From positions 1 to 31,985 of the IMG/VR virus record IMGVR_UViG_3300031825_000055: a DNA stretch of 31,985 nt; one strand, 5' to 3'. A program made the translations under genes and the position numbers. The notes beneath the pieces are model-generated. The model searched no databases and was not told the DNA's origin. It saw only the letters and a list, made by a program, of their open reading frames with translations. The DNA comes from a virus. Within the stretch, counting starts at the first letter, position 1; every line of letters begins with the position of its first letter. Shown here piece by piece: positions 1 through 31,985 of this stretch.

Positions 1-2
1 TT

Positions 3-293
3 GATCAGTGGCGGCGAGATTGGCTTAACGAGAACGACCCAAAAGACGGCACCGACTGCGTCACGCCATTCGACGCCTACCTCTACGCGCATCCCACGCC
101 CGCCACGGTGGAGAGCGTGCGAGCACTGCCTTATCTGATCCACCTTGCTCGGCAGCGTTGGGACGGCAATTGGTCCTACACTCTCGAAGAGCTTGCCGAA
201 CGATGGGTGGCGGGCCAGTTCCACAACGACGCGGCAGAGTCGGATGCAAAAGCCGCCGCCCTAGCGCCAGCGACCGAGGGGAGGAAGGGATGA
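3..293 (+). CDS. 5'-partial hypothetical phage protein
   Basis: The reading frame is open from the first bases of the window to the TGA at 291-293, so the start lies upstream. The visible 96 residues include a Trp/Asp-rich start (DQWRRDWLNEND), a middle part with LPYLIHLARQRW, and a C-terminal LEELAERWVAGQF helix. I do not recognise the family. A GTG at 108 could be an internal start, but good coding character continues upstream of it. It is the first of a run of plus-strand genes with very short or negative spacing. A strong purine-rich stretch (gaggggaggaaggg) lies at its 3' end and may serve translation of a short frame that follows. Confidence 0.6.
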   Translation, partial: DQWRRDWLNENDPKDGTDCVTPFDAYLYAHPTPATVESVRALPYLIHLARQRWDGNWSYTLEELAERWVAGQFHNDAAESDAKAAALAPATEGRKG

Positions 294-302
294 GGGGACC
301 TG

Positions 303-380
303 ATGTTGGCATCCGCGAGTGTCCGGCCAGAACCTAGCAGCGGTTCTGTAAATCCACCCCAAGATCAGGAGAACTACTGA
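303..380 (+). CDS. possible 25-aa leader ORF
   Basis: A 25-codon frame begins with ATG at 303 and ends in a TGA that shares its A with the ATG of the next gene (TGATG at 378-382). A GAGGGG stretch sits 5 nt before its ATG, which fits a ribosome site. The peptide (MLASASVRPEP... QDQENY) has no recognisable feature. It may only couple translation to the gene at 380, which also has its own AGGAG at 367-371. The frame may be chance. Confidence 0.3.
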   Translation: MLASASVRPEPSSGSVNPPQDQENY

Positions 381-919
381 TGGGCCTCGATATCACCGCA
401 TATGAAAGCCTGACCAAGATCGACGAAGTGAAATACATCGACGGCGAGGTCTATAACCAGAAGCTCGAAACCGTCGATTACGACGACTACGACTTCGTGG
501 CGCACATCAATCCTGATTTCCCAGGTCGCGCTGACGATGTGGAAGACCACGGGGTCTACAAGGCAGTGGGAAGCCATGGCTTTCGAGCGGGCTCCTATGG
601 CGGGTACAACATGTGGCGCGACCGGCTCGCGAAGTTGGCCGGCTATCCCGAGGGCACCTACGAGCAATACGGCAAAGACTGGCCGAGTCATTGCGTGGCC
701 TGCTGGAACGGTGCGCAAGGCCCGTTCGCGGAGCTTATCCACTTCTCGGACTGCGAAGGCGTCATCGGGACGGCCATCAGCAAAAAACTCGCTGCCGACT
801 TCGCCGCGTTCGATGAGGCCGCGAAGACCCAAGAGGATGAGCCGTTCTACAAGCTCTACCAGGATTGGCAGAAGGCTTTCACCATGGCTGCCAATGGCGG
901 CGCCGTTTCGTTTCATTGA
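380..919 (+). CDS. conserved-looking phage hypothetical protein, 179 aa
   Basis: The start ATG at 380 is preceded by AGGAG at good spacing. The 179-residue product is acidic and rich in Tyr, Asp and Gly, beginning MGLDITAYESL; I recall similar openings in other phage hypothetical proteins, but cannot name a family. The middle region (GSHGFRAGSYGGYNMWRDRLAKLAGY) and a later CVACWNGAQGPFAELIHFSDCEGVIG segment look like one compact globular soluble domain. The two nearby cysteines are not in a clear metal-binding pattern. No membrane segment is visible. It lies in the plus-strand run of small genes at the left of the window. The function is unknown. Confidence 0.75.
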   Translation: MGLDITAYESLTKIDEVKYIDGEVYNQKLETVDYDDYDFVAHINPDFPGRADDVEDHGVYKAVGSHGFRAGSYGGYNMWRDRLAKLAGYPEGTYEQYGKDWPSHCVACWNGAQGPFAELIHFSDCEGVIGTAISKKLAADFAAFDEAAKTQEDEPFYKLYQDWQKAFTMAANGGAVSFH

Positions 920-930
920 AGGCGGGCGCC

Positions 931-1026
931 ATGGCCGAAACATTGCAATGCGACCTCCCGAACCTCGCGGATGCCAATTCAAAATCCCCCACCCCCATGC
1001 CGAAGGAGGGCTCCGGGGATGAGTAG
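931..1026 (+). CDS. possible 31-aa small protein
   Basis: ATG at 931, 11 nt after the preceding stop, with AAGGCGGG upstream. The frame (MAETLQCDLPNLADAN...) ends at TAG 1024-1026, just inside the next gene, which starts at 1019. The overlap with an operon neighbour is the main support. The peptide is Pro/Ser-rich and unrecognised. It could be a translational coupler only. Confidence 0.35.
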   Translation: MAETLQCDLPNLADANSKSPTPMPKEGSGDE

Positions 1027-1276
1027 GCTGACGAAACGAGATTGGCCGCATGGTTATTATGACGGCGCCGCTTGCAAAGTCTGTCACGCCCACGGGTTCC
1101 TGCGGCCCCGGTACGCGCCAGATTATTGCTGGCCTTGCTACCAGGAGAGCGTGCGAGACGCCGAACGGACACAGGCGAAATGGGAAGCCGACATGACGGC
1201 CGAATATGGTCCGTACACGCCAAGACCCTGCCGCCTCGCCCTTAGCCAAGCACGCACAGGAGAGCGGGATGGGTGA
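1019..1276 (+). CDS. small zinc-ribbon-like protein, 85 aa
   Basis: The start at 1019 (MSRLTKRDWPHGYY) is chosen because AAGGAGGG lies about 10 nt upstream; an in-frame upstream start at 971 has no such site. The core carries a CxxC (CKVC) followed about 20 residues later by a second CxxC (CWPC), with intervening HAHG and aromatic residues. This is the spacing of a small structural zinc site. The C-terminal third is basic and probably disordered. Such small zinc proteins are frequent in phage early regions and may bind nucleic acid or protein. No specific function can be assigned. Its 3' end overlaps the next gene by 8 nt. Confidence 0.6.
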   Translation: MSRLTKRDWPHGYYDGAACKVCHAHGFLRPRYAPDYCWPCYQESVRDAERTQAKWEADMTAEYGPYTPRPCRLALSQARTGERDG

Positions 1277-1547
1277 GAAGCTGACGATTGACGCCCTGGC
1301 GCAGGAAATCCGCCGCGTTGACGGCAACCACAGCCTAGGAGCCGGAGCGCTGGCGGAAGCCCTCATGCCGTTCCTGCAAGCCGCCTGCCCCGGCTCTACC
1401 GGCGCTGTTGAGGGGTGGCGGGATGCGCTGACATGGGCGCTTGCCGAGATCGAGGGGCGCGCCGAGTACGCAGCACCAGAGCAACGCGACGCCTGCCTAG
1501 AAAAGGTCCGCGCCATGCTCTCTGCGGCGGGGGAGCGCGAAGGATGA
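1269..1547 (+). CDS. hypothetical protein, 92 aa
   Basis: The start at 1269 (MGEKLTIDALAQEIRRVDG) has AGGAGA shortly upstream. The protein is predicted soluble and mostly helical: an N-terminal LTIDALAQEIRRVDGNHSLGAGALAEALMPFL segment is followed by WRDALTWALAEIEGRAEYAAPEQRDACLEKVRAML. The family is unrecognised. It overlaps its upstream neighbour by 8 nt and its downstream neighbour by 4 nt (ATGA at 1544-1547), so it belongs to the same translationally coupled run. Confidence 0.65.
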   Translation: MGEKLTIDALAQEIRRVDGNHSLGAGALAEALMPFLQAACPGSTGAVEGWRDALTWALAEIEGRAEYAAPEQRDACLEKVRAMLSAAGEREG

Positions 1548-2140
1548 GCAGCGATTTCGAAGCCGTGAAGCACTCTGCCCTTGCAGACATGGAAGCGTCA
1601 TCCCCACCCCCCGCCGGGATGCCGAGCGCCGACGCCATCGCGGACGAAATCCAGCGGTACATCCCAACATTCCACGGCGCAAACGAAGCCGCCCGCGCCG
1701 TGCTCGCCCTCTTCGCCCCGATCCTGGCGGAGAAGGAGCGGGCCGAGCGCGAACTAGCCGAGGAGAGGGATACCGGGGCCATCAGCCTCGCGTGCTGGCA
1801 GGAGGCCGCCCGGACATCCGAAGCCCGCGCCCTAGCCGCAGAAGCCGCGCTCGCGAGTGGAAGGGCCAACGCGGTCGACGGATCGATTGATATCCGGCTG
1901 GACGACAAGGGCGGCGTCGACGAGATTTTCGGCAACGGAGTCCTCTGCCATATCGAGCGCATGAACAAGGGAGAATGGTTCGTGATCCTGACGCGCCCGG
2001 ATCAGTCGCAGGAGGCGTTCTGGCTAACAGGCAAGGGCAAGGTCGAGTTCACAATGCATGAGCATCGACAGGCGCCGACAACTGGGCCGAACGTCGAGCC
2101 GTGGGCCATCGCAGCAGCCATCAGGGCGCAGGGGGAGTAG
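1544..2140 (+). CDS. hypothetical protein with coiled-coil N-half, 198 aa
   Basis: The start ATG at 1544 forms an ATGA overlap with the preceding stop. The N-terminal part is a long Glu/Arg/Ala-rich helical region (EKERAERELAEERD ... EARALAAEAALASGRA), likely coiled coil, around residues 55-105. The C-terminal part (about 110-198) looks like a small beta-rich domain (IDIRLDDKGGVDEIFGNGVLCHIERM, EWFVILTRPDQSQEAFWLTGKGKVEF). Similar helical N-terminal plus compact C-terminal proteins occur in phage accessory regions, but I cannot name one. No signal peptide or membrane segment. Function unknown. Confidence 0.65.
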   Translation: MSSDFEAVKHSALADMEASSPPPAGMPSADAIADEIQRYIPTFHGANEAARAVLALFAPILAEKERAERELAEERDTGAISLACWQEAARTSEARALAAEAALASGRANAVDGSIDIRLDDKGGVDEIFGNGVLCHIERMNKGEWFVILTRPDQSQEAFWLTGKGKVEFTMHEHRQAPTTGPNVEPWAIAAAIRAQGE

Positions 2141-2314
2141 ATGAGGGTGACGGCTTTCATCGCCTGCCTGATCGTCGCTCTGGACTGCGCTCAGACAGCG
2201 GTCGGCGGAAAGCCGCAAGCCATCTTCAACCCGGAAGTAGTTTGGCTCTGGTGGCTTCCGGCGCTCTGGTGGGCTGTGTCAGGCTTTCGCCTATTGCTGT
2301 CAGGCCCCCCATGA
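2141..2314 (+). CDS. small membrane protein, 57 aa
   Basis: ATG at 2141 directly follows the preceding TAG. The product starts with a hydrophobic stretch (VTAFIACLIVAL) followed by a polar linker and a second, Trp-rich hydrophobic segment (VVWLWWLPALWWAVSGFRLLL). It would span the membrane twice with short loops. It ends in an ATGA overlap with the next gene. No family is recognised. Tiny Trp-rich membrane proteins are common in phage accessory operons. Confidence 0.5.
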   Translation: MRVTAFIACLIVALDCAQTAVGGKPQAIFNPEVVWLWWLPALWWAVSGFRLLLSGPP

Positions 2315-2403
2315 TCCGCCCCAACGGCTTCACCCTCGCCATAGCCTTCATGGCCATCGTGTTCGTCGGAGTGTATGGGTGGCTGACGGGGGCTTGGCGG
2401 TGA
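2311..2403 (+). CDS. tiny membrane protein, 30 aa
   Basis: The start overlaps the previous stop (ATGA at 2311-2314). The 30-residue product is a single hydrophobic helix (LAIAFMAIVFVGVYGWLTGAW) with a short positive N-terminus. Translational coupling and the clean membrane helix support it, although its size keeps confidence moderate. It is the last plus-strand gene before the convergent late operon. Confidence 0.45.
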   Translation: MIRPNGFTLAIAFMAIVFVGVYGWLTGAWR

Positions 2404-2408
2404 AATGC

Positions 2409-2441
2409 AAAAAGAGCCGCCAGCCCCGAAGGACTGGCGGC
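2409..2441 (-). terminator. terminator of the leftward late operon
   Basis: Read on the minus strand, a stem of GCCGCCAG plus UCC closes on a UUCG tetraloop and returns as GGG plus CTGGCGGC (11 pairs, one U-G), followed by TCTTTTTG. This is a classic intrinsic terminator for minus-strand transcripts. It lies between the convergent plus-strand genes ending at 2403 and the last minus gene ending at 2531. There is no T-tract on the plus-strand side. Confidence 0.8.
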
Positions 2442-2530
2442 GCAAGTGGTATCAGGGAGGGAACCGAGCGGTCAGGAACCACTCGAATATCCGCAGGGGT
2501 TACCAGCGGATTTGGCAAAGCTCCGCAGAG

Positions 2531-2668
2531 CTAATAATGTGAAAGCTTGTTCCAGACGCTCACGACGAAATCCCAATTCCTGATCAGGCAGGCCGTCATC
2601 ACGGCGCTCAGAGCCCATGCCGCGAGCAGTATCAGCCAAGCCGAAATTGGGAAGCGTGGTCGGGTCAT
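2531..2668 (-). CDS. small membrane protein, 45 aa
   Basis: The start at 2668 (MTRPRFPISAWLILLAAW) forms an ATGA overlap with the preceding stop and has AAGG upstream; a longer frame to 2761 would overlap the neighbour without a ribosome site. The product has one hydrophobic helix (residues about 8-29) and a polar tail LIRNWDFVVSVWNKLSHY. The segment TAC(L/I)xx(N/S)WD(F/W) is shared with the plus-strand membrane protein at 8457-8756, suggesting the two are related. It is the last gene of the late operon. Confidence 0.55.
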   Translation of the reverse strand: MTRPRFPISAWLILLAAWALSAVMTACLIRNWDFVVSVWNKLSHY

Positions 2669-2898
2669 TTCGCACCTTTGATTGACGCGAGGATTTCGCC
2701 GAATAGCTTGAGGGCGGCCCAGGTCCCGCCGATGGTTCCGAAGGTTCCGACGAGAAGCCATTTCACGAAGGCTGACACGGTACGGATCGAGCGGACCAAG
2801 CTGATCCCCTCCTCCAGCAAATGGACATCCTCAGTCCTGAGATTGGCGAGGAAGTCCTTGGTCTCTTCCGAGAGTTGAGAGAAGCGATCTGGAGGCAT
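2665..2898 (-). CDS. small membrane-anchored phage protein, 77 aa
   Basis: The N-terminal half is soluble and helical (FSQLSEETKDFLANLRTEDVHLLEEGISLVRSI); the C-terminal half has a hydrophobic segment (VKWLLVGTFGTIGGTWAALKLFGEIL), followed by a short basic tail. This arrangement resembles small phage proteins found next to holins, possibly a holin partner or antiholin, but that is position-based inference. It lies in the lysis cassette between the holin candidate and the final 45-aa membrane protein, with overlapping stop and start codons on both sides. Confidence 0.65.
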   Translation of the reverse strand: MPPDRFSQLSEETKDFLANLRTEDVHLLEEGISLVRSIRTVSAFVKWLLVGTFGTIGGTWAALKLFGEILASIKGAK

Positions 2899-2954
2899 CA
2901 GGGGCGTACCCCTTGCGTCAGGTTAGGTTCATGCATCTGATAGGTCTCAGCCAT
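2898..2954 (-). CDS. possible 18-aa micro-ORF
   Basis: An ATG at 2954 with GAGG 6 nt upstream opens an 18-codon frame (MAETYQMHEPNLTQGVRP) whose TGA overlaps the ATG of the next gene (TGATG). The same frame is open further upstream to the holin stop, with a GTG at 2987 as another possible start. It may only provide coupled translation across the 149-nt gap after the holin gene. Confidence 0.3.
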   Translation of the reverse strand: MAETYQMHEPNLTQGVRP

Positions 2955-3047
2955 GGGCGCCTCTGTCTGGTGCTCGTGGTCAGGCACGGGGGCGACTGTG
3001 CAAGAGCCGCCTTCGTGCCGCCTGTTATATCTTGTGTGCAGGATGTT

Positions 3048-3530
3048 TCAGCGCCGCGCCCCATAATGGGCATCGAACCAGCTTTTCGCGGTGTGGCCGC
3101 CCATGTAGAGCGTCAGGTACAAGCCGGTGAACGCGACGAGATCGGACATCGGCACGTTGATCTTGAAGATCGGGGCCATGATCACGGCGAAAGGCCACAT
3201 GGCGAGAACAAGCCACATGCCGGCCGGGCGCCACGCTGAGTAGAACCAGCCATGGCTGTCCTCTTGGTCGATGATGGCGCGGTAGTTGTCCGCTTCCTTG
3301 GAGAGAAGCGCATAGAATTCCGGACCTTTGGCCGCCTCAACCTGCTTGGCGATGGCAGCGCCCGAGGGCGTCTCGACAGCGTCCTTTACGGCTTCCGGGG
3401 TAGCAGGAGTGCCGAGCGCCTCTGCAAGGGCTCCTATGGCTGCACCAGCGAGCGTTCCGACAGGGCCGCCGATGACTGTGCCGAGGACGGGAGCGCCGGC
3501 TTTGACCAGCGCTTGAATGAGGTCGTTCAT
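3048..3530 (-). CDS. putative phage holin (3-TM, GTA-holin-like), 160 aa
   Basis: Start at 3530 (MNDLIQALVKAGAPVLG) is chosen because it forms an ATGA overlap with the preceding gene; longer in-frame upstream sequence lacks coding character. An N-terminal Gly/Ala-rich hydrophobic helix (VLGTVIGGPVGTLAGAAIGALAEAL) is followed by a charged soluble region, then a WRPAG motif and two hydrophobic helices (MWLVLAMWPFAVIMAPI, VAFTGLYLTLYMGG). This matches the layout of the three-helix holins of gene transfer agents and alphaproteobacterial phages. It would permeabilise the inner membrane to release or activate the endolysin. Adjacency to the endolysin supports the role; the family match is from memory. 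Confidence 0.65.
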   Translation of the reverse strand: MNDLIQALVKAGAPVLGTVIGGPVGTLAGAAIGALAEALGTPATPEAVKDAVETPSGAAIAKQVEAAKGPEFYALLSKEADNYRAIIDQEDSHGWFYSAWRPAGMWLVLAMWPFAVIMAPIFKINVPMSDLVAFTGLYLTLYMGGHTAKSWFDAHYGARR

Positions 3531-3724
3531 CGCTTCGCCTCCGTGACGTGCCAGAGATCGTCGCGCGTCGGCAGTTCTATGAACCCGACAGCATGGGTGT
3601 CGTGGCGTGGGGGATCCGCTGCATTCAGGCGCGGGCAAACAAAGCCTTCCCGGCGCCGGGCCATCATCGAATAATCGCGGCGCTCCACGGCGCGGATGGG
3701 CCGCCCTGATGGATGTTTCTTCAT
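3527..3724 (-). CDS. lysis-cassette hypothetical protein, 65 aa
   Basis: This frame is joined by ATGA overlaps both to the endolysin (stop 3721) and to the holin candidate (start 3530), strong evidence that it is translated. The 65-residue product is basic (MKKHPSGRPIRAVERRD..., MARRREGFVCP) with no signal peptide or membrane segment, so it is not an obvious spanin. Function unknown; it could regulate lysis timing or simply couple translation of endolysin and holin. Confidence 0.55.
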   Translation of the reverse strand: MKKHPSGRPIRAVERRDYSMMARRREGFVCPRLNAADPPRHDTHAVGFIELPTRDDLWHVTEAKR

Positions 3725-4437
3725 GCGGCACCTTTCAGACGACGAGCGAGAGCGGAGAAGAATCGGGACAGGAAGCTTGGATTGGGGATCGGCTCAACGC
3801 GCACAGTTGCCGGAGGTGGCTCTGGGAGCGCCTGCGGGAGGGCCTCGACCGGGACGGCGTCGGGGGTGTTGGCTGGGACAGGCGCGCCATACCCGGACGC
3901 CTTCAAAGCCGCCTCGAACTTGGTCGCATATCCGGCGATCAGCGCAGCCTTGTCCGTGCCGTTGATGATGCGGCGGGCGTTGACGTAATCGGGCGGCGCC
4001 TTGTCGAGATAGGCCCGGTTCGCCTTCCCGGTGAACCAGCCTTCCTGCATGCCGCGCACCATGACATCAGCAGCGATGTCGGCACGCATCGCGAGATCAG
4101 GATTGGAGACGAGTGGCTGGCCTAGCTCGTCCTGCGCCTTCTCGTAATTGAAGAGCCAGGTGAGCTGGACGTAGCCCCGTCCATAGTAAGTCTGCCCCGT
4201 CTTCTTGTCGGGAACCCCGTAAGCCTTTCCCTTGCCCTTCCCGTATTCAGCGATCGGGAGCATCGTGCGGGCTGTTTCGTGGAAAGCAGTTGCAAGCCCA
4301 TAGGCAGCGTGCGCGATGGGCCAGTGAGCCTTTTCCATGGCGCTCAGCAGAAAGCCCATGCCGTCGACTTGGCTTTGCGAGAGTTTCCCCCCGAATACGG
4401 GCGCGCGCACCGCGTCGTAGAACGTCGCGAGATTCAT
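3721..4437 (-). CDS. endolysin, GH19 chitinase-like muramidase, 238 aa
   Basis: Degrades peptidoglycan at lysis by glycosidic cleavage. The start at 4437 (MNLATFYDAVRAP) has GGAG at good spacing; the frame extends further upstream but crosses a hairpin and overlaps the antisense glycosyltransferase. The GH19 signature is clear: HET at 53-55 (general acid candidate E54), a second acidic residue in PIAEYG (E64), YYGRGYVQLTW at 84-94, and NARRIING later. The catalytic domain occupies about residues 1-190, followed by a Pro/Ala-rich linker and an amphipathic basic tail (SFLSRFFSALARRLKGAA) that may contact the outer membrane. There is no N-terminal signal peptide, so export depends on a holin. 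Confidence 0.85.
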   Translation of the reverse strand: MNLATFYDAVRAPVFGGKLSQSQVDGMGFLLSAMEKAHWPIAHAAYGLATAFHETARTMLPIAEYGKGKGKAYGVPDKKTGQTYYGRGYVQLTWLFNYEKAQDELGQPLVSNPDLAMRADIAADVMVRGMQEGWFTGKANRAYLDKAPPDYVNARRIINGTDKAALIAGYATKFEAALKASGYGAPVPANTPDAVPVEALPQALPEPPPATVRVEPIPNPSFLSRFFSALARRLKGAA

Positions 4438-4453
4438 GGATGCTCCGAGCACG

Positions 4454-4475
4454 AAAAAGCCGCCCGGAGGCGGCT
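4454..4475 (-). terminator. hairpin with T-tract upstream of endolysin
   Basis: On the minus strand AGCCGCC-TCCG-GGCGGCT is followed by TTTT, forming a short intrinsic-terminator-like hairpin 17 nt before the endolysin ATG. It lies beyond the 5' end of the plus-strand glycosyltransferase. It may limit leftward transcripts that cross that gene antisense, or act as a partial terminator before the lysis genes. Confidence 0.55.
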
Positions 4476-4540
4476 GGCAGGTTGAGGATTGTTGCGATAC
4501 TGTCCGAGCATCCAACTCACCGGCTCGGATGGGGCCTCGA

Positions 4541-5602
4541 ATGATACCGCCGCGCATCAGCGTCATCGTCCCGTCGTTCAATCAGGGCCGGTTCTTGGGC
4601 GAATGCCTCGAAAGCATCGTCGGCCAGCGCTACCCGAACCTTGAGCTGATCGTCATGGACGGCGGCTCTACCGACGAAAGCGTTTCGATTATCGAGCGCT
4701 ATGCGGGCTCCATTACATATTGGCAAAGCGAAGCTGACGGGGGCCAGTCCGCCGCGATCAACGCGGGCGTGGCGCGCGCCACCGGGCAGATCGTGGCGTG
4801 GCTCAATTCAGATGACATCTATTGCGCGGAGGCGCTGTGGACTGTCGGGCGGGCTTTTGAGCAGCACCCTCATTGCGGGCTCTACATCGGGAACGGGTTT
4901 CGGCTTGACGAAAAGACCGGGGCGAAGATTCCCTTTGCCCGGCGCCGCGTGGCGTTGAACCGCCGTGCTCTCCGTGAGGGCGTTGACTTCATCTTGCAGC
5001 CAGCGACCTTCTTCAACCGGGCCGCGTGGGTGGACGTTGGTGGCCTCGATCCTGATCTGCACTACTGCATGGATTGGGACATCCTGATCCGCATAGCCGA
5101 CCGCTACCCGGCTGTGCTGATCAACGAGTTCCTCGCGCAAAGCCGAGAGTATGAGGAAACCAAGACATCAAGCGGCGGCATGAAGCGCGTCGCTGAAATC
5201 TGCGAGATGGCGGCGCGCCACACTGGCCAGAACATGACGGCTGGGGCCGCCTGCTATCTCCTTGACACCATGATGCAGCCGGGGATGAGCGGCCACCTTG
5301 GCCCGGCATTCCACCGCCTGATGGCCATGGCTCAGGTGCAGGCGACATCGCGGCTTGCGTCAATCTCCGAAACACACGACGGCTTCCCGGATAACTCCGA
5401 CCCGCAGGACGTGACCTTTGGCACGGTTCCAAATGTCGTAGCCCCGCCGCGCTCGCGCAACCCGCTACGCCGGCTCTGGGGCAAGAGGCCTCGGGGGCTG
5501 CTCTACTCGGCCACAACGGCACTCCTCGTCTCGCTGGTCGCAATAGGCGTTGTCAGCGAAACTGAGGCTATGAAGCGCCTCCACGCCCGGCGGGGGCTCT
5601 AG
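4541..5602 (+). CDS. family 2 glycosyltransferase with C-terminal membrane segment
   Basis: Transfers a sugar from a nucleotide donor. The GT-A fold is evident: ISVIVPSFNQGRFLGECLESI near the N-terminus, then LELIVMDGGSTDES, ADGGQSAAINAGV and the metal-binding NSDD at 89-92 (counted from ATG 4541), then MDWDILIRIA as the likely acceptor/catalytic-base region. A hydrophobic segment near the C-terminus (ATTALLVSLVAIGVVS) may anchor it to the inner membrane. An alternative ATG at 4529 would add four residues; neither has a strong ribosome site. It is on the opposite strand to all surrounding virion genes, the classic position of a moron. A plausible role is modification of host surface polysaccharide in lysogens, altering phage adsorption; that is inference. 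Its stop codon overlaps the convergent gene's stop in a palindromic CTAG. Confidence 0.85.
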   Translation: MIPPRISVIVPSFNQGRFLGECLESIVGQRYPNLELIVMDGGSTDESVSIIERYAGSITYWQSEADGGQSAAINAGVARATGQIVAWLNSDDIYCAEALWTVGRAFEQHPHCGLYIGNGFRLDEKTGAKIPFARRRVALNRRALREGVDFILQPATFFNRAAWVDVGGLDPDLHYCMDWDILIRIADRYPAVLINEFLAQSREYEETKTSSGGMKRVAEICEMAARHTGQNMTAGAACYLLDTMMQPGMSGHLGPAFHRLMAMAQVQATSRLASISETHDGFPDNSDPQDVTFGTVPNVVAPPRSRNPLRRLWGKRPRGLLYSATTALLVSLVAIGVVSETEAMKRLHARRGL

Positions 5603-6060
5603 AGGGAAGCCGCTTCTTTCCAAAAGGCGTCAAGCTGTTCCAGCGTCCACGGCGGCGTCATCAGGCTGCCGATCTGCTCGACAAGCGGGTGGCTGCGCTC
5701 AAACCTTGTAGCCCCGCGAAGCAACATGCGTGCAGCGAACCTGTCGGCGGCCGGCAACGCATTGACGAGCGATAGAATGGCGAGCGGGACGGTCCCAGGG
5801 CCGACCCAATCCTCAGCCTCCTGCTCCGTGATCAGGCCCCGTGCGGCCAGGCATTGCGCGAACTGCCGATCCGAGATGAAGGATGGGACGGGCATAGTGG
5901 GCGCCTCGTACTCGGCGGGTTCTCCCCACGCCAGCATTTCGCTCCAGATATCCGGCGTGTCGGCCAGAGAGACCACCTTTGCCGCCACTTCCTTGGTGAT
6001 GATAAGCGCCGCCGTCTTCTCCGGGTTGGCGTAGGCCGCCGACAGGATCGTGTAAGCCAT
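5599..6060 (-). CDS. tail-associated accessory protein, 153 aa
   Basis: The gene directly follows the tail fibre gene and has AAGGGAT before its ATG. The N-terminal half is a short mixed domain (MAYTILSAAYANPEKTAALIITKEVAAKVV). The centre holds ISDRQFAQCLAARGLITEQEAEDWV, and the C-terminal half ADRFAARMLLRGATRFERSHPLVEQIGSLM. I recall similar RQF...GLI and HPL..G motifs in small proteins encoded beside tail fibres in alphaproteobacterial phages; they are of unknown or presumed fibre-assembly function. Soluble, no membrane segment. Confidence 0.6.
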   Translation of the reverse strand: MAYTILSAAYANPEKTAALIITKEVAAKVVSLADTPDIWSEMLAWGEPAEYEAPTMPVPSFISDRQFAQCLAARGLITEQEAEDWVGPGTVPLAILSLVNALPAADRFAARMLLRGATRFERSHPLVEQIGSLMTPPWTLEQLDAFWKEAASL

Positions 6061-6064
6061 GCTG

Positions 6065-7027
6065 CTATCCCTTGATTTCGTGCAGGGTGAGCGTCGCCTT
6101 TGCCGCGCCCCCGAAAAACCGGCTGGAAGTGCCGCCGTTTAGCCTGACGGCCGATGTCTGAGGGCCGATGCGGACGGAATAGGTGTGCGGTCCTACCGAC
6201 GCTGGCGCATCCAACACGCCCGATATGACCAGTTGCCCGGTAGTTGCGTTGAGTGAAATGACGCTGGCGCCGACGCAAGTACTCCCGCGAAATATCGCCG
6301 CCGACACGCCCTGAGATGCGGCCGACGAGGCAAAGCATCCGAAACTCAACAGAACCTTGTTGGCGGCGTCCGCCAGTGTGATTGCCTGAGAGCATACTTC
6401 GGTGCCCTCGCTGATGAGCGGGACAGTGTCGTCGAGTGGTATCGTAGTGCTCAAATCAGCATTAGCCGTATAGTCCTTCGACAGTGTCTGGAGCACGGCG
6501 CCGGTAGGTAGGACGATCGGCCCGAACGTTCCGCTGGCCCGCAAAACATAATTGCTCGCGGAGTCGCCTGCGGTTGGGGCAGGCACGAGGCCCTTCAACC
6601 CGCCCGACCCGCTGTCACCTGTGAAATTCGACAGAAGCGCGGTTTGAGTAGCGGCCGTCAATGACGCAAGCATTGCCAGGCCCGCCGCTGTGGCCGGCCG
6701 CTGGGCGTCTACGGCCTGCTTGGTCCGTAGCGGGGTCATGCCCTTGTCGTTGATAACTCCAGCTTCGGCTTCAGCCTGAGAGGCAAAATTGGAAAGCGTT
6801 GTTACTAGAGTCGACAGCGACACACGCCTGAAAGCCCCGGCGGCAATCTCACGCAACAGCATCTCGAAATCGGCCGGGGTCGGCGGGAAGATGTCAGTAT
6901 TGATGTTCGACCAGTCTTGCTTGATCGTGACAGCACCGCCCGTTCGGACAACGCCGATGCCATCAGTGCCTTGGACACGGGCCGGGTAACGCGGGATGAT
7001 CCGCAGGCTGAGAGAAGGGCGGGTCAT
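6065..7027 (-). CDS. tail fibre/spike protein, 320 aa
   Basis: Likely a receptor-recognition appendage. Residues about 75-110 contain AEAEAGVINDKGMTPLRTKQAVDAQR, a recurrent phage tail-fibre motif found before shaft regions. The C-terminal 150 residues are Ser/Thr/Gly-rich and beta-prone (YTANADLSTTIPLDDTVPL, ASVGPHTYSVRIGPQTSAVRL), as expected for a trimeric head domain. The N-terminus (LSLRIIPRYPARVQG) would attach to the virion. It overlaps the preceding gene by ATGA. The receptor cannot be predicted. Confidence 0.7.
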   Translation of the reverse strand: MTRPSLSLRIIPRYPARVQGTDGIGVVRTGGAVTIKQDWSNINTDIFPPTPADFEMLLREIAAGAFRRVSLSTLVTTLSNFASQAEAEAGVINDKGMTPLRTKQAVDAQRPATAAGLAMLASLTAATQTALLSNFTGDSGSGGLKGLVPAPTAGDSASNYVLRASGTFGPIVLPTGAVLQTLSKDYTANADLSTTIPLDDTVPLISEGTEVCSQAITLADAANKVLLSFGCFASSAASQGVSAAIFRGSTCVGASVISLNATTGQLVISGVLDAPASVGPHTYSVRIGPQTSAVRLNGGTSSRFFGGAAKATLTLHEIKG

Positions 7028-7368
7028 CCGTTGTAGCCTCCTTCAAGGACGGGAAGGGCCGCAGACCACACTTCGACATAGCTGGTCGCGCTGTCGGTCA
7101 GGCGGATGAAGACGACGTAGGAGCCGGCGCACAGGTTGCGCATCATCTCGGGCGGGAAATCGAACTCGAAACCATCGCCGGAAACCACCAGTCGCCCATC
7201 GGCTGTCGAGCCGTAGAGCCTGCGGCACCCGCGCTGATCGCGCACTTCCATCTCAATGAGGATGTCCGTCAGATCCCACGCCGTTCCGGTGTCGTTGTCG
7301 ATGACGTTGATCTGATCGGCCCAGGTCTCGGAATTGTATGTCGCCTCGAAGGGGCTGATTGTGATCAT
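7024..7368 (-). CDS. tail appendage-associated beta protein, 114 aa
   Basis: A small beta-rich protein (MITISPFEATYNSETWADQINVIDNDTG, LTDILIEMEVRDQRG, FEFDFPPEMMRNLCAGSYVVFIRLTDS) positioned between the collar-type fibre and the second tail fibre and overlapping the latter. Its pattern of alternating beta strands and its place suggest a baseplate- or fibre-connecting role. I recall similar small proteins next to fibres in phages of Hyphomicrobiales but cannot give a function. Confidence 0.55.
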   Translation of the reverse strand: MITISPFEATYNSETWADQINVIDNDTGTAWDLTDILIEMEVRDQRGCRRLYGSTADGRLVVSGDGFEFDFPPEMMRNLCAGSYVVFIRLTDSATSYVEVWSAALPVLEGGYNG

Positions 7369-7376
7369 CGCGGCCC

Positions 7377-8342
7377 CTATAATTTTGCATACCAGGTGCC
7401 GAGCATGAACGGCGCCAGGTTGTTGTGGGAGCCGCCGCCGCCCTGCGCGGAAATCGGGTGAGTGTGGTTGTTGGAAGCGCCGCCAGTCTGTTTCGCCCCG
7501 GATGGGACGTTGATGCCGGCACCCGTGCCGCTCTGGACGGTGACGCCCGTGAAGTCGTCGACAGAGTGCGTGTGGTCTGCACTCTGGCCGCCGGTTGCCC
7601 CGGCATGGTCGTGCGACGGCATTTCCGCGATGGACAGCGTGTGCGTGGACACGCCACCGACAGACCCGACCAGATCCACAAGACCGTAGCTGAACGTGCC
7701 GCCGTTCAATCGCCCGCTAGCCGATCCGCCCATGGACGCCACGCCAAGCGGCCCGCGCCCTCGCATGTCGGGGAGCTGGAGCGTCTTGCCGGCGGCATAG
7801 TCGGCCGCGCCATTTGCCCCACGCCCGCCGGAAACCGGGCACATCGTGTTGTCGAGCCGGTTCCAGAGATAGATGAACAACGCCTCGGTATCGGCGTTGG
7901 CTCGCTCGGTAGCACCGGAGCCCGCGTTGCCGATGGTAAGCGCATTGAGCCTGACGAAATCTGCCAGAGCGCCAGAGCCAAAATCCCACTTGACGAACCC
8001 GGTCTTGACGAGCTGGCTATCAGGGACCGACCCGCCACCGCCCGACGCAGCAGGAGCGGGGTTCGCGATTCCGTCGTCGTTCCAGAGGAGCGTTCCGCCG
8101 GGGGTCTCTACGACCTCCTTGTAATCCTGGTAGGGCAGGAAGACGCGCGGCCAGCGCCCGCTTGCATCGGCCTCGATCGCATCGGGATAGGCCGGGAGCG
8201 GCGCGGTCAAGGCGCTGTCCGAATATGCGACCAGCGGCGTGGTTGTGCCCGCAAGGAAGAATTGTAGCCTCGCGCCGGCAACAAGGTCGCCGTTGAGGTC
8301 GAGCGCCGTCTGTCGAGACAGCGGCCAGCTATATGCAGCCAT
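7377..8342 (-). CDS. tail fibre with phage collar domain, 321 aa
   Basis: The C-terminal third is a T4 gp12-type collar/receptor-binding domain: LPDMRGRGPLGVASMGG, then the histidine motifs EMPSHDHAG, ADHTHSV and NNHTHPI, which in gp12 bind metal, ending with SHNNLAPFMLGTWYAKL, a typical tail-collar terminus. The N-terminal 100 residues (WPLSRQTALDLNGDLVAGARLQFFLAG ... YPDAIEADASGRWPRVFLP) resemble attachment domains of phage fibres. A Gly/Ser linker and GFVKWDFGSGALADFVRLNAL join them. It starts the tail-appendage module after a hairpin at 8357-8384. Confidence 0.8.
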   Translation of the reverse strand: MAAYSWPLSRQTALDLNGDLVAGARLQFFLAGTTTPLVAYSDSALTAPLPAYPDAIEADASGRWPRVFLPYQDYKEVVETPGGTLLWNDDGIANPAPAASGGGGSVPDSQLVKTGFVKWDFGSGALADFVRLNALTIGNAGSGATERANADTEALFIYLWNRLDNTMCPVSGGRGANGAADYAAGKTLQLPDMRGRGPLGVASMGGSASGRLNGGTFSYGLVDLVGSVGGVSTHTLSIAEMPSHDHAGATGGQSADHTHSVDDFTGVTVQSGTGAGINVPSGAKQTGGASNNHTHPISAQGGGGSHNNLAPFMLGTWYAKL

Positions 8343-8356
8343 GGGCAGGCCCCATT

Positions 8357-8384
8357 AAAAAAGCCGCCCGGTTAGGGGCGGCTT
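8357..8384 (-). terminator. hairpin with T-tract upstream of collar fibre
   Basis: On the minus strand AAGCCGCCC-CTAACC-GGGCGGCTT (9 pairs) is followed by TTTT. It lies 14 nt upstream of the fibre ATG at 8342 and 230 nt downstream of the ejection gene's stop. There is no room for a promoter between hairpin and start codon, so it is either a partial terminator or an mRNA-processing or protective element. Confidence 0.65.
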
Positions 8385-8456
8385 GGCAGGAAATGACGGG
8401 TTCTCGGCTGATCTAGCCGTGGACTAGCTGCCGTGGATCAGGCACATTCCAGCGGC

Positions 8457-8756
8457 ATGAAAATCATCTGGTACATTGCGCAGGCGCTGTTCATCGGGTG
8501 GCTCACCTATGGCGTTTGGCAGCGCCATCCCGAGATGCCGCCCGGCGAACTTTTCATCCAGTTCCTGATTTCTGTTGCGGTCTGCGCTTTCCTGACAGCG
8601 TGCATAACGCAGTCATGGGACTGGACGGTTCGCCGCCTGCGAGGCCTGAACCGACATGGCGGTGAGACGAGCCGCCATGGCTTGGGCCTTACTGGAACCG
8701 GGCGCCTCCTGGGCAAGGCGCCGGAAGATGGGAAGCGCATTCGGGTCCGTGATTAG
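8457..8756 (+). CDS. small two-helix membrane protein on the opposite strand
   Basis: The ATG at 8457 (MKIIWYIAQALFIGWLTYGVW) opens a 99-codon frame with two clear hydrophobic helices, the second being FIQFLISVAVCAFLTACI, followed by TQSWDWTVRRLRGLNRHG and a basic tail. The last 144 nt are antisense to the end of the ejection gene at 8613-10685, so the tail may be incidental. The segment TACITQSWDW resembles TACLIRNWDF of the 45-aa protein at 2531-2668, which supports that it is a real gene. The ribosome site is weak (AGCGG), and a GTG at 8433 is possible. Function unknown. Confidence 0.45.
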   Translation: MKIIWYIAQALFIGWLTYGVWQRHPEMPPGELFIQFLISVAVCAFLTACITQSWDWTVRRLRGLNRHGGETSRHGLGLTGTGRLLGKAPEDGKRIRVRD

Positions 8757-10685
8757 GCGCGCGATCTGCTCGGTATTTCGCCCAAGGCGCCATTGTTCGT
8801 ATGCGTCTTTGATCCGACCCGGCAATTTGATGCCGCCGGTCGCTATCGTGTTCGCAGCTTCCCCAATGGCCCCGCCGCGTCGAAGCACGTCCTGCATTTC
8901 CTGATTGAATGCCGTTTGAGAACCGATGCGCTGGCGCTGCCCAGTGGCGGCAACAACATCGAGAAACGTATCGAAGCCCTTGGCGGCATCCTTACCCGCT
9001 ACGCCGCTGATGGCAGCAGTCAGGTTTTCCGCCTGCTGCGGGTTTCCCTTGAGCGTCGCGACAAAGCCAGCTCCGCCGAACTGGTTAGCGCCGCTCTGGA
9101 GAGCCTGCGTCGATTCATTGAAGACGCTCTCGACATGGGCGCGCACAAGCTGCCGCGCCGCAGTAGGGTTCTTCCTCGCGAGCGCGCTGACGGTGTCCGA
9201 AATCTCTCCCGCGCTACCCGGTAGCGGGTTTGTCGGGAACAGAACACCAATGGCCTTCTTTGTCTCGATGCTCTTGTCGGCAAGGCGGCCAAGCGGACCC
9301 TGCAAGAGGGGCTCAAGGTACTGCTGCCGCGCCTGCTGCTGGACGGCTAGCGCCTTTGCATATTCCGGCGAAGCGGCTTCTGCGGCCTGACGTACTGCGC
9401 CGGCATCGAGCCCATAGCCGGCCGAGACCTGCATATTCTTCTGAACATTGAGCGGTGAGGCCGAGGCCTCAGCCGCCGCATCGAGCTGCTTCTTGACCTC
9501 GTTCAGAAACCCAACGCTGTCTTCCGGGAGGCCTTGAACATAACGCGCAAGCTGCGGCGTATTCCTGACCGTGTCGGCTGCCTCCTTGTAGCCCGGAAGA
9601 GCCCTGACACGTGCCATGTCCTGCGGCGATAGCCTGACCTTTTCGGCAGCGGTATAGAGTGGGTCGGTCGCGGCATTGATTGCGCCGCGTACGTCACTGA
9701 TCCGGCTTTCCGCTGCGGCCCCAATGGCCGGCCCCAGCGTTGATGGAGCCTGAGACTGGGGCGCGATGGTCCCGAACTCATTGCGAGCCGCAGACTCTAT
9801 CTGCGCCGGGCGCTGGGCCATGAAGCCGCCCATCACGTCCTGCCCGCCCTGCGAGCCCTCAACCACACGCTGCATGTTCGTCATGCCGCGAGCACCGCCG
9901 TTCGTGACCTGCGCCACGGCCTCGGGCCACGTCAAGGCAACGCCGCGCGCCTGCGCCTCGTTCATGAGCTGGCCTGCGCGGACCATGGTCGCGTCGTCTA
10001 CCCCCTGCATCCCGGTCGAGAGGGCCGCCTGTGCTGTAGATGGACGAGTGGCCAGCGTACCACCAACGGCCCCGGTCAGGGCGCCGATGATCCGCGCTGG
10101 CGTCTCAAGCGATGTTCCCTTGGTTGCCTGTCCAGCGGTTTCCGACAGGATGGCCGGCGCCAGAACGCCTCCGACGATCTTCTGTGCCATGGTTCCGGGT
10201 GACAGAATGCCGGGCGCGAACTCACCGACTGTACGGGCATATTCTCCAGCAACCGTCTTAGGCTGATACTTGATGCCGGGGACAACCGTTGCGGCGGCAT
10301 CTGTCAGCGCCTCGCCAGAGATCAGGCGTCCGGGCTCGGGAATATACCCGGCGAGCGGCGTTTTCCGGATCAACTCATCGGACGGTGGGAGATCGGGAGC
10401 ACTGAACGAGCCGGTCTTGGCATAATTGACGGCTCGCCCAACGGTCTGATCCGCCAGAAAATCAGCGCCGCGCCGCACGCCCTGCGCAATCGTGCCGGGA
10501 AGCCCGACAAGGCCGATTGCGCCGCGCGCCACGCCGGAAGCGCCAGATTTGGCCACATCTTCAGCGACAGATGGAGTTTCCGGTTGCGATGCGCTGAATT
10601 TCTGGAAGGCAGAGACCGCCGCATTCTGATCGGGCGCCTCGATCTCATAGGTCTTGCCGCCGGATTCGATCTCAAAGGTCGCCAT
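8613..10685 (-). CDS. large internal virion/ejection protein (P22 gp16 position), 690 aa
   Basis: The start at 10685 begins with MATFEIESGGKTYEIEAPDQNAAVSAF, an opening recurrent in large podovirus virion proteins; the in-frame ATG at 10733 would overlap the upstream gene by 46 nt. Gly/Ala-rich hydrophobic stretches (SGVARGAIGLVGLPGTIAQGV at about 55-75; IIGALTGAVGGTL near 190) suit insertion into membrane during DNA delivery. The rest is helical and Gln/Ala-rich, with little metabolic enzyme character. It is the third of three consecutive large genes in the position of P22 gp7, gp20 and gp16, which are ejected ahead of the DNA. The function is inferred from position and composition. Confidence 0.65.
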   Translation of the reverse strand: MATFEIESGGKTYEIEAPDQNAAVSAFQKFSASQPETPSVAEDVAKSGASGVARGAIGLVGLPGTIAQGVRRGADFLADQTVGRAVNYAKTGSFSAPDLPPSDELIRKTPLAGYIPEPGRLISGEALTDAAATVVPGIKYQPKTVAGEYARTVGEFAPGILSPGTMAQKIVGGVLAPAILSETAGQATKGTSLETPARIIGALTGAVGGTLATRPSTAQAALSTGMQGVDDATMVRAGQLMNEAQARGVALTWPEAVAQVTNGGARGMTNMQRVVEGSQGGQDVMGGFMAQRPAQIESAARNEFGTIAPQSQAPSTLGPAIGAAAESRISDVRGAINAATDPLYTAAEKVRLSPQDMARVRALPGYKEAADTVRNTPQLARYVQGLPEDSVGFLNEVKKQLDAAAEASASPLNVQKNMQVSAGYGLDAGAVRQAAEAASPEYAKALAVQQQARQQYLEPLLQGPLGRLADKSIETKKAIGVLFPTNPLPGSAGEISDTVSALARKNPTAARQLVRAHVESVFNESTQALQSGANQFGGAGFVATLKGNPQQAENLTAAISGVAGKDAAKGFDTFLDVVAATGQRQRIGSQTAFNQEMQDVLRRGGAIGEAANTIATGGIKLPGRIKDAYEQWRLGRNTEQIARLITDPNALPIFRRLAQEAPGSSKAQAMAARLTAMSVQASQAANRPVP

Positions 10686-10687
10686 GG

Positions 10688-12712
10688 CTACTGCTTCTGC
10701 CTGATGCGAATGCCGCCGCCGAGATCCTGCCAACCGCCGACCGCCGGCTGCTGCGGACCCGTAATGGCCTCGGCCTGCTTGGCGAGGTCAGCAAAGCGAT
10801 CCTGGGAGGCCAGCTTCTCACCCCATTGCACCTCGAAATCGTCGAACGAGCCGCCCTTGTTGTCCTTGCGCCACTCGCGCCAGGCCTTGGCCTTCTCGAT
10901 GTCGATCTGCGCAGTGCGTTTGGCAGCCTCCATGATGATCTTGTTGCCGCGAGGATCGTTCGCGAGAGAGGGGACAGTCCCGGTGATGAAGGCGCGGTCA
11001 GCATCCGAGAAGTTGTTCGCCGGGAACCCGCCGGAACCGATCATGTCAACGACCATCCGCCCTGTAATGGCATTGATCGCCTGCGCGTCGCCAACGTGGG
11101 TAGGGTCAAGGCCGATCGACCTGAGGAAGTCTTCATTGACGCCGACCGACTTGCCGAGCGCCGCCATGTTCATGCGGCCGGGCTGTAGGCGTCCGCTTTC
11201 GACGTTCTTGAGCAGGGCTTCAAGCTGGCCAATGCGCTGGAGCTGCTTCGTGCCGGAAGACGCGGCAGCCATCATCTCGCCAGCACGCTTGCCAGCGGCC
11301 TGCCCGATAGCCTTTGCCTCCTCGGTCTCGCCGCGCTGGTCGATGTTGACGTTTGTGCGGTTCCCGCCCACCGCGGTGACCCGACCGTTCCCGTCGATCT
11401 GATACGGCGCCTTGTCGTCCTCGGTGATGCCGTAGCGGGCGCGCTCGGACGGATCGGTCAGCGGGCGAACCTGCTGCCTCGTGCGTTCCTGCCGCTGCTT
11501 GATGTCGGCAAGCTCAAGGTCCATCTGCTGCTTGACGAACGAGCGGGCGCGATCTGTCGGGGCAATTGCATAAGCCCTGATCATCTGCTGCAAGCGTGGG
11601 TTGCCCGCCAGCGTCTCCTGAGACACAACCTCGCCGGATCCGGGGATGACGAAGCCCTGCGCAGGGGCGGCGCCTTGGGCCGGGGCGTCCGCGATTGGCG
11701 TTCCCGACTGCGCGGGGGCCTGCGCGACCTGAACGCCTCGGCTGCGTTCAAGCGCATCGGCGCGAGCATTAAGCTGCCGCGCAGCTTCCGGGTTCGTATT
11801 TGCGTAGTATTGGGCGTCGGCGCGAAGCTTGGTCGGGTCGTCTCCTGCGATGGGCTGTTCCGCCTCCTGCTGCCGCTCAAGGCGCTGCACATCGGCTTCG
11901 TTCTCCGCGACCTGTACGGGCTGCTGCGGAACGGGGCGCGTAGCTGCAACCTGCGGTGAACTGCCAAGCTGGACGGGACGCCCATTCTCAAACTCAGCCA
12001 TTGCCAACGCGACGCGGCGCTGCGTCTCGGGGTTGGTCAGGTCTATAGGATCATTCGCGCCGACGCCTAGCTTGCGGGCAACGAAGCTAGCGTAGTTTCC
12101 GGTAGCAGCGCCATTCTCTGCTTCAGGAGCCCACCGATTTACAACGCCGGCCACGGTGTTGATGCCGTATTTCCGATTGTAGGTTTCGAGGAGCTTTCCT
12201 TGAGCGTTGACGCCGTTTTCAAGCGTGTCAAACTTGGCGAAACGGCCATCGCTGCCCGCATAACCGGGCTGCGACTGCGCAAAGCCGCCGTCCTCGATAT
12301 TGCCAGGATTCAGATTTCGCAGTCCGCGGGGCGTGCCGGATGCCGAGGCAGATGAGGTTGACACGCCGGAAGTAGACGGCGCGGCGGCAGCGCCTCCAAG
12401 GCCGAAATTCTTGAAGAACTGCGCTTCGGAATCGCGCTCCTTGGCCTTCTGCCCGAGCGTGAGAAGCGTCGCGCCGGCCCCAAGTTCTCCGAGCGTTAGC
12501 GCCTTAGCAGCAGCCCCCTGGAAATTGCCGGCCTTGATGTCCTCGCCCAGACCCAACAGAGCCTGCTCTTTCTGAGCCTGCAAGCGCTCCTTGCGCATAT
12601 CGGGAATGAGGTTCCCGAGCGTCTGGCCCAGGTTCGCGAACGCGCTGTTCTCGGCAGCGTAGTTCGTCGTCAGGTTCGGGATATGCAGGGGGCGGGGCTG
12701 GAAAATCGCCAT
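10688..12712 (-). CDS. virion ejection protein with peptidoglycan-hydrolase-like domain, 674 aa
   Basis: Start at 12712 has GGAGG upstream. The N-terminal 100 residues are helical. Around residues 129-225 is a domain with RGLRNLNPGNIE (129-140), GRFAKFDTLENGV and VVNRWAPEAENG (about 191-201), ending GVGANDPIDL. This NPGNI/WAPxxEN pattern is familiar from phage virion-associated lytic domains (often annotated structural protein P5-like), thought to open peptidoglycan locally for DNA entry. The remainder is Gln/Ala/Arg-rich with helical regions (LERQQEAEQP, LELADIKQRQERTRQQ) as expected of ejected internal proteins. Gene order matches P22 gp20. A separate endolysin lies at 3721-4437, so this domain is more likely for entry than lysis. 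Confidence 0.7.
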   Translation of the reverse strand: MAIFQPRPLHIPNLTTNYAAENSAFANLGQTLGNLIPDMRKERLQAQKEQALLGLGEDIKAGNFQGAAAKALTLGELGAGATLLTLGQKAKERDSEAQFFKNFGLGGAAAAPSTSGVSTSSASASGTPRGLRNLNPGNIEDGGFAQSQPGYAGSDGRFAKFDTLENGVNAQGKLLETYNRKYGINTVAGVVNRWAPEAENGAATGNYASFVARKLGVGANDPIDLTNPETQRRVALAMAEFENGRPVQLGSSPQVAATRPVPQQPVQVAENEADVQRLERQQEAEQPIAGDDPTKLRADAQYYANTNPEAARQLNARADALERSRGVQVAQAPAQSGTPIADAPAQGAAPAQGFVIPGSGEVVSQETLAGNPRLQQMIRAYAIAPTDRARSFVKQQMDLELADIKQRQERTRQQVRPLTDPSERARYGITEDDKAPYQIDGNGRVTAVGGNRTNVNIDQRGETEEAKAIGQAAGKRAGEMMAAASSGTKQLQRIGQLEALLKNVESGRLQPGRMNMAALGKSVGVNEDFLRSIGLDPTHVGDAQAINAITGRMVVDMIGSGGFPANNFSDADRAFITGTVPSLANDPRGNKIIMEAAKRTAQIDIEKAKAWREWRKDNKGGSFDDFEVQWGEKLASQDRFADLAKQAEAITGPQQPAVGGWQDLGGGIRIRQKQ

Positions 12713-12715
12713 CCG

Positions 12716-13411
12716 TCAGCCTCCGAGTACTTTCAGGAAGCCAGCGCCCATCCCGCCACCGCCAGGCAGCCCGCCCGCTAGTCCTCCAAGAGCGAGCTTC
12801 GCGATGCCGGTCCCGACATTCAGCATGTTCGCCTGGTTCTGGTTCTTCGCTGCATCGCCTGCCTTCAGTGCTTCAGTGCCGAGGCCCACGATGCTCTTCG
12901 TCGTGTCGTCGAACACATTCGCGCGGCTGGTGTAGTAGTCCGTCGCGGTGCCGGCCTGGGTGCCGAGAACGCCAGCCTGCCCGCCGATTCCGCCGGAATA
13001 CAGCGAGAAGTACGGGCTCAGCGCCGCCCGCTCAGCCGCGAGCTGCTGCCCAGCGAGCCCGCTTGCAAAGGACAGCGTGTCAGTATCCGTGTTGCCGCTG
13101 GCGAGCATGCCTTGCGCCGCCCGCGAGCGCTGTAGCGCCTGCAAGCCCTGGTCTAGGTTGAACTGATAGCCCGCATTGCCCTCAAGGGCGCGCTGGATAT
13201 CAGCGCCAGAGCCGAGCGTGAGGAGGTTGTATTTGTCGACGCCCTGCTGACCCTGAGCGGTCATGCCGCCGTACAGATCGCCAGCCTGCCCGAGATATCC
13301 TCGTGCGGTGTCGTAGCCTGACTGAAGCTCGCCCAGCACCTTCGGCTGGTTGGCTTCGAGTTGGCCGGCCCCCCACAAAGCGGCCGTTCTAGCCCCTTTC
13401 GCGCTCGCCAT
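12716..13411 (-). CDS. internal virion/ejection protein (P22 gp7 position), 231 aa
   Basis: The ATG at 13411 follows a strong AAGGAGG site. The sequence is Gly/Ala/Gln-rich with a characteristic YQFNLDQGLQALQRSRAAQG segment followed by MLASGN, a pattern I recall from DNA-transfer proteins of alphaproteobacterial podoviruses (consensus roughly YQFRLDEGLKALxRSxAAxG). The C-terminal end is Gly/Leu-rich and hydrophobic (IAKLALGGLAGGLPGGGGMGAGFL), suitable for membrane interaction. Length (231) is close to P22 gp7 (229) and the two following genes occupy the gp20 and gp16 positions. Function inferred from order and composition. Confidence 0.65.
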   Translation of the reverse strand: MASAKGARTAALWGAGQLEANQPKVLGELQSGYDTARGYLGQAGDLYGGMTAQGQQGVDKYNLLTLGSGADIQRALEGNAGYQFNLDQGLQALQRSRAAQGMLASGNTDTDTLSFASGLAGQQLAAERAALSPYFSLYSGGIGGQAGVLGTQAGTATDYYTSRANVFDDTTKSIVGLGTEALKAGDAAKNQNQANMLNVGTGIAKLALGGLAGGLPGGGGMGAGFLKVLGG

Positions 13412-13422
13412 AGGTCGCCTCC

Positions 13423-13947
13423 TTAAGCAGCGCGCGCGTAGGCGCCGAAATACTTGGCGGCTGCGCGAACGTATGCCTCATGGGCCTGCTGAGCGGTGTC
13501 AAAACGACCGAGGCTAACGCTCTTGCCGTTGATGCCGATGCAGGATTTCCAGTGCTTGCGGGTGTTGCACCAGTGCGCGCCCTTCAAGCCACTCGCGGCG
13601 CGGGCCCGGACGTTCATCTGGTTAGTCGACTGGTCAGCCTCCCGGAGGTTCTCCCAGCGATTATCCCAGCGCTCCAGATTGATATGGTCGATCTGTTCAG
13701 GGGGCTCGTCGCCGGTCACCAATTTCCAGATGACGCGGTGCTCAAGCAACGTGGCGCCTTCGATGTCGATGGAACGATATCGAGCATTCTTTGGGAGTGA
13801 GCCGGCGCGGGTGCCGACGAACTTGACGTTCCAGAACTTCTTCCCCTCCCTCGCCTTCCAAGTGAGCACGCCCGTCTCTGGGTCGTAGTCAAGGCGCGAG
13901 CGAAGATAGCCCTGGCTCGGCAGAGCCTTGGTTGCAGCACGTCGCAT
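13423..13947 (-). CDS. free-standing HNH endonuclease with AP2 domain
   Basis: A probable homing-type endonuclease lodged between virion genes. The HNH core is LLEHRVIWKLVTGDEPPEQ followed by IDHINLERWDNRWENLR, with H70, D87-H88 and N97/N100 as candidate metal and catalytic residues. The C-terminal 50 residues are an AP2-like DNA-binding domain (GAHWCNTRKHWKSCIG..., SLGRFDTAQQAHEAYVRAAAKYFG). Such HNH-AP2 proteins are selfish elements in many phages. It separates the 69-aa gene from the gp7-like gene, where the P22 order would otherwise be continuous. No intron boundary is evident in either neighbour. Confidence 0.85.
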   Translation of the reverse strand: MRRAATKALPSQGYLRSRLDYDPETGVLTWKAREGKKFWNVKFVGTRAGSLPKNARYRSIDIEGATLLEHRVIWKLVTGDEPPEQIDHINLERWDNRWENLREADQSTNQMNVRARAASGLKGAHWCNTRKHWKSCIGINGKSVSLGRFDTAQQAHEAYVRAAAKYFGAYARAA

Positions 13948-13959
13948 TTGTCGGGTGTC

Positions 13960-14169
13960 CTAAAAAGCGGGGACGGACGGATAGACCGTCGTCGGGTTGG
14001 CCCGCGTCTCGTTCACGGCGAGGCGCAGCGTCTCGATCTGCGACCGCTGCTCAACGACCACGTCGAGGAGTTGGGAGAGGAAGAAGAAATAGAGCGGGTC
14101 CAGAACGTTCTGCGGCATCTGCACCGCGCGTTGGTTCACGTCCGGCCGGGTGGGGAGATTCTTGGCCAT
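13960..14169 (-). CDS. small tail-region protein, 69 aa
   Basis: The start at 14169 (MAKNLPTRPDVNQRAVQM) shares a base with the preceding stop (TGATG). The middle holds a hydrophobic helix (LDPLYFFFLSQLLDVVVEQ) that continues as a possible coiled coil (RSQIETLRLAV), and the end is Pro/Thr-rich. Its position corresponds to the P22 tail needle gp26, but at 69 residues it is far shorter, so it is more likely a small connector or plug component. Function unknown. Confidence 0.55.
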   Translation of the reverse strand: MAKNLPTRPDVNQRAVQMPQNVLDPLYFFFLSQLLDVVVEQRSQIETLRLAVNETRANPTTVYPSVPAF

Positions 14170-15587
14170 CAGCCCTTGGCCTCCACCTGCAGCTGACCGC
14201 CGAAGATCGACACCGGGCGCGGGTCGGAGCACTGGACCTTGATCTGAGCGCCCTTGGCCGAAGCGGTCCCGAGGCGGTTGACGCTGACGGCCTTGCTGTA
14301 CTGGCCCTGCCTGCCGATCTCCCGAATGACAGGGCTTCCGAAGGTCACACCGCCGTCCCGAGACCAGGAGATCGAAGCGACAGGGTTCGTCTCGATCGGG
14401 TCCGAACCCGTCGCGTCGCCAACGCCTGACATGATGTCGAGATCAAGCCGCGACATGGATGCGCGAGACGGGAAACCGCTCATCGTCGAGCTGGTCGCGT
14501 CCAGAGCCAGCGGGTCCCCGAACTCATAGCCATAGTCCGGGTCGATCACGCCAAACTTGCCGGTCTCGCTATCACCGATCACCCAGGCACCGAAGCACTT
14601 GACCGAGGCGGACGCCCGCCAGCTCTCGGCGCCGTAGCTCCTGCGCTCGATCCACGAGCCTGAAGAGATGTCGTAGCACCACGTCCAATCATCGCAGGAC
14701 AGGCACCACACCGCATGCCCTTCATGGCCATAGACGACGGCTCTGAGGCCCGTCTTGTCGGTCAGCCGTTCCAGATCCTTCGACACCGATGGCGAGGAAA
14801 CCGGCTCAGCGATGTTGCCGTTGATGCGGTAGACGACATTGTCGCTGCCGGCGAAGATGATCGTGTTCGACCAGTCGTTCTCAAACCCGGCGATGGCGTC
14901 AGCCGACGCAATGCCGCGCGGGATCGTGTCGAGATAGGAGAACGGGAAGCCCGTAGCGTTGCCGGTGTTGGGCCAGATTTCGATCGTCTGCGGCCCGCAC
15001 GCATAGAGGTTCTTGCCGAGCGCGATGACCCGTAGCAGGCCGTCCGGCTTGCTCTCCGCAAAGGCGGTGTCCAACGTGTTGATGGCGGTATCGTTCAGGC
15101 CGGACGCGCGCATGCGGGCGTTGCCGTAGCTGAAGATGAAATAGCCGCCGAGGAAGCAGACGGAGTTGGGCGATCCCACATCAGCGTCAGGATACGAGCT
15201 CGCCCCCGTCGTCATGTCGATGACGAAGGCCGTCGAGTTCGTCACCGCGACAATGTCAGGCGTCGGGCTCTTGTTGTTGCGGGCGAAGTAGACCGTCTCG
15301 GAGCCGGGAAACGCGCCGATGTTCGTGACGACGTAGTTGCCGCCGGAAAACGTGATCGTGACGAGCCGGTCATCCAGCGCCGCCAGAACGACGCCGTTGA
15401 TCTCGATGGCGCCCCGGCAGTGCGAATAGCCCTCAACCTCGATGATCGGGCGAATGCCAGGAACGCGGCTGATCTTCCCCCGCCCATCGCCAAGCTTCTC
15501 GGCAAAGGCGTTGATGAGGCGACCGCCACTCTCCGCAAACCGACCCTTTGCCGAGGATGTCGGGAAGGGGATCTGAACCGCCGGCAT
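14169..15587 (-). CDS. packaged DNA stabilisation protein, P22 gp10-like, 472 aa
   Basis: Forms part of the short tail hub that closes the portal after packaging. The N-terminus (MPAVQIPFPTSSAKGRFAESGG, LINAFAEKL) and C-terminus (REIGRQGQYSKAVSVNRLGTAS ending PVSIFGGQLQVE) are typical of the gp10 family, and the body is a repetitive beta-rich, propeller-like region (IIFAGSDNVVYRINGN, AVWCLSCDDWTWCYDISSG, GAWVIGDSETGKFGV). Length agrees with P22 gp10 (472). It follows the gp4-like gene with overlapping stop and start, the same order as P22. The family identification is from recalled motifs. Confidence 0.8.
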   Translation of the reverse strand: MPAVQIPFPTSSAKGRFAESGGRLINAFAEKLGDGRGKISRVPGIRPIIEVEGYSHCRGAIEINGVVLAALDDRLVTITFSGGNYVVTNIGAFPGSETVYFARNNKSPTPDIVAVTNSTAFVIDMTTGASSYPDADVGSPNSVCFLGGYFIFSYGNARMRASGLNDTAINTLDTAFAESKPDGLLRVIALGKNLYACGPQTIEIWPNTGNATGFPFSYLDTIPRGIASADAIAGFENDWSNTIIFAGSDNVVYRINGNIAEPVSSPSVSKDLERLTDKTGLRAVVYGHEGHAVWCLSCDDWTWCYDISSGSWIERRSYGAESWRASASVKCFGAWVIGDSETGKFGVIDPDYGYEFGDPLALDATSSTMSGFPSRASMSRLDLDIMSGVGDATGSDPIETNPVASISWSRDGGVTFGSPVIREIGRQGQYSKAVSVNRLGTASAKGAQIKVQCSDPRPVSIFGGQLQVEAKG

Positions 15588-15925
15588 CAGAAATATTCCT
15601 GCCGACGACGATCAGGAACACCGCAGATCGCCATGACGCGTCTGATCTGAAGTTCGCTGTTGTCGAAAATGGCTTGGTCGCGCTCCCCTCCGAATTCGGG
15701 AGCCGCTTCATTCGCGAGCATCCGAGCGAGAGGCGTGAAAATCGCCTCGTCGATCGGGTCTCCGACCACAATATTAACGATCTGCGACGCGGAAAGCCTG
15801 GGGAGAAGATCATTCGCATAGCCTTTGACAAGCTCTGCGTCTTCGGGGGCAACAGGCTGGCCAGCACCAGCTTCATTCAGTATGCCGATGGCCCGCGCGA
15901 CCAGTTCGTCTAGCGACTTTGCCAT
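15587..15925 (-). CDS. head-tail connector, P22 gp4-like, 112 aa
   Basis: A small helical protein (LDELVARAIGILNEAGAG, DAELVKGYANDLLPRLSASQI, LQIRRVMAICGVPDRRRQEYF) immediately before the gp10-like gene. In P22 this place is held by tail accessory factor gp4, which binds below the portal; this protein is shorter (112 versus 166) and similarity is mostly positional and helical. Its start has GAGGG at good spacing, right after a terminator-like hairpin. Confidence 0.55.
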   Translation of the reverse strand: MAKSLDELVARAIGILNEAGAGQPVAPEDAELVKGYANDLLPRLSASQIVNIVVGDPIDEAIFTPLARMLANEAAPEFGGERDQAIFDNSELQIRRVMAICGVPDRRRQEYF

Positions 15926-15940
15926 GGCTTTCCCTCAGCA

Positions 15941-15970
15941 AAAACGAAAGGGGCAGCCGAAGCCGCCCCT
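15941..15970 (-). terminator. UUCG-hairpin terminator after decoration gene
   Basis: On the minus strand AGGGGCGGC-UUCG-GCUGCCCCU (9 pairs, one G-U) is followed by TTCGTTTTT. It begins 7 nt past the stop of the 142-aa gene and ends 15 nt before the next start codon. The C(UUCG)G loop is exceptionally stable. Probably a partial terminator reducing expression of tail genes relative to capsid genes. Confidence 0.75.
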
Positions 15971-15977
15971 CTCAATC

Positions 15978-16406
15978 TCAGTCGAAGCAGTACGTCAGCC
16001 ACGCCTCGATCGTGCCGACAGCGCCGGTTGCCGGACCTGTCGCCACCGCAACGGACAGGTAGTCGTCGGCCGTGTATTTCTTCAGCTTGGCGGTGGCGCT
16101 GATGGCCAGTTCCGCAATGCCACCTGCCTGACCAATGGTCGAAGCGGAGAAGTACTGCGTCGCGCTGGCGCTATCGCCAACGTTCAGCGTGATGGCAGGC
16201 GTGCCAGTGTCCAGATCGGTGGACTTGATGATGAGGTTCAGAACGCGCGCGCCGACAGGAATCGGCAGGAGCTTGATCGTGTCCGACGCGACAGGCGCGA
16301 CCGGGAAGGTGAACGAGCCATAGGCTACGACGGGCTGACCGGCGGACATTGCCGTGCGACCATTGCGCACGAACTTGTCGCCACCCGCAACATAAGCGGT
16401 TGCCAT
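15978..16406 (-). CDS. capsid-associated (decoration-like) protein, 142 aa
   Basis: A Ser/Thr/Ala-rich, beta-prone protein (MATAYVAGGDKFVRNGRTAM, SDTIKLLPIPVGARVLNLIIKS, TPAITLNVGDSASATQYFSAS, AVGTIEAWLTYCFD) encoded directly after the major coat gene, with AGGA 8 nt before the ATG. In podoviruses with N4-gp56 type coats this place commonly holds a conserved virion protein suspected to decorate or cement the capsid. Flanked on both sides by UUCG-type hairpins, so it would be made in an isolated, possibly high-level transcript segment together with the coat. Function inferred. Confidence 0.6.
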   Translation of the reverse strand: MATAYVAGGDKFVRNGRTAMSAGQPVVAYGSFTFPVAPVASDTIKLLPIPVGARVLNLIIKSTDLDTGTPAITLNVGDSASATQYFSASTIGQAGGIAELAISATAKLKKYTADDYLSVAVATGPATGAVGTIEAWLTYCFD

Positions 16407-16428
16407 GTTGATGTTCCTGATCTGAGCG

Positions 16429-16459
16429 AAAAAGGAAGGGCGGCCCCGAAGGACCGCCC
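16429..16459 (-). terminator. UUCG-hairpin terminator after coat gene
   Basis: On the minus strand GGGCGGUCC-UUCG-GGGCCGCCC (9 pairs, one U-G) is followed by TTCCTTTTT. It starts 9 nt past the coat stop codon and lies about 22 nt before the next ATG. Same design as the hairpins at 2416-2441 and 15949-15970. Confidence 0.75.
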
Positions 16460-16467
16460 GCTGTTCG

Positions 16468-17613
16468 TTACGCCGTGGCCGGAGCCGCGTTGTAGACGGT
16501 CACCATGCCCCACTGGACCAGATCGCCGGTGTTGGTGTCCTTGAAGAACACCTTGCCGACGCCGTAGGCCATGTCGATGCCGACGCCCTTGCGGAACTGA
16601 TAGTCGGTATCGTCGAGCTTGGTGGGTTCCGGCATCTGCCCCCAAACGAGGCCGAGGGCCGAACGCCCGCAGAAGAACGACTGCACCACATCGACACCGG
16701 AATCGCCCGCACCGGCAATGAGAGCGAGCTTGTCGATCTCAGGCACCTTGCGGATGATGACGTTGTCATAGAGCAGATCCCCTTCCTTGAAGATGGGGTT
16801 TCCACGCCAGGTCGAACCCTCACGCGGACGGGAGTCCTTGTTCGCCTGATAGATGGCCGAATCGGCCCACGCATCGCGATAGGCGCGGGAGCCGACGAAC
16901 ATCACGAAGCGCTCGTAGCCGTCATCCGTAGACAGAGGCTCGATCTTCGGGTCGGCGTCCTCTGCCTTCTCGCGGGCCAGGCGCACCGTGGCCGCGGTGA
17001 AGCGGTCGTTGGTGGCGTCGATGGCCGCGAGGGCAGTGGCGTGCGTGGCATTGTAGTTGCCGAACGCATTGCCGAACAGAAGTCGATCCTCGTTATCGAC
17101 GGTGAAGGCGTTCTTCGTCGCGGCATCAGCGGCCGAATAGAGCACACCGTTGACGCGCTGGCCGTTGGTCGACCCTAGGCCGGTCGGGGTCGACTCGCTC
17201 GGGATCGATGACATAGCCAGAACAAGCTCATCACGCTGGAGCGTCTTGCCCCAGTCGGAGAGGAGCGGCTGGGCCTGCGCGAACAGGTCGAACGAGCCCT
17301 TCTTGACCTCCGCTTTGCTGGCGGTGACCGCGTTGCGAGCCCAGTCGAGCCAGAACCGGCAACCGTAGTTGTCGATCGACTCTTCGTTGCCGGTCAGCGT
17401 TCCGGTCGCAATCGCCGTGCCGCGCAGGGCCTTGACGAGCGGAACGTTGATCTGGTCGCCGCCGAACTTCCCCGTTTCCAGGAAGGTGCGGATGACGGCA
17501 GTGGCGTCGTTCCCCATGTACGGGGAGAACATGTTCCCGCGCACATACTCGCGGATGATGTTGTTGCGGAAGATGATCCCGCGATTGTTGGTCTGAACGG
17601 TTGAGACAGCCAT
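16468..17613 (-). CDS. major capsid protein, N4-gp56 family, 381 aa
   Basis: Builds the icosahedral head. The N-terminus (MAVSTVQTNNRGIIFRNNIIREYV), the early KFGGDQINVPLVKALRG segment, LDWARNAVTASKAEVKKG, the YERFVMFVGSRAYRDAWAD region, and the C-terminal DYQFRKGVGIDMAYGVGKVFF plus WGMVTVYNAA are those of N4-gp56 type coat proteins, a branch of the HK97 fold. Length is typical. It is preceded by the scaffold gene and a 219-nt leader with hairpins, and followed by a strong terminator-like hairpin, consistent with separately tuned high expression. The ribosome site AGGA lies 9 nt before the ATG. Confidence 0.85.
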   Translation of the reverse strand: MAVSTVQTNNRGIIFRNNIIREYVRGNMFSPYMGNDATAVIRTFLETGKFGGDQINVPLVKALRGTAIATGTLTGNEESIDNYGCRFWLDWARNAVTASKAEVKKGSFDLFAQAQPLLSDWGKTLQRDELVLAMSSIPSESTPTGLGSTNGQRVNGVLYSAADAATKNAFTVDNEDRLLFGNAFGNYNATHATALAAIDATNDRFTAATVRLAREKAEDADPKIEPLSTDDGYERFVMFVGSRAYRDAWADSAIYQANKDSRPREGSTWRGNPIFKEGDLLYDNVIIRKVPEIDKLALIAGAGDSGVDVVQSFFCGRSALGLVWGQMPEPTKLDDTDYQFRKGVGIDMAYGVGKVFFKDTNTGDLVQWGMVTVYNAAPATA

Positions 17614-17832
17614 TTTGAGTGTCCTGAAGACACGACAAAGCGCCCGCGCAGGGCTGCCCTGTCGGATGAAAGATCGGTCCGGTCCTCAGCCGGACGGCGG
17701 GTTCGGATTGGCCGTCTCGTGGCCCAACGTGCGGATTGCACCGTATCGTGGCGCGTACGAGGTATGCGGTAGGCTTTGGCGCTTGGCGCCTGCGACAGGG
17801 CCTAAGCTGGCGCTGTCGAATCTCGTGGTGTC
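17614..17832 (-). other. structured leader of the coat gene
   Basis: A 219-nt gap without a convincing gene. It holds several small inverted repeats: GTGTC-N5-GACAC at 17619-17633 with part of the coat gene's Shine-Dalgarno in its 3' arm, CAGGG-CTG-CCCTG near 17649-17661, and GTCCGG-N7-CCGGAC at 17677-17695. It may hold a coat-gene promoter and translational control, but no clear -10/-35 pair is visible. Confidence 0.4.
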
Positions 17833-18699
17833 CTAAGAGGCGCGGCGGCCCTTGCTCGCAAGAGCTGCATTGAACACATCGGCCGGGTCTTCCGGCTCAT
17901 CGCCTTCGTCACCAGCTCGCGGGGTTGCATTGAGGGATGGCAGAGGCGTCACATTGCCGGGCCGAACGGTCTGCATGGTCGTCACCGGAGCGGCCTGCCC
18001 ACGCGCGGCGGCTATGGCCTTGGCGAGGAACTCCGGGTCTTTCAGAAGCGCCTCTTGCTGGCGCGCCTTCCACCCGTCGAAGTCGTTCCCGACCTCCTGC
18101 TCAAAGGCATATTTCTTGTGCCAGGCCATGATGTCAGCGAACGGGTCCATGGACTTCTGCAACTGGCCGATTACCGCATCGCGGTTCATCTTGCCGGCGC
18201 TGATTGCCTCATCGAGGGCCTTCCACGCTAGATCGACCTTATCGGCGCCGTGCTCGCGAACAGCGTTCTGCTTCGAGAAATGCTCGACGACAGCACGTGT
18301 CTGCGCCGTGGCCTCCTGAACCGCCTTCTGGACCGGGTCCAGCAAGGGATTGACGGCCTCCTTCACGAACTCGTCGGGCTTGTCCCATATTTCCGGCGGG
18401 TTTGCGGCCTTTTCGGCCTCCTGACGCGCCTTTTCCTGCGCCTGCTTGAACTCGCGCAGTTCCGCGAGCTCTCGCGCCATCTGGCGCTTCTCTTCGTTGA
18501 TCTCACGCAGGCGCCACGATGGCACATGCGCCTCATTCTCGACCTTGTGCGGCTCTGTCAGCGACTCCTGCGTGATCGCGGTAGTCTCTGAAGGCGCCTC
18601 CGATGCCATTGGCTCGGGGGCGGTCGTCGTTTCGATTTCCGGGATTTCGCCGCCGGACAGCGCTGCATCAAAAACATCCTGTTCGCCACCATTCGACAT
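17833..18699 (-). CDS. scaffolding protein, 288 aa
   Basis: An acidic, Gln/Glu/Ala-rich helical protein between portal and coat genes, the standard place of a scaffold. An N-terminal disordered acidic part is followed by a coiled-coil region (LREINEEKRQMARELAELREF and onward, about residues 63-95), then helical segments and a C-terminal tail with basic residues (ALASKGRRAS) of the kind that contacts coat protein. Curiously the N-terminus (DVFDAALSGG) and C-terminus (DVFNAALASK) carry nearly the same motif. It would direct procapsid assembly and leave before or during packaging. Confidence 0.8.
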   Translation of the reverse strand: MSNGGEQDVFDAALSGGEIPEIETTTAPEPMASEAPSETTAITQESLTEPHKVENEAHVPSWRLREINEEKRQMARELAELREFKQAQEKARQEAEKAANPPEIWDKPDEFVKEAVNPLLDPVQKAVQEATAQTRAVVEHFSKQNAVREHGADKVDLAWKALDEAISAGKMNRDAVIGQLQKSMDPFADIMAWHKKYAFEQEVGNDFDGWKARQQEALLKDPEFLAKAIAAARGQAAPVTTMQTVRPGNVTPLPSLNATPRAGDEGDEPEDPADVFNAALASKGRRAS

Positions 18700-18794
18700 G
18701 GTTTCGTTCTCACTTTCGCGGAGTTGCGTGGGGTTCGCCCTCTATCGCTGGGCTAGCGTTCGGTGTGCCTGTGTCGCTGGCGCGTGCGAACTCG

Positions 18795-20762
18795 TTAAGC
18801 TTCTGCCGATGCGACAGGACGATTGCGCATGGCCTCGGCCTGGGCTTCGGCCTTCATTGCACCTGTCTGAATTGCCGCGTCGGCCTTAATGCGTTCGATC
18901 TCGATCTGGTTGGCGGCACGCTGGCGCTCCAACTCCATCTCAAGAGCGGCCTTTTCGCGCGCGATCTGAGCATCGTTCCCGGCCTTGAACTGCGCAATCC
19001 GCACCTCCTGTTCGGCCTTCTCGCGCTCAAGCTGGACCTGGGCCGCCGCCGTCTGCGCCTGAAGCTGCGCATCGGCCTGCTTGGACTGCATATCCATCTG
19101 CATCTTCTGCTGCTCCATCTGGAGCTTGGCTTGCTGCGCCTGAACCTCGGGATTCGGCTGCTGCTGTGCCTGCTGAAGACGGTCGAGTATCTTCTTCTTC
19201 ATCGAGCCCGGAAGGTTCGACATCTCCAGGATGATATCTGGCGGAACAGGCGCTCCGTTGCTCGCCAATTGCACGAGCGTATCGAAAGTGTCCTGCATCA
19301 GCGTGACGCTGTCCGGCCCTTCGTCGATGACGATATCCACGTCGAGAGCGCCGAGCTGGTTCTGGATGATGGGCTCGCCAAACTCATTGAAAGCGATGGC
19401 GTTGATCGGCATGAACTGAGCCATGCCGTCCTCATCCGTCACCCGAATCCAGCGTTCCGCCTGCCAATACCGCTGGATGTTGTTCCACATCGCGCGATAG
19501 ACGCGGAATTTCCAATCGCGATAGGCCAGGATGTAAGGCCCAAGGCGGGCTAGAGCCGCCTGCTGGAGTAGCTGGATAGCACGGCCGGACAAATCCTTTG
19601 GCGCACCGCTCTCTGCTGAGACAGGCGGGCTCAGGCTGCGGCGGTCCATCTGCTGCTTGGCCTCCTGGAGCATCTCCAGATTGCCAGCGGCCTTCGCTGC
19701 GTTGTCGCGCTCATCAACCTTCGCGCCCGGAGGCGTGACAACCACACCGTCAAGACGATTGATCTCGCGGCGGACTTCCTCGATGTCCTCGACAGAGCCC
19801 TTTTCAACATAGACGCGCGTCGCCATGAGGGCCTTGAGGCCCAGCGAGCGCCGACTATTGATCTCGTCCTGGATCGGCTTGAGATTGCGGACGAAGCCGT
19901 ATCGATCGCCTTCCCAATCCACATTCGCGCTGAACACGATGTACCGCGAGGTCGTCTTGCCCTTCTCGTCGAAGAACTCGCTGTCACCCTCGCGCAGAAC
20001 CATGTTGCCGGTGTAGAAGGCATACTTCCACTTGCCCCGGCGCTTGTACCATTGTTCGACGATGCGGATTTTCCGCTCGTTCGTGACGACCCATAGATTC
20101 TGCCGGTCGTTGAGATTCCATTCCTCCTGATAACCACCCTGCGTCGAGATATCCTCGATCTGCTGGGCCTTATCTGGGAACATCGCCTTTGCGATATCGA
20201 CATCGATCCACTTGGACACGCCAAGATAGAGCGCATCAGAGAAGTCAACTTCGACCGATCTCGGGTCGTAGAAGAATGTCTCCGCGTCGATCGGCTTCAG
20301 CGTGATTTCTCGGTCGCCAACGTCTCCCTCAACGAAGGCCATCTCAACGCCGGCAACGGCATCGAGCGCACCGCTCTTCGCCACGCGCGGCGTAATTGAC
20401 TTCCAGTTGCAGGCGTCGAGGGCGTAATTCAGGACCGATGTTGCAACCTCCGCGCCCTGCTCATGCTTCGGCGTGCGCGGGTATGCCTTCGGGTCTTGCC
20501 GCAGCCGCTCGATCGTGCCGACAACGCCATCAATGTTCGGCTGGATCTCGTTGTAGACGACGGGAGGACGGCCCTCCTTCTTCAGCGTCTCGAGCTGATC
20601 ATGATCGAGCTGCTCGCCGTCGTAGTACTGCCGAGCGAGGCGGGTTTCCTTCCGCTCCGGGTCCTTGTTCGTCCAATAATCCTGATGGCGGCGGACGAGG
20701 GTCTGAAGAGAGGCGAAGTCGCCCTCGTCATCCTTGACCGCCTTGGTGGTGAGTAGCGCCAT
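18795..20762 (-). CDS. portal protein, P22-type, 655 aa
   Basis: Forms the dodecameric ring at one capsid vertex through which DNA enters and leaves. Core segments include LVRRHQDYWTNKDPERKETRLARQYYDGEQ, PPVVYNEIQPNIDGVVGTIERL, ITLKPIDAETFFYDPRSVEVDFSDA, FVRNLKPIQDEINSRRSLGLKAL and SGRAIQLLQQAALARLGPYI, which read as P22-family portal. The last 130 residues are a long Gln/Glu/Ala coiled coil, matching the P22 portal barrel that extends into the capsid. The ATG at 20762 directly abuts the TerL stop codon. Length is close to P22 gp1 (725). Confidence 0.85.
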   Translation of the reverse strand: MALLTTKAVKDDEGDFASLQTLVRRHQDYWTNKDPERKETRLARQYYDGEQLDHDQLETLKKEGRPPVVYNEIQPNIDGVVGTIERLRQDPKAYPRTPKHEQGAEVATSVLNYALDACNWKSITPRVAKSGALDAVAGVEMAFVEGDVGDREITLKPIDAETFFYDPRSVEVDFSDALYLGVSKWIDVDIAKAMFPDKAQQIEDISTQGGYQEEWNLNDRQNLWVVTNERKIRIVEQWYKRRGKWKYAFYTGNMVLREGDSEFFDEKGKTTSRYIVFSANVDWEGDRYGFVRNLKPIQDEINSRRSLGLKALMATRVYVEKGSVEDIEEVRREINRLDGVVVTPPGAKVDERDNAAKAAGNLEMLQEAKQQMDRRSLSPPVSAESGAPKDLSGRAIQLLQQAALARLGPYILAYRDWKFRVYRAMWNNIQRYWQAERWIRVTDEDGMAQFMPINAIAFNEFGEPIIQNQLGALDVDIVIDEGPDSVTLMQDTFDTLVQLASNGAPVPPDIILEMSNLPGSMKKKILDRLQQAQQQPNPEVQAQQAKLQMEQQKMQMDMQSKQADAQLQAQTAAAQVQLEREKAEQEVRIAQFKAGNDAQIAREKAALEMELERQRAANQIEIERIKADAAIQTGAMKAEAQAEAMRNRPVASAEA

Positions 20763-22244
20763 CTAGACCGCCATTCGTGGTGCGTTCGGACGCTTGGCCA
20801 TGCGGGAGAAGCCGACGTTACGCGTGGGCTCTACGACCTGCTTGCGCGCCCAAGGGCGGCTCATGCAGGCGTATCGCGCTTCGTCCGCGACGTGGTCCTC
20901 TGCGCTCGTGTCGATGTCTTCCAGCCTGTCAGGGTCGTGCGGGAGGCTCGGAACCGTGCGGATGAAATCCCGGCAGGTGTCGAACACGTAGAGCATCGGG
21001 ATATTGTTGGGCGCGTCGCCCTTGCCCTTGAGACGCTGGCGCATCTCGTCCCAACCGCCCATCGCGCCGTTGCCTGTGACGCGCTTGTTGTCCGCCCGCC
21101 TGAAGAAGACCTGATGCCGGCCGAATATCTCAGCCCGCGACGGGCCGCCGTCCTCTGCGAAAATAGCCGGGTCAGCCACCGAATAGGCGAACGTCTCACC
21201 ATCGTCGCGGCTGAGGATGCCCCGAGCCACTTCCTCGGTCGTGAGTTTCAGCCCCTTGCCTGGCGCCGACGCGCCATACCATTCGCGATACCGGACCAGA
21301 GCCCCGCGGGGGATGCCGCGGTAATCATCTGACGCAACAGCCCACCAACCGACGCTGAACGGCGCTGCTGAGCCCCAATCGAACGAGCGGAACTTGGTCC
21401 ACTCCTTCGGGATTGGGAACGGCGAAACCACGTGCTTCGCGCTCTGCCAGCAGTCAAAGAACGCGCCTTCGACAACATCCCAATCGCCTTCAAGCCACGC
21501 CTTGACCAGCGCGGCCGAGCCCGCCTTGAACAGGTTCGCCACATAGCGCGGGTCGTTGTTCAGCAGCTCGGGATTGTCCGATAGCTTGGCCGGGATGAAG
21601 ACGCGGCTGCTTTCGATCTCCTGCCCATTGAAGGGGTTCGTGAATGTCTCTCTGACGATGCGATAGGCGCCCGCATCGATGTAACGGTCCTTGACCCAGG
21701 TATGGCCGGGGCCGCCGGGATTGCACGTCGCGCGGAAGCCTGTCGGGACACCAGCCGCAGAACGAAGCGTCGCCTTTAGCTTGTCGAGCGGGCCGGGGTC
21801 GGGGAACTGCGTCAGCTCCTCAACATAGACCCGCGTGTAATCGTGGCCCTGATAGTTGTCCGCGTCCGCATCGCGCTCAAGATAGCGGAAATACAGGATC
21901 GCCCCGTTCGGCCAGACAAAGCGCGACTTCTGCTCCTGCCAGAGCGCACCGAGAGGCTTGTAGATCCTTTTCGCCCGCTCGATTGTCGGGCCTAGCGCAA
22001 TCAGCGTGCGGCGGACAAACAGCCCCTTTGCATCCGCGCCGTAGCGCTTCGCATGGTTGGCCCACTCGCCTAGCGCTGCGTCAGTCTTGCCCCCGCCGCG
22101 AGCGCCGCCGTAACAGACCTCAAAGACCGGGCACTGAACGAAGGCTGCTTGCGGGCCTGCCTGCGGTCGCCAGATGATCGGCTTAATGAGGGGTGTGTTC
22201 GGCGGCCCACTCTTCTTCAGAAGCGGGGCGGTCGCTGACATCAT
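20763..22244 (-). CDS. terminase large subunit (TerL), 493 aa
   Basis: Packages the genome using ATP and cuts concatemers. The ATPase has a Walker A-type GGARGGGKT (46-54) and a Walker B-type TRVYVEEL (about 136-143), followed by a coupling segment near FRATCNPGG. The nuclease half contains FRSFDWG and the late acidic motif DTSAEDHVADEARYACM. Start could be either of two tandem ATGs (22244 or 22241). It overlaps the end of TerS by 62 nt. Portal follows immediately (TAGATG). Confidence 0.9.
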   Translation of the reverse strand: MMSATAPLLKKSGPPNTPLIKPIIWRPQAGPQAAFVQCPVFEVCYGGARGGGKTDAALGEWANHAKRYGADAKGLFVRRTLIALGPTIERAKRIYKPLGALWQEQKSRFVWPNGAILYFRYLERDADADNYQGHDYTRVYVEELTQFPDPGPLDKLKATLRSAAGVPTGFRATCNPGGPGHTWVKDRYIDAGAYRIVRETFTNPFNGQEIESSRVFIPAKLSDNPELLNNDPRYVANLFKAGSAALVKAWLEGDWDVVEGAFFDCWQSAKHVVSPFPIPKEWTKFRSFDWGSAAPFSVGWWAVASDDYRGIPRGALVRYREWYGASAPGKGLKLTTEEVARGILSRDDGETFAYSVADPAIFAEDGGPSRAEIFGRHQVFFRRADNKRVTGNGAMGGWDEMRQRLKGKGDAPNNIPMLYVFDTCRDFIRTVPSLPHDPDRLEDIDTSAEDHVADEARYACMSRPWARKQVVEPTRNVGFSRMAKRPNAPRMAV

Positions 22245-22743
22245 GGTTGAGGTTCACGTTCTCGGTCCGCTCGATGAACATGCCGAGGTGCTTGCCGATA
22301 TCGACAAGGGCAGCCCGCTTATCGTGCAGCTTGATCTTCACGCCCGTCTGGGTAAGGGACACTTCAGCAACAGCGCCGGCCGTGTCGTCGTCGATTTCCT
22401 CACTAGGGACTAGCTCGACAGGGTAGACGCCGAGGCCGTTGGGGTCAGCATCCGACGCCTTGCTGTCGATAGGGCTTCGGCCCCACCTGACCGCCTTGCG
22501 GATGTCTGCGAAGCCTATCTTCGACAACTCGCGGACAACGCGCTCGACCGAAACCTCTGCCCGCTCTGCGCCGCGCTGCATGATCTCTGAGACCCTTGCC
22601 TGCACGTCATCATTTGTCATCAAGCGGTGGGCATTCTGCCTGGCCGGCTTGAAGCCTGCGATGCGATACGCTTCCTCTGGCGTCTTGCCCTTCGCAAGCT
22701 CCTGAGCGAAGCGCTCGTGCCGAGGATTGCTCAGCGCGCCCAT
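22183..22743 (-). CDS. terminase small subunit (TerS), 186 aa
   Basis: Recognises the packaging site and stimulates TerL. The N-terminus (MGALSNPRHERFAQELAKGKTPEEAYRIAG) is a typical Terminase_2-type helix-turn-helix: NPRHERF..EL..G.....AY..AGF, followed by RLMTNDDVQARVSEIMQ. The middle contains IGFADIRKAVRWG, and the C-terminus is charged. An alternative GTG at 22746 adds one residue. It is the first gene after the 200-nt leader with a candidate promoter and paired hairpins, so likely the first late gene. Confidence 0.85.
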   Translation of the reverse strand: MGALSNPRHERFAQELAKGKTPEEAYRIAGFKPARQNAHRLMTNDDVQARVSEIMQRGAERAEVSVERVVRELSKIGFADIRKAVRWGRSPIDSKASDADPNGLGVYPVELVPSEEIDDDTAGAVAEVSLTQTGVKIKLHDKRAALVDIGKHLGMFIERTENVNLNHDVSDRPASEEEWAAEHTPH

Positions 22744-22760
22744 CACATCACCCTGATACG

Positions 22761-22785
22761 AAAAAGCCCGGCGGTGAGGCCGGGC
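22761..22785 (-). terminator. hairpin with T-tract upstream of terS
   Basis: On the minus strand GCCCGGC-CTCACC-GCCGGGC (7 pairs) followed by TTTTT, 17 nt before the TerS ATG. The 6-nt loop resembles that of the 8361-8384 hairpin (CTAACC). It separates the early operon's downstream leader from terS and could end early transcripts unless antiterminated. Confidence 0.65.
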
Positions 22786-22888
22786 GGGAAGAAGCGGCAG
22801 GCGATGCCCATCCGGCGCATCTATTGGTTATCCGCTCAGCGATTCGAGCCTTGCAAACCTGCCCAGCCTGGTGCCGAAGCAGAGCAGG

Positions 22889-22929
22889 GACCGGGGAACC
22901 AAAACGCCCGGTCCTCTCGGCTCCGGGCG
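22889..22929 (-). promoter_or_regulatory. attenuator-like pair of alternative hairpins
   Basis: In minus-strand order, CGCCCGG (22929-22923) can pair with CCGGGCG (22911-22905), followed by TTTT, like a terminator. The same middle segment (22913-22907, GACCGGG) can instead pair with CCCGGTC at 22895-22889. The two structures share bases and exclude each other. This is the logic of an attenuator; whether it is used is inference. Confidence 0.4.
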
Positions 22930-22948
22930 CAAAAACTCACTCTGCAAA

Positions 22949-22977
22949 CCAGTAGCGGATGGCAGGTTTCGCGTCAA
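22949..22977 (-). promoter_or_regulatory. candidate promoter upstream of terS
   Basis: On the minus strand TTGACG (22977-22972) is separated by 17 nt from TACTGG (22954-22949). The -35 is near-consensus and matches those of the early promoters; the -10 is weak. It would start a transcript running through the alternative hairpins into terS. It overlaps no strong gene. Confidence 0.35.
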
Positions 22978-22994
22978 GTGCTGCCATATGGCAT

Positions 22995-23192
22995 TCACAG
23001 GCGAGATGAAGGTCGGTAGCCGCGCTCCTTCGCGCGCTGAGATCTAAGCCTCCTTCTCTCGATCTTCGCGTGTGCTTCAGCGGCCTCCTGCATCACAATC
23101 TGAAACCGCACCTGCTGCTGAACGGCTTCGTCCAAACTCTGCAGGTGCGCGGCCCACTCCGGGTTTTGTTCAACTTGGTCGAGGATCCCCAT
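22995..23192 (-). CDS. small helical protein, 65 aa
   Basis: The start at 23192 shares a base with the upstream stop (TGATG). The product is a helical protein: MGILDQVEQNPEWAAHLQSLDEAVQQQVRFQ leads into a charged helix VMQEAAEAHAKIERRRLRSQRAKERGYR. The basic C-terminus suggests nucleic acid or protein contact. Family unrecognised. It is the last gene of the early leftward operon. Confidence 0.55.
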   Translation of the reverse strand: MGILDQVEQNPEWAAHLQSLDEAVQQQVRFQIVMQEAAEAHAKIERRRLRSQRAKERGYRPSSRL

Positions 23193-23785
23193 CACAGCCT
23201 CAGCCGGTTCGCAATGACGTTGAGGGCTTCGCGGAAGGCGCCAAGCTCAAGATCGTTGGCCGGGTCCCGATCCATGACAGTGAAGCGCGTGAGGATGGTG
23301 TTTCCGGTGAAATGCATTCCGGCGCCCGAAAGCGCGTCCTGGATCTCGCCGTAGTCGGAGCGGATTTCGGCGGTGATCTCGTCGTCCGTGCGGACACCCT
23401 CGTCTCGGATGGCCGATGGATCGCGCTGGCGATCGGCCTCGCGCTGCTGCTCCCTCTGCTCCTTCAAGTCGATCTTGATCATGTTCGCCAGGCAGTTGGG
23501 AAAGCGCGGGAGCGTTCCTGTCACATGGCGCATGTAACGGACGGCGCGGTTCATGTAGATCTCCGCTGCCCGGTGCTGGCGCTCGGTGATCTGGCCGCCG
23601 ATGAAGAGACGGCCGAAGGCATAGCCTGCGAACTGCGAGGGGTTGCCCTTGCGGTGCGGCTGGGCGAGCGCCACGGCAATGACCTGCTCGGGCCTCTCCG
23701 CCTTCGGCTCGCGCTGAACGTGGACGATCTGGCCGCCAGGATAACGCGAGACGTTGAACTTGGGCTTCGGGCCGGTCTTCACCAT
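23192..23785 (-). CDS. hypothetical phage protein, 197 aa
   Basis: Start at 23785 (MVKTGPKPKFNVSRYPGG) is chosen for its AAGGA site and because the N-terminal KTGPKPK is a plausible basic DNA-contacting opening; a longer frame to 23863 lacks support. Charged, mostly helical: ITERQHRAAEIYMNRAVRYMRHVTG, LPRFPNCLANMIKIDLKEQREQQ, REALNVIANRLRL. The central RAAEIYMNRAVRYMRHV region looks like a helical DNA-binding or antiterminator-type surface, but I cannot assign a family. It lies just before the late promoter region. Confidence 0.6.
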   Translation of the reverse strand: MVKTGPKPKFNVSRYPGGQIVHVQREPKAERPEQVIAVALAQPHRKGNPSQFAGYAFGRLFIGGQITERQHRAAEIYMNRAVRYMRHVTGTLPRFPNCLANMIKIDLKEQREQQREADRQRDPSAIRDEGVRTDDEITAEIRSDYGEIQDALSGAGMHFTGNTILTRFTVMDRDPANDLELGAFREALNVIANRLRL

Positions 23786-23790
23786 GTGTG

Positions 23791-24069
23791 TCAGTCCTTT
23801 TTGCCTTGGAGCGGGAGAAGCATGGCGTTGATCATGTCGACGATCAGCGCTTCGGACTTCCACGCAGGGTAGTCGTTCGCGCTGTCTGAGCGGTCGATGG
23901 CATCGCGGACGCTGGTGAGAGCTTCCAGACGCGCGGCGTTCTCTGCCTCGCGGATGGCTTGGGCGATGAGTTTGGTAGCTTCGACGCTGCCCATGGGGGA
24001 CCAGCCGTGCCCGCTGGCGAAAATCTCATCGGCAAGCGCATTCGCTCTCTCTTCAGGAGTGAGGGTCAT
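23791..24069 (-). CDS. hypothetical protein, 92 aa
   Basis: ATG at 24069 forms an ATGA overlap with the end of the frameshifted small gene upstream. The product MTLTPEERANALADEIFASGHG... continues with helical segments VEATKLIAQAIREAENAARLEALTSVRDAI and an aliphatic C-terminal helix VDMINAMLLPL. Soluble and unrecognised; part of the early operon of small proteins. Confidence 0.6.
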   Translation of the reverse strand: MTLTPEERANALADEIFASGHGWSPMGSVEATKLIAQAIREAENAARLEALTSVRDAIDRSDSANDYPAWKSEALIVDMINAMLLPLQGKKD

Positions 24070-24193
24070 GGTCGGAACTCCGTCTTGAACAGGCCAAAAT
24101 AGCGGCGGGAAGCGTCCTCGCGCTCTCTGGCAATTCGACGCTCGATGTCGCGGTCCTGCTGCTCGGGTTGTCTGATGGGGTGTGGATGGTCAT
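24066..24193 (-). pseudogene. small gene with an apparent -1 frameshift (about 42 aa)
   Basis: An ATG at 24193 overlaps the previous stop (ATGA) and begins MTIHTP in one frame, which then runs on through poor sequence. The adjacent frame encodes the convincing charged peptide IRQPEQQDRDIERRIARERED...YFGLFKTEFRP and ends at a TGA overlapping the next ATG at 24069, yet has no start codon of its own. Adding one base to the CCCC run (plus strand GGGG at 24177-24180), or a -1 ribosomal shift there, joins the two into one 42-residue protein. Either a frameshift mutation, a sequencing error in a homopolymer, or programmed frameshifting. Confidence 0.5.
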
Positions 24194-24435
24194 TTGCCCG
24201 CTCCTACGAAACGCAGTTGATGGCCGCGCTGGTCAGGCCTATCGGGCGTAAAGCTGATGACCTTTCCGGCTCTGATGGTGACCCAATGATCGTCGATCCA
24301 CCCGCCGCTCGCGCCGCTGTCGACGAGGGCCTGGCACCGCTCAGCGATGTGGTCTCGGAACCATTCCATGTCGATCCCACCGACGCGGTCTAGCCAGCGG
24401 ACAAGCGCGTGATCGGTGATGATGTCTCCGCTCAT
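24190..24435 (-). CDS. hypothetical protein, 81 aa
   Basis: Begins MSGDIITDHALVRWLDRVGGIDMEWFRDHI, followed by AERCQALVDSGASGGWIDDHWVTIRAGKVISFTP. The ITDHALVRWLDRV opening is one I recall from small toxin-like or hypothetical phage proteins in Rhizobiales, but I do not assign function. Compact soluble protein with a beta-rich end. ATGA overlaps at both ends place it firmly in the early operon. Confidence 0.6.
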   Translation of the reverse strand: MSGDIITDHALVRWLDRVGGIDMEWFRDHIAERCQALVDSGASGGWIDDHWVTIRAGKVISFTPDRPDQRGHQLRFVGAGK

Positions 24436-24764
24436 GCCGCATTACTCCTGCTGTTCGAGGGGGTGTTTGGGGTGGCATCCGCGCGGTTCCGGCCAGAATT
24501 GGACAAAGACCTGATGCGCGCCGCGATGAAGCTGCGGGCGTAGTTCACGCCCTCGTCCCATTCGCTGTCTCTCGCCTCGATGAACCCGCCGGATTCAGCC
24601 TCGCGAGCCGCCGCCTCGAGAACGGACGAGAAACCAGCCGCGAAGACCTCGGCTTGCGAAGCAAGGACGTGCTGGAGTCCTTCGACCTGGGACTTCCAGT
24701 GCTTGGTCTGCTCGTTCGCGATGGCGAGGCTGTCGGCCAGCGCCTTGACGATTTCGTTGTTCAT
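24432..24764 (-). CDS. hypothetical helical protein, 110 aa
   Basis: The N-terminal 60 residues form helices (MNNEIVKALADSLAIANEQTKHWKSQVEGLQHVLASQ) with coiled-coil character. The middle SGGFIEARDSEWDEGVNYARSFIAARI could be a second helical motif, and the end is a polar, Asn/Ser-rich tail. Stop and start overlap with both neighbours. Unrecognised. Confidence 0.6.
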   Translation of the reverse strand: MNNEIVKALADSLAIANEQTKHWKSQVEGLQHVLASQAEVFAAGFSSVLEAAAREAESGGFIEARDSEWDEGVNYARSFIAARIRSLSNSGRNRADATPNTPSNSRSNAA

Positions 24765-25366
24765 TCCGCCGCCTCCCTGTTCCAGTCGTCGAACTGCTCA
24801 TCAGGACTCGGGACGACACGATCCGAGAGCCCATCGCGGAATATCGCCAGAGCCTCGTCAGAAAGGCGGAAGCTGCCGCCCTTGAGCTTGGCCGCCGCGC
24901 GCTGGACTTCGCGGTCTCTCTCGGCACGCAAAGCTTCCGGCATCGCTTCGCGATCAACGACTGTCTCGCCGGTCGTGGCTTTGATGCCGAAGCGCTCGCG
25001 GGCTGCTGCGGCCTGGGCGGCGCGGCGCTCCCATTCCTCCTCGGTGCGGGTTTCATCTCCCGGCGCCGGCAGAGCCAGCGAACGAGCTGGCGGCGAATAC
25101 AGCTTTTCGAGATAGGCAACCGTGTTGCCGAGCTGGGCCGGCGAAGGCAGGAACCGGCGATCGATGTCGTCTACCTCGCCGCGGATGATGCGCTTCACCG
25201 CGCCTTCGATAGCCCGGAGCGAATACCCATCGATCGCAATCAGGTAGGTTCCAACCGCAAGCGAGCCTTCGCCGCGGTCGGCGGGGAACGCCTCAAACAG
25301 CGCGAGAAGCGCGCCCTTAGCCTCCGAAGGCGAGGCGTGGAAAGTTTTGCTGGTCTGGCTGTTCAT
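24761..25366 (-). CDS. replication-region hypothetical protein, 201 aa
   Basis: The start at 25366 (MNSQTSKTFHASPSEAKGALLALFEAFPADRG) lies 50 nt inside the end of the upstream gene. The N-terminal part GSLAVGTYLIAIDGYSLRAIEGAVKRIIRGEVDDIDRRFLPSPAQLGNTV resembles a module found in phage replication regions beside DnaT/DnaD-like proteins, which makes a helicase-loading or replication-accessory role possible. The second half is charged and helical (EEEWERRAAQAAAARERFG, VDREAMPEALRAERDREVQRAAAKLKGG). No ATPase motif is seen. Function inferred from context only. Confidence 0.6.
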   Translation of the reverse strand: MNSQTSKTFHASPSEAKGALLALFEAFPADRGEGSLAVGTYLIAIDGYSLRAIEGAVKRIIRGEVDDIDRRFLPSPAQLGNTVAYLEKLYSPPARSLALPAPGDETRTEEEWERRAAQAAAARERFGIKATTGETVVDREAMPEALRAERDREVQRAAAKLKGGSFRLSDEALAIFRDGLSDRVVPSPDEQFDDWNREAAE

Positions 25367-26108
25367 CGGGAATCTGCCTGTGAAGGGCGTCAACAAGGCT
25401 GCGGAGGTTCTTGGCTGGGCGATGGGGCGGCGCACGCTGCGTCGAGCGGTCGGACAGAACGCGGGTGATGTAGGGGATGGGGTCGCCAGAGCCGTGAACC
25501 TGGGCTTCGTTGATCGCCCACAGGACGCGGCCGGCGTCGCTGCCGGTGTCCTTCAGCCACTTGCCGACCATGGAACGTGCCTTAGGCGGGACGACGTGCA
25601 TCGTCTCAAGCGCAAGGATTCCGTCTGTCCAAAGCTGATCGACGAGAGAAACGGCAGGCGCGTCGCCACCAGCGTTAGCTGGTGGTTCTTGTTTGGATCT
25701 GGCTTCTGGCTTCTGGGCTTTATCCTCAGGGTTATCCGGGGGGTTAACCCCCTTTTTCAAAGAGGGATTACCGCCCTTGCCACCATTTGCCTTATCCTTG
25801 GCCTCTTTCTCTGTGTCTGCCTTCATGCGTCGGCTGAAGATCAGACCGTCTTCCCCGCGGCTCAGAACGCCGGCCTCGGTCAGCTCTGCGAGCAGGACCT
25901 TGGCATCATCGGCACCGCAGCCGGCAAGGGCTGCCATCTGACCGACCGTCAAAGCCTTGCCGTTGACGAGCAGATAACCGCGCGGGGTCGCCTCGTGCAT
26001 GAGGCACAGCATTTCCATCCAGAGACCCCGCGCAGCGAGGGAGCACATGCGAAGCGCCGGGTCAGCGCGCCAGTCGGAAGGGTAGAATTTGAGCCAGGGG
26101 GCGCTCAT
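25317..26108 (-). CDS. replication initiation-like protein with DUF1376/winged-helix N-terminus, 263 aa
   Basis: Start at 26108 (MSAPWLKFYPSDWRADPALRMCSL) has an ATGA overlap with the HNH gene. The opening PWLKFYPSDWRADPALRMCSLAARGLWMEMLCLMHEA is the pattern of DUF1376-type proteins, typically fused to or next to phage replication proteins; a winged-helix region follows (LTVGQMAALAGCGADDAKVLLAELTEAGVLSR). The middle is a Lys/Gly/Pro-rich linker, and the C-terminal part (VPPKARSMVGKWLKDTGSDAGRVLWAINEAQ ... DPIPYITRVL) resembles a replisome-organiser C-terminal module. It probably binds the origin and recruits host replication proteins. Confidence 0.7.
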   Translation of the reverse strand: MSAPWLKFYPSDWRADPALRMCSLAARGLWMEMLCLMHEATPRGYLLVNGKALTVGQMAALAGCGADDAKVLLAELTEAGVLSRGEDGLIFSRRMKADTEKEAKDKANGGKGGNPSLKKGVNPPDNPEDKAQKPEARSKQEPPANAGGDAPAVSLVDQLWTDGILALETMHVVPPKARSMVGKWLKDTGSDAGRVLWAINEAQVHGSGDPIPYITRVLSDRSTQRAPPHRPAKNLRSLVDALHRQIPDEQPDQQNFPRLAFGG

Positions 26109-26545
26109 CGATACCTCCCGCGCCATTCGGACAGCAGGCGATCCCCCTTGCTCGAATTGCAGGGCTTGCAGGCAACGCAGAGATTTGCGGGCTCATTCGA
26201 GCCACCGCGCGTCACTGGGACGATATGGTCGACTTCAAACGGGCCGTCCTCGTCCTTGCAATATGTGCAGATGTGCCCATCGCGGCGGAGGATAGCCCCC
26301 CGCAGTTGCCACCACTCCTTCTCGTGTAGGCGCGGGGTCCAGCCTGACGGGTCATTCCGTGGGGTGTATGGCTTCGGCGAGTTACCCGAATGCCTCAGTC
26401 TGGCCTTCTCATTGAAAAGCCCCTCGGCAGTCATGAACTTGACGATGAAAGGCGCAATATCTGTATTTTGACCGCCGCACATACGGCAGATATCCAGCAG
26501 GTCCATCGCATCTATGAACGGCTCTGACGAGGTGATGCTGGTCAT
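26105..26545 (-). CDS. HNH endonuclease, 146 aa
   Basis: Zinc-supported HNH nuclease: CTYC at 93-96, EVDHIVPVTRGG (D106-H107), NLCVACKPCNSSKGDR (N121, C123, C126, N130). This is the McrA-like core, in the last 60 residues. The N-terminal half has an additional CRMCGG and no recognised fold. It lies between RusA and the replication protein, in an ATGA-coupled series, and might process replication or packaging intermediates, or be a homing enzyme. A nuclease role is clear; substrate unknown. Confidence 0.85.
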   Translation of the reverse strand: MTSITSSEPFIDAMDLLDICRMCGGQNTDIAPFIVKFMTAEGLFNEKARLRHSGNSPKPYTPRNDPSGWTPRLHEKEWWQLRGAILRRDGHICTYCKDEDGPFEVDHIVPVTRGGSNEPANLCVACKPCNSSKGDRLLSEWRGRYR

Positions 26546-26913
26546 GCTGCCTCCTTCGCCTCATAGACGAAGACGCGGCACATGCCCTTGGCGATGTCGG
26601 CAGAGCGGGTGATGCTGGCGCCGTGGGCGTGCTTGTCGTTCTCGATGATGCCGGCGGTGGCCAGGAAATCGAGAAGCGGCTTCACGCGGTTGTCGATGTC
26701 GCCGCGCATCTTCAGGGCGACGGCGATCTGAGCGTCGAAGGCTCCCGAGAAGAACGGGAACCCGCCGGCCGGCTTCTGCGTCCAGAGGCTCGCCAAGGCT
26801 GCCTTGCGCCAGTCCCGGTATTTCGGGTTGAGATATGTCTTGCCGGTCTTCGTCGTCCGCCAGATGCGGTTTGCGGAGATCGGCAAAGGGAGATCGAGCT
26901 TGACGACCTTCAT
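26542..26913 (-). CDS. rusA: RusA-family Holliday junction resolvase, 123 aa
   Basis: Resolves four-way DNA junctions formed in replication and recombination. The diagnostic motif GDIDNRVKPLLDFLATAG, ending IIENDK, places D72, D74, K78 and D93 in the spacing of E. coli RusA D70, D72, K76 and D91. The N-terminal LPLPISANRIWRTTKTGKTYLN also fits the family, which uses a short beta/alpha dimer fold of about 120 residues. It is ATGA-coupled to the HNH gene and to the upstream HTH protein. Confidence 0.9.
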   Translation of the reverse strand: MKVVKLDLPLPISANRIWRTTKTGKTYLNPKYRDWRKAALASLWTQKPAGGFPFFSGAFDAQIAVALKMRGDIDNRVKPLLDFLATAGIIENDKHAHGASITRSADIAKGMCRVFVYEAKEAA

Positions 26914-27212
26914 TGCCCGCGCTCCCGATCTCTTCCGCGAGCGAGCGCGTTGGCAGCGACCGCTTGTGTTGTCATCAGACGCGCGGCAATGCTGAACGTG
27001 TCGAGTCCGCTGCGGTAGAGCCGCAACACGGCGTTCTCGTCGACCATGCGTGGCTTGGGCTGGCCGTGTGGACGCCGCAACTCGACGCCCTCTTTCCTCG
27101 CAATATCACTGACGGATGTCGATCCGATGCCGTGTTCAAAGGCGATGACCTTCACTGGCATTCCGGCCTCATAGGCGCGGGCAACCGATCTCCGGGCGTC
27201 TGCGCTTAGCAT
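26910..27212 (-). CDS. HTH-type small DNA-binding protein, 100 aa
   Basis: Contains a helix-turn-helix-like N-terminal half: LSADARRSVARAYEAGMPVKVIAFEHGIGSTSVSDIARKEGVEL, with the turn at about residues 24-34 and a basic end. The second half, VLRLYRSGLDTFSIAARLMTTQAVAANALARGRDRE, repeats a similar pattern, suggesting two HTH units. Probably a regulator; target unknown. Start ATG at 27212 overlaps the stop of the GcrA-like gene. Confidence 0.7.
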   Translation of the reverse strand: MLSADARRSVARAYEAGMPVKVIAFEHGIGSTSVSDIARKEGVELRRPHGQPKPRMVDENAVLRLYRSGLDTFSIAARLMTTQAVAANALARGRDRERGQ

Positions 27213-27706
27213 CAGGCAGCCCTCCGGAACTTGAAGATGCCGAGCTCCTTGTCGAGGCTGTCAGTCCGGCGCGGTTGGTAGCTCAGGGCCGAGCAATGGG
27301 CGCAGTAGACCGAGCCCTCTGCCGTAACGGCGCCGCAATAGCGCTTGTCGGACGGGGCGGTATCAGCGCGCCAGAGAGGCCACCTGCAGGTGTCGGCGCT
27401 GAGGTCCATGAGCGTAATGCCGATCGACAGGTACGGGACGACCACAACCGGCTCGACAGATGCCAGCTTCACAAGCTTCGGCGCGATGGCATGCCGAACC
27501 ATGGGCCGCTTCACGACCGCTACCGGGCGCACATAGCTATGAGCGGCCTGCGCGCACAGATTGATCCCGCGACGCGAGCAGCGGCCGATAACGGCATTGC
27601 GGGAGACGCCTAGCTTCTCGCCTATCTGGCTCGCGGTGAATTGCGAAGCCATGTCAGCTAGTTCGGTGTCAGTGACAAAACGCCAGTCGAAGGGCTTTGC
27701 AACCAT
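27212..27706 (-). CDS. GcrA-family cell-cycle regulator homologue, 164 aa
   Basis: GcrA in Caulobacter is a transcription cofactor that binds sigma70 RNA polymerase and methylated GANTC sites. Here the N-terminal helix-turn-helix is clear: TDTELADMASQFTASQIGEKLGVSRNAVIGRCSRRGINL (12-50). The C-terminal GcrA signature is also present: LMDLSADTCRWPLW (99-112), YCG (123-125), YCAHCSALSYQPR (134-146). The linker between is Pro/Val-rich. Phage GcrA copies are known in alphaproteobacterial phages. It stands in the early operon beside the DnaA-like gene and may redirect host RNA polymerase during infection. Confidence 0.85.
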   Translation of the reverse strand: MVAKPFDWRFVTDTELADMASQFTASQIGEKLGVSRNAVIGRCSRRGINLCAQAAHSYVRPVAVVKRPMVRHAIAPKLVKLASVEPVVVVPYLSIGITLMDLSADTCRWPLWRADTAPSDKRYCGAVTAEGSVYCAHCSALSYQPRRTDSLDKELGIFKFRRAA

Positions 27707-28086
27707 TACCGCGCCTCCTCTCGGCTACGAATAACCTTGCGCTTGCGGCAGAAAGCCAAGTTGCGAGCTTTCTGCGCCGCTGGGATGTTCCCGAGTTTTC
27801 GGACGTTCTCTCCAGTCGCCTCGTTATGCCGGCGAATGGAATGGATGACCGAGGTGTGGGCCCTGCCGAGGAAACGGCCCATCGCGGAAAGAGTGAGGCC
27901 AGTCTCTTTGGCGATCAGCCAAATTGCTTCTGACCTGCAATCGACAATGTGCTTGTCTCTCCGAGCGCTGAGAACGCTCTCCTCACTGAGGCCATAGCGC
28001 TCGCAAGTTTCGCGTAGAATCCGGCGAGCAGTGGGGAGATAGAACCTCTTTTGGGGTTCTTCCTGGGTGGATTCGATGATGGTCAT
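27706..28086 (-). CDS. stand-alone DnaA domain IV-like DNA-binding protein, 126 aa
   Basis: Residues about 20-90 match the helix-turn-helix that DnaA uses to bind DnaA boxes: CERYGLSEESVLSARRDKHIVDCRSEAIWLIAKETGLTLSAMGRFLGRAHTSVIHSIRRHNE. The GRAHTSVIHSI segment (74-84) stands for the DnaA signature GGRDHTTVLHA. No AAA+ domain is present, so it cannot act as an initiator ATPase. It could occupy DnaA boxes at a phage or host origin, or act as a repressor. It sits directly after the 144-aa gene and before the GcrA-like gene. Confidence 0.85.
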   Translation of the reverse strand: MTIIESTQEEPQKRFYLPTARRILRETCERYGLSEESVLSARRDKHIVDCRSEAIWLIAKETGLTLSAMGRFLGRAHTSVIHSIRRHNEATGENVRKLGNIPAAQKARNLAFCRKRKVIRSREEAR

Positions 28087-28089
28087 GGC

Positions 28090-28524
28090 TTACGCCTCCC
28101 CAGCATCAGCAGCGAAATCCCTTGCCCGCTTAGCCATCCTCCTAAGGCGATCAACTTCCGCCCGGTTGCCGTCAGGATCGACGCTAGCCAGACGGGCCGC
28201 GTAGAGTTCCATCGTGTTTGCATGCTGGTGCATCTCTCTGGTGATGATGCGCTCTGCGATCTTGGCGCGAGCGGCTTCCAAGGCGTGGATCTCGTCAGCC
28301 AGAACCGCACGGGCTTCCTTGTTCCAAAGAGCGCGGGCGCGGCGGGCATTGATGCCGATGAAGGCAGCCGCCCGAGGCAGAGCCGACTTGAGCGGGAGCT
28401 GAGGCGCGACGAACTGGAGCACCGCTCCGATGTGGGCGCGTGCTTGGATCGCGATTGTCATGTCAGGCTTACTCGACTGGTGGGTCTTGGCTCGGTCAGC
28501 CAAGCGGTTGGTATGGAACTCCAT
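28090..28524 (-). CDS. hypothetical helical protein, 144 aa
   Basis: Start at 28524 has AAGGA 9 nt upstream; an internal M at codon 22 is less well supported. The protein has a hydrophobic-helical part (IGAVLQFVAPQLPLKSALPRAAAFIGINARRARALW) resembling a helix-turn-helix, then charged helices (LEAARAKIAERIITREMHQHANTMELYAARL, VDRLRRMAKRARDFAADAGEA). It is the first gene after the terminator at 28651-28675 and so the first gene of the second leftward block. Function unknown. Confidence 0.6.
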   Translation of the reverse strand: MEFHTNRLADRAKTHQSSKPDMTIAIQARAHIGAVLQFVAPQLPLKSALPRAAAFIGINARRARALWNKEARAVLADEIHALEAARAKIAERIITREMHQHANTMELYAARLASVDPDGNRAEVDRLRRMAKRARDFAADAGEA

Positions 28525-28732
28525 GATTCAGGTCCTTCGATCCGTGACGTTGATGGCGTCGCGGCCAGAAGGAACGGGAGTGCATGGAGCGGTTGGACGA
28601 AGTCATGGCGCGGGTTTTGGCGAACGTGCGCGTCACGATGGAAGAAAGGGCTCGGGAGGCGCGAAGCCTCCCGAGCGAGGCGGCGCGGGCTGGGGGAGGA
28701 GCACAAGCCCCCGCGCTGGCTAGGGGTGATAT
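28525..28732 (-). other. 208-nt intergenic region with terminator
   Basis: Frames exist on both strands here (an Arg/Pro-rich one on the minus strand from 28736, another on the plus strand from 28584), but both read straight through a strong hairpin and have poor codon composition. I regard the region as non-coding: it ends the upstream transcript and should carry a promoter for the 28524 gene, for which no convincing -35/-10 pair is visible. Confidence 0.45.
28651..28675 (-). terminator. intrinsic terminator of the first leftward operon
   Basis: A perfect 10-bp stem CTCGGGAGGC / GCCTCCCGAG with a 5-nt loop (TTCGC on the minus strand), followed on the minus strand by CCCTTTCTTCC. The strongest perfect stem in the early region. 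It lies 57 nt past the stop of the 32-aa membrane protein. Confidence 0.65.
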
Positions 28733-28831
28733 TCATCCGCGCAACTCCCAAAGGAGCATCGCGAAGTACGCGCACACAGCGAGCGTCAAGAGAGAGACGC
28801 CGTAGCCGATGAGGCGGTCGGAGAAGCTCAT
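28733..28831 (-). CDS. tiny membrane protein, 32 aa
   Basis: ATG at 28831 lies 2 nt after the stop of the preceding tiny gene. The peptide begins MSFSDRLIGYG and has one strong hydrophobic helix (VSLLTLAVCAYFAMLLW) with a charged end. Its tight spacing to the neighbouring membrane peptide suggests the two work together. Function unknown. Confidence 0.5.
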   Translation of the reverse strand: MSFSDRLIGYGVSLLTLAVCAYFAMLLWELRG

Positions 28832-28833
28832 GG

Positions 28834-28917
28834 TCAGCCATCACCGCCAACCGCGACGAGGGACCAGGCGAAGAAAGTTCCACCTAACCAGATGGCAATG
28901 ATGCAGAGAGCCGTCAT
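28834..28917 (-). CDS. tiny membrane protein, 27 aa
   Basis: ATG at 28917 directly follows the MT-A70 stop (TAGATG). The peptide MTALCIIAIWLGG continues as a single hydrophobic helix (TFFAWSLVAVGG). Its first four codons (MTAL) are identical to those of the MT-A70 gene because both lie in a 24-bp direct repeat. Function unknown. Confidence 0.45.
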   Translation of the reverse strand: MTALCIIAIWLGGTFFAWSLVAVGGDG

Positions 28918-28929
28918 CTACGCAGCCTC
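28906..28929. repeat. 24-bp direct repeat, left copy (end of MT-A70 gene)
   Basis: An exact copy of the sequence at 29449-29472. On the minus strand it encodes Glu-Ala-Ala-stop-Met-Thr-Ala-Leu, thus covering the end of one gene and the beginning of the next. The two copies lie 543 bp apart and bracket the MT-A70 gene. Confidence 0.8.
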
Positions 28930-29460
28930 ATCGAATTTGGTTGCTTGGTCGCCCCAACTCGACCATCCCGCGCGGGATTGGCGCGCGAACAATTCGAGGT
29001 AGGGGCCGCCACAAAGAGCCTCGATGCGCTCGTATTGCTCATCAGGCTTCCGGCTATGCTCGCGACGTGGTGCCGTGATCTTCTGACGGACACCCTTGCT
29101 CAACCGCGCAGGCTTCCCGCGCTTGAAGAGGTGGCAGACCTCGACCTCCTGCCGGGTCCAGTAGCCCATGCCCATGCGGCCTTTGTCCCAGACGAACGCC
29201 ACAGAGACAGGCTTGAACCCCCATGCCGCCGCGACCTCGTAGGCGGCTGCCTGAAGGTGAGAAACAGACCACATGAAGAGCAGGCAGTCTTTTGCGGCGG
29301 CGCTCTCGACCGGCAGCGCCTTGATGTCATCGAGAGACATCACGGCATACGGGCCGGTGGACTTCCGAGTAGGAGCGGTGTCCTTGCCGCTGTAGGTTCG
29401 GAAGGACCAAGGTGGGTCAGCAAGGATGGCGCCGAAATTCCCGCTCGGGAGAGCCGTCAT
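28918..29460 (-). CDS. MT-A70-family adenine DNA methyltransferase, 180 aa
   Basis: Transfers methyl from S-adenosylmethionine to N6 of adenine. The catalytic DPPW is at 15-18 (FGAILADPPWSF), followed by YAVMSLDDIKALPV, CLLFMWSVSHLQAAAYEVAAAWGFKPVSVAFVWDK, the substrate-region MGYWTRQEVEVCHLFKRGKP, and the C-terminal PDEQYERIEALCGGPYLELFARQSRAGWSSWGDQ. The length and order are those of small phage MT-A70 (Ime4-like) enzymes. It may protect phage DNA from restriction or mark sites for regulators. It is bounded by 24-bp direct repeats, suggesting that it is a removable cassette. The start directly follows the GapR-like stop (TAGATG). Confidence 0.9.
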   Translation of the reverse strand: MTALPSGNFGAILADPPWSFRTYSGKDTAPTRKSTGPYAVMSLDDIKALPVESAAAKDCLLFMWSVSHLQAAAYEVAAAWGFKPVSVAFVWDKGRMGMGYWTRQEVEVCHLFKRGKPARLSKGVRQKITAPRREHSRKPDEQYERIEALCGGPYLELFARQSRAGWSSWGDQATKFDEAA

Positions 29461-29472
29461 CTACGCAGCCTC
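29449..29472. repeat. 24-bp direct repeat, right copy (GapR-like/MT-A70 junction)
   Basis: Identical to 28906-28929. It spans the end of the GapR-like gene (EAA-stop) and the start of the MT-A70 gene (MTAL). Recombination between the copies would delete the methyltransferase exactly and leave intact stop/start codons. Confidence 0.8.
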
Positions 29473-29787
29473 CTCTGTGATTGGCGCGGGGGCTCTCACC
29501 CCGCTCCCGGCTTCGGCCCCGGATGTCATGGGTTCGCGCGCGTCCCGCGTGTGTGCACGCGAGGCGCTGGCGATTTCCTGCTCGTAAAGGTCGACGATGG
29601 CCTCGAACTCGGAGCGCTCGGACGGGTCTTTCGCCCGGCGCTTTACCAGCTCGCGAATGGCTTTGGTGTCGTAGCCGTTGGCCTTGGCCTCGGCGTACAC
29701 CTCCTTGGCGTCGCTTTCGATTGCGCGCTTTTCCTCGTGGAGGCGCTCGATGCGCTCGATGATGGAGAGGAGTTGCTGGCCTGACAT
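29461..29787 (-). CDS. GapR-like (DUF2312) nucleoid protein, 108 aa
   Basis: GapR of Caulobacter binds overtwisted AT-rich DNA ahead of replication forks and aids topoisomerases. The first 75 residues carry the family pattern: LLSIIERIERLHEEKRAIESDAKEVYAEAKANGYDTKAIRELVKRRAKDPSERSEFEAIVDLYEQ, with the conserved KEVYAEAKANG(Y/F)DTK and basic KRRAKD. The C-terminal 33 residues are a Pro/Ala/Thr-rich extension beyond the normal length. The gene is coupled to the Cro-like gene (TAATG). A phage copy could assist phage replication or compete with the host protein. Confidence 0.85.
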   Translation of the reverse strand: MSGQQLLSIIERIERLHEEKRAIESDAKEVYAEAKANGYDTKAIRELVKRRAKDPSERSEFEAIVDLYEQEIASASRAHTRDAREPMTSGAEAGSGVRAPAPITEEAA

Positions 29788-30020
29788 TACGCTGCCCTCC
29801 CTTCGGAAGGCTTTGCGATGGGCGCGAAGAAGTCCTCAGCCTTGAGCTTCAGACCCTTTTGACGTGCGGAGGCCCTGATGCGGTCCAGCTCAAGCAAGCT
29901 CGGTGCGAGTATTCCTGTCTCCCAGCGGGAGACGGTCGCTTGAGTGACGCCTGCAATCTCCCCGAACTTTGCCTGGGAAACGCGAAAGAGCGTCTTACGG
30001 ATGCGTCGGACATTGTTCAT
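29787..30020 (-). CDS. Cro-like HTH repressor, 77 aa
   Basis: An XRE-family helix-turn-helix: VRRIRKTLFRVSQAKFGEIAGVTQATVSRWETGILAPSLLELDRIR; the core SQAKFGEIAGVTQATVSRWE is standard. The remaining 30 residues are basic and short. The ATG at 30020 is chosen because it lies 7-8 nt past the -10 region, so the mRNA would be leaderless; ATGs at 30026 and 30032 would lie within the promoter. It faces the S24 repressor divergently across a shared control region, exactly the Cro position. Confidence 0.8.
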   Translation of the reverse strand: MNNVRRIRKTLFRVSQAKFGEIAGVTQATVSRWETGILAPSLLELDRIRASARQKGLKLKAEDFFAPIAKPSEGRAA

Positions 30021-30027
30021 GCGCATG

Positions 30028-30057
30028 AGCATATGCGCAGATGCATATCTTCGTCAA
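30028..30057 (-). promoter_or_regulatory. leftward early promoter with embedded operator
   Basis: On the minus strand TTGACG (30057-30052), a 3-nt gap, then an 18-bp palindrome (plus-strand 30031-30048) of form ATATGC-N6-GCATAT whose end merges with a -10 (TATGCT or CATATG). A repressor bound here would cover the spacer and the -10. An identical 18-bp palindrome lies at 30840-30857. Confidence 0.75.
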
Positions 30058-30064
30058 GCGCTGC

Positions 30065-30095
30065 CGCATACGGTGTTTATGCGTTGCGGTATAAT
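30065..30095 (+). promoter_or_regulatory. repressor promoter and second inverted repeat
   Basis: A perfect TATAAT at 30090-30095 lies 6 nt before the repressor ATG at 30102. Upstream is CGCATA-N7-TATGCG (30065-30083), an inverted repeat over the expected -35 region, where no consensus hexamer is seen. The transcript would be leaderless and could be autoregulated or activated by repressor or Cro binding. Confidence 0.65.
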
Positions 30096-30101
30096 CAACC
30101 T

Positions 30102-30737
30102 ATGCTGACAGTTGACGACATCAGACGCGCGCTCGCGATCTACGGCAACCGACAAAAGGCTCTCGCCTATGCGGTTGGCGTCGAACAATCGACGGTTTCA
30201 AGGTGGATTAACAAGGGCGTGATCCCTGATCCCCAACAGCAAGCGAAGATCCGTGAAATTCTCGCGGAAGACGGCAGCGATCGTTTACCTATTCCAATTC
30301 CAATGACGAACGACCACGCTAGCCCTCCACGGCAGGCGGTGTTCGGGACCAACGATCTTCCTGTCTACGCTGCCGTCGAAGGAGGTCCGGGGGAATTGGT
30401 TATCTCAACTGAACCGATTGAATACGTCGCGAGGCCTTGGTACCTCGGCCAGGTCAAGGACGGTTTCGGGGTGATCGTCGTCGGGGAATCGATGAGTCCC
30501 GCCTACAATCCCGGCGAGATGGCTATTGTCCATCCCAAGCTGCCGCCACTCATAGGCAAGACGCACATCTTCTCGCAAGAAGCCGAAGATGGGCAGTTCA
30601 GGGGCTCTATTAAGAAGCTCGTCGGCCAGACGGCCACGGAATGGAAGGTCGAGCAATACAACCCCGCCAGGACGTTCACCCTGTCCAAGGCGGAGTGGCC
30701 TAAGGCCGTCCGCGTAGTCGGCAAATACGAGGGCTAA
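30102..30737 (+). CDS. CI-like repressor with S24 peptidase domain, 211 aa
   Basis: Maintains lysogeny. The N-terminus is a helix-turn-helix DNA-binding domain: IRRALAIYGNRQKALAYAVGVEQSTVSRWINKGVIPD (7-43). The C-terminal half (about 85-205) is a LexA/S24 domain: VVGESMSPAYNPGEMAIVHP with the Ser130 nucleophile candidate, and FRGSIKKLV with Lys171/172 as general base. A clear Ala-Gly cleavage dipeptide is not evident in the segment VYAAVEGGPGE (88-98), so self-cleavage on DNA damage is uncertain. It is divergent to the Cro-like gene. Start is chosen from the TATAAT spacing. Confidence 0.85.
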   Translation: MLTVDDIRRALAIYGNRQKALAYAVGVEQSTVSRWINKGVIPDPQQQAKIREILAEDGSDRLPIPIPMTNDHASPPRQAVFGTNDLPVYAAVEGGPGELVISTEPIEYVARPWYLGQVKDGFGVIVVGESMSPAYNPGEMAIVHPKLPPLIGKTHIFSQEAEDGQFRGSIKKLVGQTATEWKVEQYNPARTFTLSKAEWPKAVRVVGKYEG

Positions 30738-30805
30738 AGCCCCGAATCATCCCCTTTTGGATTGACGCAATGCGGCAATGCAGTCAGATGCATCGCAGCA
30801 ACTAA

Positions 30806-30823
30806 ATATGCACGTCTGCATTT
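30806..30823 (+). promoter_or_regulatory. imperfect operator-like palindrome
   Basis: ATATGC-N6-GCATTT differs from the perfect operator by one base in its half-sites. It lies 34 bp (centre to centre) upstream of the operator at 30840-30857. Such spacing would allow cooperative binding by two repressor dimers. Confidence 0.5.
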
Positions 30824-30830
30824 TCATGGC

Positions 30831-30860
30831 TTGACGTGCATATGCATCTGCGCATATTCT
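30831..30860 (+). promoter_or_regulatory. rightward early promoter with embedded operator
   Basis: TTGACG (30831-30836), three bases, then the palindrome 30840-30857 identical to that of the leftward promoter, ending in a -10 (TATTCT or CATATT). It should drive the gene at 30888 and the following repeat-protein gene, under the same repressor as the leftward operon. Confidence 0.75.
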
Positions 30861-30887
30861 CTCCCTACACCAACGGGAGAGACGGCC

Positions 30888-31334
30888 ATGCCCACCACGC
30901 AAATCGAAAAGCTCCTGCCCAAGGCGATGTACCGCTACTGGTCCGCTGAGGGCGGCACGGTCGAAGGCGTCAAGGCGGTTCTGGCTCTCGCGCTCGGCGT
31001 CAAGCCGAAGACCGCGATGGTCCCCTCGCAGATCGTCTCATTCGAGATCGAGGACTGTGAGCTGAACGTCGGCCCGGTCGCGCTCTGCGCTGCCTGGAGC
31101 CTCGCCATCGAAGGTGACGGGCACGAGTTCGAAATCACTCACGTCTGGGTCGAGGGAAAGCGCGCCGACGATTTCGAGCGCTCTTTGGCTCAGCGCTGGT
31201 TCGATGGCGATCTGGCGACGGGTAAGCTGTCCCGCGTTCGCAAAGCCTATTCCAACCACCTCGCAGACCGCACGCCGGACGATGATGCCGATGACCGCGG
31301 CTGCCATCAGTTCCACCAGTCGAGGGCTGCATAA
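30888..31334 (+). CDS. early rightward hypothetical protein, 148 aa
   Basis: Start at 30888 (MPTTQIEKLLPKAMYRYW) follows the promoter at 30831-30860 and a GGGAGAGA site. The product has a helical N-terminus, then GVKPKTAMVPSQIVSFEIEDCELNVGPVALCAAWSLAIEG, and an acidic C-terminal tail (ADRTPDDDADDRG). No catalytic motif is visible. It is directly adjacent to the repeat-protein gene (TAAATG), suggesting functional or regulatory linkage. Function unknown. Confidence 0.7.
   Translation: MPTTQIEKLLPKAMYRYWSAEGGTVEGVKAVLALALGVKPKTAMVPSQIVSFEIEDCELNVGPVALCAAWSLAIEGDGHEFEITHVWVEGKRADDFERSLAQRWFDGDLATGKLSRVRKAYSNHLADRTPDDDADDRGCHQFHQSRAA

Positions 31335-31985
<651 letters not shown>

Follow-up and report, generated by a model that had tools for sequence, protein, structure and literature searches.

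A predicted phage immunity region with one operator type in the early promoters on both sides of a CI/LexA-fold repressor gene

Does one repressor control both early promoters of the phage represented by this DNA? The window, by which we mean the whole stretch analyzed, comprises the 31,985 bases of an IMG/VR virus record for which the host is not given. For the locus near its right end, we computed the operator sites, their promoter context, the fold of the repressor, the conservation of the geometry, and the match between operator and recognition helix.

Paired palindromes and predicted promoters

An 18-bp palindrome of the pattern ATATGC-N6-GCATAT is found at 30031–30048 on the minus strand (main right operator, OR1-like; ATATGCGCAGATGCATAT) and at 30840–30857 on the plus strand (main left operator), and both copies read ATATGCATCTGCGCATAT along their own promoter. 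The sequence-only reading had described the copies as identical in matching orientation, each standing 3 nt after a TTGACG and running into a −10 box, and we could verify position, sequence, orientation, and promoter context: on the minus strand, TTGACG (30057–30052) and AAG precede the operator, and on the plus strand, TTGACG (30831–30836) and TGC. The predicted leftward early promoter PR (30028–30057, minus strand) joins its −35 box TTGACG across an 18-nt spacer to the −10 box TATGCT (30033–30028), which merges with the operator; the predicted rightward early promoter, equivalent to PL (30831–30860, plus strand), has as its −10 box either TATTCT (30855–30860, 18-nt spacer) or CATATT (16-nt spacer). 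Both have weak −10 boxes (9/12 matches). A promoter scan of 26000–31985 returned just these two loci (three matches, two of them overlapping, with 1.1 expected), and both layouts recur in relatives.

The earlier inventory of operators was right about the two main sites but had missed one at 30806–30823 and two weak candidates between 30054 and 30094. The former, the second left operator (ATATGCACGTCTGCATTT, plus strand), has one mismatch and lies upstream of the rightward −35 box. The weak OR2-like candidate (30054–30071, no strand assigned, centered at −39.5 from the repressor ATG; TCAAGCGCTGCCGCATAC) reaches 0.23 of the maximum score (shuffle P = 0.06), and the OR3-like candidate (30077–30094, no strand assigned, centered at −16.5; TTATGCGTTGCGGTATAA), which overlaps the −10 box of the repressor promoter, reaches 0.42 (shuffle P = 0.004); in each case 0 of 13 foreign operators reach that value, and from the main right operator at −62.5 the centers advance in 23-bp steps. 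The left side has two clear operators, and the right side has one clear operator and two weak candidates. No further exact copy of the pattern exists in the whole 32-kb record, and the exact 18-mer was not found in other viral contigs. A second palindrome, CGCATA-N7-TATGCG (30065–30083), has its half-sites in reverse order relative to the operator and covers the −35 region of the repressor promoter. The distance from the main right to the main left operator (OR–OL) is 809 bp; we found no fixed OR–OL helical phase (Rayleigh P = 0.40), so the closeness of 809 bp to 77 turns gives no evidence for looping.

The pair could in principle be a short duplicated palindrome without function, as any exact repeated 18-mer arose in 18 of 100 simulated windows and identity alone is thus weak evidence. 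The repeat is, however, palindromic, lies in the spacers of both promoters, flanks one repressor gene, and has its geometry repeated in relatives, and we regard chance as extremely improbable. Paired palindromes flanking one repressor gene as strong as those of the window were produced by none of 60 dinucleotide shuffles and by none of 96 replacements with flanks swapped in from other loci. Scored with an operator-class matrix, built from sequences that include the window's own three sites, the main sites reach 28.6 and 28.5 and the site at 30806–30823 reaches 21.3, against 15.1 for the best of 60 simulated windows.

The repressor and the neighboring operons

The gene between the two promoters (30102–30737, plus strand) encodes a protein of 211 amino acids with an N-terminal helix-turn-helix (HTH), whose recognition helix reads VEQSTVSRW, and a C-terminal domain of S24/LexA type with Ser130 and Lys171. 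It matches the PHROG transcriptional repressor family phrog_4 (E = 2e-16), and its Pfam S24 and HTH matches fall below the curated cut-offs; sequence searches found no close relatives of the protein, and no solved structure matched it by sequence. The structure model (pLDDT 86) has the cleavable fragment of lambda CI, a lambda–186 hybrid repressor, and LexA as its best PDB matches, with the DNA-binding domain of P22 C2 ranked lower. As judged from model and sequence, the product is a phage repressor of the CI/LexA fold (S24). Of the Ser–Lys catalytic dyad, Ser130 is present in 31 of 31 sequences and Lys171 in 28. An Ala–Gly (or Cys–Gly) self-cleavage site is absent: residues 90–98 read Glu–Gly (AAVEGGPGE) in the alignment, and across the 31 sequences Gln or Glu predominates at the position preceding the presumed cleavage glycine, with V, R, M, and L also present and Ala in 3. 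For this reason we term the protein a CI/LexA-fold repressor and not a proven self-cleaving one; the departure is relevant to induction and not to operator binding.

The −10 box of the repressor promoter, TATAAT (30090–30095, plus strand), ends 6 nt before the ATG. The start codons of the Cro-like and repressor genes both lie about 6 to 7 nt after a −10 box (30020–30033 and 30090–30104), so both mRNAs may be leaderless, and that of the repressor probably is; short leaders are seen in relatives too.

To the left of PR, an operon of Cro-like, GapR, and MT-A70 genes had been proposed, and the profile matches agree with it. The operon comprises genes for a Cro-like HTH protein (29787–30020, minus strand; start probably the ATG at 30020), a GapR-like DNA-binding protein (29461–29787, minus strand; PF10073, E = 3.8e-26), and an MT-A70-type methyltransferase (28918–29460, minus strand; PF05063, E = 1.6e-23). 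A perfect 24-bp direct repeat, GAGAGCCGTCATCTACGCAGCCTC (28906–28929 and 29449–29472), overlaps both ends of the methyltransferase gene, and its copies are 543 bp apart, exactly the gene's length; this spacing and overlap suggest modular insertion or exchange of the gene. Over 27212–29787, the leftward early operon holds GapR-, GcrA-, and DnaA-C-terminal-like genes together with the MT-A70 methyltransferase, a set reminiscent of parts of the alphaproteobacterial cell-cycle circuit, and the GapR-, GcrA-, and DnaA-like genes and the relatives indicate that the host is probably an alphaproteobacterium. The larger genes down to about position 374, including those for the terminase, portal, and major head protein, are mostly leftward. 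The rightward operon begins with a gene for 148 amino acids (30888–31334, plus strand), for which relative searches found no informative relatives. The start of the next gene, encoding an SQVX-repeat protein (31335–31985, plus strand), adjoins the preceding stop, and the gene extends beyond the window end. Its repeats are encoded by approximately 34 copies of the 12-bp unit CGGGTCGCAGGT (93% match; 31574–31982), truncated by the window end, and the 79 residues before them had no match in the phage collection.

Geometry and operator type among relatives

We compared the window with nine annotated records plus another 55 loci, searching the region before each repressor start and the region after its stop for paired palindromes. 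The diversity of a broad alignment, A1, made it unsuitable for scanning, and it was dropped. Strong pairs were found in the window and in L006, L010, L013/L035, L024, L029, L033, L034, L036, L037, and L045, and over half the loci retrieved gave no convincing pair. These relatives are distant, comprise phages and prophages, are mainly alphaproteobacterial, and have operators that differ widely in sequence (e.g., AATGGGACCATTCCCATT, ATAGGACTATTCCTAT, and CGTATTTAATTACG). Relative to the repressor ATG, the upstream operator has its center at about −64 to −70 in at least 10 relatives with different operators, a spread somewhat flattered by the choice of start codons, several of which were picked by hand and a few adjusted after the first pass. 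The downstream operator lies approximately 40 to 150 bp past the repressor stop in most relatives and approximately 270 to 310 bp past it in two. In the 12 loci whose promoters were set side by side, the main operator directly follows TTGAC in 22 of 24 promoters, the other two reading TTGC, and the gap between TTGAC and operator is longer in PR of phage 16-3 than in the other loci. The best pair in phage 16-3 coincides with the annotated operators; 3 of 60 shuffles and 12 of 96 swaps score equally high, so the pair is not significant alone and serves as a consistency check, not as proof of sensitivity.

When each locus was scored with its own operator and with operators of other classes, the own operator showed an excess at centers −61 to −70 (P = 9e-5), −38 to −48 (P = 0.003), and −14 to −22 (P = 0.02), values that are not independent confirmation because the ranges were picked after viewing the same loci; the same scoring gave no excess at three control positions. 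Because weaker sites of the locus's own type also occur near −44 and −18 in relatives, the right operator appears similar to the OR1–OR2–OR3 of lambda, with weak versions in the window. There seems to be more than one operator per promoter, a three-site array on the right and at least two sites on the left.

Operator similarity tracks the N-terminal domain of the repressor given the C-terminal domain (partial Mantel r = 0.28, P = 0.0005, 38 loci; the P value is optimistic because the loci are related), and the predicted operator sequence follows the DNA-binding domain of the repressor. This bears on whether a host regulator, and not a phage protein, recognizes the site. Many host factors bind palindromes of this general kind, but at fixed positions the operator differs between phages, following the DNA-binding domain of the phage repressor, and the pattern is not repeated exactly elsewhere in the record; a host regulator is highly improbable.

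Scanning viral contigs operator first, with TTGAC-N2to7-TATGC-N6-GCATA, gave at least 123 sites. A stricter HTH pattern, which excluded the commonest helix context, gave almost no matches, and a looser one was adopted after that result. The commonest spacing was 4, with 68 sites among the matches listed, 53 of them close to a gene whose product has a Q-S-T-x-S-R-like helix, compared with 23% for random positions in the same loci; 48 of these 53 come from a single lineage of repressors (GVPQSTLSR; PrtR-type as judged by relatives). Among the matches listed, such a helix gene was near none of 37 sites with spacings of 2, 6, or 7 and near 10 of 33 with the window's exact spacing, which is not clearly above the background. 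By eye, about six lineages among the matches listed appear independent. The window's operator, including its center, recurs in L195 and L196 with one end base changed, and unrelated phages whose QSTLSR or QSTISR repressors have a long C-terminal domain carry an adjacent operator of the window's type; unrelated phages sharing the Q-S-T-x-S-R helix share the predicted operator. A broader proposal is that operators keep fixed positions (approximately −66, −44, and −18, plus a site past the gene end), that their sequence varies with the helix, and that the pairing of ATATGC with Q-S-T-x-S-R in unrelated phages creates cross-immunity at the promoter level. We advance it tentatively, with the balance of judgment somewhat against it; if true, the window's repressor would bind operators of quite different phages.

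A proposed immunity switch and its known counterparts

On these sequence comparisons, we think it very probable that the locus is a temperate-phage immunity region organized and working like that of lambda, with the repressor acting on ATATGC-N6-GCATAT to control both early promoters. That one repressor serves both, as had been proposed, is most likely: a CI-type gene lies between promoters with the same operator, the geometry recurs in relatives, and the operator type follows the DNA-binding domain. We infer binding, repression, autoregulation, Cro competition, and lysogeny along the following lines. A dimer of the 211-aa repressor would bind the palindrome, and because the spacer is occupied by the operator, which also runs into the −10 box, dimers would obstruct RNA polymerase at each early promoter. 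The right-side site would occlude the leftward promoter of the Cro-like, GapR, and MT-A70 genes and the genes beyond, and the main left site and its neighboring variant would occlude the rightward promoter, which lies just beyond the repressor gene; a lysogen would keep both early operons silent. Transcription of the repressor gene itself is probably tuned by the weaker sites that lie between its ATG and the main right operator, and the candidate over TATAAT could limit repressor synthesis.

The Cro-like protein probably competes for the same sites, as suggested by its recognition helix, VTQATVSRW, which is nearly identical to VEQSTVSRW of the repressor. Its resemblance to QSTVSR would also suit palindromes that are primarily Cro sites, with the Cro-like protein as the main binder and the CI-type repressor recognizing something else, as would L122 and L177, where the operator directly precedes a Cro-like QSTVSR gene. 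Across relatives, however, operator type tracks the N-terminal domain of the repressor, the paired sites flank the repressor gene, and the operator of the unrelated phages adjoins QSTLSR/QSTISR repressors with a long C-terminal domain. We judge primary use by Cro improbable, and sites shared by the repressor and the Cro-like protein are more likely than sites exclusive to Cro.

The sequence-only reading had set the locus apart from lambda by the position of the second early promoter downstream of the repressor gene. This contrast fails, as lambda has cI and rexAB between OR and OL with PL beyond (PMC3708714), and the annotation of phage 16-3 shows this order too. Control by a single repressor of the CI/LexA fold, encoded between two operator regions, remains the preferred reading and is lambda-like in these respects, as are the three right-operator positions about 22 to 26 bp apart in the best-resolved relatives. 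The window differs from lambda in having no rexAB, in its OR–OL distance (809 bp versus 2.3 kb), in the weakness of its OR2- and OR3-like candidates, and in the Glu before the presumed cleavage glycine, where lambda CI has Ala. L195 and L196 differ from the window in having an extra gene between the repressor gene and the OL-like site; this small gene reads as a lipoprotein and occupies the position of lambda rexAB.

Phages with PrtR-type, QSTLSR, or QSTISR repressors have nearly the window's operator, in a TTGAC promoter beyond the repressor gene. The nearest named record of the commonest operator-first group is Pseudomonas prtR; the PrtR type differs in being a separate repressor lineage and in a TTGAC spacing mostly one nucleotide shorter than the window's. 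No description of this operator class was found in the literature searched, mainly open-access papers. With this analysis, what began as a guess from sequence becomes a testable immunity-switch assignment for a phage not otherwise described. It also yields operator sequences for some dozen more phages and prophages and provides natural data for relating residues of the recognition helix to the operator bases they read; the general view of how temperate phages are controlled stays as it was.

The closest counterpart in layout is immC of Rhizobium phage 16-3 (C repressor; OR1, OR2, and PR; OL1, OL2, and PL), which has the gene order of lambda without rex and shares gene order and directions with the window: a leftward operator promoter, a rightward repressor gene, and a second operator pair with a rightward promoter just beyond. 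Its C repressor is homologous to that of the window (29.7% identity), and 6 nt separate the −10 box from the ATG both in Pc of 16-3 and in the window's repressor promoter. The operators differ, being of ACAA...TTGT type in 16-3 and ATATGC-N6-GCATAT here, as do the neighboring genes. With its repressor gene flanked by two predicted operator-bearing early promoters, the far one in the direction of the repressor, the window has an immC-like layout; the kind of system is already known, and the operator sequence and the phage are new examples of it.
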